From the NCBI GenBank assembly GCA_027946365.1, contig JAPEUQ010000018.1, forward strand, positions 806,001-870,000: DNA of 64,000 bases, read 5' to 3'. The notes beneath the pieces are model-generated. The model did no database searches. It was not told the origin of the DNA and was given only the letters and a program-made list of their open reading frames with translations. Shown here in pieces: positions 1 through 64,000 of the stretch (its first letter is position 1; each line of letters opens with the position of its first letter). The position numbers and the translations under genes were made by a program. The DNA comes from Kalmusia sp. IMI 367209 (Eukaryota > Ascomycota > Dothideomycetes > Pleosporales > Didymosphaeriaceae).

Positions 1-3000
1 ATTGACGCTGTTGAACGTTCAATCCAGGGTCGTTACATTAACGCGACGGCACTAGAGCTGTTCATCTAGGAATGCGGCATCTATTGGCGCCGCTCAACGA
101 AGTTTCCAGGCAGTTCATTGGTATTTGCGATATCCGCTTGCGCGCCTTGACGATAGCAGATACATTCTCAAACCCAATAGTGCTCAATCCTTTGATGAAT
201 CTCACGCTTGGCTAGGCTATATGTTCATTTTTAGTAGTCTCATTCAGTCTCGTTGAAACCCTGCGTCAGTCAAAGACGTTTCGTACATAGTCTAATCAAG
301 ATCGCTATATTTTACAAAAGGGTATAAGGAGAACCTAGCATTAAGGCAGAGAATTGACCCTTCTACTAAAACATAGTAGTAATTGTGCGAAACTTTCCTT
401 GTAGGTCCCACGTTGAATTCGTGTACTGATAATGAATAATTTACAGCACATCGACGTGATAATATTTTATTACTCAGGAATATTATTTTTTTAAAAGCGT
501 TTCAAACCACCTTGTCGCATTCTCAGCACCTCATTCATGGTTGATCAGGTCTGTGTCAAAGCTGACGATAGTTTATAATCAATATGACGGTTGTAGCTCA
601 AGGTAGCACATAGCTATTCATTGCGTAATGCCGTGCGATTACGTATGATAACCCTGCTTCCTCCTATATCATTTCATAGCACGCAATACACTACTTATCG
701 ATCAACTATAACCTAAAAGCATCAGCGATCAATTACGTGTGATCTTTTTAAAAGGGTTCAGGTATAGTTCTACATCGTTACTATACCACCATAAAGGATT
801 TGAAAGAAAATCCGAGTGAGCAGACTCGCTCCTGCGGCCGTAAGACGCTGCTGCAAGGAGCATGTCCAGCTAGTCGCGCAAGGGCGCGCGAAAATGCTTA
901 CCGTTCAGGTTACATTTGCGCCTGCCACTTTGACAAGAAATCCAAATACTTCTCCATTCCATCATTTTGGAAAATTCCTGTGCTTTCATTCGTTTCATAT
1001 TACGGCTTAGTAGGATGTGATTTTATCGCACAGCTGACACCCGCGATGCGTTGCATCGGCGGTGTACGGTGAGATCGAGATTAGATAGAAGGGCGTTTAT
1101 GTTTCCTGCTCCGCGGCGGACTTTGCAAAAAGATTCGGGTGTGTCACCAACACACGGTATGTGCCAAGCTTAGCAACAACTAATGAGCATATCTGTTTCT
1201 ACTTGCCTAGCGCTAGTCGCGCCACAGCATGACCCTAGCAACACACAAACCCAGCACGCTCGACGTACTCAAGTTGGATTACAAACTGCGCCAAACCAAT
1301 TCCTTCCATCAGCTTGCGTGGTTGCAAAACTCTGACGGATCTGCGTGCCCTTGCTTTGAACGCAACCGACTCTTCCACGCTGACTATCCCCACACCGATA
1401 TTTAAGACATGTGATAAAAACGAGCTTGTTCTACGACCTCTCAGGGCAGGATAAGACGAAAGTAGATTCGCCTTCTGCGAAGGGCGAATGGCAATGGGCA
1501 ACGCAGTCGTCCACGGCGGTGAGTTGGCGCAACAGGTGTCGGCGTCAACCACCGCTGCCTAGTCATCTCGGACTCTCTAAGTTTGAGGACTCATACAAGA
1601 GCCGGCATATGCTAGTCGCACGTGGAGGGAAAATCAGCAGCATTTAACAGAAAGCTACTCACACATACAATCGGCCCCGTTAGTCTTAGAGAAACAACGC
1701 CGGCTCATCCCACACGTCACCCGAACGCTGCATGTCATGTAGCGCCTGCGAGGGAATGGACTTAATCGAGCAATTGATGTTCTAGGTCTGGATAATTTTA
1801 CCCTTACGCCTATGAGACATCCTAGAGATCACGCTCGTATTAGAACCATAAATCTTCAGCATCAAATCGGATATTTTACAGTGCACTTCTCAGGCGTGGT
1901 ACCCTTTTGCCATAATGGATGATAACTCAATGTATTAGATGCAGTAAAACACACAGGCGCTCATATGTTAGCGCAGGAATAAGTGGTTACATGTTCGCGG
2001 AACTAACGTAGACATGGATAGCTGCGACGTCGCCAATCTGCTCACTAAGATGTTTGCGGTGTGCACCCAAAGCCAAAAGGAAGAGATTGATCCTGTCATG
2101 ATTTATTCAGTTGTGGTTTGATCAAGATCGATAGCCTTGCGGTAAGGGACCGCCCTTGTTGGACCGTGGAAGAGCATGATCGCTCCCCTCTGATCAACAA
2201 AGATTCTGTGCACGCAATCATGTTCGTGGAAATGATAAAAGAAAGCAAGCTTTTCGATGTCGCTGATGCATTAGCGTTTGCGCCTTATTCATCGGCTAGT
2301 TGTTCTTGCATCTCGATACAGTGTACAGCGCATAGTCCTCACAGGGACTAGTTTAGATACCCCGTCAAGATTCAAGAGCAGTACATCCGGAAATCTCCAT
2401 CATAGCCTCACACAGGATTCTTACCGTTTCCACGGCGCTATATTTTACATACATAAATGCTTGACTCATCAAACAACCAGCCAAATAACGGCGAAGATTG
2501 CGCAGGGATTCTTCGCATTCTTGATGTAGAGCATCATTCACTGCATTAGATCGTTATTACATAGCCATCCTCTTTACGGCTGCCTTGTTCCCAGAGTGTG
2601 TCCGGTATAGAAAGAGAAGAGGATTGAAGCCCCCATAATGGATCTGAGGAAAGGCACATTAATACCATACCATATCCGAGGCACCTATAGATTTTTGCTG
2701 TACGTGAACCCACTTCAATTTTTTCACGACAGTGTAGACTAGCCATCGTTTTGGCCTAATAATCCACATGTAGCTGACAATAAGAAAGCCAGGAGGACTC
2801 GCTCCCATATAATCAAAATGACTCGAAGTTACAAAATAATTTCACTCAAAAATCTTCGTTCCCAGCTTAATCAATATTTAGCCATCAAGTGAGTTCGAGA
2901 TGTTCGACAAAGATCACGGCTTCAAAATATCAGATATAATTTAAAAATTACGCGCGAAAATCACTATAGCTAGCTAGCAATGACATGTATACAGCTAAAT

Positions 3001-6000
3001 ATTCTAGTCACAAGCTCATAACTAATCATCAGACACTAGTGCAGCCACATGTACAGACTCTCACAATTTTCTCTTGCGAGACTTTAGTACCTCAGCCAGT
3101 ATGGATATACTCTATAGACATGTTCACGCTTCTTCCGCTTTGTATATTAGCGGTGTCAATTTCACTATAACATGGAAATTTCAATTATATGCTACTAAAA
3201 AGTCTGTTCTGCTATGGTGTGCTACATTGTTTTGGATAAAAGGAGCATTAGGCCTTTTTCTACGCTAGCTCAGCAGATTAAAAACTATTAAGAATATATA
3301 TTGAGCTTCAAAACTATCAACAAACGACACTTGTTAAATCTGTTCTCACACTTGCTGCAAATTCATCCTGTACGAATAGAAATAAATGTACATTAGTATA
3401 ACGACGAACGAGGAGCTGACTAATCATATTAAGCTTCAAGGCGCAATTCTATAGTCACAATGGCCGCGCAGGTGATGTATCATTGAAACCAAATGTGAAA
3501 TTAATACTAAAAAAAAGGAGTAAATAAATAATAACTACTTTGAGAACGGAATCGGCACGCAATATTTTTGGTAAGATACCTCCCACGCGAACTACCATGA
3601 GAGGCAAGTATATATCAACTTTCAGCCTTCGAACCACTTGTGTTCCCAGCTTTTATCGAGATTTTGGGGATCTGAGGTTCTACGGCGTGGTAACTCAAGC
3701 CCTAATATCATATAAACATCTTTGCAAATCAGTGCAGTAAATCAACAATAAGTCAATTGCAAGTACAAGGAAGTAAGAAGTCCCGAGCTCAGCTCTGCAA
3801 GGAGAAATGAACGCCCATAGGGTGAAGGCGACACTGATGGTGGATCCAACTACTGGCATGCAAAACAACTACACCTACTAGGCAGCTGGTCAATCTGACC
3901 CGGAGTGGCTGTCAGTTGGTCACCTCCAAAATTTTCACAAGCACACTTCTCGGGTCCGACATGAGAACATGTTCGAATGGTTGGTATGAATCAGCCTAGC
4001 CGACTTCTTGCTCGATTACTAAAAAAAAATTTCCGTCGGTACGCATGCTCTTGGTTTGGGCTTTAGCGCGACTCTGACAAGACATACCGGGGCCGTCTTG
4101 ATCAGCTGGCTTGTCAGGCTCATTGTTTCGTTACGAGAGCGCCTTTCTCCCAGTTACCCTCCACTTTCGACCTTGAGGTGAAATTCGTCACCGAGCATAA
4201 GAGACTCCATCCCGTTGTTCATTTTTAATGCTCACAGACAACTGAAGTATTTGCAAAAGCGCAGAAAAGTCCATACCACAAACATGGCTCTCGTCTAGAT
4301 GTTCCAAGCAATGTTGAACTCACGAGGCAAAACGAAACACATCATCGCCAGTAGTGAATTACTTGACGCAACATGCCGAGGGTTTTGAACGGCACGGGCT
4401 GATTGGACTCCCTAAAGGCTCTTTCAATGAGGGAGGACCCTTCGAACCCTCATAGACAAATTACCTTGATTGCATGGTTGAACAATAGACGTTGCCAGCC
4501 AAATGAATCTGGAATGAGTCTCTGGAAGGGCGCCGTTTGCATACTTGACTAGTGCGGTCGAATAGCCAGTGAAAGGTATCACTTGTTGCAGCTTGTCGAA
4601 TGAATCTTGTAGGTTCGGTTCAAACAGTCGTCGCACGCAACTTGGTCAACTAGCAGGAGGGCAGTGTGCTATTTTTGTTCGCCGGTATTGATTACGTAAA
4701 TCATTATAGGTATTGCCTTTACGGAGTACGTAGTTTAACACTAGTATAAATCCTGCAGTGAAATATTGCTAGTTATTGCAGCATATGTATTCCGAGGGGC
4801 CTGCCACATTACGGATTTAAAGGCATATGATTCGAGTCGACGGTAATGAGATATTGTTGTTCATCTCCGCCCAACACAGAGTTGGTGTTACATTTTGGTA
4901 AGACGTCTCCAATGTCTATTAAAGCGATTCTTGATCGAGCGTTGAAGAGGGTATGGTCGCATTCAGTGTACAGTGGCATTAGAGAAGGCTCCTTATACAT
5001 AGAAGACCGAGGGAAGATTTCTCGTTTGGGCGCAACGGCTCAAGTCGACAGAAGTCTGAGGCAATAACAGAACCGTCGTCAAATTTCATAATGAAGATGT
5101 CTAAGCACATGTCTAAGCAGTACTAATCTTGCAAATCTCCAGACAAAAGATTCTGCAGACAAGGAGAGAAAGTATGAGAAGGGTGCAGGTTGTAGTAAGA
5201 GTAGTTGTGTGGCAGCTTAGATCCGATATTTCCCATCGAAAAACTTCACTCAGGCCACAGGCACAGTTAACGGCAATTTATTCGTATGAAAACATTCTGA
5301 TTGTTGTAAAGTTGATTGCACTAGGGTCGTGTATATGCATCAGGCCGAACCTTCTTCGTGACCCTTTGTACGCATTACTTCTTCAACCCTTTTCTCGGTA
5401 GCAGAAGTGATAACTCTTAAGTAGCTCGATAAATATATGCATTACCATGGAGCAAATGCAACAGGACGCATATTGACGATCAAGTCGTTCTCATTGTATT
5501 TCTGTGAGTCACATGAGCCCATCTCCAACCGAACATGTGAAAATGCATTCATGCGAGTGCGTCATTCATGAGACTTGTTGCTTCTACATTCTACCACTCC
5601 GTACAATGTCCCTTAGCTGTCACTAGCAACTTCTATCTTTACTTCCAGCCTCCACCTCATTCTCCTCCACCTCATCATCATCATCACCAATCAGAAGGTA
5701 TATACAACTGTCTTCAAGTTCTCTTTCTGTTCTGCTCTCAAGTATTACGACTCTTACTACCGGATGATAGCATGTCTTTGCCAGAAAAAAAAGTTGCACA
5801 ACAGACGATCGCGCGGAAGTGGGGTTATAGGCGCGAGGAGGCGGCATCGACGCGATCGATTTAGGGGAGAGACGGAAAAAGAAGGAAGACACATTCTCCT
5901 CGTCACCTTCATCCATAGCTTAGTCAACCTTCACTCTTCTGAAATTATCAGAGACTGTGTCTGCGTCATTCTTAGACAAGATATGTAGGCGTTCATAAGC

Positions 6001-6493
6001 ACATTCTGAGCCCGATGCCTTAGGTATCCACCATGTGTAACCGCGCACGAAAATCTCGCATGCACACGAGATGCAAGATCGGAACGAAGAAATTTGGGAA
6101 CTATCGGTCTTTGAATGATACTTCCTAACTTAAGACGCATATGCCTGGGCAACGTGTGAGTTTCTCAATGCCATAGACACCTAGATAGTCCAGGATGCTG
6201 AACACTGGATTTACAGACATCAACGCTTGGAAAGAATCGCGAATCTTCGTCAATTGGCAGATTTCTTGCCAATTTCCGTAGTCTGCATCTACCTTATCAA
6301 CCATCTTTCCTCTCCATGCTCGACCCAATCGCTTTTAGCCGCACCACCAACCACTGGCTTTGATACGGCATGCGGGGTCATACCCTGTACACATTAACTG
6401 CCGACGTTCCATGTATAAAACAGCGCTCTGGGTCCCACATTCCCCTCTTCCCGGTCTATATTGCAATAACTCCTTCCACGTATTTCGCCTGTC
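1..6493. other. Gene-poor region, no recognisable gene
   Basis: Base composition is ordinary and unlike the AT-rich half, but open frames are short (under about 110 codons), overlap on both strands and show no domain, signal or splice structure I recognise. A pyrimidine-rich simple stretch (CCTCCACCTCATTCT type) lies around 5,645-5,690. A TATA-like box (TATAAAA, 6,414-6,420) and a GCGGGG motif of the CreA type (6,372-6,377) belong to the promoter of the esterase that follows. Old degraded genes cannot be excluded. Confidence 0.5.
6414..6420 (+). promoter_or_regulatory. TATA box of the carboxylesterase gene
   Basis: The sequence TATAAAA lies about 75 bp upstream of the ATG at 6,494, a normal distance for a fungal core promoter. 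A GCGGGG motif at 6,372-6,377 fits the SYGGRG consensus of the carbon-catabolite repressor CreA. A single short match is weak evidence for that regulator. Confidence 0.4.
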
Positions 6494-8246
6494 ATGGAGA
6501 TCGCCACCATTGCCGTGGCATTGTTGATCGCCGCGTCCAGGAATGTAGCCGGGAGCGCGGTTCATGATGCCTTGCGCAAAGCGCCAACGGCTACTGTAGA
6601 AGGAGGTATTATTGTGGGGACAACGACGCACGTGAATGGTGCTACGGGTGCTGTGAATAAGTTTCTAGGTATACCGTTTGCGGAGGCACCAATCGGGAAC
6701 AAGCGCTTCTCGGTGCCTAAGCCAACGCGTTGGAGTGAGCCGATTGATACAAAAGCATTTAAACCGGCTTGCATCCAAGTGTTCAGTAGGTACCCTATCG
6801 CGATTACAAGCCTTTGGCAATACACCACTCACTGTTCTTCAGACTCATACGAAGACCGCAACTTCATTCAAGATGTATTCAGTGTTCCACGGCCCAAAGA
6901 GAGTGAAGACTGCCTATATCTCAACGTTTTCGCGCCTAGCAAGTCTATGAAATCGCTGGCAATAAGATCGCGATTCCCGGTCCTTTTCTGGATATACGGA
7001 GGCGGCTTCAAGTTCGGGAACGCAGGGCAGCCAATCTACGATGGCTCGCACTTTGCAGCCCTCGAGGAAGTTGTTGTCGTGTCGATCAACTATCGAACTA
7101 ACGTATTCGGTTTCCCCATCGCACCCGACATTACAAACCTGACTGAGCGAAACCTAGGACTTTTGGATCAGCGCGCGGCCCTAAATTGGGTGCAAAATAA
7201 TATCGAGGTGTTTGGCGGCGACCCAGATCGTGTGACCATTTTTGGACAGTCTGCCGGCGCGTACGCCGTAGACGTTCTGATTACCGCGCCATGGCCGGAT
7301 GGCCCACCGTTCCACGCTGGTATCATGGAGAGTGGAACGTACTCCTACAACCCCCTGCCTAATTGTAATAACACTAATTTCGTCGCCTGGGACAATCTCC
7401 TAAAACGAATCAACTGCAACAATGCTACGTCAACGTTTGAGTGCGTTCTAAATACTACCACGTCAGAGATTCGGTATGCCCAAGAAGAGTATAACCTCAG
7501 TTTTGGCATGGCGGGCGACAACATCACCATCGTGTGCGATCCACGACTACGACGTGAAGCAGGACAATTTGCACGAGTGCCAGTCATCGGTGGTTCGACC
7601 GCTGAGGACGGAAGTTACTACGCTGCGAAGAACGGGACAGACATCGATCTGTATTTCAACACCATCTTCCCAGACGAAACCGAGCTCAAGATGAGGATCC
7701 TAGATGCGTACAAGTTAGATCCAGCGGAAGGACGGTTTGACAACATGAGCATTTTGACGCAAATCCATACGGACTGGAATTTTCATTGCGTAAGTGTTAC
7801 CCAGAGGCACGGTGGAGGTTCACTCTAACAGCAAGCAGCCGGCGGTCTTCCTTAGCAACAGCTCCCACCGCTACGTCCCAACCTACCGTTACCTCTTCAA
7901 TGCAACATTCCCCAATCAGCGACTTCGATATCTGCCAGACGATCGATGGCCTGTACCGGTTCAGAAAGCGTATCACGCATCTGAAATTCCCATTGTCTTC
8001 TCAACGTACAACCTGACTGGCGCGACCGTTGAGCAAGTGTATCTGAGTGATACGATGCGTACTGCTTGGGCAAATTTTGCGAAGAATCCATGGAAAGCGC
8101 CAATAAAGGGCTGGAAAACATCCGGGACAAATGGCTCTTTTGTAATGGACTTTGGTACTGATGGGAAAAATGGCCATCGAATGGTGAAGGATGTGACGGG
8201 AAAGTGTTGGGCGTGGAAGGACTTCATCTGGAATAAGCACTACTAA
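6494..8246 (+). CDS. Secreted type-B carboxylesterase/lipase
   Basis: This is an alpha/beta-hydrolase of the type-B carboxylesterase (cholinesterase/lipase) family, predicted to cleave carboxylic esters outside the cell. Exon 1 is 6,494-7,789 and exon 2 is 7,839-8,246, with a 49-bp intron (GTAAGT donor, GCAAGCAG acceptor), giving 567 residues, a normal family length. A hydrophobic start (ATIAVALLIAAS) looks like a signal peptide, and there are many NxS/T sequons. The oxyanion loop is YGGGF (G169-G171). The nucleophile is S253 in GQSAG, where the family usually has GESAG. The acid is likely D372 or E371 in TAEDGSYY, and the histidine H478 in KAYHAS. The motif EDCLYLNVF is also typical. All catalytic elements are present, so the enzyme should be functional. 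Substrate cannot be told from sequence. Confidence 0.93.
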
Positions 8247-8834
8247 ACATACATCCGCATCCTTGAATTCATAAGTCGAGGATAGTGCAATGCCCCAATA
8301 CGGATTTCTTTCGATGTCGCTCGATACGAACAAGTCAGCCGCGAGTGACGTCAGAACCTGTGCGTAGAACGCAAAAGGTCAAAGTTCACCTTTTATCCAC
8401 TGGTTAGCGTATGAAATTTATAGCTATAATGAACGAACTCGTTGTTATGATGGAATGACTGGCAATCATCGTATCAGAACTGTTGCGACTGTTTGAAGCT
8501 TACATAAGCAAAGACAGCAACCCTAGGGAATCTAGACCAACAAAGGTTTAGTACGTTGCGCTTACTACGTTCAGTTAGCTCTTACCCCTTTCGTTCGTGT
8601 TGCTTTGCGCTCACTTGTATTTTAGCACTACACCCCATATATGTCGAGTTCTGGAAACCGTATCTCATATTCATCGGCATGTCTTAGTATGATGATCTCG
8701 TAATTCCATTTGCGCCAGATAACAAATCAATCGTAACAACATTGCAGTGCAGCACAACACAACAAAGAGTTATGATAGTCGTCGAGCGATAACCTATACA
8801 GTCTGAGGAACTGTAGTCGTAGAGTAATCTCACT
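8247..8834. other. Intergenic region, nothing recognised
   Basis: This stretch holds the 3' flank of the esterase and the 5' flank of the next plus-strand gene. An in-frame TAG at 8,820-8,822 fixes the ATG at 8,835 as the first possible start of the downstream gene. No RNA gene or repeat was seen. Confidence 0.5.
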
Positions 8835-10419
8835 ATGGACCGGTTCATCTACGCCACCTCCATAGCGGCCATTCTCATCAGCATCTTCTTTCCCTCGCTT
8901 CGCCCCCAACGCTTATCATTCCTTCCAAACTCACGCCTCAATGTTGCCCGTTGCATCGAGCTAAACAATGAAATCGTTCGTCTTGGTTGGGAAGGGATGG
9001 GTAGATCGTAAGTCTTTACGCGTGAGATTCAGTCCCTTGACGCACTAACATTGGGCAGGCCTCAGGGTTTCCATCCACAAACATGGATCTCCCACTTCGG
9101 CTCACACGCGGTAAAAGCTCGCCGCGAACTCTCTTCTGACCTTATCGCGTTCTTAGAAGGAGCACATATTATTCCAGAAGACGATTATTTCTTCCATTAC
9201 TATGTAAGCGGGATGATGTATCCCGGGGACGATATGTTTGCCTTTCTAGATAAGACCTGTGGTTACGAGGAGAGGATGGTGAACATGTACGATGGGTACC
9301 ATAGGAGACTATCGGGGAGGAATATGGGGCGGTACGTGAGATTGTACTACGCGACGAATATTGCGAGTCATCAGGAAGGATTGATGTAAGCTATAGATTT
9401 CAGTCGTATATGGGAGAGGGATGGGCTGACGAGCAGATAGTTTTGATCAAGAGACCAACACGGCGATCATGTGCATGAGTATCTGGGATGGCGATGGGTT
9501 GTGTAAGCCTGATAGGATAAGATGGTATCCGCTTGAAGACGTGCTGGCAGCATGGCTCGATATGATCAAGATTGGGAAGATTAAAGCCGCGGGACCAGAC
9601 GCAGAGTTCAGACCCTGGGAGTTAGTGCCGTATACGGAAAGCCAAGTCGATGAAGCAGTAGATGTCTTCAACAAACTCCTCTATGCCATCGAGTCACGCA
9701 TACCCGACCACATTTCCACCCATAAGTCTGCAACTACCAGCCTCATCGACCATGAAATCCTCGACGCCGCACAAATACCGCAAGGCTTCGCATACTCCTT
9801 CCTCCTCCGAGCGCGTCGCCCGTCATTCCAATTCATCGCACCCGGCCTTGCCCTCCCCACGCCATCCACTATTATCCCTCAGCCCTTTTTCGGTATAATG
9901 GAAACAGCCCCCGAGCAGCACAGCGAGATGTTCCGCATCCCACCGCTCCTTCTCTTCCGTTCCTCCCTCGACTTCACCCGCCCCCCCTCAAATAACAATC
10001 CGAGCGAAGATATCTTTGGCTACCCCTTCAACCTTTCCACCTACCCCGCAGGCCTCTACTTCCACTCGAATAGCATTAGCCGCAATGAACACGCAGACCA
10101 GGTCTCGCTTGTCCTTCCTTACGGTATTGGGTCCAACGGTTGGGCACGGAAGAGTGACGGTACGCTGTTTGGTGAAAATATTAACGAGGAGTTGCCGCAT
10201 GCAAAAAATATGCATACGGAACTGTACCAGACAGGGCATAATCCATTCATTGAGATGCATGCTGTGAGACTGGTGAAGGTGCTTCGGAGCTGGATTGGTA
10301 TGGTGGAAAGAGGAGATTGGAAGGTTGGGGAAAGGGGCGTCGTGAGTGGAATTGGGGAGTGGAAAAGGGCGGATACGAGGGGTGGATGGGAAAAGTACGC
10401 GATAGCTGCTGACTGGTGA
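8835..10419 (+). CDS. Unrecognised 492-residue protein with N-terminal membrane anchor
   Basis: I do not recognise the family. The three-exon model is 8,835-9,007, 9,059-9,385 and 9,441-10,419. The introns are 51 bp (GTAAGT, branch-like CTAAC, GGGCAG) and 55 bp (GTAAGC, ATAG), and the reading frame is kept across both, giving 492 residues. An in-frame stop just upstream (8,820) supports the start. Residues about 8-22 (TSIAAILISIFFPSL) form one hydrophobic helix, suggesting a signal anchor. The rest is soluble and rich in Trp/Tyr, with notable segments QTWISHFG, MYDGYHRRLSG, MSIWDGDG and GLYFHSNSISRNEHADQVS. The intact frame, good splice sites and lack of internal stops argue for a real conserved gene. 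It lies between an esterase and a macro-domain gene on the same strand, which gives no clear functional link. Confidence 0.75.
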
Positions 10420-10876
10420 CTATACGACGTGGGTGGTGGAGGGATTAGTTGTGGAGATGAGAAGGGGATCCAGCGTTAATGCGCACCCGATCAGATAAAT
10501 AGTCTTATAATTACAGTACCAGGACATGATTTGGTACGTAGGCTGCCATTTATTCTCTCATACAAGGACTCTCATACAAGGATACTTCGGTTGAGAAAGG
10601 GTCTCTATCCCACTCACTTAGTCGCAACGGGCGACTTTGGTAATTAAAAATTGCCGTACCGAGGTTTTTTTGCGAAGATGATTGCAGTGACTGCCGATGA
10701 ATAATTGCGTCAGTATGCAGGACAGTATACAAAATCCTCTCAACAAAAGCTCGTCTGCTAGAGCCACACCAAAATGCAGTGGAAAATGAGGCAAACGCCG
10801 CACCCCCAACGTAGTCTACGAACAGGATTCCGTTCACTACACCCTTATAGATATCACGGATGGTAAAGTCATAATG
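10420..10876. other. Intergenic region, nothing recognised
   Basis: 3' flank of the 492-residue gene. Short overlapping frames only; the minus-strand frame at 10,550-10,837 has no family resemblance and no splice logic. Confidence 0.4.
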
Positions 10877-11317
10877 TTAATGATCGCAGTCCGCCTTAGC
10901 CAAGAGGTTGCGCGCCACGCCGTTTCCTACGATTCTCGACCCAAGCACAGCAATCTCCCAACCAATGCGTGCCGTATCGCCAATTAAACCTACGGCCCTG
11001 TCGGCGTCGATACATTCCCATCGCTTGTCACTACGAACAGCTACGACGGTACGGATGAGCAGATTCTTACATGGACATTTACGACGCACATATATGACGA
11101 TCTGAACCCATACGACGGAGCGTACCGCGGACAAGGCATTCTTCCTAGGCACGCCAGCATCGCTAGACCTAGTCGAAGGCACGACTACGTCTGGAAACTT
11201 GATACACAGTGGGTGTGCCGTGACCCTCAAGGCCTTTAACTGAAAATTTGAGAAGGAGAGCGAGCGGTGCGAGGATGTCTTGGGTAGTAAGTGCTTCGCG
11301 GAGCTTCTGAGCAACAC
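10877..11317 (-). CDS. Possible small protein or fragment, function unknown
   Basis: An open frame of 146 codons begins with an Arg/Ser-rich, acid-free stretch (MLLRSSAKHLLPK) that could be a mitochondrial presequence. Its C-terminal half reads like a folded domain (DADRAVGLIGDTARIGWEIA, then VLGSRIVGNGVARNLL). The second half looks protein-like in composition, while the first half is less convincing. It may be a real small gene, the last exon of a longer one, or chance. It lies head-to-head with the macro-domain gene. I cannot assign a family. Confidence 0.3.
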   Translation of the reverse strand: MLLRSSAKHLLPKTSSHRSLSFSNFQLKALRVTAHPLCIKFPDVVVPSTRSSDAGVPRKNALSAVRSVVWVQIVIYVRRKCPCKNLLIRTVVAVRSDKRWECIDADRAVGLIGDTARIGWEIAVLGSRIVGNGVARNLLAKADCDH

Positions 11318-11579
11318 GTTGAGCTTTGCGAGGAATCAGAGCAGCCGGGCAAATGGCCCTAACAATGCATGAGAGAGGGCATAGGCGCGTATCTAGCCAG
11401 TGCATCGAGGAACTCATCCAGTGGTCAGCCTGCTTGAAGAAGGGCAATTGGACTTAAGTGCAGTGCAGATGAAGTCGAATGAGTAGAAGAGGTGACGCGG
11501 TGGCCCAAGCTCCTCAACCCCACGCAGCTTCCCCGGCGAAGGAACGCGGGCAGGCAACACCTTCGCACCTGCTCTGCCC
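11318..11579. promoter_or_regulatory. Upstream region of the macro-domain gene
   Basis: About 260 bp of mixed sequence upstream of the macro-domain start. No TATA box or clear operator was identified. Confidence 0.3.
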
Positions 11580-12616
11580 ATGCACCGCGCCATCATCGCC
11601 CGCCTCGCCCGCTTCGCTGTACCAGCAACTGGAACCATATCCTCGCATAGCTGCCACTTCCACCACTTCCATCGAGTCACCTGCAACCGCACCCGCAACC
11701 GCAACCACACAATGGCTAGGGCAATCCAGCTCAACGACATTAAAACGCTGACCCGCCTCTACAAGGACAACTCGATCCCGCCCAACACAGACGACCGAAC
11801 GACTCGCCAGCCCAACGCCTCCTTCAACGACAAGATCTCTATCATCAGGCAAGACATCACCTCGCTCGCCGTGGACGCCATCGTCAATGCCGCCAACGAA
11901 TCTCTGCTTGGCGGCGGCGGTGTCGATGGCGCCATCCACGCGGCTGCCGGCGACCGTCTGCTCGACGAGTGCCGGACCCTCGACGGCTGCGACACAGGTG
12001 ATGCCAAAATGACAGCGGGCTACGATCTCCCCGCCAAACACATCATACACGCTGTCGGCCCGCGCTTCTTCCGGTACAGCGAGGCGGACGCTGGGGCACT
12101 GTTGAGAGGGTGCTATCGTCGCGGCCTGGAACTGGCTGTCGAAAATGGGCTAAAGAGCATTGCGTTCCCCGCCATCAGCACGGGAATCTTCTCATACCCG
12201 AACGTGAAGGCTTGCAACTGTGTCATGGCTGAGGTGCGCAGCTTCTTAGACGAGGGCAAAGGTCATGGGCTGGAGCGCATCATCTTCTGTAATTTCCTGC
12301 AGAAGGATGAGGATGCTTATTACAAAACCGTTCCGTAAGTCCTTCGCATATTCCACGTCTTCTATCAAGTTTGTGTCTCATGAGGTCCAACAGCAAGTAT
12401 TTCCCTGCCGTCGCCGAGGCCGAGAAGGCAGACAAGTCCGCCACGACATTAACCGACGAAACGGAGCTCGCTGTCAAGCTACCCAATCCTCCCACCACGG
12501 AGCCCAAGGAACCAGAGGAGCCGTCACCAAAGAAGCAGAAGACCGACGGAGCTGAGGACGACTTCGTAATTGTGGACAAAGAAGATGCTAAAGAACTGCC
12601 CAAGGCCGACTTCTAG
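11580..12616 (+). CDS. MacroD-type macro-domain ADP-ribosyl/O-acetyl-ADP-ribose hydrolase
   Basis: This protein is predicted to remove mono-ADP-ribose from acidic residues or to deacetylate O-acetyl-ADP-ribose. Exon 1 is 11,580-12,334 and exon 2 is 12,394-12,616, with a 59-bp intron (GTAAGT, CAACAG), giving 325 residues. The macro domain spans about residues 85-250. It contains IIRQDIT, then NAANESLLGGGGVDGAIH with N106 and D116 spaced like the Asn/Asp pair of human MacroD2, HAVGPRF, and the phosphate-binding STGIFSYP loop. The tail (about 255-325) is charged and disordered, with PSPKKQKTDG, a possible nuclear signal, followed by acidic EDDFVIVDKEDAKE. The first 44 residues are basic and His/Arg-rich and could be a mitochondrial presequence. 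A shorter start at M45 (11,712) is equally possible. Every expected active-site element is present. Confidence 0.92.
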
Positions 12617-12833
12617 AGTTACCACTTAAGTGTGATGATAGATATATAACGACATGTTTTATATCCATGGCAAGGCGTTGTGGTCAGGTTGGCATGCGTT
12701 GCATATACCCTCGGTCCCGCTCAAGGATGGCGTTTAGTAGGTAGGGATTAGTGATAATTTTTCAAGTGTATTCCTTGAGAATACATCATATGATGGGGCT
12801 TGAGCGCGTCCTATCATTCCCCCGATGCTTTGC
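12617..12833. other. Convergent intergenic region
   Basis: This 217-bp gap separates the 3' ends of the macro-domain gene (plus) and the MFS gene (minus). It should hold both 3' UTRs and polyadenylation sites; nothing else was seen. Confidence 0.5.
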
Positions 12834-14356
12834 CTACACACTTTCGTCTTCTCTATCAGGTAAGTGCAGAAACGTCCATAAGATCAACAGATCGTATGTC
12901 ACTTTCATCAAACCTGCGCTGCCCAACATGGTCCGCCACGACCTTTGTGCTGCCAGAATCCCCGAAGTCCCGATACCGCCTGCCTGCGCAATAGTCTTGA
13001 CGATGTTGACAATGCCGAGAATCGCGGTCCTTTCCTCTGGTCTCATTACAGCCGCCAGGAAAGCCTGACGAGGTGCTTGATCCATGCTTTGTGTGCAAGC
13101 TCTCAGTGCCAGAAACGACATGGACACCAGTGTTCCCGGAGACCCAGGTGTTGGGAATGGTATCAGTCCAAGGAGTACTGCCGAAGGCAGGTGCGTGTAT
13201 GTCATCGTCTTTAGAGGGCCAAGTCGCCGAGCTAGAGGGAGTGCGGCGAAATTGGACAAGGTAGCCAGGATATTGGTCGTGAAGAATAGAGTTCCCAAGG
13301 TGCCAGCATCAACACTATGGAAGGTCGTGAAGAAGTAGGTAAGCCAAGATGGCGAGGCCATGCCGGACGCAAATGAATCCAATAAAAACAAGACAATGAG
13401 GCGGAGAAGGATCAGCAGTGACTTGGGAGATATTCGTGGAAGGAGTGAATAGATCCAATTTTTAACGGATGCTTGCCGTGCTCCGAGTGTAGTGGACTGC
13501 GCAATTCTGGGACGTCTTTCTTCTGCGGAGCTCCATGGAGAGGGCGAATGGGATAACAGACCTTCATCCTCGAGTTCAATCACTTCTTCGTATTTGATCT
13601 CTGGACGTTGGAGCTCAACGGTAGGACTCAGCGCCAGTACTAGAAATAATTTGATGGCCCCAATGGCAGCGTAGAGTATGAAGATGATGCGGTATGCTTT
13701 GAGTTCGCTTGCTGCAGCACCGTTTGACAAGATTTGAACAAGCCACCCACTCGTTATTGTTCCGATTGCAGCACCAGCAGTACCAAACATGGTGTACCAT
13801 GCAAAGACATCGGTACGATCATCCTTCTCAGTGAGCTGAGAGAGAATGGATTCTTCAACAGCACGAAAGGGGCCGATCTCATTGCCACTGCACACGTTAA
13901 GACTGAGAATTGCTACACGTTGACGACTTGCCTTGGACTTATGACTCCCACCACACTCGCAACAACGAGTATCCAGTATGTGCTACTCGCTGCAAATACA
14001 ACACCACTCGCTACCATCAAAATGGCCCCTAGGGCAAGAATTTTTCGTCGGCCAATTTGATCAGTTATTAAAACCAGCACAGAGCTGATCAATGCATCAC
14101 CCAGCATCGTCAACGTCATGAACATTCCAGCAAGTTTGTCGGATATTCCCATTGACGCAAGGTAATGTACGAGGATCAAGAACGTAGTTCCATACGCGAA
14201 AAGACGAAAGAAGCGTTGCGCAAATAACAGTTTCGCATCGCGGGATGATTTGAGAATCGTTGTTATTCCAGTCTTATGCAAGACACTGGAGATATGGTCT
14301 TGTAAGCCCATGTTGAACTGTTTTCCTCGAAAACCGAAATTGGAGGAAGACACCAA
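12834..14356 (-). CDS. MFS transporter with a GC-AG intron
   Basis: This is a major facilitator superfamily permease in the plasma or organelle membrane; its substrate is unknown. Exon 1 runs 14,356-13,932 and exon 2 runs 13,887-12,834, giving 492 residues. The 44-bp intron uses a GC donor (AAG|GCAAGT) and a TGTGCAG acceptor. No GT donor nearby keeps the frame, and splicing here recreates the family segment VISPSGNEIGPFRAVEES. Motif A appears as DQIGRRK in the loop after the second helix, and about 12 hydrophobic helices are spread over the protein. The loop between the halves carries EELEDEGLLSHSPSPW-like charged sequence. A start at M16 (14,311) is a reasonable alternative. The gene shares its promoter region with the plus-strand MFS gene at 14,589. 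Confidence 0.9.
13888..13931 (-). other. GC-AG spliceosomal intron
   Basis: On the minus strand the exon ends AAG at 13,932 and the intron opens GCAAGT, the extended consensus typical of GC donors. It closes with a TTAAC branch-like element and GTGTGCAG at 13,888. The frame is kept (AG + T = Ser). Confidence 0.8.
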
Positions 14357-14588
14357 GCCATGACTCCCACTTTCTCAGATCGAATTATCAGATGGAGCTG
14401 TCAGGTGACATCGAGCGGGGTTATCGTAAAGATCTCGGCTTGGCAAATCTGATAGGGTTGCATGGACGCATCATCGACCTGCACCCTCGTCAACAAGCTT
14501 CAATTACTGGCAGTTCTTCTAGAGACTGACATAATAGTTAAACCATTCTACCGTCGTGCTCTTCTTATCAGTATACCACTCTACGAAG
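14357..14588. promoter_or_regulatory. Bidirectional promoter with three GATA-type sites
   Basis: These 232 bp separate the start codons of two divergent MFS genes. CTGATAA/G motifs, the core bound by AreA/NIT2-type GATA factors, occur at 14,385-14,391 (as TTATCAG), 14,449-14,455 (CTGATAG) and 14,565-14,571 (TTATCAG). This suggests, but does not prove, shared nitrogen-linked or siderophore-type GATA control. Confidence 0.45.
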
Positions 14589-16236
14589 ATGTCGCGTTGG
14601 TCTATGCCTCACAAAGTAAGCCGCGTGGTCCACTCTAACGGGGCTTCTTTCGAGCTAACTAAATTTAGACCCAACTGCTAGTGCTCATGCTGGCTCGGTT
14701 CACTGATTCTGTAGCAGCGCATTCAATCCACGTGAGGCATGCTTTACCAGCCTGCGTGCCATTTTTGACCTTCTATTCAGTCGTACATGTTTTTCCAAAT
14801 TCGCCATTTCAATCCTGATGCCCCGATAGCAACTATCACCGCGCAGTGCGGACTCCTGGTCGGCGCCAAAACCGGCGCACATGTCTGCACAGGCCTTATC
14901 TGGGGACGACTAGCTGATTCATTTCTGAAAAGCAGAAAAGTCGTTCTGGTCTTTGGTCTCCTGGCTTCGAGTGCTGCGACTGTGGGTTACGGTTTCTCAA
15001 CAACGTTTCAGCAAGCCATCACTTGGCAGATGCTAGACGGTGCCTTGAACGCGACTGTAGCAATGATAAGATGTATGATCGCAGAGCTGCAACCCGAGAA
15101 GAAGTATGAAACCCATAGGTGATCGTACAACGCCCGCTGAAAGCGTCTATAGATACCGTGTAAGGGCATTTACGCTTCTGCCGTTGTTTGCAAATATTGG
15201 CTCGGTGCTAGGCCCGTTGATAGGCGGCTTCTTGTCGTCTACCAACTCCAAACGTAGCATTGTGTCTGGATATCCTTATGCCATGCCGAATATATGTGTT
15301 GCGGCAATTGAAGCCCTTGTGGCTATTGCTGCAATCAGCTATCTCACCGATACCTTTCACCAAGAGCGAAAAAAGGGCCCCGAATCATGTACCTCCGTTG
15401 GGAGTGCCGAATCTGCAACATTAGTCACGCGCCCTTCAGAGGAAGATATCAATGAAGCCACAGCACTTCTACAAGACACTTCCACAGTTGGTAGTGGTCC
15501 CGAGACACGGAACATACGGAACCAACCAGAGCCTTTCTCTATCCGGGAAATCTGGACTCCAAACGTTCTGATAACCATGTTCGCACAGTTCGTCATCGCT
15601 GGGCATTTAGGAACCTTTGCTACCCTTTGGGCCATGTTGCTCAGTTTGCCAGTTGTCTCCTCGAGCATGGACCATGCGCCATTTCATTTCTCGGGAGGCT
15701 TGGGACTCCAGCCACACACCGTAGGCATTACTATGTCAACTTTTGGACTCGCAGGTATCGTCTTACAAGTCCTTGTGTATCCAAGTCTTCAAGAGAGGTG
15801 GGGTACCATTCGGGTCTGGAGAGCAGCCCTTTACCTCTTTCCTGCGGTGTATTCCATCGCTCCATTCTGTGCGCTTGTCCCTTTACTTGGAAAGAGTCTA
15901 CAACAGCAGAATCCGGGATTATACTCGTTGTTTGAATGGTCGTCATTATTAAGTGTTCTCCTCCTCTTTGCTGCTGGTCGGACTGGAGTTGTTCCCGCTA
16001 CCAGTCTGTTGATCAACGATTGTACGCCTCATGCTAGTGTACGCGGCACTATTCACACCACAGGTGTCATCTGCAGTAATCTCAGCCGGTCGGTCTTTCC
16101 ACCAATGGCGCTAGCAGTTATGGGTTTTGGCTTACATATAAGCGTCGTGGGCCTAGGGTTTTGGTTCGTAGCGATATTGGCTGTGTTGAGCATCATAGCA
16201 AGCGCCCAAGTGCGCGAAGGTACTAACGGTGAATGA
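14589..16236 (+). CDS. MFS multidrug-type transporter (DHA1-like)
   Basis: Four exons (14,589-14,615; 14,669-14,731; 14,781-15,103; 15,153-16,236) encode 498 residues. The introns are 53, 49 and 49 bp, with donors GTAAGC, GTGAGG and GTATGA and acceptors TTTAG, TTCAG and TATAG. All junctions keep the frame and rebuild family-like sequence, for example LQPEKK joined to YRVRAFTLLPLF. The first helix is preceded by a very short exon coding MSRWSMPHK. Motif A-like GRLADSFLKSRK follows helix 2, GSVLGPLIGG is present in helix 5, and a charged central loop (about residues 230-290) separates the two six-helix halves. The C-terminal half is typical: GRTGVVPATSLLINDCTP, then RGTIHTTGVICSNLSRS. Predicted role is proton-coupled export of small molecules, inferred from the family only. 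Confidence 0.92.
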
Positions 16237-16239
16237 GAT

Positions 16240-16560
16240 TTTAATGATTAAAGAGATCAATATTATGGAAAAATAGTAACATAATATTACTTGATTTTAC
16301 TTGGTTTTACTTGATAGGTATTAATTAAGTACTATTCACTATTATTATTTATTATTAGGAAAATTTTTAATTATTATATAATTACTCAATTTCTATAATA
16401 ATAACTAGAAGCGTTATACTAGTTCTCTTAAAAACATAACCAGGGATCTATAAAGGATTAAAAGATTTACTTTAAGAATAAAAGGTTTCTTAAGTAGAGT
16501 TAGATAGAATATACCTTAATAATGGAGAGATTATTTTATATAGTCTATGGCCTAGACTCG
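16240..16560. repeat. AT-rich RIP-like islet
   Basis: Immediately after the MFS stop codon the sequence becomes strongly AT-rich and TpA-rich (for example runs of TTATTATTTATTATTAGG). It looks like the transposon half of the window, then returns to normal composition. Shorter AT-rich patches recur to about 16,905. It is probably the remnant of a RIP-mutated repeat; no coding motif survives. Confidence 0.5.
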
Positions 16561-18423
16561 TTTTCTTTATTCATAGGACATAGCTTATAAGTGCCGCGGC
16601 TGGGCTTCAACTCGTTATAAAGTAATATACCTAAAAGTTTTAATAGTACTAACCCACATCTAGTACTATTTTAATGGGGTCAATCTCTTTTTCAGAGTAG
16701 TAGACTCTAAGAAATTTACAGTACTGCCATGATAATATTTACTCGACGCTTTTACATTGGTGTTCGCTGCGCGGATGGTATAACATCGGCCGAGTCTTTG
16801 AGCACGATGGAGTCTGGGATAAAGTCTCAAAGATTTATACTAGAATACATATCCATAGGAAAATCTTTAATAATATAAATAAGGTAAATATTTTAACATA
16901 TGTTTCGCATTTTAGTCAGTTCCTAACGTGGAATTTTCATGTACTTTTGTGCGCGGTTATGGTTAATTATTCACTATTTATGAAGTCTCTTATTCAATTG
17001 CTTCACTGTAAACGAAAGTTGGTGATTCCATTCCCTCTGAGCCTTCGAACACCTTGTTCTTGAGACTTATGAGTAACTCGATAGCTTCTGCATCTGAGCA
17101 GTCGGGGCGCTGGGTTCTGCTCCGTCAATTGAACGAGGAGTTGATGGTGTTGTTCGAAGGCGAAGTGCGCCTTCGCACCACCCTTTTAGCATCCCTATCC
17201 GCTCGTTCGTGAAGCCCATACAGAAAGCAGAAAGATTCTGCGATTTGTGAGGATACTCTATGCTCGGAGCATTGGGCAAAATGTTATCATCACGTACCTG
17301 GATATGGATATGACCAGAATGAAGGCATTTATCAAGGCTCCATTGACTCTTTCGGCATTTGTTCCACATCATGATATGTTACTTCAATGCTCAGAACGTC
17401 ATATTGATGACGTTAATCAGAGTCTCGTATCCAGCCCCTGGAGTCAGACTATTGCGATTTACCCTAGTAAGGTACTGCTGCATCGTGTTATCTCCTTAAA
17501 CTACACTGATGCCCCACATCTGCATAGCGATCAATACTGCCTAAAACATACATTGCTAGGTTTGAATTTACGGAGCATTTCACTTCGTTCGTTGTGTGGA
17601 CGATGAGGGTCAACTCCTCCCCGCATGTGGCACTGCCAGGCCACTGTCTTGCTACCTATCCGATGACCTTACCGTTAACCGGTTTCATGTCGATACACCA
17701 TTACTATGGCGCGAAAGAAATAGCTAGGAGCAGATTCACCGCTGGATTCGCATTTTCGAATACATTATGAACCACGTACAGAAGTCTACGTCTTGGCCTG
17801 TCTCATGATCTGTATATGCTCTTGGAGGTGTCTCCTCATTCGTATTTTCAATGTCCTCAAGAATCGCTTCGAGTAGCTGGATGTCGAAAATGTGCTTTTT
17901 GGAAAGGGTAAGCGCATTCCCATATTGCCCACCACGAGGAGATTGCGAACGCTCTTGGCCCGACATGACCAATAACTCCATGCCCTGGCAGAGGGGACAG
18001 ACAGCAAGCCAACAACTGAAATAGTCTATGATGTGCATCCTCTGGTGCGTCGTAGGCGGTGACCCTGTTGCTCTTACCACATATCTTGGTCTCTTTGTTC
18101 TTATTGGTTGTGGTCGCCGCTTCGGAGAAATTAAATCCACTGTTTGGCCACACAGACCCTACTCGCCGTTGACTGGTCCTGAAAAAAAGTCTTTCGTCGA
18201 GACCGGTCCGAAAGAGAGGGCCGAATTGGTGGTGGAATAGGGGAAGTGGGCGAGTACTCATCCTCGTCGTCCGAGGGGATAATCTAACGCGGGCTAAAGG
18301 TGTCTGTTCACGGACAAGTGTCACAGGCAACAAGCGTAAAGGGTCCTAGACTCTCTGGATTCAGTCAAGGGGAGACCAATGTCTCAGCCGGTGACGTTGG
18401 AAGCTTTGACGGAGATGTATAGG

Positions 18424-18759
18424 TCTGCCCCAGAATCAATGCTATACTTGAAGAAACACATGTTACTGTCCGAGGCTACATCAGCAGAGGCATAAAGCGT
18501 ATAGTACGTGTCAACGACAACTTTGACGGTGCAGTATCCTACCTTCCATGTTTCGACAAAGTCCAGGCCAATAAACCTCTTATTTTCCGGTCGTTTGAAT
18601 ACTCAGATTTAATCTATAATGCGAGATCTAATAACAAAGAGTTGAATCTGTATAGTCTTCTCTCTAACTCTTCATGCCATTTTAACAACTTCACCGATTG
18701 TGATTTCAAGAAGGAAGTCCAGTCAAGCCACAAGATCGGTAGAGGTAGCAGCACCTGAT
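18424..18759 (+). pseudogene. Possible gene fragment, family unknown
   Basis: An uninterrupted frame of about 112 codons follows an acceptor-like sequence (GATGTATAG) and reads VCPRINAILEETHVTVRGY at its start and FDKVQANKPLIFRSFEYS in the middle. It has no start codon of its own and no recognised domain. It may be one exon of a decayed gene or a chance frame. Confidence 0.2.
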
Positions 18760-20430
18760 CATCTGTACCAAGGCTGAGACGCTTGAGGAGATCACGTTAC
18801 TCACCATAAGATTACAGGGCTGTCTGTTATACGCGGTGACACCTGACTTCTTAGGACAGAACTAAGTTAGCATATTATACTTCAGCTCCTGTGGTGGCCT
18901 ACCCTCAACACAATCCTCTTCAACCCACCAACTACGTATGGTACAGAGCTCAATTTTTTCTGCCACAGTAGAACCTGCGGGACACCACAAGTTTCTTGCC
19001 TATAATCTACGGCGGCATCACTAATTCACCAGCTTTACATTCCGCTGCAAGTGGGCATTTCCAGAGCCTGGTAGACCCGCATAGTATAGTTTTGTATGTA
19101 TCACACATTTGTACGCCAGGGCGCTCTATACTCATTATACACGGCTACTACCTTACCTTTCTTATTGTCAATGGACCGAACTTACCGATACGGTACAACC
19201 GATGCTATTTCAGAAATTTTGATTTCACAAAGTTAGGCATCCAACGCCGGTCCACAGCTTGAATTTCAACCAAGGAATACGAAAATTCATGCCATGTTCA
19301 AGGTCGCGCAATCTACACAGAAAGCCCAGTCCCCAGCCCCAATCCTTAATCCCGCGACCAGAGAGTTTCAAGATGGGCATGTGAGCGTGACCAGGGAATT
19401 CAAAGCCAACGTACCATTTGGATCAATTTCACAGCCCGGATGGATCTCCCGCGTCTGTAGCAACATGGCTTCCCCATCCTCTTCATTCGTAGCTGGCGCT
19501 TTTCGCCAACTTTAATTGCCGCCCGCTCTTTGAAGACGTAGAACGAACAGAGCCGTCTTCTCGACTGGCCAGGTCGACTCCGAGGAGGTTAAAAGCGCTA
19601 GTACGATATTGCAAACACACACCTCTGGACGGTCTACTTTAGCAGACAGGTACCCTAAGAAGTAGAGTGGCGGACAGGACAACGTGACTCTCATCTGCAT
19701 CGCGACAATCAACATGATTGCTTTCTTACTCACTATTTCACTGTCATCATCTCATTTGAAAACACAGAGAATATCAGTTTCCGAGAGGACTGAGTTCAGC
19801 AGCATGCTACCCGCTGATCGCAAGGAAACAATTTGGAACTCAGGACGAGATATTTGGGCAGTACCGGTTCTGTCCTATTGACTCTAACTAAAGGCAACCT
19901 TGCCAACATGATTGATAACCCCAGATTGACCTCACAGGCTGCTCATGTGAGTGACCGTCTCGTGCACGAGCTGGTTCTCTTAGTGCCCGGTGTATTTGCT
20001 TAAGAGACACTTCGGGGCGTGTAAGGTACGGCGCAAATAGTAGTTGTCTTCGCGGATGTTGGAATCACGCTCGCTATTATTTTCGATCTTTTATTTTTAA
20101 TATACATGATTCTACTATAGCACGCGTGTTCTAAACGCAGACCACTTAGCGTGAAAGCTGATCCGACGACGACGGTTATCCATTCTATGCTGTTCAATAG
20201 CAGATACTGTAGCCCCTCACGTGTGCAAGAGCTGCACGGATATTTGAAGCAGACTTTGAAATAGACATTGCAAATGCATCAATACTATATACAAGCTGGG
20301 GAACTCAACGAAGTCGAAAATGGATAAAGGTATGTTGTGCATAGTTACAACTACCTGCTTCTCCGGAAAGGGTGCCTATGATATCTGCTTAGGTATTAGC
20401 GTCTGAAGAACTTTAATGACTGCCAGATAG

Positions 20431-20649
20431 GAACCTTGTATCTATTATTGGAGTATTTCATCTAACCTTGCTACTCTGCTAGTCGGCCTCTTGGCGGCAA
20501 TAGCCGGTAACCGACACAAAGCATTTGTCTACCAAATCGATACATCAATCTTTGAAGCTAATTGGACAGCTTTCCCACCCTTCTCATTTGTACTTACTAT
20601 AGGCTCAGTCCTATTAGGTCTTTGGTGGGCTCAATCGAGACGATGTTAA
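20431..20649 (+). pseudogene. Possible membrane-protein fragment
   Basis: This frame lacks an ATG; a stop lies just upstream at 20,428. It encodes two hydrophobic segments (LATLLVGLLAAIAG and FVLTIGSVLLGLWW) separated by a polar loop. A GTATGT donor follows a short ATG-started stretch at 20,320, but I could not join it in frame. Likely a decayed or chance frame. Confidence 0.2.
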
Positions 20650-21311
20650 AGAAGCTAACGCAGCATATTATTCCGACAACGAGAAAAGACTGGCTAAAAC
20701 ACTCCCTTTCTAGGCATATATGGAGGAATTATTGGGTCGCCCAAGAAGACAAAGTAAATAGGAATCTCGATTTCTGCATGAAGCTTCCCGAAAAGAGGCG
20801 ATTGTTGTTGATCCGTTACACGAGTCTCAGAACGCAAGTGGTAAGAGGCCATACACGTATTCGGTGGAGATGATTTAAGAGTAGCTAGGTAATGCGCAGC
20901 AGCTATACATTGGCGCTAAAATAAGAATTACAGCCTCGTTTAGTAGTAGTCTCTAAGGTGGCAGTGCTGGAGGATTCTGTAATGACTCGTATACCTATCC
21001 CAAGTAGTATCAAATATACGTATTCATTTGGAAAATCAGAAGACAAAACGATTAAAACTCTACCATTTTATAAACGTGTCGGATTAACAATTGCACAATC
21101 TCTTATCAGGTATAATATATATAAGACTCTAATCTTATAAAGCCTTAGTACTTAAGGGTTGTAAGAATTCCCGAGTATTAACCGCGCATCCACACCAAAA
21201 CATGCTCCTACCTATTCAGGTTATGATTATCACAAATTTAAATGGCACAATTTTTACAAGATTTGACCGCCAAGCCTGCATCCCCACTTGCAGCGACTGT
21301 TTGCCGCGTCT

Positions 21312-21355
21312 GATTGGTGCGCTTGAATGATCATCTTATCAGATGATCAGATAAG
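21312..21355. promoter_or_regulatory. Inverted GATA pair and CCAAT box upstream of the monooxygenase
   Basis: CTTATC at 21,335-21,340 and GATAAG at 21,350-21,355 form an inverted pair of GATA sites with a 9-bp spacer, about 270 bp upstream of the monooxygenase ATG. ATTGG at 21,313-21,317 is a reverse CCAAT box. Paired GATA sites at this spacing are typical of AreA/NIT2-type control; the function is inferred. Confidence 0.45.
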
Positions 21356-21620
21356 ATTTGAGACTTTTGCCTGTTTTCCTTCGCCCATACTGCATCGACA
21401 CCAGTGGCAAACACGGGAAATATTCCGAACCTAGAAAATTGAGGCATTTCTCCAGATTTCACCTATGAGGTGCTCCAAGGCGCCGAGGACGGAGTTCGGC
21501 CTCGGAAGTACATCTGCCCAAGCTACGAGAAGCTCTGTTTGGCATAAACGCAATCCCGGTGATCATTCAACTCTTCTTCCCACGTTGCTATAATTTTGAA
21601 TTTTGATTGCAGACAGTAAA

Positions 21621-23530
21621 ATGGATGGCACGAAGCTTCCCGAGATACCGGACCTCAAACTCCAAGCTGGGGTGAAGAAGGAGGATGTGAATGCAAGGCA
21701 ACTGACCGCCGATTGGCTTCTCCGACTAGAGCGCTACTTCGATGAAAAGCGTTTGGATGATTTGTCGGATCTATTCATTGAGGACTGCTGGTGGAGAGAC
21801 ATTGTTAGTCTGTCGTGGGACTTCTCATGTAAACAGGGACGGAATGCGATCAGCAAGTACCTAGCCTCAGTAGAACATGGACTCTCGGAGATTCGGGTAA
21901 GTAAGTTCGGCGGGCTTCAACCGCTGCTAGTAGACTTTGGAGGTCAAATCTGGATCCAATCTGGCTTCACGTTCAGGACTTCGCATGGGGAAGGGAAAGG
22001 ATTGTTGAAGTTGATGAATGTTGGTGTGAAGGAGTGGAAGGCTTGGACTATTTTTACGCAGCTTGAAAAATTAGATTACCAGAAAGAGCTGGAGAAGGAA
22101 AGAATGGCTTGTCTTCCTCCGACACTGACATCTGCTACTAATGGGGGGGGACGCCCGCAGGAGCGAGGATTTTCAGGTTGTGATAATCGGAGCCGGTATG
22201 TTCTCTCCTTTCTGGCAGTATCTCTCACTGAGACGACGTAGCTCAAGCTGGTTTGATGGTCGGCGCACGTCTCCAAAATATGGGCATCAAACCCCTTCTC
22301 CTCGAAAGAAGTGCCAGACTAGGCGACTCATGGCGACAGAGATACCAGAGCGTCACCCTCCACACGCCAACCTACACAGATCATTGGGCCTACATGAAGA
22401 TCCCCGAGACATGGCCCAGGTTCCTCACCGGGGAAAAGGTCGCCGAATTTGCGGAGCACTATGGACAGCTCATGGGCCTTAGCATCCAATTTCACACCGA
22501 AGTCACGAAGGTGACATATGATAACGCCGCTAAAAAATATGCAGTTCAGGTCATGACGCCGGAGGGAACGTCGACGCTTTTTGCTAGACACGTGGTCCTG
22601 GCTACCGGCATCTTTGGCGATGAGCCCATCCTTCCTAATTTCCCAGGCCAAGACTCTTTCAAGGGGGCAGCTTTATCATTCCAAGCATCACAAATCGGCC
22701 ACTAACATCCCAAATGTGGGAAACAAGAAAGTGGTGGTCATTGGCGCAGCTACCAGCGGCCACGATATTTCTGCTGATTTCGTTGCACATGGTGCAAGGC
22801 AGGTGACCATGGTACAACGAAGGGCGATATTCTCCATCTCCCGGGAGTCATGGGAGAACATCTTGCTCTCGTTGTGGAATATGGACGGCCTCAGCACCGA
22901 AGAAGCGGATATCGTAGGGAACGCTATTCCTTTGGCGGTGATTCGGAAGATGAGCATTGGATTGACGAAAGTGATGGCTGAGCATGACAGGGTAGTGCAT
23001 GATGGTCTGAAGAAAGCTGGTCTGGCACTTAAGGAGGGCGATGATGGATACGGTTTAGCGGACTACCAGCTTATCAAAGGAGGGCAGTATTACATCGATC
23101 AGGGCGCGAGTAAGATGATCATCGATGGCCGGATTAAGATCAAAAGGTGCGAGGAGGGTATAAAGGAGTTCACAGAGGACGGAATCGTTCTTGCTGATGG
23201 GTCGAAGGTTGAGGCTGATGTCGTGGTGCTTGCTACTGGGCTTCAAAAGGAAACTGCAACGATTGAGAAATTGATGGGCCCGGAGGTTTCGAAGAAACTG
23301 CACAAATTTGGACAATTAGATGAGGAGCAGGAGAGATCTGGCGTATGTGAAAGACACCTATATAATGAACGAATACTGACAATGTGTAGTGGTGGCGGTC
23401 AACCGGTGTGCCTGGTTTTTGGTACATGACAGGAAGCTTCATGTTCTGTCGCCAATTTTCACTACCATTGGCGTTACAAATTGCTGCTGTTGAGAAAGGT
23501 CTAAACACGTCTTACTATAAGAAAGTATAA
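21621..23530 (+). pseudogene. Flavin-dependent monooxygenase with SnoaL-like N-terminus, two frameshifts
   Basis: This is an FAD/NADPH monooxygenase of the fungal FMO family. Exons are 21,621-22,195, 22,242-23,342 and 23,390-23,530; the introns are 46 and 47 bp (GTATGT donors, TAG acceptors). Residues about 15-150 form an NTF2/SnoaL-like domain (LERYFDEKRLDDLSDLFIED). The FAD-binding region is QVVIIGA joined across the intron to AQAGLMVGARL. Later come the VVLATGIFGD motif, the NADPH-binding VVVIGAATSGHDI, and LATGLQKET. The C-terminal exon is typical (STGVPGFWYMTG). The frame breaks twice, each by one extra base at a G run: eight Gs at 22,143-22,150 and five at 22,673-22,677. The gene would otherwise be about 604 residues. 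It is either a recent pseudogene or has two homopolymer errors. The stop lies about 30 bp from the AT-rich block. Confidence 0.85.
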
Positions 23531-25001
23531 GGACTTATATCGTTAATAGATAAAACTAATAACGTATTTCATAAGCGAGCGCGCACCCCAAGCGAGCGCG
23601 CAACGTAATTTTCTACGAGAAAATTAAAAGTCTAGAGCTTTATATCTCTATATCTAATAATTAAATATTTCTAAAATTTTAACTAGTAGTAGCTACTTAT
23701 ATAATCTCTAGATTTTATAAGTTTTAACTTAGTAGTAATTATATTACGTAAGCTATACTAGCTTAAAGTCTTTTTTAAAAATTTTTAGTTTCTTTAGTAT
23801 CTATAGTACTAGTAGAGTTATAGATTTATAAATTAAATATTATATTTTTTTAAATATAAGACACCCTTTTATAAAATTATTAAAAGCTAAATATAAAGAA
23901 AAGTAGTAGTTACTAGAATTAAGAAATTTAAGTGAGTTTAGCTTATTCTTTAATAACTTCTCTATAGACTTACTAATTTATATATAACTTTAATATATTA
24001 TAGTTTATATATAAATTATATTATTATACTAGATTTATAGTAAAGGTATAGTAGTTAAAAGAATAATAAATAATAAAATAGTAGTAGTTCCTCTTCTACT
24101 TTATAACTTAAAAGATATATAAAGAGAATAATATAAAAAATTTATATTTTAATAAATTTATTAAATTAATCTAATAAGATTATTTAAGTAAAACTTAATA
24201 TATACTTTAATTAAAAGTTATTTAACTTAAATAAAGAAAAAGAATATAATATATATATTATTTATTAAAAATAAATCTATTATAGTAGTAGTTATATTAA
24301 GTTATAATTTTCTTTCTATTAATAAATTATTATAAATAGTAATCTCTTATTAGGATCTAGAATTTTAAAGGGGATCTATACTTATTTTATATATAATTAT
24401 TAGTTTTTATTTACTAATAGTTATTATAACTATATTATAAATACTAAGTTATATAACTACTCTATAGAGAGTACTCTATAGAAAATACTCTATAGTAATG
24501 TTATATACTAGATTATTTACCTTAAGTAGTCTAGGGTAAGGTGGGCTTTAGGAGGTCTAGTACTAGTTAATTAGGTAATAGATAAAGCTTATACTACTTT
24601 AATAAAGTATATTAAAGTTAATATTATTTTATATTAATCTAAGTAAGAAATAAGTTAATAATTTAAGTTAACTATAAGAAATATAATAAAGACCGGAAAC
24701 CTTTCTTTTTATATATTCTCCTTCTAGTCTCTAATGTCCTATTTATTTTCTAATATTCTTAATCTTAGTAAGATATTACTCTTAGTATAGAATATTATTT
24801 TTATTCTAGTACCTTTTCTATTTTAGTTATTCTTAGTAGAATATTATTATATAACTACTAAGTTACTAACTCTACTAGTTTATTTAAAAATCTTATTATA
24901 TTTATTATATCTACTATAGGTTCGCCCATAATTACTTATCGCGTGTAATTCTCTAACTTATTAATAGATACTATTAATACTTTAGTACTTATCTAGTATA
25001 T
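23531..25001. repeat. Start of AT-rich block; Tc1/mariner-type TIR end at 23,562
   Basis: At 23,562 a sequence starts ACGTATTTCATAAGCGAG after a TA dinucleotide. It resembles the TIRs of the two Fot1-like elements further on, including an internal repeat of the AAGCGAGCGCGC unit. No matching right end was found, so the element is truncated or interrupted. The rest is heavily RIP-mutated with no readable protein. Confidence 0.45.
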
Positions 25002-25222
25002 TATAATAAGGATATTATAAAGTTACTATAGTATTAAGATATATTATACTAGAATTAATAGGGTCTAGTACGCTAAGGAAACTAAGTAAATAAGCTATAT
25101 AAAATCTATACTATATACTTTCTTTAGGAAGTTAAGTATTATTTATTTAATATAACTAGAATTATCCTTTTACTATTAATTCTAGTATAAAGTATATACT
25201 ATTATCTATAATTAAATCTTAT
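25002..25222 (+). repeat. 5' LTR of Gypsy A copy 1
   Basis: This 220-bp sequence recurs at 44,315-44,538 and 60,469-60,687 in the same orientation. It starts TATAATAAGG (probably TG originally) and ends with a CTTATA stretch. The copy at 44,315 is preceded by a purine tract (AGAAGGGGAG), as expected for a polypurine tract before a 3' LTR. Confidence 0.75.
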
Positions 25223-28200
25223 ATAATAATACTTTAGTTATAATAGTCTAAAGATAGCTCTAAAAGTTATATAAATAGTAAATAAAAGGTAAATCTTATT
25301 TATAACCTTTTAGAATAATAAAGACGCTCTAATCTAATATATAAAAAAAATAATATATATATAATTATAGCCCTCCTTTAATACTAGAAGAGTATATCTT
25401 AGTTATTAAAAGGAGGCGTAATGAACTTTACACCCTATAATAACTATACGCCCTTAAGACTAAAATCACGGAACTCGAAAATTTAAATTAAACTCCTAGC
25501 CTAACTACTCCTACTAAGGAGGCTGAAACCCAAAGTACTAATATATAATAAATATATATTTAAATCTAAAGATCTAGTTAAATATAAAAATAAAAATTTT
25601 AAAAAAATATTATAAATTCTTTTATTTATATAAGGTGGCATTTTATCTTCTACTATAAGAATTCTTACTAGACGTAGATAAAGTTATCTAGGTAATATAA
25701 TACTTAAAAGATAATTCTAGAGAGTTATAGTATATATATTATAAATATATCTTTAAGATAGAAGGGGAGATATCTATCTAAAAATATTTTAAGTAGTATA
25801 TATTTAATTTACTTTCTAATCTAGTGAATCACAGTTTAAAAATAATTATAGTATATATTTAAGTTATATAGTAGAAAGACTAAATAGTTTATTCTTTTAT
25901 AACTTATTTTAATATTATTAAGGATTAACTTATACCCTATACTAAGGAATAAAGAGTGCAATACCTTTTTTAAAGTTAAGATCTAAATTATAAAGAATAA
26001 TTACTAACTATTATTAAATATCTATTATAAAGAAGATCTTATTATATTAAACTTATACTTAAGCGGAATCTACACTATATATTATTAATATAAGAATAGT
26101 ATAGCCGCCACGTATTAAAGATAAAATATAAGGAGGCTATACTAAATTACTAAATATCTAATAGTAAGTAAGCCTTTAATAAAAGAAACGTTATATACTA
26201 TAAATATAATAAAATTAACTACTATATAAATAAATACTAAAGTAGTAATCTAAATTAAATCCTTATATAAATTAATAAGGTGGGAAAAGATTAAGTCTTA
26301 TTAATAATTTAGGGATAGTAAGATATTTACTAATATACATTCTACTAGGTATAAAATATACATATAGTATAACTAAAAATATAGGCCTAAAATAATAACT
26401 TTAAACTATTTTTAATTTATAGATTAATATTAGTTTAATTAGTTAAAGGATCACTATAGAGATAGACTTATAATCTATTAAGAAGCTAAACTTTTAAAAC
26501 TAGAATAAATTAGAGCTTAATATTAAAGTATCTACGCTATTTATATACTCTAGGTATATTTAATAGATGATATAGGTATTTAACGCTATATAATAACTAT
26601 AGTCTATAATATTAATAAAGAAGGGGTTCTCTCTTACTAGAAAATCTATTCTTATAAGAAGGAGATATCCATTTTAGTTATAGTACTTAAATATAGTATT
26701 AGGATTATACTAAAACTACTATATAACTTATTACTATATAAAACTTTAAAAAGGAAATTAAGTAAACTAGTTCTAATTTATTTTTCTAGAAGTTCTATAG
26801 ATTACTAATATAAGCTTAGAGCGTCTTATTTATATTAATAAAGCGCGTGTAGTATAAATACTAAGCCTTCTAAATATATTATACGAATATAGTAATATAT
26901 TTAATAAGGAAGTAATATCTACTCTTCTAAAATTTAAAGAATCTAATTATATAATTTCTATTATAAAAGGAAGGAACCTCTCTATAGATCTTTATATAAC
27001 CTTTTTAGCGTAAGCTTTAAGTACTCTAAGAGTACTTAGAAGATACTCTTAAAAGGGGTAAATTAGGCATAGTACTAGCTCTACTAGAGTACTAATTTTA
27101 TTTATTTTAAAGAAGGATAAAATATTATAACTTTATATTAATTATAAGAGACTTAATACTATTACTATTAAGAATCGTTATATACTTCTCTTAGTTAGAG
27201 AGATATTTAATTACCTATTAGGCGTATATTACTACACGACCTAGACCTCTATAATATCTACTATAGGATTTAGATTTAGGTAGAGGATAAGTAGAAAATA
27301 GTATTCTAAACTTAATATAGTTATTTTAAATATCTAATTATACCTTTTAGGTTAATAAACGTACCTACGAGTTTTTAGATATATATTAATAAGGCGCTAG
27401 TATAGTACCTAGACTATATATATATTATATATTTAAATAATATACTTATCTATATTTATAATAAGGATATTATACTCTACTAGTATACTATACGCTCTAT
27501 ACTTAAATTATTATAAAAAGCTAAGCTTTTTATTAATTTAGAGAAGTATATATTTATCTTAAATAATATATATTTCTTTAACTTTATTATTAGTACGTAA
27601 GGTATCTGCGCGGATCCTACGTATACGGAGATAATAACTAAATAGCTATAATTAATAAATATTAAAGAACTCTAGTTATTTTTAGAATTTATAAATTTCT
27701 ATTAATATTTTATTAAAGATTATATAAAAGAAACTACTCCTCTATTAAATCTACTAAAGAAAGAATAAGAATTTTAATAGAATATAAAAGCTAAGAATAT
27801 CTTTAAAAGGCTTAAAAAGCGCTTTTTAAATATATCTATTCTACGCTATTTTAACCCTATACTTACTATTTAATTAAAGATAGATATATCTACTTTTATA
27901 ATCTCTAGTATCCTATTATAGCTATTTAACGATTAGAAATAGCATTTAGTTACTTTTACTTTAAGAAAACTTAAGCTATAGAGCTTAATTATAAAGTTTA
28001 TAACCTTAAGCTTTTTACTATTATCTATTATTTTAAATAGTGGAGACATTATTTAGATAATATATAATATACTATTTAAGTACTAAATAACTATAATAAC
28101 CTATATGGTATACGCGCTATATAGAGACTAAGCCTATAATAAGCGTATTAGATAATATACCTAGTAGCTTTTAATTTTAAGGTAGAACACTACCTAGGAA

Positions 28201-28535
28201 AATAAATCCTACGGATAGACTATTAAGAAGGATAGATTATATATAGGAGAATCTATTATTAACTCCATTTATTACTTACCCTATAGAACAAGTTACTATT
28301 AGGGATAAGTATAGTAGAGTAAGAGAATTTATAACAAACTTAGCTTATTAAACGTATATAAAACATATATAACTAATATTTATAAATTTAAGAAGGGTCC
28401 TACTATTAATACTATAGTATATATACTATATATACTATATTTACTAGCTAGAGTATTAATTAGCAGCGAACCTATAATAGTAGAATCTAATCTACTTACT
28501 AAGATAAGATAACTTTAGTAGAGAGACATCTTTAC
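25223..28535 (+). mobile_element. Gypsy A copy 1, gag and pol first part, RIP-inactivated
   Basis: This is the internal part of a Ty3/Gypsy retrotransposon. Restoring the stops as Gln or Trp gives reverse transcriptase segments around 27,100-27,500 (YKRLNTITIKNRYILLL, YYYT*TSI) and a RNase H to chromo-linker region around 27,850-28,250. The frame is dense with TAA/TAG, so no product can be made. It is interrupted at 28,531-28,535 (TTTAC) by Gypsy B and continues at 41,522. Confidence 0.75.
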
Positions 28536-28975
28536 TGTAATGGGGCGGCCGTGAGGCTGTCTTAAAGGGGTTAAGTAGGAAATAAGGGTGTATAGGGTTA
28601 TATAATTATAAGGGGTGAATGTTATTAACTACTATAAAAGTATTAATTATTAATAAGGTTAATGGTAGTCTTCCGCAGGAATTACTTATAAGAGAACTTA
28701 ATGGATTAATGATGAGGGTTATTAGTAGTTACCTATTATCTCTATATACTACTATCTAAGGTTGGCTCTGTAGGCTCTATAGATAGAGCCTATAGAGTCG
28801 GTTCTACACGGGCTCTATAGATAGAGCCTATAGAGCCGTCATATAATCGTATTATATATCTATATTATACTTAGCATTACTTCTGTGATTATAATACTAG
28901 TCCTTTTAATTCTACTAGTTATTACTACTAATGTTATTATTGTCGTAATTCTATTACGATGTAGTAGCTATAATA
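28536..28975 (-). repeat. Left LTR (3' LTR) of Gypsy B
   Basis: This 440-bp LTR starts TGTAATGGGG and ends GCTATAATA (CA turned to TA). It is flanked by the 5-bp duplication TTTAC (28,531-28,535 and 41,517-41,521). It contains two near-identical palindromic units of the type GGCTCTATAGATAGAGCC at about 28,773 and 28,811. A complement of a polypurine tract (TTTCCCCCTCTTAG) follows at 28,978, as expected for a minus-strand element. Confidence 0.85.
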
Positions 28976-31900
28976 TTATTTCCCCCTCTTAGTTCTTTGG
29001 TCTAAAGAATATTCCATTATAGGGTAGAATTATATTAATGGAGTGATTTCTATTAATTCTTAAGTTACCGTCGCCCTTTATATCTTTTCGTAAAACTACT
29101 AAATGTCTTATACTTACTAATAAAATTAATCGTTATAGGTTTATTACTATACCTTATTTTTAATATATTAGGTTAAACTTAGATTATATCGTTTCCCCTC
29201 ATAATACTCTAAAAAAGGTTGGCTTACGAGCCTTATATAAGGTCTAGCGTCTAATATTCTTATAATATAAATGGTATTTTAATAACTAAGAGTAAGTGGT
29301 TTATTTAAGTATTTTACCTTATACTAATTACTTATAGTGCGATCTATTGGTCGCTCCTAAGTTAAAATTTAAGTTAAACTAGATGAGGCTAAGAAAGTCT
29401 AAGAGATAACGCTAAATATATTAACTATTATTTATATTAAGGTGGCGAGGCTTCAGAAATAAAAGAAATTTCTTAATAAATAGGAGGATTATTAGTCCTG
29501 CAGCGGTTCTAGAGGCGGAGTTAAATTAAAAGAGATAAATTTATAGATTACTAATCTATAGGATAGTCTAGAGGAGGTAGAAGTTAATCTAGATATTATT
29601 TATACCTCTAGTAGTAACGTTATTCTTCCTAATTTATAGCTAGATAATCTAGATCTTAATCTATTATCTCTTAGTTTTCTTTATAAGATTAGTTTAGCTG
29701 GTACTTCTCTAGCTTCTTAAAGTAATTAAGGTTTCTTCTAGTTCTTATATATTATCTCATGAATTTCCATTCTTATCTATCCCAGTCTATCTAACCTAAT
29801 AATAGTTTTTTCCATTTTAATAGTAGTAGTCCATTATATATAAGACTTCCTATTCTTTTCTATCCCCATATATATCTGTTTCTGTACACTATAGGTTGCG
29901 TATCCTAAGGTGCCTTTTCTAGTAGTGCCATATAAAGATAGGGTGAATTTTTATGAATTCTAGTAGCTTTAATTAGTATATAACTAGTATAATTTATTCT
30001 ATTATCTCATACGGTCCAATTTTTAAGTGATTAAGTTTTCTAGAAGATTATTTACTGGCTATATTTTTCGTAGTAGCTAGACTTTCTCTCCTTTTTTTAG
30101 TAGGGCGTAGCCTTTACTTATAATTATAGTATTTCTTCATTTAGAGTTATAGGAATGTAGTATTATTTTTTAGTATATTATATATTTATATAATCCTTTT
30201 CACCTAATTTTCTCTATCTATACTCTATAATTCTATTACCTTAGGTACCTGGTATACTTTTTAGTGTGAATCCGTAATTTATATAGAATGGCATGACTCC
30301 TATAACGCTATATTATAAGCTGTTATAGGCCAACTGGGCTATAGGGAGTAGTCCCACCTAGTTATTTTATTAGTAGTTTAAGTAGTATCTTAGGTATTAT
30401 TCTACTATTTAATTTATGTGTTCAGTTTGTCCGTCTATTTAGGGTAATATACTATAGACATACTATACTTAATTTTAATTAGTCTAATTACTATTACCTA
30501 TAGTTTTAAAGTGAATCTAACGTCCTAGTCTATAATAATCTTATCTAGTATCCTATAGTAGGCTACTACTATTAATAAGAATTTAAAAGCTACTTATTTC
30601 GCTTTACTAGTTTCCTATATAGGAGGAAGTAGCTATACTTCGTTATTTTATTAATGATTACTATAATTTTATTATATTCTATCCTATTATTAGGTCTTTA
30701 GATTTTAGTAACTATATAATAAAGTCTATTATTACCATTCCCTATAATTATTTAGGGGTTTCTACTAGTTAGAGTTCCCTATAAGGTATATATTATTTGG
30801 GTTTGTTTCAGTAACAATTAGTATAGTTATAGAGGACCTTAATAACTATCTATTTTACTTTTAAGAAGTAGTAGCTTTGTATGAGTCGCTCTAAAGTTCT
30901 TTTAATTCCCTAATATCTATATACTAGTACTTTATAAAATTGTCTAATAAATTCTTATTATATCTTTTTTAAAATATAGATTTGGTTAAAGACTTTTATT
31001 AGTCCTATCTTAGTAGTAGTTTCTTTTAATAGATGGCTTAAGTCTTCCGTCGTCTATTCTATTTCCCATTAAACTCATTCTTCCTACTTACTAGTTTAAA
31101 GTTCTATTAAGACTACTAGTTTAGGATAATTATAGATTATATTTTTCTTATTATTATATATTAGTAAGGTTACTAAAACTTAGGTTATTTTTTATAAATC
31201 TAGTCTCCTACTTAGGGCATTAGCCCTTAAGTTATCTATTTCTTTAGTGTAAATAATTTTAAAGTTAAATATAATTAATTATTTTATCTATCTAGTTTAT
31301 TATTGGTTTAGGACCTTAGTTATCATAAATCTAGTGAAGTTTTTATGGTTTAAATAAACTAGAATCTAATATTTTACCCTTAGAGATATATCCTCCATTC
31401 CTTAAATATTATAAATATGGCTAGTATTTCTTTATTATATATATTATAGTTTAACTCCGGTGGTTTTATCTTTTATAAATAATATTCTATTAGGTATTTT
31501 TCATCTATTTATAGGTCTCTCTAGAGTAGGTATACCTTAATAGTAAAGTTAAATGCATCCGTTTTTAGAATTATTAGTAACTATAGGTTAAAGATCTATA
31601 GTACTAGATACTTTATAAATTTCTTCTTTAGAGTATTTATTACCGTTACGTATTCCTTAGTCTATTTAAAAGGGTATCCTTTTTATTAGTTTTATTAAGG
31701 GATTGGTTATTTCGGACTAATATAGAATAAATTTTCTATAAAAGTTATAGAATCCTAAAAGGATTATACTTCCTTAATATTTTTAGCTCTAGTTATTTAA
31801 GGATATCCTTAACCTTCGCTAGTTCTACCTTAATTTTCCCTAGTTCTATTATATATCCTAGGAAGATAGTCGTAGTTACACTAAATTCATATTTTTAGAG

Positions 31901-34900
31901 CTTAAGGTAAAGTTTAGTATCTTTTATTTACTAGAGGACCTTATTCATCTATCACTTATATTCTTCTGGTTTCTCTGAATAGATTAAGACGTCATCTAGA
32001 TAGGCCATAGCGTATCTTCCTAAATAGTCTCTAAGAATAATATTTATTTACTACTAGAAGAAGGCTAATACGTTTATAAGACTAAATAGTATTATATTTT
32101 ATTTATATAGCCCTATTTTAGTGCGAAAGGTTATCTTCTATTTATATCCTTTCTTTATTCTAATCTAGTGGTATGCGTTTTTTTTTTTTTATATCTAGTT
32201 AGGTAAAACATTTAGTATATCTTAATTAGTCTTAAAAATCCGATATTAAGGGTAGGAGATACTTATCCTTAATAGTGATATCATTCATTTTTTAGTAATC
32301 TACGTAAAAGTATAGTATAGAATCATCCTTTTTATAGTAAAGATAACCCTATAGGCCACTAAAGAAGTAGATTCTTAGATATATCTTTAGGCTATATATT
32401 TAGTAACTATACTTTAAATAATTTCGTCCTCTTATATTATTATCTTATAGATGGGTCCTTATATGGGTTTGCTTCCTTCTATATAATTAATCTTATAGTC
32501 CCATTCTATATATTCTAGTAGATAATCTAGTGGTTCCTAGAAGATTTCCTCATATTCCTAATAAACGTTGGGAATTCCTTCCTTTTTAGACTCCTTATTT
32601 ACTAAGAGGTAATAAGGATACTCTATTTATTATTTCTACTAGTTAATTATTAGGTTAACTTATTTTAGCTAGGGTAGTCTAAGAATGACGTCTTAAAGAT
32701 CATTAATCTAGGTAACGTCTATAGTTATATTTCTTATTTTTAATCCTTAGGATAGGAATAATCCTTTCCTTATTTCTTTATTACTTACTCTAGAATGGTA
32801 ACCCTTTAATCCCTAAAAGGATATTAGGGTTCCTTTTTAATTAAGTTTATATTTCTTATTTTTATATAAATTCTTTAAAGATAAAGTTTTTATTACTCTA
32901 CTATTAATTATTACCTTTATAGGCCATTTATAGTATTTAGCCTCTAGTATTAGGTGGATTCCTTTTATTCCCTTAAGGGTTTCCTTCCTCTATGCCAGTA
33001 TTTAGTCTAGATCTTTCTTTTTACGTATTTTAGGTATTTGTTTTCTAGATATTCGTACCATAGTCTTCCTATAACATATTCTATTAGTAGTAAAGATCCT
33101 AATATAAGAATAAGATATTCTCTTTATTTCTTTTTAGGATACTATTTATATACTTCTTTTCTGGTGATAATATTGGTGTGCGGATCCCTAAAGACTCTAG
33201 TTAAATATACTTAATACTTTATTTTTAATGCTAAGTGTAATAAGTACTTATTACTAATATATAAGATTCATAAAATTTTATAATATGTAGGATGTTTTAC
33301 GCTTACTTAGGGTCATCTTTCTTATTAGATTCTTCTTTTATTACTACATTATGTTCCTAGATTGGGATCTAATATTTTACTAAAATTTAAGGCGTATATA
33401 CTTTATTAATCTATTTAACTTCTCTAGCTACGCTATATTATTCTAAGTTATTAAAAGATTTATCTACTAGAATCTTATTTCGTTCTACCTATTTCTGGAA
33501 ATCCGTGAATTTGGTATTTCTAGGGTACTTAATTTTCTATTCCTTATATACCTTATAGATATTTTATTCTAGTAAAGCTTATTTAAAGAATCTCTATTTT
33601 TAATTATTTCCTAGAATAACTATAAACCTTAGGGTTAAGCTATCTACTATATTAGTCTAGTAGACTAGAAGTATTCTACTCCTTTAATTTAGATATTCTT
33701 TATAGGGGTATTATTTTCTTTTTAAGTGATTAGAGATAAGTATAATTTATCTTTCTCTAATTCTTCTTCTAACTTACTTATTTCCTTAGAGTTAATTAGG
33801 TTATTAGGAATTTAGGCGTCTTATTCTTTCTTATTTATGGTAAGACGTTCTTTAATCTATTTTAGCTAGTATCCCATAACCTCTTTTATACTTCTATAGG
33901 CGTTATAGTTATTCTTTAAATACTTAGCTTAATAGGTTACCTTATATTCTTAATTTCCAGCTAATTAGTCCTTAGATTCCTTTTAGTTTCTTTCTCCTAG
34001 ACTCTTATCATTAGTGTTTCTTTTATTAGGGCAGTTTCTAGCTATATGACCTTTCTTTTATATCTAAAATATACTTCTTCTTTCCTTAGCTAGTCCTTTT
34101 ATAGATCTATCTTTTATTATTTTAAGGCTTTCTATCTTCTTTATTAGCGTTAAGAATTATTAGGTTTCCTATATTAGAGTTGAGTTTAGACCTCCCTTTC
34201 GCCCCCTAACTATTTTCCTGTTAGTTATCCTACTTTTAGAGGTATAATTTATTATTTACTTAGATAGCCTATTAGATTATTATAGGGAATGTCGTGGTTT
34301 TTTTTTATATAAATTATCTTATAATGGATGTCCCTTTAGGCCTTTATAGAACCTAATTATTAAGGCTTATTCTCCCTAGTCTAATACTGAAGTGGCTAAC
34401 TATTTAAATATAAATATATATACTACTACTATCTTAGTTTAGCGTAGTTATAATAATCTTTATTTTACTATTTATTCGGCGTCTATATTACTAAAGATCT
34501 ATAGAGTTTCCGTTTAAAGTACTTATAATTTTAAAATATTAAGTTAGTCTCTATTTTTCTTCTACTTTCCATATTTATATAGAAATCTATTAGGAATCCG
34601 TTAAACCAATTTATAGCTCATTCTATAAAGTAGATAGCTATATAAGCCATCTTTACTTCTTTAGTCTCTAGGAAGTCGCGGTTTAAATCTAAGTATAGAG
34701 ATATTAAGATAAGGAACCTCTTAGCTTACTTTAGATTCTATTAAACTTCTTAGATTCTATTAATTTAAGGGGCGGTTTTGGAGTCGTATTTTAATCTTAT
34801 CTAGTTGTTATTTTATTTCTCCTCCTCCTTCCCTTCTTCTTCTTTTTTCTTAAGCTACTAATAGAGCTTTAATCTATTTAACTATCTTATTATAGGCTTT

Positions 34901-35074
34901 TTTTTATTTCTTATTTTCCTCTCTAAGACGATTAATTTATATTTTTATCTAAATATATTCTATATTATCTATGGGTGTCACCTTAAGTGATCCTGACGGA
35001 GTGGTAGATACTATTATTAATAAAGATATAACCTAACGTATCTATAGTAGGTCCTTAAGACATAATTATTAAAG
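28976..35074 (-). mobile_element. Gypsy B internal region, minus strand
   Basis: This Ty3/Gypsy retrotransposon reads on the minus strand. The reverse transcriptase motif YLDDVLI is intact at 32,002-31,982. A gag zinc-knuckle remnant (KGHIARNCP) is at about 34,054-34,028. So gag lies to the right and pol to the left. Many codons have become TAA/TAG. Net length without the nested hAT element is about 7.0 kb, normal for the family. A separate opposite-strand frame lies near its 3' end (29,350-29,720). Confidence 0.85.
29350..29720 (+). pseudogene. Antisense accessory ORF in Gypsy B, RIP-damaged
   Basis: Reading the plus strand, opposite to gag-pol, gives a continuous coding-like frame whose stops are all TAA/TAG. 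Segments include VARLQK*KKFLNK*EDY and DSLEEVEVNLDIIYTSSS, a basic coiled-coil followed by an acidic region. It ends TSLAS then TAA. It lies between the integrase end of pol and the 3' LTR. A similar basic coiled-coil frame occupies the same place in Gypsy D (61,463-61,915). Its function is unknown. Confidence 0.5.
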
Positions 35075-35364
35075 TATAACGGGGTGATTATAAGGCTGTC
35101 TTAAAGGGGTTAAGTAGGAAATGAGGGCGTATAGGGTTATATAGTTATAAGAAGTGAACGTTAATTAACTACTATAAGTATTAATTACTAATAAGATTAA
35201 TAGTAGTCTTCTATAAGGAATTATTTATAAGAGAACTTAATGGATTAACGATGAGGGTTATTAGTAGTCATCTATTATCTCTATATACTACTATCTAAGG
35301 TTGACTCTGTGGGCTCTATAGATAGAGCCTACAGAGTCGGCTCTGCGGGCTCTATAAATAGAAC
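35075..35364 (-). repeat. Right LTR (5' LTR) of Gypsy B, first part
   Basis: These 290 bp match the left LTR from its TGTAATGGGG start (here TATAACGGGG). They stop at the hAT insertion point within AATAGAAC. The remaining 146 bp resume at 41,371-41,516, so the reconstructed length (436 bp) agrees with the left LTR (440 bp). Confidence 0.85.
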
Positions 35365-35380
35365 TAGACTGGCAAATGGG

Positions 35381-35520
35381 TATAGGTTAGGTTAGGGTTA
35401 GGTTAGATTACATAAGACCCTAACCTAATCTATATCTAAACCCATTAATTTAGCGCTAGTAATAGGTATAGGTTAGGGTTAGGTTACTAAAATCAGGGTT
35501 GGGTTAGGGTTGGGGATATG
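35381..35520. repeat. Left telomere-like subterminal repeats of the hAT element
   Basis: Imperfect TTAGGG-type units (GGTTAGGTTAGGGTTAGGTT, then GGTTAGGGTTAGGTTACT and GGGTTGGGTTAGGGTTGGGG) occur with one inverted block (CCCTAACCTAA at about 35,425). A related array lies inside the right end in the complementary orientation. Confidence 0.8.
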
Positions 35521-35819
35521 GTTATGTCTAGGTCTGAGTAATCATAATCAATTAATATATTTCTATTTACGTCTTAGTCGTTTTTTAATTATGATTATTG
35601 TTAAGGTGGATACTAGGGTAGCTAGGTAATATCAACTATCACGCATTTATTATAGTTAATTATAACAGTATAACTAGATTCATTACTACTAGAGCTTTAT
35701 AACCTATAACTACTACCCCTAATAGGTTTTCTCCTTAATTTAATAGAACGTATAGGATATAGTATCTTTGGTAGTAATACTTTGCTAAATAAGAATCTTT
35801 AACCTAAATTATAACCCTT

Positions 35820-36280
35820 TTTTGCATGGATCGCATTCATTTGGCAGTCTAGGAAAATAAGTATTTACTTAATAGTTAATATACTGATTAGAGGTACATA
35901 CCTTCAAGATATCCAACTATGAACGCCTTAGTAGCTTCTTAAAGAACACTTAGTGTAGAAGCCTAGATGCGTAAGTCTGGCTTATAGGTATAGACTAGCT
36001 CGCGAACAAGACGTGAGAATGAAAGCTTATAAATAAGTAGCTCTATAGTTTTTTGATATTACCTAATCTCTCTAAGCGCCACCACTATATCCTATTAGCT
36101 TAAGAATATGATTAGAAGCTATAATAACTTACTACCTAGCTTAAAGCGCCGCTTTTTCTTCGTATTGCCAGCAATCTTCTCGCGCGTAGCCTTACTAGCT
36201 AGATCTTTTTTAGGAGCTTTTCTGCTAGTTACTAGCTTATAGTAAGGCTTTTTAGTAGCAACTTATTTAGATCTAGCTAT
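35820..36280 (-). pseudogene. Histone H3-like gene inside a hAT transposon, RIP-inactivated
   Basis: The minus strand encodes a histone H3 variant. Exon 1 runs 36,280-36,133, exon 2 36,084-35,902, and exon 3 starts at 35,848. The introns are 48 bp (GTAAGT, GATATAG) and 53 bp (GTATGT, CCTAG), and both joins keep the frame. The tail reads ARSK*VATKK (H3: ARTKQTARKS) and SRKAPKKDLASKATR (H3: GGKAPRKQLASKAAR). The fold reads RRFKLGMVALREIR*YQKT, then LVRELVYTYKPDLRI*AST, VL*EATKAFIV and NAIHAK. Loop 1 is not lengthened, so it resembles H3 rather than CenH3. All four stops are TAA/TAG that C-to-T change can make from Gln codons, three at Gln positions of H3, and the start ATG is ATA. The part after AIHAK diverges and its exon structure is uncertain. 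Capture by, or domestication within, the transposon is inferred. Confidence 0.88.
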
Positions 36281-36800
36281 TATAGGTAGAGTTTGTAGAG
36301 TAGCGATAAAAGTTAGAGCAGTTAAAAGTAGAAGTAGAAAGTAGAAGTAGAAAGTAGAAGTTTAGTTGCTAAAGCAATAGTTATATAGTAATAAATATAG
36401 AAGTGAGAAAGTAAAGATGAGAGGGAGAAAGTAAAGGTAAGAGGGAAATATAAAAGTTGGGTAAGCTAATTTATAGACTCTATTAGCGTATATCACAATA
36501 ACTCTATGATAAATTTCCGTAATAATTCATATAGAGAAAGAGCTTAAGATACGCTTTTAATTAATACTCTTACTATAGTAATGTGACTTTTTTTGGTCGC
36601 TATATGCGTATACGTAATATACAATTATTATTATTTATTATTGTTGTACTACGCTAGTATTACGTACGGGCCACTAAATCTCGCTTAACTATATCTATAG
36701 TTAGTCCCCTATCAACTTTCTTCTATCTACCTTCTACTATTACACTTTTATAGAATTACTCTATAAGTTACTATATACCTTTATTACAGTTTCTGCGTAA

Positions 36801-38013
36801 TGAAGTCTTCACCTATTAAGTAAGAGCCTATTAAAGAGACCGATTATCTAGATCATCCTAAGGGTTTACTGCCCAGTATTAAGCGCGAGATACCAGCTGG
36901 ATATAACTATAATGAGTGGGATAAACTTATAGAGATATTTATTCTAGTTTATTATCATAGTATAAACTAATTTATATAGGGTTTTACTTCTAAAGAGCAA
37001 GAAATCAATTATATCCTCTTACTATATAGATAGAGCGGTTCTCAAAAAGGTCGTCCTATAAACTTATTAATACTATTTAAGGGCGTATTTAGTAATAGTA
37101 CTCATGCTGTTTAGTAAAGAGATTAAGCTACTCTATATAATAGAGACTAAGGCTATTAAAAGTATTAATACTGCTGATCGTTCTGCCAAAAGTATACTTA
37201 AGAAGAGACTTAAAAAATAAGACACGTATACTTCTCTGTCTGAGGATATAAAGAAAAACTACCTTAAGATAGAGTAGAAGAAGCTTTTAGATTAACGCTT
37301 TTAGAATTAGAAGAGTAGTAAGTTATAATAGTAATTTATCACATATTTATACTTATAAGGTGTAGGTAAATAGCTAGTAGTTTAGCTACAACGAGTCCAC
37401 CAGAAATGGGAGAAGCTTAATTATAAAGTTTCCCTTAGGCAGCACTATAAATCCCTAGAGAAGCTAGCCTAGGCTAGTAAAAAGCTCTCCTAATAGACAA
37501 CTCCAAGGCCGTAGAGAGTTACAACTCTATAGATCTGGCGGTGCCCTTAAGAAAATTATATAAAATATCTATAAAGATGGCTTAGCAAAGCTTAAAAGTA
37601 ATATATTTAAAAGTAAAGAGGCTAAAGCTGATTAGTAACAATTTATAGATGGCCTTACTAAAGAAGAGTTAGCTATAGTAATAGATAAGGACTAGTAGTA
37701 AGTTTATTACATTCTTTTATTACGCTTATATACTAATTATACTAGACGTTGTAAGCCTACATCTATCCTTAAGTATATATCTAGGGGAGAAGATATTACG
37801 CTTAAAAGTAATTTGCCATATATTCTTGGCGATGAGAGTGATGAGTGTAAAGAAGAAGTTAACTATAACTCTAAGATTAACGCTGCGTATAATAAGGGGG
37901 GATAATGAATATAAAACCTCTACTAATAAAGATAAGGATGAGGATAATAATAATAGTAAGGAGGAGTTTAAAGACTTTACAGATTTTAAGGGGTTTTCTA
38001 ATAAAGACGATTG
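36801..38013 (+). pseudogene. Second unknown ORF of the hAT element, RIP-damaged
   Basis: A coding-like frame starts ATGAAGTCTTCACC at 36,801 and continues, with frame changes and TAA/TAG stops, to the TGA at about 38,013. Early segments read IKREIPAGYNYNEWDKLIEIF; later ones KAIKSINTADRSAKSILKK and LQRVHQKWEKLNYKVSLRQH. The end is very acidic and Asn/Lys-rich (DKDEDNNNSKEEFKDFTDF). The WDKLIEIF start and basic middle could suit a DNA-binding protein, but I recognise no family. It lies between the H3-like gene and the transposase. Confidence 0.45.
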
Positions 38014-38366
38014 AGTGTTAGAGTCTACTATAGAATAAATACTTAAATATTAGAAGATAGATCTTAATTAAGTTTTAGCACTCTGCTTAACTGTAATTAG
38101 CTAGTAATAGTTAATATAGTCAATAATTATAGATTATTTACCTAGAATGTAAACATATCATTTATGATTTTAATACTCACTTATTATGGAATGTACTTAG
38201 GAATGTAAACAGACGTACTAGAATATCATAAGCCCTACACCCTATCTTATAGTTATGAATGGAAACATACGCATTAAACCCTCTCAAGCTATTAATATAT
38301 CTCATAACTCCTTTAGTTTTATCACATCTTTTTATTACACTACTATCCTTATTCATTCTACTTATG

Positions 38367-40990
38367 GCATCTGCTCTTCAATCCCCACAGTTTCCACTTA
38401 TCCTTAATTAATTCTAATTAAGCGCCCCCAAATTATTAGAGGGGAACTTAGAACACCCTAATATTAATTAAATATCCATCTACAAATAATAAATATAATG
38501 AGGAATAAAGCGAAATTCGTTCTATATAGAATAAGTAGTAGAGTAAAACTATATGGGCTATAGATCCTTTAACTCATAACCTATAGTAGAATTTAACCTC
38601 TCATTTTAGCTAAATCTAGACCCAATTTAAAGAGGCCGCATAGTATATAGATGGTCGCCTATATATATTCTGTCTTAATTGCGGATTTACACTTTAACAT
38701 CCAACAGTCAAAATAATTAAAACTAAGCATCTTATGAATTACCTTAATACTCAATCTTGTAAGGAGACTCTAACTCCTATATATATTTAGTTATCTATAC
38801 CTACGGCCCGGCCTCTACATTATTAAAATACTATAACACCAGTCCCATTGTATTCTCCTATGACCTATAAGAATGAACTTATATAGGTGGTAATAGACAA
38901 CAACTGGTCTTTCTGAATAGTAGAGAGGCCATCCTTTCAACAACTTCCTTCAATACCTTAGGCCCAATACTATAATAATAAGCCGTTATAAATTATAGTT
39001 GATATTCCAGGATTAAGTTAAAATAGCTAAAGCTTCTCTACTTTATAATCTTTATAAAACTACGAAGATCTCAATTGCCTTAGATATTTAGTCTATAAGA
39101 AACCATCTTAGCTTTCTTGCAGTAAAGGGGTACTATATTAATAATAACTAGGAATTTTATGAGAAGCTACTTGATTTTATCCCAATTTGTGGAAGCCATA
39201 TAGGTACTTCTATGGTATTAGAAGTACTACAGGTTCTATCTAATACAAATACTAAGTAGTAACTTCTAGCTATTATATATAATAATGCTAGTAATAATAG
39301 AACACTAACTCATACTATCTAAACTTAACTATAAGAAGAAGGTATTAATTAGGATTCTACTAAGAATACGGTTCTATGCCTCGCTCATATTATTAATCTA
39401 GTTGTCTAGGATATTATTCAGCATCTTAAGCTAGCAGCTCCTAGTGAGCTAGAGGTTAAAGAGAATCTATAATGGCGCTATATAAATAAGATTTAATTAG
39501 AAATTTTAATACCGAATTCTCTTTGGAAGGTAAGCTAGCTTTTATCACAGATATTTATTATAGACTAAGTTATAGCTAGCTCTAGGCAATATATAAAGTG
39601 ATTAATTAATCCCTATAATGTTTTAAACGTTTTATTACTACTTAGTAATCCCTACCACCAAAAGAACGTCTCTCTATTATATAAGACGTGAGAACTCGTT
39701 AGAATTCGACGTTCGACATGTGTGACCGCGTAGTTAAGCTCCAGTCATATATTAATAAATAGCTTAAATAAGAAATTAACTTAAAAACGACTCCTCATAT
39801 TACTAGGGCTACTAGTAATAATGATAATGCGGAGGTAGATTTCTATAACCTTAAATAACTTTAACTATCTTATACTGAGTAGCACCACCTTAAGCTTATC
39901 ACAGCTATACTAAAGAGATTTAAGGATACAACTGACTCTTTGAGCCAGAATTAAAAATCACAGATCTAATATATCTAGCTTATATATAACTAACTCTTTA
40001 ATTTTTTTAGATAAGATGACGGAAGAGCTTAGTGAAGATTTAAAGAATAGAGATAACATAGAGTGGCCAATAGTAGTAAGAGCTATAGCTAGAAAAGGAT
40101 AAGCTAAACTAAGTAAGTACTATTCGAAAATAGATATAGAGTGGGGCTTCTTATTTAACTGCGTAACTATTCTTGATCTAACATAAAAGCTTATAGTATA
40201 TAAGGTACTATTATTATAGCTATTTATTATAGTAATCACTAATACTATCTATAGGATAATACTTAGGAAGCTTAGGATAAGTATAACTATCATCAGTAAT
40301 TTCTTCAATACCTTAATCACTATAATAATAAAGAAACCAGAGATTTTACTCTAGTCTTAACTATCTATCCTAGATAATTATTAGGTATAGAGTGGTTCCG
40401 AAGCCCCCATCCTTAAACTAATTATAGTTAAGTAGTATTTTAGTATCTAGCCAAAACCAGGGTACTAGCTTACAACATATGGAAGAAGAGCAAGGGGCAG
40501 CACGTCAGAAAGAAGAAGCTTATCTAAGTACACCTCATATTATTATAGGTGAATCTTTTGATATTTTACAGTGGTAGAAAGTAAATAAGAATACTTATCC
40601 TTATCTTACCTAAATTGTAAAAGATATTCTACCTATTTAGATTACTATAGTAAGTATTAAGCGTATTTTTAATATTATAAGAGATGTAATTGGAGATCAG
40701 AGACACCATCTTTCAGCCTAGAGAATTTAGTAGATTATGTTTTTTAAGCATGTAATTTTTAAGAGAAGGAGTAATATATTATTATAGAGGATAGCCTAGC
40801 ACCTTATAATAGAGTAAATGATCTTTTTAAGCTTCTAACCTATTTAGATCATATAGATAGTATAGAGGAGGAAGAGATTACAGAGGAGAAAGAGGTTATA
40901 GATAAGGAAGAGATTATAGAGCAGGAAGATATTGTATATATTCCTAGTATAAATAGGGAGCAAATACTCTAACCATATAAACATTAAAGG
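38367..40990 (+). pseudogene. hAT-family transposase, RIP-inactivated
   Basis: Starting near the ATG at 38,367 (MASALQSPQFPL), the plus strand encodes a hAT transposase in several frames with TAA/TAG stops. A BED-type zinc finger is visible at about 38,670-38,765 (CLNCGF, then KHLMNYLNTQSC). The catalytic core shows GSHIGTSMVLEVLQVLSN, YNNASNN (39,277-39,297) and CLAHIINLVV (39,377-39,406). The C-terminal dimerisation region appears at about 40,560-40,690 (LQW*KVNKNTYPYL, VKDILPI). An acidic tail (EEEEITEEKEVIDKEEI-like) ends near 40,975. Order and spacing fit the family. No functional protein can be made from it. Confidence 0.85.
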
Positions 40991-41154
40991 GTTTAACCTC
41001 CTTTACGTTACCGTGTTTAATAGCTATTATAAATAAATAGTTTATATCTCTAACTTCCGCTAGTAGAGTGTTCTATAAAAGTTATAGACGTTTCTCTAAA
41101 TATACTTTCTAGTAATAGAATTATATAAAATATTAATATAAATTACCGTTATAT

Positions 41155-41350
41155 AAATCCAACCTAGATAGGAACCCTTAACCCAACCTATACCCAAGGT
41201 CCGTGCGACCTAACCCTAACCTGCACCTAGGGTCTATATAATCTAACCTTAACCTACACCTAAGGTTCGTGCGACCTAACCCCAACCTATACCTAATGCT
41301 TAGTAATAGCTAACCTAACCCCAACCTACCTATGATTAACCCCAACCCAT
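41155..41350. repeat. Right telomere-like subterminal repeats of the hAT element
   Basis: About 195 bp of CCTAACCCTAACC-type repeats interleaved with a 35-40-bp unit (CTACACCTAAGGTTCGTGCGA type, at least three imperfect copies). They end at the TIR CCCATTTACCAGTCTA. Their strand is complementary to the left array, so the telomere-like repeats are oriented symmetrically. Confidence 0.8.
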
Positions 41351-41370
41351 TTACCAGTCTAAATAGAACC

Positions 41371-41516
41371 TATAGAGCCGTCATATAATCATATCATATA
41401 TTTATATTATGTTTAGTATCACTTCCGTGATCGTAATATTGGTCCTTCTAATCCTACTAGTCATTACTACTAACGCTGTTATTATCATAATTCTGTTGCG
41501 GCGTAGTAGCCGTAAT
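41371..41516 (-). repeat. Right LTR of Gypsy B, remaining part
   Basis: This stretch continues the LTR interrupted at 35,364 (CTATAGAGCCGTCATATAATC). It ends GTAATA at 41,516 and is followed by the duplication TTTAC (41,517-41,521). Confidence 0.85.
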
Positions 41517-41521
41517 ATTTA

Positions 41522-44314
41522 CTATTAAGTATATTACCCGCTTAGCGAGTAAAGATAGTACTTAAAAATATAAAAAGATATATATTTAGTATTTTAATAA
41601 AAGAAAGTCCTAAGATATAATAGTAGATTATATATTCTAAATAAATTAATTATTAGGTAAGAGATTTTATTCTAGAACTATAATACGCGTATAATAGGCT
41701 ATTTTAATATATATAGAATGCTTAAACTTATTAAAAGGATCTACTATTAGTCTAGTATAAATCAAGACGTTTAGAAGTATATAAGAATATATACTATTTA
41801 CTAAAGAAGTAAAGCTCTAAAATATAATAAATATAATAAATTAATATTTTTACTAATTTTAGAGAATATCTTTAAGAAAGTCTTACTAAACTTTATTATA
41901 GGATTATCCCTAGTTAAGAATTATATAGGTTATATCTTTAATATAATCCTAGTAATTATATACTACTTCTTTAAGATAATTATCTATATCCTAGCACTAA
42001 AGTTATAGGATATAAGATAATTTATTAATATCTACTTTAAGGAGGTTATTCTAAAGTTTAATATATAAAAAGATATTATATTAGATAGAGAATCTATCTT
42101 TACCTCTATATTTTAGATAGAAATATACTACTAATTATAGATAAAGTATAGGTTAAGTACTACCTTCTATCTATAAATAGATAAGTAAATAGAACGCTAG
42201 AATTAAACTTTAAAATAGTATCTATAGATATTTATATTAACTTTATAAGAGAACTAGATTATATTACTATTAATAGCCTAATTTACTTATAATAACTCTA
42301 TATATAAATCTATAAAATAACGCTATTCTATACTATATATAGAAAGTACTCTATCCTTATAATACCTCCTATAGATAGTAGATAAGAGGGGAGATACTAG
42401 ATATAGTTAATAGAGTAAAATATATATATAGTATAAAAGTATTATTTATAAAGTATCTCTAAATAGCCTAAGAATATTAGAGTTAATACTATAATAAAAA
42501 TATAAACTAGAGTCCTTTTACTAAAGAGATTTAATATTACTAAGTATAAAATATATTTATATATCCTATTAATCTAGTAAAAGCTTTCTAGTAAATTTAT
42601 TAAACCTTTTTAAGTATAAGATATAGTTAAAACGTAAATATATTACTTACTCCTTTTACCTAACTATTATATTTATAATATCTTCTATATTTCACTCCTT
42701 AAACGTTAGAAGCTAAAGTAAAGATAAGAAGATAATATCCTACTACTAAAGATTATACCTAAAGGAGAAGAAATCTAGAAAATAGAAAAAATCCTAGTAA
42801 GAAGGATAAGAAAAGGGTAATAATAATATCTACTCTATTAAAAAGGCTATAATAAATCTTAGGATACCTAGACTCTAGAATTAGATTTTAAAAATATAGA
42901 TAAACTAGTATAGACTTTTAAATAAAGAAAAGAATCTTTATTTATAAGAAAAAAGTTAAGAGTATAAAAGACGTATATAAGATATAATTATTAAATAGGA
43001 TTATTTAGAAACTATATAGTCTATAGGGTATCTACTTAGAATATAAATACTAGAAGATAGAAAAGGAAAGATAAGCTTTACTAGGGATCTATACCCTATA
43101 TATACTAAGTATTTTACTTACTATTACTATTACTACTAGCCGCCTCTTTATTAACCACTATCTTATTAACTATATCTATAATCATCTCCTTAATTAGCTA
43201 TTTAAATAGATTAACCCTATTATTATTATTATTATTATTAGAGTTACCTTAACTACCATCCCTACTTAAGCGGCCTAAAGGGCCTAGACTAAGATATTAA
43301 TTTAAAAGATATTAGTATACGCTCTAAGTATATTTAAGGTGTGAATATACTAATCTTTATATAATAAAAATAAAACCCACTAGAGCTTTAAGGATAGTAG
43401 TAATATAGCGCTATTTCTAAAAAAATTAAACTAAGAAATTAAAGGTTTATAGTAGAAACTTAGGTAGCTAAATCTATTAGAGTTTTAAAATATACTATAA
43501 CGCGTCTATAGTTTATTAACTCTAAGTTAAATTACTTCTAGGCCTACGTAAACTTTATACCTTAAGTCTAGATCTCCGGATTAGTCCTATAAATAGCTAT
43601 AGTTAGGATATTAGTGATAGTAACGTAGTACTAGTTATAGAACTTATAAAAATAATTTAAGTAGTCGTTTATTACTACTAGTATTTATAAATATTAGCTA
43701 AAGTATATATATAGTATATAATCTATATAATCTACTAAAGTATAGCTACCCTAATTACTATCCTTATAATATTTATAATAGCGCTCCTTAGACTTTTTAT
43801 AATTATTTAATAGCTTAACTAGACTCTATATATAACGTATATAAATTATAATAAAAGCGACTTAGTTAATACGCTTAGTAATAGCACTCTACGTGAAATT
43901 ATATATATTATATAGCGTAGTCTTCTTAATATACTTAGGAAGTAAGTAATAGACTATAATAATTAATTTAAAATAAGTAAGTTATATACGCTTTATATAT
44001 ACTAAAGTGGTATATATATAATATTAAAGATAAGAAGATTAATATAGTATTATAATAAGATTAAAATAAAAGAAATTATCTATTTATACTATAAACTCAC
44101 CGCTACGTAGGCGAGATCTCAAAAACAGAAGGCATAGAATCTTAGTATAATAACGTATATATTATATCTATTATAAATACTATACGCGTATACTATATAT
44201 CTATAACGTGTACGGGAAACGCTAATACTATAAATACTTTTTCCTTTCCTATAGAGTGAGGTTTTTATTAAGGCCATAATAGCTATAAGGGACTATAGCT
44301 AGAAGGGGAGATTC
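41522..44314 (+). mobile_element. Gypsy A copy 1, integrase and 3' part
   Basis: This is the continuation of the element broken at 28,530. It corresponds to the integrase region and 3' untranslated part, also present at 45,085-45,712/51,049-52,332 and 56,215-58,870. Coding is destroyed by RIP. It ends with a purine tract (AGAAGGGGAG at about 44,301-44,310) before the LTR. Confidence 0.7.
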
Positions 44315-44538
44315 TATAATAAGGACATTATAAAGTTATTATAGTATTAAGGTATATTATACTAGAATTAATAGGGTCTAGTGCGCTAAGGAAGCTAAGT
44401 AAATAAGCTACGTAAAACCTATACTACGCGCTTCCTTTAGGGAAGTTAAGTATTATTTACTTAATATAACTAGAGTCATCCTTTTACTATTAATCCTAGT
44501 GTAAAGTATATACTATTATCTATAACTAGACCTTATAA
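44315..44538 (+). repeat. 3' LTR of Gypsy A copy 1
   Basis: Matches the LTR at 25,002-25,222 over its whole length. Copy 1 without nested insertions is about 6.5 kb. Its right end runs straight into the RNase H region of a second, 5'-truncated Gypsy A unit. Confidence 0.75.
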
Positions 44539-46964
44539 TTATAAGGTTTATAACCTTAAGCTTCTTACTATTATCTACTATTTTAAATAGTAGAGATATT
44601 ATTTAGATAGTATATAGTATACTATTTAAATACTAAATAATTATAATAATCTACGTAGTATATATACTATATAAAGACTAAGCCTATAATAAGCGCGTTA
44701 GATAATATACTTAATAACTTTTAATTTTAAGGTGGAATACTGCCTAGGAAAAATAAATCCTATAGATAGACTATTAAAAAGGATAGATTATATATAAAAG
44801 AATCTATTACTAACCTATTTATTACCTACCCTATAGAATAAGTTACTATTAAGGGATAAATATAATAGAATAAGAGGATCTATAAATAAGCTTAGCTTAT
44901 TAGGCGTATATAAAATATATATAACTAATATCTATAAATCTAAAAGGGCCCTACTACTAGTATTATAGTATATATACTATATATACTACGTTTACTAGTT
45001 AGAGTGTTAGCTAGTAGTAAATCTATAATAGTAAAATTTAATCTACTTACTAAGATAAAATAACTTTAGTAGAGAGATATCTTTACTATTAAGCGTATTA
45101 CCTGCTTAGTAAATAAGGATAGTATTTAAAAATATAGAAAGGTATATATTTAACGTCTTAATAAAAGGAAGTCTTAAGATATAATAATAGATTATATATT
45201 TTAAATAAACTAATTATTAGATAAGAGATTTTATTTTAGAATTATAATATATATATAGTAGACCATTTTAACGTATATAAAACGCTTAAGCTTATTAAAA
45301 GGATCTACTATTAGCCTAGTATAAATTAAGATATTTAGAAGTATATAAGAATATATACTATTTACTAAAGAAATAAAGCTCTAAGATATAATAAATATAA
45401 TAAGTTAATATCTTTACTAGTTCTAAGGGATATTTTTAAGAAAGTCTTATTAAACTTTATTATAGGATTACCTCTAACTAAGGATTATATAGGCTATATC
45501 TTTAATATAATCCTAGTAATTATATACTACTTTTTAAGATAACTATCTATATTCTAGTACTAAAGTTATAGGATATAAAATAATTTACTAATACCTACTT
45601 TAAGAAGATTATTCTAAAGTTTAGTATATAAAAGATATTATATTAAATAGAAGATTTATCTTTATCTCTATATTTTAGATAGAAATATACTACTAATTAT
45701 AGATTAAGTATAGATTAAATCAGTGTTGTAAAATTTAGTAATTAAATATTACTTAGTATTACTTAGTATTACTAAATAGTATTACTAAGTAAATACTAAT
45801 TACTAATTACTAATTACTAAATTCTTAATTACTAATTACTAAAACTAATTACTAAATGAAAATTTAGTAATTATATAGTAATTACTAAATTACTAAATTA
45901 GTAATTAAGTCTAAAAATTCTAGAATTATTAGGATTTCTTTATAATTATTATAGTATAGTACTATCTTTATCGACTATAAAGTTTATAGCTTATAATTAT
46001 TAAAGTCTAGTTTAAAATAATTAAAAGAAGTTTTTAGATTATTCTATTTATCTTTTCTAAATATATTTACTAGGATTATACTTTTTAATAAGTTAATGCT
46101 TATTATTATTACTATATTTAGTAGAAATATTATAAATAATAGAGTAATAAGATAGATTTCTATTATAAAGTTCTAAGAGGCTAAGATTTTTAATAAAAAG
46201 TATAGTTTATAAAGAGATTCTATAATAATATACTATATCTAAAATATAAAAGTTATAAAGTACTTTTATATAGTTAAAATATAATTTAAATTATAGTAGT
46301 TACTTATTTAGATATTAAGTTATTTTAATTTTTAAAACTACTACTTTTATAAATAACTCTAAAGGACGTAGGATACTTTTATAAAAGTATATACTAAACT
46401 AGTATTATAAATAAAATAATAAATCTATTTTATATATCTAAAATAGTACTTAAGATTAAGCTATAATCTATTAAAATTAGTATAATAGTATAACTAGTTA
46501 GCTAGAAACTTAATATAATTAAAAGACTACTTTAGTAAGTATCTTCTAAAGGCTACTTTAAGACACTTTCTAAAATATATCGAAAACTATTAATTAAAAG
46601 TCGTAATTTAATTACTAAAAGTACGCTAGTAGATAGAAAATAATAAGATTCTTAACATAACTTATATTATATAAGAATTATAATAATTACCCAATTAGGT
46701 AAACTAAAATGAATTTTTTTAAAAGTAAAATTTTTACTATATGTTAGAATCTAGGAAATCGTCAACTTTAAAATATGAAAAACTTAAGATAATTTCTAAA
46801 CTATATACTATAGTTACTATCACTTAGTATTATAAATTTTTAGTAATTACTCAATTACTATATAATTGAGTTAGTATTACTAAATTACTAAAATAGTAAC
46901 TGAGAAACTTTTAAAAACTTTATAAAATTAAAAAAAAGTTTATAATATTATACTATATACTCTA

Positions 46965-48804
46965 ATATATTTTATAAGCGAGTCATTAACCCAAGCGAGT
47001 CGCCAATACTAAACTAGTATACTACCTACGCGATAATATCGTAACGTATAACGCATATATTAAAAATCCTAGTAAACTAATCTATTCTTTAAACTTATCG
47101 CTATCCTTAGTATTATTTATTTCTACCTTATAGGTATGAGAGTTATATCCTTTCTTACTATAACGCCTATAGTACCTTATATTATATATCTTATGTATAG
47201 GCCCTTCGCCAGCATTACGCTCCCCACCCATCCTCTTAGTAATTAAGTCCTATACTTCCCTAACTATTAGGGTCTTCTATCTAAATATATTTATATTTTC
47301 TTAATTAATACTTTATAAGCTTATTAATTATACTTTATATATACGCCTACCCCTTCTATAATAATACTATATTATATATAATCTACTACGCGCCTTTACT
47401 TAACTATCTAATTTTTTCATCTAATAAACTTACGGAGGACCTAGGATAATTTTAAATCTTCTATTAAATAAGCGTAGATTATACTTTAATTTTATATATA
47501 TTACGTGATATCTACGCCTCCTATATACCCTATATTAGTAATAATAGTACTAGAGTCTATAACCTTATATTAAGCTTTAATAGAATAGCTTCTGGGTTAT
47601 ATAAGACTAGTTCAGCACCTCTAAAGCCTACCTTAATATTCTCTACTATTAAAGATTATTTAAAAGCTAGCTTAAATACTTAGAGGAAGGTTTCCTTACT
47701 AATAAAATATATATAGTTATATACTAAGGCTAAGATCTAGTTACTATACCTACGCTTTAACGGCGCGAAGTAACCAATATTAAGAAACTATAGTAAATAT
47801 AATAAATATGGAGGTATATAATAAAGGATAATATTCTTCTCCTTATAAAGATCCTAGAATTTAAGTAAACTATAGCTCTTATACCTATTAATTATAAGTA
47901 GTTAATATATACCTATAGCGCTTACCTTTGTATACTTATTAAAGTACTCTAACTAGGTAAAAATAAATTAGTTATTTATCTAGCTATTAGGCTTACTTTA
48001 AGGACTTAATTATATAGTAGGTCTTTAAACTATACGTTGATAAGCACGCTGCCCACAAAGATAATAAAGGGTAGGAGTAAATAATCTATAACTCTAATAC
48101 CTTAGATAATAGTAACCTATTTATAGTTATTTAGCTAAATTATCTTCTTTCTTCTAGCTACTTCTAAACTAGTAATAACCGTTTATAATAAAATCTTACC
48201 TATTATAAATCTAGTCTTATTAAAGTTATAGATATTATTATCTATAATCCCCTATTTCTATTTCATCTTCTATATTAAGTTGAACTAGTACTAGATAACT
48301 ATAAAATCCTTATAGGCAGCTCACTAATAGTTATATAGACGGCTCTAGTACTTCTAAAGCTTAGGAGTCTACTTAATAAAGTTATTAATCTAGTTCTTAC
48401 TAATAGGGTTACTACCTTATAATCTAAGGAGTCTATCTACCATTTCTCATACATGGGATCTTAGAGGCGTAAGATCTTATTTAGATAGCTTAATTACCCT
48501 TTAGACTATAGCCTCCTCTTTTAGTTTTATTAGGCGCTTTAAGTTCGTTTTATAGTTACATTATATGCGCTTCCCAGCGCATCAGTTAATAAGAGTTTTT
48601 TAAAATATATTATATATATTTATAGCTTAATTTTTACTTTAAACGCGTTGCTTTAATATTAAAAATAGTAAACTATATATTAACTTTAGTATAAGTCTTT
48701 TAGGTTTATTATAATTGAGACATTACGCGATTATTACGCGTAGATAGTATACTAGTTTAGCGTTGGCGACTCGCTTAGGTTGGCGACTCACTTATGAAAC
48801 ACGT
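46965..48804 (-). mobile_element. Fot1/pogo-like Tc1-mariner element 1
   Basis: The element is 1,840 bp, flanked by TA. The TIRs of about 60 bp read ACGTGTTTCATAAGTGAG in the less mutated right copy and carry a repeated GAGTCGCCAAC unit. On the minus strand the transposase motif IYNFNKTRFIIGK (family form NFDETGF) is visible near 48,230-48,190, with D and E changed to N and K as RIP would do. Length and motif fit the Fot1/pogo group. Confidence 0.8.
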
Positions 48805-49640
48805 TATATATATATAATAATTCTAAATAAGTATAATTTTATTTTATAATAGGAGAGTTATATAACTTTTCTTTAATATTTTACTTTTTTCATTTTGTAA
48901 ATTTTCTAAGTACGTGAAAAAAAACAGAAAAGTATTTATTATAAGTACTAATATAATTCTAGAAAAATTATAAATTAAAATTTATAATAAATATACTATA
49001 TTAAATAAGTTCAATATTTTAAATATTTAAAAATGAAAATTTTTAAAAACTTTCTCTCAATTACTAAATTTAGTAATTAAGTAATTAGTAAATAGTAATT
49101 ACTTAGTAATACTAACTTAATTATATAATAATACTAAGTAATATTTAGTTACTAAATTTTATAATACTAATATAGACTAAAGTATTATATTTTAGTTTAT
49201 TTTCTTTTTTTTTTTTTTTTACTATTTTTATTATGTAAACTACTTTTCTCTATTTTTCCTTTTATCTTTTTACTTTTTTACTTTTTTAAAATTGATGATT
49301 CCTAGATTATAACGTTTAGTAAAATTTAAACTTTTAAAAAAATTATTTTAGCTTATCTAATTAAGTGATTACTATAATTTTTATATAATATAAATTAAAC
49401 TAAGAACTATATTTAATATTACCTACTAGTATATTTTTACTAATTAAATTAACACTTCTAGTTATTAGTTTTTAATAATTTTAAAAAGTATCTTAAAGTA
49501 GCCTTTGGAAGATATTTACTTAGGGTAGTCTTTTTAACTATATTAAGTTTTTAGCTAACTAGTTATACTATTATACTAATTTTAATAGATTATAGCTTAA
49601 TCTACCCAACTATTTTAAATATATAAAATAGATTTATTAT

Positions 49641-49766
49641 ACACACCTTTACTATCAACACCTTTTAAAACGCTTTTAAGTTAGAAAAGTAGGAGGAACC
49701 GCTACTATCTTTTTAGTTTACTATCCTTCATACTACGTACAATCTTTCGATAATTAAAATATATAT
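49641..49766. repeat. 126-bp copy 3 of the 1.23-kb repeat
   Basis: Only the right-hand end of the repeat is present, ending TAATTAAAATATATAT and flanked by a direct duplication of up to 14 bp, AATAGATTTATTAT (49,627-49,640 and 49,767-49,780). The clean left truncation with a target duplication shows that it inserted as a short copy. Confidence 0.65.
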
Positions 49767-50532
49767 AATAGATTTATTATTTTTTTATAATACTAGTTTT
49801 AGTATATACTTTTTATAAAAGTATTCTACGTCCCTTTATAGTTATCTATAAAAGTAGTAGTTTTAAAAATTAATATAACTTAATACCTAAATAAGTAACT
49901 ACTATAATTTAAATTATATCTAAACTATATAAAAGTACTCTATAATATCTATATTTTAGATATTATATATTATTTTAATTACTATTAATATAGTATATTT
50001 TTATTAAATCTTATACTACTTTACTATTTATAGTAATAGATTAACTTATATATACTATATAACACTAGTATAGTTAAAATATAAAGTAATTTTATTTATA
50101 TACTAGACGTTTTAGATTATTGTATAAAAAAACTCTTTATATAATTAAATAATTAATATATTTTATTATAATAAGCTAGGTTTTTATATATATTAGCTAT
50201 AACTTTTATAGTCGATAAAGATAGTACTATAATTTAAAAATTTATAAAAAAACCTAATTATCTTAATATTTTTAGTCTTAATTACTAATTTAGTAATTTA
50301 GTAATTACTATATAATTAAGATAATTACTAATTTAATAATTTAGTAATTACTATATAATTAAGATAATTACTAATTACTAATTACTAATTATATTTTAAA
50401 AAAATTTAATTACTAATTACTAACACTAATTATATTTTAAGATTTAGTAATTAAGTTAGTAATTATCTTAATTATATAGTAATTACTATATATTTGCAAC
50501 ACTAGATTAAATACTACCTTCTATCTATAAAT

Positions 50533-51040
50533 CAGTATTATAAAAAAATAGTAATTAAACTTTACTTAGTAAATAGTAATATTACTATATAGTATTAGTA
50601 AGATAGTAATACTAAGTAAAGTTTAATTACTATTTATATAATGTTTATAAATTCACAAAATTTAAATACTTTAAAATACTAGGTTTATAGAATATAATCT
50701 ATAGATTATAAATCTATTTTAGTTTTTAAATAGCTATAGTATAGCGCTCTTAATAACTAATTTTAATTTACTTTTATGGACTTCGAAAAATTAAAAAAAA
50801 AAAAAGTTAAAATTAATTATTAAGAGCGCTATACTATAGCTATTAAAAAAACTAAAATAGATTTATAATCTATAAGTTATATTCTATAAATCTAGTATTT
50901 TAAAGTATTTAAATTCTAGAATTTATAAACATTACTATAAATAGTAATTGAACTTTACTTAGTATTACTATTAGGAAAATAGTAAACTTTATAGTAATAT
51001 TACTCAATTATATAGTAATTACTATTTTTTTACAACACTA
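50533..51040. mobile_element. 508-bp fold-back MITE (hAT-like)
   Basis: The two halves are inverted copies around a centre near 50,785. The right terminus in complement reads TAGTGTTGTAAAAAAATAGT and the left one CAGTATTATAAAAAAATAGT. The exact 8-bp duplication CTATAAAT flanks it (50,525-50,532 and 51,041-51,048). TIR and duplication size relate it to the larger fold-back element at 45,721. Confidence 0.8.
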
Positions 51041-52332
51041 CTATAAATAAATAGGTAAATAGAACGCTAGAATTAAATTTTAAAATAATATCTATAGATA
51101 TTTATATTAACTTTATAAGAGAACTAGATTATATTACTATTAATAGCCTAATTTGCTTATAATAACTCTATATATAAATCTATAAAGATAACGCCATTCT
51201 ACGCTATATATAAAAATACCCTATCCTTATAATATCTTCTATAGATAGTAGATAAAAGGGGAAGATACTAGATATAATTAATAGAATAAAATATATATAT
51301 AACGTAAAAGTATTACTTATAGAATACCTCTAAATAGTTTAAAAATATTAGAGTTAGTATTATAATAAAAAGTATAAACTAGAGCTCTTTATTAAAAAGA
51401 CCTAGTATTACTAAGTATAAAATATATTTATATATTCTATTAATCTAGTAAAAGCTTTCTAGTAAGTTTATTAAACCTTTTAAATATAAAATATAGTTAG
51501 AATATAGATATATTACTTACTTCTTCTACCTAACTATTATATTTATAACGTCTTCTATATTTCATTCCTTAAATATTAAAAACTAAGATAAGGATAAGAA
51601 GATAACACCCTACCACTAGAGGTTATACCTAAAGGAGAAGAAATCTAGAAAGTAGAAAAAATTCTAGTAAAAAGAATAAGAAAAGGATAATAATAATATC
51701 TACTTTACTAAAAAAGCTATAATAAATTTTAAAATATCTAGACTCTAGAATTAGATTTTAAAAATATAAATAAACTAATATAGACTTTTAAATAGAAGAA
51801 AGGATCTTTACCTATAAGAAAAAAGTTAAGAGTATAAAAGGCGTATATAAGGTATAATTATTAAATAGGATTATTTAAAAACTATATAGTCTATAGGGTA
51901 TCTACTTAGAATATAAATATTAGAAGATAAAAAAGGGAAGATAAGCTTTACTAAAGATCTACGCCCTATATATACTAAGTACTTTATTTATTATTACTAT
52001 TATTATTAGCCGCCTTTTTATTAACTACTACCTTATTAACTATATTTATAATTATCTCCTTAATTAGTTATTTAAGTAGATTAATTCTACTATTATTATT
52101 ACTATTATTAGAGTTACCTTAACTACTACCTCTTACCTAAGTGGCCTAAAGGGCCTAGACTAAAATATTAATCTAAAAAGATATTAGTATATACTCTAAG
52201 TATATTAAAGATATAAATATACTAATTTTTATATAATAGAAATAAGACCTACTAGAATCTTAAAGATAGTAGTAATATAATACTACTCCTAAAAGATTAG
52301 GCTAAGAAATTAAAGACTTATAGTAGAAACTT

Positions 52333-53559
52333 TGGCCGCACTAGTTTCCTTGGAATAGTATTAGTCACCTTTTTTTTAAAATCTTCTAAATCCTTTTATA
52401 TTTAATATTAATATAGACTTTATTAATAGTCACTCTAACCTAGTAACTAAATCTAGTCTATATAGCTATTTAATCTTATAATAGCTAAGCTTCGCTTACT
52501 TAAACACCTTTATAACTTAAAATATATAAAACTACTATAAGCTCTATACCTAAAAAAAAAGTTTACTTATTTTATATATAGTAACTTAGATATCTACCGC
52601 CTTATCGTTATCGCTATTTAAGTAGCGCGTCTAGTCTAACCTCACTATGCTAAGGAGGATCTTATATATCTAGGTAATATTCTTATTACCTAATAACTTA
52701 TAAATAAACTCCTAGTTATTACTTTCTATTACTAGAACGGCACCTTTAGTACTTACTCAGCATGTAATACTCTAAAGCTCCTATCCCTATAGTAGTACTA
52801 TATATCTATTAGGGATAACTATATCTACATTCTTTAGGTTTGCTATTACTATCTACCCTAGCTTATATACCTTAAGCGTCTACTCTATATTTAAGTATAG
52901 GGTCTCCTACTACCCTCCTTTATGCTGCCTTTTAATCATTTCGCGGACTAGATAGATAATTCTATAGTCTTTATATAATATGGCTATTTCTAACTAGACT
53001 CTATATATATATTATATAAAATCTATAAAGGCTTTAATGTACGCGTCATCGTTCGTAGGAAAGATAGTAGGACTAGTAGTAGTAGATAGTTAGGCGGTAA
53101 GGTTAATTTTAATATATATATTTTTATAGATAAAGTAGAAGCTAGATAATGTATAAATAATAGTCGTTAATATAAGATTACGCGGCTCGCGCGGTGTACC
53201 TAGCCTAGTAAAAAAGAAGGAGAATATTATAAGATAGAGAGATTACTATTTATGATAATTTATTAACGAAGGGAGGACTATAACTTAATATAGTTATTAC
53301 TATAATAGGCCTATCCTTAATGGATGGTATATATACCATGTCCTTTCTCTTTATTTAAGTTAAATAACTTTTAATTAGAGCGTGCGCCAAGCCTTACTTA
53401 ATAATCTAATTAGTTTAGTAGGAGTATAATATCTTTATTATTATCACCTTTAACACGCCTTTTATATTAATAAGTAGGAGAAAACTACTACTATCTTTTT
53501 TAATTTACTATCTTTTAAAACTACATATAATCTTTCGATGCTTAGTAATATATATATAA
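52333..53559. repeat. 1.23-kb repeat, copy 1
   Basis: This 1,227-bp insertion in Gypsy A is flanked by TAGAAACTT (52,324-52,332 and 53,560-53,568). It begins TGGCCGCACTAGTTTCC and ends in an AT-rich tail. The ends are not inverted repeats. On the minus strand a RIP-damaged frame reads PTNDDAYIKAFIDFI, IYLVREMIKRQHKGG, VIPNRYIVLL and GAVLVIESNN*EFIYKLLG; its function is unknown. Copy 2 has the same left and right limits. Confidence 0.65.
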
Positions 53560-53894
53560 TAGAAACTTAGATAACTAAATCTATTAGAGTTTTAGAATAT
53601 ACTATAATACGTCTATAGTTTACTAACTTTAAGTTAAATTACTTCTAGGCCTATATAAACTTTATATCTTAAGCCTAGATCTCTAGATTAGTCCTATAAG
53701 TAGCTATAGTTAGAATATTAATAATAGTGATATAGTATCCTATTATAGCTATTTAAAAATTAGAAATAGTATCTAGTTACTTTTACTTTAAAAAAACTTT
53801 AAGTTATAGAACTTAATTATAAGGTTTATAACCTTAAGCTTCTTACTATTATCTACTATTTTAAATAGTAGAGATATTATTTAGATAACGTATA

Positions 53895-55728
53895 ACGTGA
53901 TTTATAAGTAAGTTAATAGTCTAAGTGAGTTAATAACTTTTTACTAGTATTTTACTATCGCGACAACTTCGCGTAATGTCTTAATAATATAACACACAAA
54001 AGACCTATATAGAAGGGGATATATAGCTAGCTATCTTTAATATTAAAAGAAAATAAATACGAAGTAAAAAAAAACGTGCTATAACTATTTATAATATACT
54101 ATAAATAACTATATAAAGAGATATATTAAGAGACGCCCTCAACGCGATTGCAGAAGTGAACTTAAAGTATATAAATATATTAAAAAAGAAGATAATTATT
54201 TAAGAGGTACTTAAGCAGAGTATATATAATATAATATCTATAAAGAATAGGGTATATAGTATAGTAAATAAATTACTATAAATATAAAATAGTAAGCCTA
54301 TTAGTAAGAACTAGATTAATAACTTTATTAAATAAACTCCGGAGCTGAAAACCCATTAAATTTATCTATATAATGGCTAGCGTGCTGTCTATAAAGACCT
54401 AGTATTTATATAATACTAGTTAGCGCTAGTTTAGTTAATAAAGTAGAAGTATAATATTCTAGATAAAAATATCTAGAATTTTAATAAGACTGGCTTTATA
54501 ATAGGTAAGATATCATTTTAGCTAGTTATTATAAGCTTAGAAGGATCTAATAAGAAGAAATAAATATAGTCTAGTAACTATAAATAGATTACCCTAGTAT
54601 AAGGCGTCGCTATAATAGGGTTATAATTCTACCTTTTATTATCTTTATAGGTAAGGTGTTAATCACCACCTAATTTAAAGACCTACCCTAGAATAGATTA
54701 TTACTATTAGTCCTAACGGCTAGATTAATAATAATCTTATATTTATCTAGCTAGACTACTTTAAGAAGCATTCACAGCGCTAGTACGTAAAAGAATATTA
54801 CTTACTTATTATTAATAGCTATAAGAGTTACTACTCTACCGATTTCTAGAATTACTATAAGAGAAGAATATTATTACTCTCTATATATCTTCTTATTTAT
54901 TATATTTACTATAGTTCTTAGATATCGCCTACTTTATATTATTAAAGCGCGTATAACGATAAGATCTTAGCCTTAATATATAATTATATCTACTATATTA
55001 GTAAAGATACCTTTCTCTTAGCCTTTAAAAGTACTTTTAGTAAGGTCTTTACTAAGGATAATATTTACGTAGGCTTTTAAGGCGCTAGGCTAGTCTTAAT
55101 TAATTTAGAAGCTATATTATTAAAGCTTAATATAAGGCTATATATATCTACTCTACCCTAGCGTAATAATATTATATAGAAGGTAAAGACCTACTATATG
55201 CTATAAAAACTAGAAGTATAGAGTATACTTATTTAAATAAGAAGTAAGAAATCGCCTAGGGTCCTTAGTAAGCTCTCTAGAGAATTAATTAGATAGTTAA
55301 GTAAAGGTGCTTAGTAGATAGTATATAATATAGAGTTAATAAAAGAAAATAAATAGCCTTAAAAGCGCTATTAATACGATAGTAAATCGTAAGACTTATA
55401 AATAATAATATATATAGATAGAGGAGACGCACTTGTTAGAGAGGTAGACGAATTAATTACTATAAGAGAGGGTATAGTTATAGTAATAGTAAGGAACTAA
55501 TAAAGAGGATTTATATTAAGAGGTACTATGGTCGTTATCACGAGAAAGGATATAATTTCTATATCTATATAGTAGAGATAGAGGACTTAGATAATAGTAA
55601 TAACTCTAAGAAATAGAATAATATATAGTAAACTACTATTAGTTTTAATGGTATTAAGATACTACGCTATAATAGTATTGGAAAAGCTACCAACTCACTT
55701 AGACTATTAACTTACTTATAAACTACGT
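53895..55728 (+). mobile_element. Fot1/pogo-like Tc1-mariner element 2
   Basis: The element is 1,834 bp, flanked by TA, with TIRs starting ACGTGATTTATAAGTAAG and ending CTTATAAACTACGT. On the plus strand the CENP-B/HTH-type segment KNWINNFIK*TPELKT is at about 54,308-54,355. The catalytic NFNKTGFIIG (family NFDETGF) is at about 54,477-54,506. It lies in the RNase H region of Gypsy A copy 3. RIP has inactivated it. Confidence 0.85.
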
Positions 55729-57911
55729 TAATATACTATTTAGATACTAAGTAATTATAATAATCTATACGTATATCACTCTATACGATATACGTACTAT
55801 ATAGAAACTAAGTCTATAATAAGCGCGTTAGATAATATACTTAATAGTTTTTAATTTTAAGGTGAAACACCGCCTAGGAAAAACAAATCCTATAGATGGG
55901 CTATTAAAAGGATAGATTATATATAGGAGAATCTATTACTAACCCATTTATTACCTACCCTATAGAATAAGTTACTATTAAGAAATAAATATAGTAGAGT
56001 AAGAGGATTTATAAATAAGCTTAATTTATTAGATATATATAAAATATACGTAACTAATATCTATAAATCTAAGAAAGGCTTTACTACTAGTACTATAGTA
56101 TATATACTATATATACTATATTTACTAACTAGAGTATTAGTTAGTAGTAAATCTATAATAGTAAAATCTAATTTACTTATTAAGATAAGATAGTTTTAGT
56201 AAAGAAATATCTTTACTATTAAGTATATTACCCACTTATTAGTGAGGATAGTACTTAAAAATATAGAAAGATATATATTTAATACCTTAATAAAAGAAAG
56301 TCCTAAGATATAATAATAGATTATATATTTTAAATAAACTAGTTATTAGATAAGAGATTTTATTCTAGAACTATAACACGTATATAGTAGACTATTTTAG
56401 TATATATAAAACGCTTAAGTTTATTAATAGAACCTACTATTAGTCTAATATAAATTAAGACGTTTAGAAGTATATAAGAATATATACTATTTACTAAAGA
56501 AGTAAAGTTCTAAGGTATAATAAATATAATAAACTAGTATCTTTATTAGTTCTAGAGGATATTTTTAAAAAAGTTTTACTAAACTTTATTATAAGATTAT
56601 TCTTAGCTAAGGATTATATAGGCTATATCTTTAATATAATCCTAGTAATTATATACTACTTCTTTAAGATAGCTATCTATATCCTAGCACTAAAGTTATA
56701 GGATATAAGATAATTTACTAATATCTACTTTAAGGAAGTTATCCTAAAGTTTAGTATATAGAAAGGTATTATATTAAATAGAGGATTTATCTTTATCTCT
56801 ATATTTTAGATAGAAATATACTACTAATTATAAATAAAGTATAGGTTAAATATTACCTTCTATTTATAAATAGATAGGTAAATAGAACGCTAGAATTAAA
56901 CCTTAAAATAGTATTTATAAATATTTATATTAACTTTATAAGAGAACTAGATTATATTATTATTAATAGTCTAATTTACTTATAATAACTTTATATATAA
57001 ATCTATAAAGATAACTATTCTATACTATATATAAAAAGTACCCTATCCTTATAATACCTCCTACGGATAGTAGATAAAAGGAGAGATATTAAATATAGTT
57101 AATAGAGTAAAATATATATATAACGTAAGAGTATTACTTATAGAGTATTTTTAAATAGTCTAAGAGTATTAGAGTTAGTACTATAATAAAAATATAAATT
57201 AAAATCCTTTCGCTAAAGAGATCTAGTATTACTAAATATAAAATATATTTATATATTTTATTAATTTAGTAAAAAGCTTTCTAGTAAGTTTATTAAATCT
57301 TTTTAAATATAAGACGTAATTAGAACGTAAGTATATTATTTACTCCTTCTATCTAACTATTATATTTATAACATCTTCTATATTTCACTCCTTAAACGTT
57401 AAAAACTAAGATAAGAATAAGAAGATAATATCCTACCACTAGAGGTTATACCTAAAGGAGAAGAAATCTAGAAAGTAAAAAAATCCTAGTAAAAGAATAA
57501 AAAGGGTAATAATAATATCTACTTTACTAAAAAGATTATAATAAATCTTAAAATATCTAGACTCTAGAATCAGATTTTAAAAATATAGATAAACTAATAT
57601 AGACTTTTAAATAAGAGAAAGGATCTTTATTTATAAAAAGAAGTTAAGAGTATAAAAGGCGTATATAAGGTATAACTATTAAATAAAATTATTTAGAGAC
57701 TATATAGTCTATAGGTATTTACTTAAAATATAAATACTAGAAGATAGAAAAGGGAAGATAAGCTTTACTAGGAATCTATACCCTATATATATTAAGTATT
57801 TTACTTACTATTATTATTACTACTAGTCATCTTCTTATCTTCTTATTAACCGTTATCTTATTAACTATATCTATAATCATCTCCTTAATTAATTACTTAA
57901 GTAGATTAACC

Positions 57912-57944
<33 letters not shown>

Positions 57945-58429
57945 GAGTTATCTTAACTACTACCCTTTACCTAAGCGGCCTAAAGGGCCTAGACTAAGGT
58001 ATTAGTTTAAAAAGATATTAGTATATACTTTAAGTATATTAAAGATATAAATATACTAATCCTTATATAATAAAAATAAGACCTACTAAAGTTTTAAAGA
58101 TAGTAGTAATATAATACTACTTCTAAAGAATTAGATTAAAAATTAAGAGCTTATAATAAGAACTTAGGTAGCTAAATCTATTAGAGTTCTAAAATATACT
58201 ATAATACGTCTATAATTTACTAGCTTTAAGTTAAACTACTTCTAGATCTATATAAACTTTACGCTTTAAGTCTAAATCTTTAGATTAGTCTATAAGTAGC
58301 TATAGCTAGAATATTAATAATAGCGATGCGGTACTAGTTATAGAACTTATAAAGATAATTTAAATAACTATTTATTATTACTAGTATCTATAAATATTAA
58401 CTAAGGTATATATATAGCGTATAATCTAT

Positions 58430-58636
58430 TATGGAGTTAATATTAGATTACTATTTTTAGTAAGCGAATTGATCAGATTACTATATAAGAAATATAAGCC
58501 GGATAGGCAGAATTTATAGATTATGAGATCTTCTATTTATAAAACTCTAAGCGTTTAGTATTTAGATTATTAGAATCCTTTAGATCGTGATCGTTCCGTT
58601 GCTTAAAGCTCAACCTAGAGCCTCATGTCCACGATA
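58430..58636. repeat. Solo LTR of another retrotransposon
   Basis: This 207-bp insertion starts TATGGAGTTAATATTAG and ends CCACGATA (TG...CA turned to TA...TA). It is flanked by the 5-bp duplication TCTAT (58,425-58,429 and 58,637-58,641). It is absent from the matching place in Gypsy A copy 1. It is less AT-rich than its surroundings. A Copia origin is a guess based on LTR length and start. Confidence 0.6.
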
Positions 58637-58871
58637 TCTATATAATCTATTAAGATATAGTTACCTAATTACCGTCTTTATAATACTTATAACGACGTTT
58701 CTTAAACTTTTATAATTATCTAGTAGTTTAACTAGACTTTACGTATAATATATATAAGTTATAATAAGAGTAATTTAATTAGTATACTTAGTAGTAGTAC
58801 TCTATATAAAATTATATATATTATATAACGTAGTCTTCTTAATATACTTAGGAAGTAGATAATAGACTATA

Positions 58872-60099
58872 AGTTATACTAGTTTCCTTAGAATAGTATT
58901 AGTCATCTTTTTTAAAATCTTTTAAATCCTTTTATATTTAATATTAGCGTAGACTTTATTAATAATTACTCTAATTTAGCGACTAAATCTAGTCTATATA
59001 GCTACCTACTATATAATAGTTTAAGCTTCTCTTACTTATATACTATAAATAAAATAACATACTATAAGCTCTATACTTAAAAAGTTTATTTATTCTATAT
59101 ATAGTAATTTAAATCTTTATTATCTTATTACCGCCCTTCGTACTACGCGCTCAGCCTTACTATACCACGAAGGATCTTATATATCTAGATAATATTTTTA
59201 TTACCTATTAACTTAAAGATAAACTCTTAGTTATTACTATCTAATATTAGAATACTAGTATCTATCTAGTTTATAATCTTTTAGAGTTTCTTTCTCTATA
59301 ACGCTATTATCTATCTATTACTATCTTCTCTTTTAAGGCTCGCTATTACTATCTAGCTTAACTTATAAACCTACAGCGCTTTATTAATACTTAAGTATAT
59401 ATACTATTAGTAACTTCCTTTAACTATCCTACGTACTCTTAAGATCTCCTTATTATTTATAGTGGTTATCTTTGGTAATCCCGGACTAGACTTACTATTT
59501 ATAATATATAGTATCTATAAGGACTTTAGTATACGCCTTATTATTTATAGAATAGATAATAGGATTATAGATAATAGATTTAAACAGTTCGGTAAGGTCG
59601 ATTCTAATATAAAAGTTATTTATAGATATAATAAAATCTAGATAATATATTAATAATAGTTATTTATATAAGATCACGCGGTGTACTTAGCCTAGAAAAG
59701 AAAAAGAATATATTAGCAAGGCGGATATTAACGTTATAGTTAATAAAATAGAGAGATAACAGTTACTACTTATAATAATCTTAATAGATGGCGACTTATT
59801 ATAGCTACCATTATAATAAGAAGCCGTCGTTAAAAGACGATACGCGTACTATATCCTTTCTTTAATAAATTAAATAACTTTTAATTAGAGTATGCGCTAA
59901 GCCTCACTTTATAATCTAACGTAATGATCTTATAATCTAATCTAATAATCTAATAAATCTAATGAAAATATAATATCTTTACTATTAATACCTTTTAAAA
60001 TACCTTTTAAGTTAGAAAAGTAGTAGAAGGGAACCATTATTATCTTTTTAGTTTACTATCCTTTATACTACGTATAATCTTTCGATGATTAAAATATAT
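58872..60099. repeat. 1.23-kb repeat, copy 2
   Basis: This is the second copy (1,228 bp) of the repeat at 52,333. It begins GTTATACTAGTTTCC and ends TTAAAATATATAT, inside a direct duplication of up to 14 bp (ATAATAGACTATAA). The uninterrupted target is visible in Gypsy A copy 1 at about 43,950. Confidence 0.65.
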
Positions 60100-60468
60100 A
60101 TAATAGACTATAATAATTAATTTAAAATAAATAAGTTATATACGCTTTATATATACTAAAGTGATATATATATAGTATTAAAAATAAGAAGATTAATATA
60201 GTATTATAATAAGCTTAAAATAAAAGAAATTATCTATTTATACTATAGACTTACTGCCACGTGGGCGAGATCTTAAAAACGGAAGACATAGAATCTTAGT
60301 ATAATAATATATATATTATATCTATTATAAATACTATATATATATACTATATATCTATAGCGTATATAGGAAACGTTAATACTATAAATATTCTTTTCCT
60401 TTCCTATAGAGTGAGGTTTTTATTAAGGCTATAATAGCTATAAGGGACTATAGCTAAAGGGAGATTCT

Positions 60469-60687
60469 ATAATAAAGATATCATAAAGTTACTATAATAT
60501 TAAAATATATTACGCTAGAATTAATAGAGTCTAGTACACTAAGAAAACTAAGTAAATAAACTATATAAAACCTATACTATATACTTCCTTTAGGAAGTTA
60601 AGTATTATTTATTTAATATAACTAGAGTTATCCTTTATTATTAATTTTAGTGTGAAGTATATACTATTATCTATAACTAGACCTTAT
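60469..60687 (+). repeat. 3' LTR of Gypsy A copy 3
   Basis: Third copy of the LTR also seen at 25,002 and 44,315, preceded by the purine tract AAAGGGAGA. Confidence 0.75.
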
Positions 60688-60689
60688 AT

Positions 60690-61130
60690 TTATAAAATAC
60701 GTTATCTTTATATTTATTATATCTATTATAGTTTTTTAATATTAGTTATTTTATATTATTAAAGCGTAGGTATAACGACTAGATCTTAGCCTTAGTATAT
60801 AATTATATATATTTTATTAGTAAGAAAACCTTCCTCAGTATTTAAGCTAGCTTTTAATAATCTTTAATAGTAGAGAATATTAAAATAGATTTTAGAGATA
60901 CTAGACTAATTTTATATAACTATTAAAGCCTAACTCAGGGTAGCTAGTCCTAAGAGGTTAGTGGTTGGTTCTCAGGTAAGAGTATAGTTGGAGAAGGTAG
61001 ATAAGAGATTAGAAAATCTAAAAGATAGATTATTAACTTATTCTAAGGTTATAACTTAGGTTAAATATAAAAACTAGAAGTTCTTATACTTAAGGTTATA
61101 TATATATATTATTCTATAGATTCTATAATT
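60690..61130 (+). repeat. Fragment of a Fot1-like transposase
   Basis: The stretch at 60,745-60,830 matches Fot1-like element 2 at 54,937-55,015 (TTATATTATTAAAGCG, AGATCTTAGCCTTA). It is the C-terminal transposase part with no TIRs visible. The right side is cut by the LTR of Gypsy D. Confidence 0.5.
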
Positions 61131-61155
61131 CTATATTATCTTATACCGTAGGATA

Positions 61156-61312
61156 TGTGGGATCCTATGATATAGTTACGTAATATCAGCTAACTATAAG
61201 TCATCCTATAGCTTAGTATATAAGATATTATAAAACATTACCTAATTATAATAGGGTAAGGGTTATTATAAGTAGCTAATCCCTATATAGGATTCTAGAT
61301 CCTAATATTATC
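61156..61312 (-). repeat. Probable 3' LTR of Gypsy D
   Basis: The stretch starts TGTGGGATCC and ends CTAATATTA. It is followed at once by TCCCCCTCCTTC, the complement of a polypurine tract, as at the same place in Gypsy B. The second LTR would lie beyond the window, so the limits are tentative. Confidence 0.45.
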
Positions 61313-61462
61313 CCCCTCCTTCTAGTATATATCCTTATATAATAACTTATATCCTTCTAAAGTACTTATTATCGTCATTTTATTAGAAATTAAATAAATA
61401 TAATTAGTTAGATTACTATAGTTACTTATAAGTACTATATTAAGAAAGGTTAACCTTATAAA

Positions 61463-61915
61463 ATGTCATCTTTAAAGGTCTAATATAGGAATTATTATAA
61501 GAATAATATCGCGAAATGCGAGCCTATAAAACTAGTAATTTCCAATTTTTCCTAAATAGATAATAAGGTTAAGCGTCTAGAAAAATTAAAGAAAGCGGCT
61601 ACTATTAAGAAAGAAGCTATAATAGCTACTCTTTAGGTAGTTTATACTAAGAGGAGTTGTTTAATAAAGCAGAGACGATTCCTAAAAGAATATAAATCTT
61701 AGCTATTAATGGAATCTATAAGGTTTATAAAGGATATTAAATAAATATCTAAAAGGACTAGAGTCTTTAGGGTAGGATATTACTTAGTTAGAGAATAGTT
61801 TAATATCTAGGTTCCTTAACCTAAACTAATTAACTTATCCTCCTCCTTTAGATCCTAGTACTTTAGAGCCCATTTCTTAATTTTCTATTTAGTAGGTTCT
61901 TTTTTACTTTATTAA
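61463..61915 (+). pseudogene. Antisense accessory ORF in Gypsy D, RIP-damaged
   Basis: From the ATG at 61,463 the plus strand gives a frame whose stops are all TAA/TAG. Segments read VKRLEKLKKAATIKKEAIIA, LIKQRRFLKE and ESIRFIKDIK*ISKRTRV, a basic coiled-coil. It occupies the same place, between pol and the 3' LTR and opposite to pol, as the frame at 29,350 in Gypsy B. Similar basic coiled-coil proteins occur near fungal retroelements; the role is unknown. Confidence 0.45.
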
Positions 61916-64000
61916 GGAGTGATTTATAATTTTATTAAAGTTCTTCTTTTAGTTCCTATATATTTTTGGAATATAGATAGTTCTTCCACTTAACTAACTA
62001 TTCTTATAGAACTTAGTTATTCCTTTTAATTTTTAATAATTAAGGAGTACTTCTACTTTAAATTTAGTTTCTTCCTCTAGTTAGTAATAGAAGGTTATTT
62101 TAACTAGTATATTATCATTGGCGGGTTCTAATAGTGATATATAGAATACTAGATATATTCTTATATCTTATAGTAGTTCTAGTTTATAGTTTATAGATAA
62201 TACTTATTCTAATATAAAAAATGGTCCGACTTTAATATAATCTAGTTTCTTATATATTTTTATTTTTACGTTTTTAAGTTCTTTATTAGTAGATATACTT
62301 TATCCCCTTCTTTAGCTAAGGTGCCTTTTTTCATTTTTATTAATATAGGAGATGCTTTATTACTATTTTACGAGAAGATTTCATTATAGTTCTATATATA
62401 TTTATTTTATACTTTCTATATTCTATATTACTTTTTCTATTTTTACTTATATTGGCATTGTTTGATTGAAAAGGTGTAGGTATATTTTATAATTTATATA
62501 ATATGGTATTATTCCTATTATTACTAATATATTATTATTATATACTAGTTATACTATTAATAGTAAGGAGATTTAATTATTTTTATTTTATTATAGTATA
62601 TTCTAAGGTATATTTCTATTATTTAATTTATTCTTTCTATTTATCCATCTATTTATAGATGATATACTATTAATAGTTTCCATTTTATTCTAATAAGCGC
62701 CATTAGGGTTATCTAGTAGTTAGATATAAATAACTTATCTCTATTATTAATTATTATCTTTGGTATTCTATAGTGTCTAATATATTAATCTAGAAGTAAA
62801 AACTCTAGTTCTTTAGTAGTTATCTTAGTTATACATAAAAGTAGTTTAATATATTTAGTAAATCTATCTACTATAACTAGTATAGCATCATACTTTATTT
62901 CTATTATAAGGTCTTTTAACGAGGGTAGTCCTATTACGAAGTCTATTAAGATATCTTTTAAAATATTATTAATATCTTAATTATTTATATTTCTTCGTAT
63001 TTAGTATATATTATATACTTATTTTTAATAATCTATATATTTCTAAATATATCTAGTTATAGCTTCTTTTATTCCTTTAAAGGTATAGTTTTGTTAAATT
63101 AGTTCTATAGTTTATCTAATACTAGGGTGTTTATATACTAGATTATTATAATATTATTAAATAATTTCTTCTTATAGATACTTTAGTACGTTCCTTATAA
63201 TTAATAGTAAGAGGTTAAGTTCTATAATAGATTCTAGTATTCTATTAAGCAATTTTTTTAGTATTACTAAGTATGTTTTTTTTCCGCCTACTAGGTCACT
63301 TTTTCTACTAAGTATATCTACTCTACCATTTTCCTTTTCTATTATATAGATAATTTTAAATTTATATTAGCCTATAATTTATAACTATTATTATTATCTA
63401 GGTGTAAGTTCTTTTATAGTCATAAACCTAAGTAAGTTTTTATAATCCGTATAGATTTCTAGGCTTAAGTAACTAAGAGAATAGAGTCTTTAATACTTAA
63501 GGGCTTTTACTATTATATATAGTTCTTTATCATAAATATTATATCTTATTTCCGCGTTATTAAACTTATATAAGTAGTAGACTACTAGATACTATTATCT
63601 ATCTTATTTCTATTTTATATATGCGTCTATTACTAGGTTGCTAGCGTCTATTTTAAAGCGTAAAGGCTTATTATCCTAATAGTAGATTAAAACTAGTTCT
63701 ATTATATATACTATCTTAAGTATTTAAAAAGCTATTCTATATTTATCTATCTATATAAAGGGTATATCTTTTAGATAAGATTAGTTAAGGGTATTATAAT
63801 CTTAAAGTAATCCTTAATAAATTATCTATTAAATCTATAGAATTTTATAAATTCTTAGATGTTTTTTACTATCTTAGGTATAGGCTATTTCTTAATATAT
63901 TTTATTTTATTAAGTACTATTCGGATTTCTCTAGTATTAATAATATGTCCTAGAATTCTAACTCTATTATATAAAATTTACACTTTTAAGGTTTAATTCT
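61916..64000 (-). mobile_element. Gypsy D pol region, minus strand, continues beyond window
   Basis: A second family of Ty3/Gypsy element is cut by the window's right edge. On the minus strand the reverse transcriptase to RNase H connection is visible at about 63,960-63,900 (RILGHIINTREIRIVLNKIK, family form FLGH-I). RNase H and integrase should lie to the left. It is strongly RIP-mutated. Confidence 0.65.

Follow-up and report, generated by a model that had tools for sequence, protein, structure and literature searches.

A three-gene hAT transposon family carrying a histone H3-like gene in Kalmusia sp. IMI 367209

A RIP-damaged hAT element and its genes

The window analysed here is a stretch of 64,000 nucleotides from Kalmusia sp. 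IMI 367209 (contig JAPEUQ010000018.1, positions 806,001–870,000), and all positions below are those of the window unless a contig is named. It contains a hAT element of 5,997 bp (35,365–41,361, no strand assigned) that ends in terminal inverted repeats (TIRs), TAGACTGGCAAATGGG and CCCATTTACCAGTCTA, of 16 bp with one mismatch, a motif that we take to be hAT-like. On both sides, the element is flanked by the same 8-bp target-site duplication (TSD), AATAGAAC, at 35,357–35,364 and 41,362–41,369 (no strand assigned). Telomere-like repeats, GGTTAGGGTTAGGTTAG, lie subterminally on the left at 35,377–35,520, with inverted counterparts at about 41,176–41,328. The element is a RIP-damaged copy (GC 0.31) of a hAT family with three genes, which encode a histone H3-like protein (H3L), a central protein with an acidic tail and a hAT transposase. 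Across the family, the 8-bp TSD, the short TIRs and a transposase with a Dimer_Tnp_hAT domain are those of the hAT superfamily. An imperfect palindrome (GACTCTGTGGGCTCTAT..ATAGAGCCTACAGAGTC; 35,303–35,365) lies directly outside the left TIR and, by eye, is partly repeated towards the insertion site. At a larger scale, positions 24,000–64,000 form about 40 kb of AT-rich sequence (GC 0.15–0.32), which is a RIP-type compartment, while most of the first 23 kb has a GC content of 0.40–0.58.

H3L is encoded on the minus strand in three exons. Exon 1 (36,133–36,280) and exon 2 (35,902–36,084) are separated by an intron of 48 nt (36,085–36,132), and a second intron of 53 nt (35,849–35,901) precedes exon 3 (about 35,735–35,848), which runs to the stop codon and whose left end is counted from another copy, L022. 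Both introns are bounded by GT and AG. The window copy is heavily damaged: its start codon is ATA (ATG in 13 of 26 copies), exons 1 and 2 together contain four in-frame stops at positions where undamaged copies have Gln codons, three of them in exon 2, and exon 3 has a 1-nt insertion after the AIHAK motif and, further on in the original frame, a CAG-to-TAG change. L022 is the only one of the 26 copies to combine a start codon, both introns and an open frame. Its spliced product of 147 aa matches the Pfam Histone family (2.1e-32) and a solved H3 chain (2.9e-43), so that H3L has the fold of a core histone and matches H3 best; L022 itself lacks a clean TSD. In the other little-damaged copies, the H3L frame is interrupted by indels of 1–2 nt or by stops (L032 and L021). 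An earlier note on this DNA, made from the letters alone, had proposed a three-exon minus-strand H3-like gene inside a hAT element with an exact 8-bp duplication and had held it to be intact before RIP; these points are borne out by the splice signals, the Pfam match, the matching TSDs, the ATA start, the Gln codons of undamaged copies and the open frame of L022. The gene extends about 85 bp further to the left than the note had placed it, and the note's inventory of damage, correct for the start codon and the four stops, had missed both changes in exon 3.

The start of H3L is separated by about 520 bp (36,281–36,799) from that of the divergently oriented central gene on the plus strand, and this gap is a possible shared promoter. 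The central gene (36,800–38,014, probably four exons) is RIP-damaged in the window; read from copy L027, it encodes a protein of 357 aa with a strongly acidic C-terminus, in which no Pfam domain was found above the cut-off. Twelve database matches were obtained for this protein, and the 11 with organism names are all from Pyrenophora, Bipolaris, Alternaria, Boeremia or Stemphylium, genera that we take to belong to the Pleosporales. The best two, from P. seminiperda and P. tritici-repentis (Ptr), are 49–50% identical over 89–94% of the protein. An AlphaFold model of the Ptr member (11 sequences) is mostly helical and confident at about residues 81–180, with a weak mean pLDDT of 64.1, and a Foldseek search of this model against PDB folds gave no match (best E 4.8). 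The transposase gene follows on the plus strand at about 38,364–41,020 (start approximate, introns and indels included in the span) and is likewise RIP-damaged. Near the C-terminus of an open piece of copy L025, the Dimer_Tnp_hAT domain (PF05699) was detected at 8.5e-19.

Copies in the genome and linkage of H3L with the transposase

The assembly searched comprises 42.8 Mb in 30 contigs. A search with the H3L segment returned 36 matches, two of them only 126 and 100 bp long, leaving 34 loci; the genome thus has at least 34 copies of this segment. In a whole-element search, 25 of 65 candidates were scored and 28 matches were listed, among them at least 23 of 5.6 kb or more (window copy counted), which span both ends except for C26:20826 and those on C4 and C6. 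We examined 29 regions, 26 with near-complete elements (5.69–6.00 kb, window copy counted) and three with partial ones. H3L lies in register at the same place in all 26 aligned near-complete copies, of which 17 had been picked by their H3 match and contain it by construction, and nine by the whole-element search. The TSD is exact in 18 copies, has one mismatch in another and is absent from seven, three of these being cut short in the alignment.

Ten copies have a GC content of 0.40 and two of 0.38; the remaining 14, at 0.21–0.31, are clearly RIP-damaged. The differences between copies are overwhelmingly transitions, as in RIP. Each of the 12 copies with a GC content of 0.40 or 0.38 differs from the column majority by only 1–18 transversions, which argues for a recent spread of the element. 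These little-damaged copies, with few transversions, have 9–88 indel columns each, many of which look like uncorrected assembly errors. The exception to the transition pattern is L046, with 84 transversions. This diverged copy was considered as evidence of selection and dropped: of its 38 clean transversions, 36 are located in the left, indel-rich half, where age is no likelier a cause than recombination or low sequence quality close to a contig end. L022 and L034, located near opposite ends of contig C26, have a left flank in common (GGTAGTTTACTA; 88% over about 600 bp), which suggests exchange between chromosome ends.

Linkage was also searched independently of H3L, with an 801-base transposase segment that gave 36 matches in the genome. 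For 29 of them, H3L was found upstream on the right strand at 2.5–6 kb; the spacing is 2,986–3,089 bp in 25 of these 29, and C13:564651 makes a 26th when the nearer of its H3L matches, 3,061 bp away, is counted. The other seven have no upstream H3L match on the right strand within range. One of these, C13:569363, belongs to a split copy whose left half, with H3L, is at C13:558918; the others are C29:1580334, C25:2472887, C25:2472253, C18:10526 and C13:144023/146390 (segment match only). The reading in which the H3-like gene represents an independent insertion into a single hAT copy, which the earlier note had named as fatal to its proposal, is rejected and has next to no probability, as H3L holds the same place in every aligned copy and lies upstream of most transposase matches. 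A nested arrangement of a different kind was observed on contig C13, where one copy of the element (561,092–567,055) appears inside another (558,918–560,846 and 567,712–570,905).

A second hAT-like group, with 24–35% identity and mostly open frames, was also detected (C23:19137, C28:13504, C27:12699, C30:8600 and others), several members being near contig ends. The H3L search found no H3L of their own alongside them; the one closest to any member, at a distance of 5 kb from C30:8600, is part of the C30:13603 element.

H3L is distinct from canonical H3 and CenH3

The H3L protein retains the motifs PGTVALREIR, LLIRKLPF and NAIHAKRVTI. Its N-terminal tail, ARSKQVATKKPRHKLATGGKAPKKDLASKAAREK, is described here in H3 residue numbering; K9 and K27 of H3 have a role in silencing. 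K4, K14, K18 and K23 are kept, and about six residues are inserted before TGGK. By N-terminal register K9 is present, with its neighbours R8, S10 and T11 changed, and Glu takes the place of K27.

H3L is 61.9% identical to the host H3 over 126 columns, far from the near-identity of a canonical H3, and 54.3% identical to the core of the host CenH3. In a tree of 19 sequences, with one CenH3 included, H3L forms a clade (support 99/98) with three metagenomic proteins and with P0045, a partial histone-fold protein from Paraphoma chrysanthemicola, and this clade stands apart from canonical H3 and from the host CenH3; these four relatives had entered the tree as high scorers in the H3L protein search, and H3L was flagged as a long branch. 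We therefore reject an assignment of H3L to canonical H3 or to CenH3. The host H3 gene has introns in codons 8 and 120, those of H3L are at the equivalents of codons 45 and 106, and together with the identity and the tree placement this indicates that H3L did not arise by recent copying of the host H3. The earlier note had likewise judged the gene too diverged for a recent copy and had suggested a tree of H3, CenH3 and H3 variants, and both the tree and the intron positions agree with its judgement.

Within the clade, P0045 shows 73% identity to H3L over 122 columns. Of the clade, only the Kalmusia H3L has K27 changed to Glu and the K9 context broken: all four relatives have ARK at position 27 (ARKS in P0045, whose extreme N-terminus is missing), and a K9-like context is kept in P0053, P0055 and P0059, in which the N-terminus is present. 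A viral origin was considered and rejected on one scan of viral_contigs with H3L, in which five stretches fit a pattern and none encoded a relative. In two H3 protein searches (7,994 and 7,992 sequences scored), the H3L of Ptr was not recognised among the 120 matches listed.

Relation to published H3-carrying hATs

The earlier note knew of no described hAT with H3 cargo, and here the literature corrects it. Manning et al. (2013; PMC3538342) describe an H3L-hAT of Ptr of about 5.6 kb, present in near-identical copies and with a 2.3-kb chimeric short form; its H3L is represented by ESTs, has a tail with insertions and is distinct from both H3 and CenH3. These authors also raised altered chromatin as a possibility, ahead of the earlier note's suggestion that the histone might shape chromatin at the element or mimic host nucleosomes, and they suggested drift for the Ptr H3L. 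Dhillon et al. (2019; PMC6710886) report an H3-carrying hAT in Pseudocercospora fijiensis and five other Mycosphaerellaceae. They found no nucleotide similarity between that hAT and the Ptr element, regarded the event in Ptr as a recent and independent one and, in their tree, found the original H3 proteins to be the nearest neighbours of those from Ptr that are H3-like. Among the titles and excerpts covered by our literature search, H3 in fungal hATs was met in no work besides these two. The presence of H3 in hATs has thus been known since 2013, and the Kalmusia element adds a new relative, present in many copies and in part undamaged, not a new phenomenon.

Like the Ptr H3L-hAT, the Kalmusia element (6.0 kb, against about 5.6 kb) has an H3-like gene, a central ORF and a hAT transposase between one pair of TIRs. 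The central ORF and the transposase have homologues among Ptr proteins, whose membership in the published element is deduced from the chimera. In one Ptr protein, P0131, a portion of the central protein is fused to the C-terminus of a hAT transposase, consistent with the chimera described by Manning et al. (PMC3538342). P0131 matches the Kalmusia element in pieces, at 31–38% in the central gene and at 47–67% in the transposase, in the same order and on the same strand. Judged by this homology, which covers the central gene and the transposase and is extended to H3L by deduction, the Kalmusia element probably belongs to the same family as the Ptr H3L-hAT. Unlike in Ptr, 14 of the 26 Kalmusia copies are clearly RIP-damaged, and since identity between the two central proteins is no more than about one half, the Kalmusia element is another, diverged one.

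With the H3 hAT of the Mycosphaerellaceae, the Kalmusia element has in common an 8-bp TSD, an H3-like sequence, heavy RIP and AT-rich blocks. The Mycosphaerellaceae element is about 9.5 kb long and carries one or two intronless H3 copies; its dimerisation domain was reported as not found and all its copies as inactivated. In contrast, the Kalmusia H3L has two introns, and little-damaged copies are present.

Possible roles of H3L in the element

Its own introns, a difference of about 38% from the host H3 and its constant place in every aligned copy make it most likely that H3L belongs to the element as a standing component and is not a freshly captured host gene. That a second, diverged element has the same gene trio also suggests a standing part. 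The account that we favour, although tentatively, is that of a three-gene hAT in which H3L is such a component and forms nucleosomes that are poorly silenced. H3L would enter nucleosomes on the DNA of the element, perhaps handed over by the acidic central protein. The resulting chromatin might be poorly marked by the host enzymes of H3K27 and H3K9 silencing, as K27 is Glu in H3L and the R8-K9-S10-T11 context is replaced, and young copies could stay transcribable until RIP destroys them in meiosis. The gene content, the copies, the RIP damage and the homologies were observed; the entry of H3L into nucleosomes, the resistance to silencing, the help of the central protein and the selection that would keep H3L are inferred. 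A point against this account is that, on the sequences compared, the change of K27 to Glu and the broken K9 context are confined to the Kalmusia protein within its clade. Further points against it are the view of Dhillon et al. (PMC6710886) that the Ptr event was recent and independent, the drift suggested by Manning et al. (PMC3538342) and the transposase matches with no H3L in range.

Close behind comes the possibility that H3L is passive cargo, useless to the element, and looks intact only where copies are too young to have decayed. Transduplication is the published reading for both Ptr (PMC3538342) and the Mycosphaerellaceae (PMC6710886), and the close similarity of the little-damaged copies means that recent spread is by itself enough to account for an intact H3L frame within the Kalmusia genome. 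This reading is, however, harder to reconcile with a frame that survived about 38% divergence from the host H3 with the H3 fold, PGTVALREIR and AIHAKRVTI kept, and with the recurrence of the gene trio in another element (PMC3538342), although the central proteins of the two have an identity of only about 50%. A role of H3L in transposition instead of silencing, in which the central protein would serve as an adaptor and H3L would help the transposase to engage target DNA in nucleosomes or subtelomeres, seems to us quite unlikely. It would fit the subterminal telomere-like repeats, the gap of about 520 bp between the oppositely directed H3L and central genes and the position of the H3L loci, 22 of 34 being within 100 kb of a contig end against about 14% expected. 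Yet this bias may reflect either subtelomeric targeting or an effect of assembly, as contigs tend to break in repeats, and two of the 22 loci are on one 50-kb contig.

Returning to the favoured account of a three-gene hAT with poorly silenced H3L nucleosomes, a bolder extension of it is doubtful: a transposon lineage that kept a histone variant of its own while several genera of the Pleosporales diverged, with H3L and its acidic partner as a two-gene chromatin kit avoiding H3K27 and H3K9 silencing. If true, this would be a selfish element with its own nucleosomes. The proximity of the Ptr H3-like proteins to the original H3 in the tree of Dhillon et al. (PMC6710886) speaks against a deep H3L lineage in Ptr. 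Published work has treated H3 in fungal hATs as the capture and amplification of a host gene. With a second, diverged three-gene element, an H3L with its own introns and an intact copy, it becomes testable whether transposons keep histone variants for their own benefit, and the Kalmusia element supplies sequences that can be expressed and on which selection can be measured.
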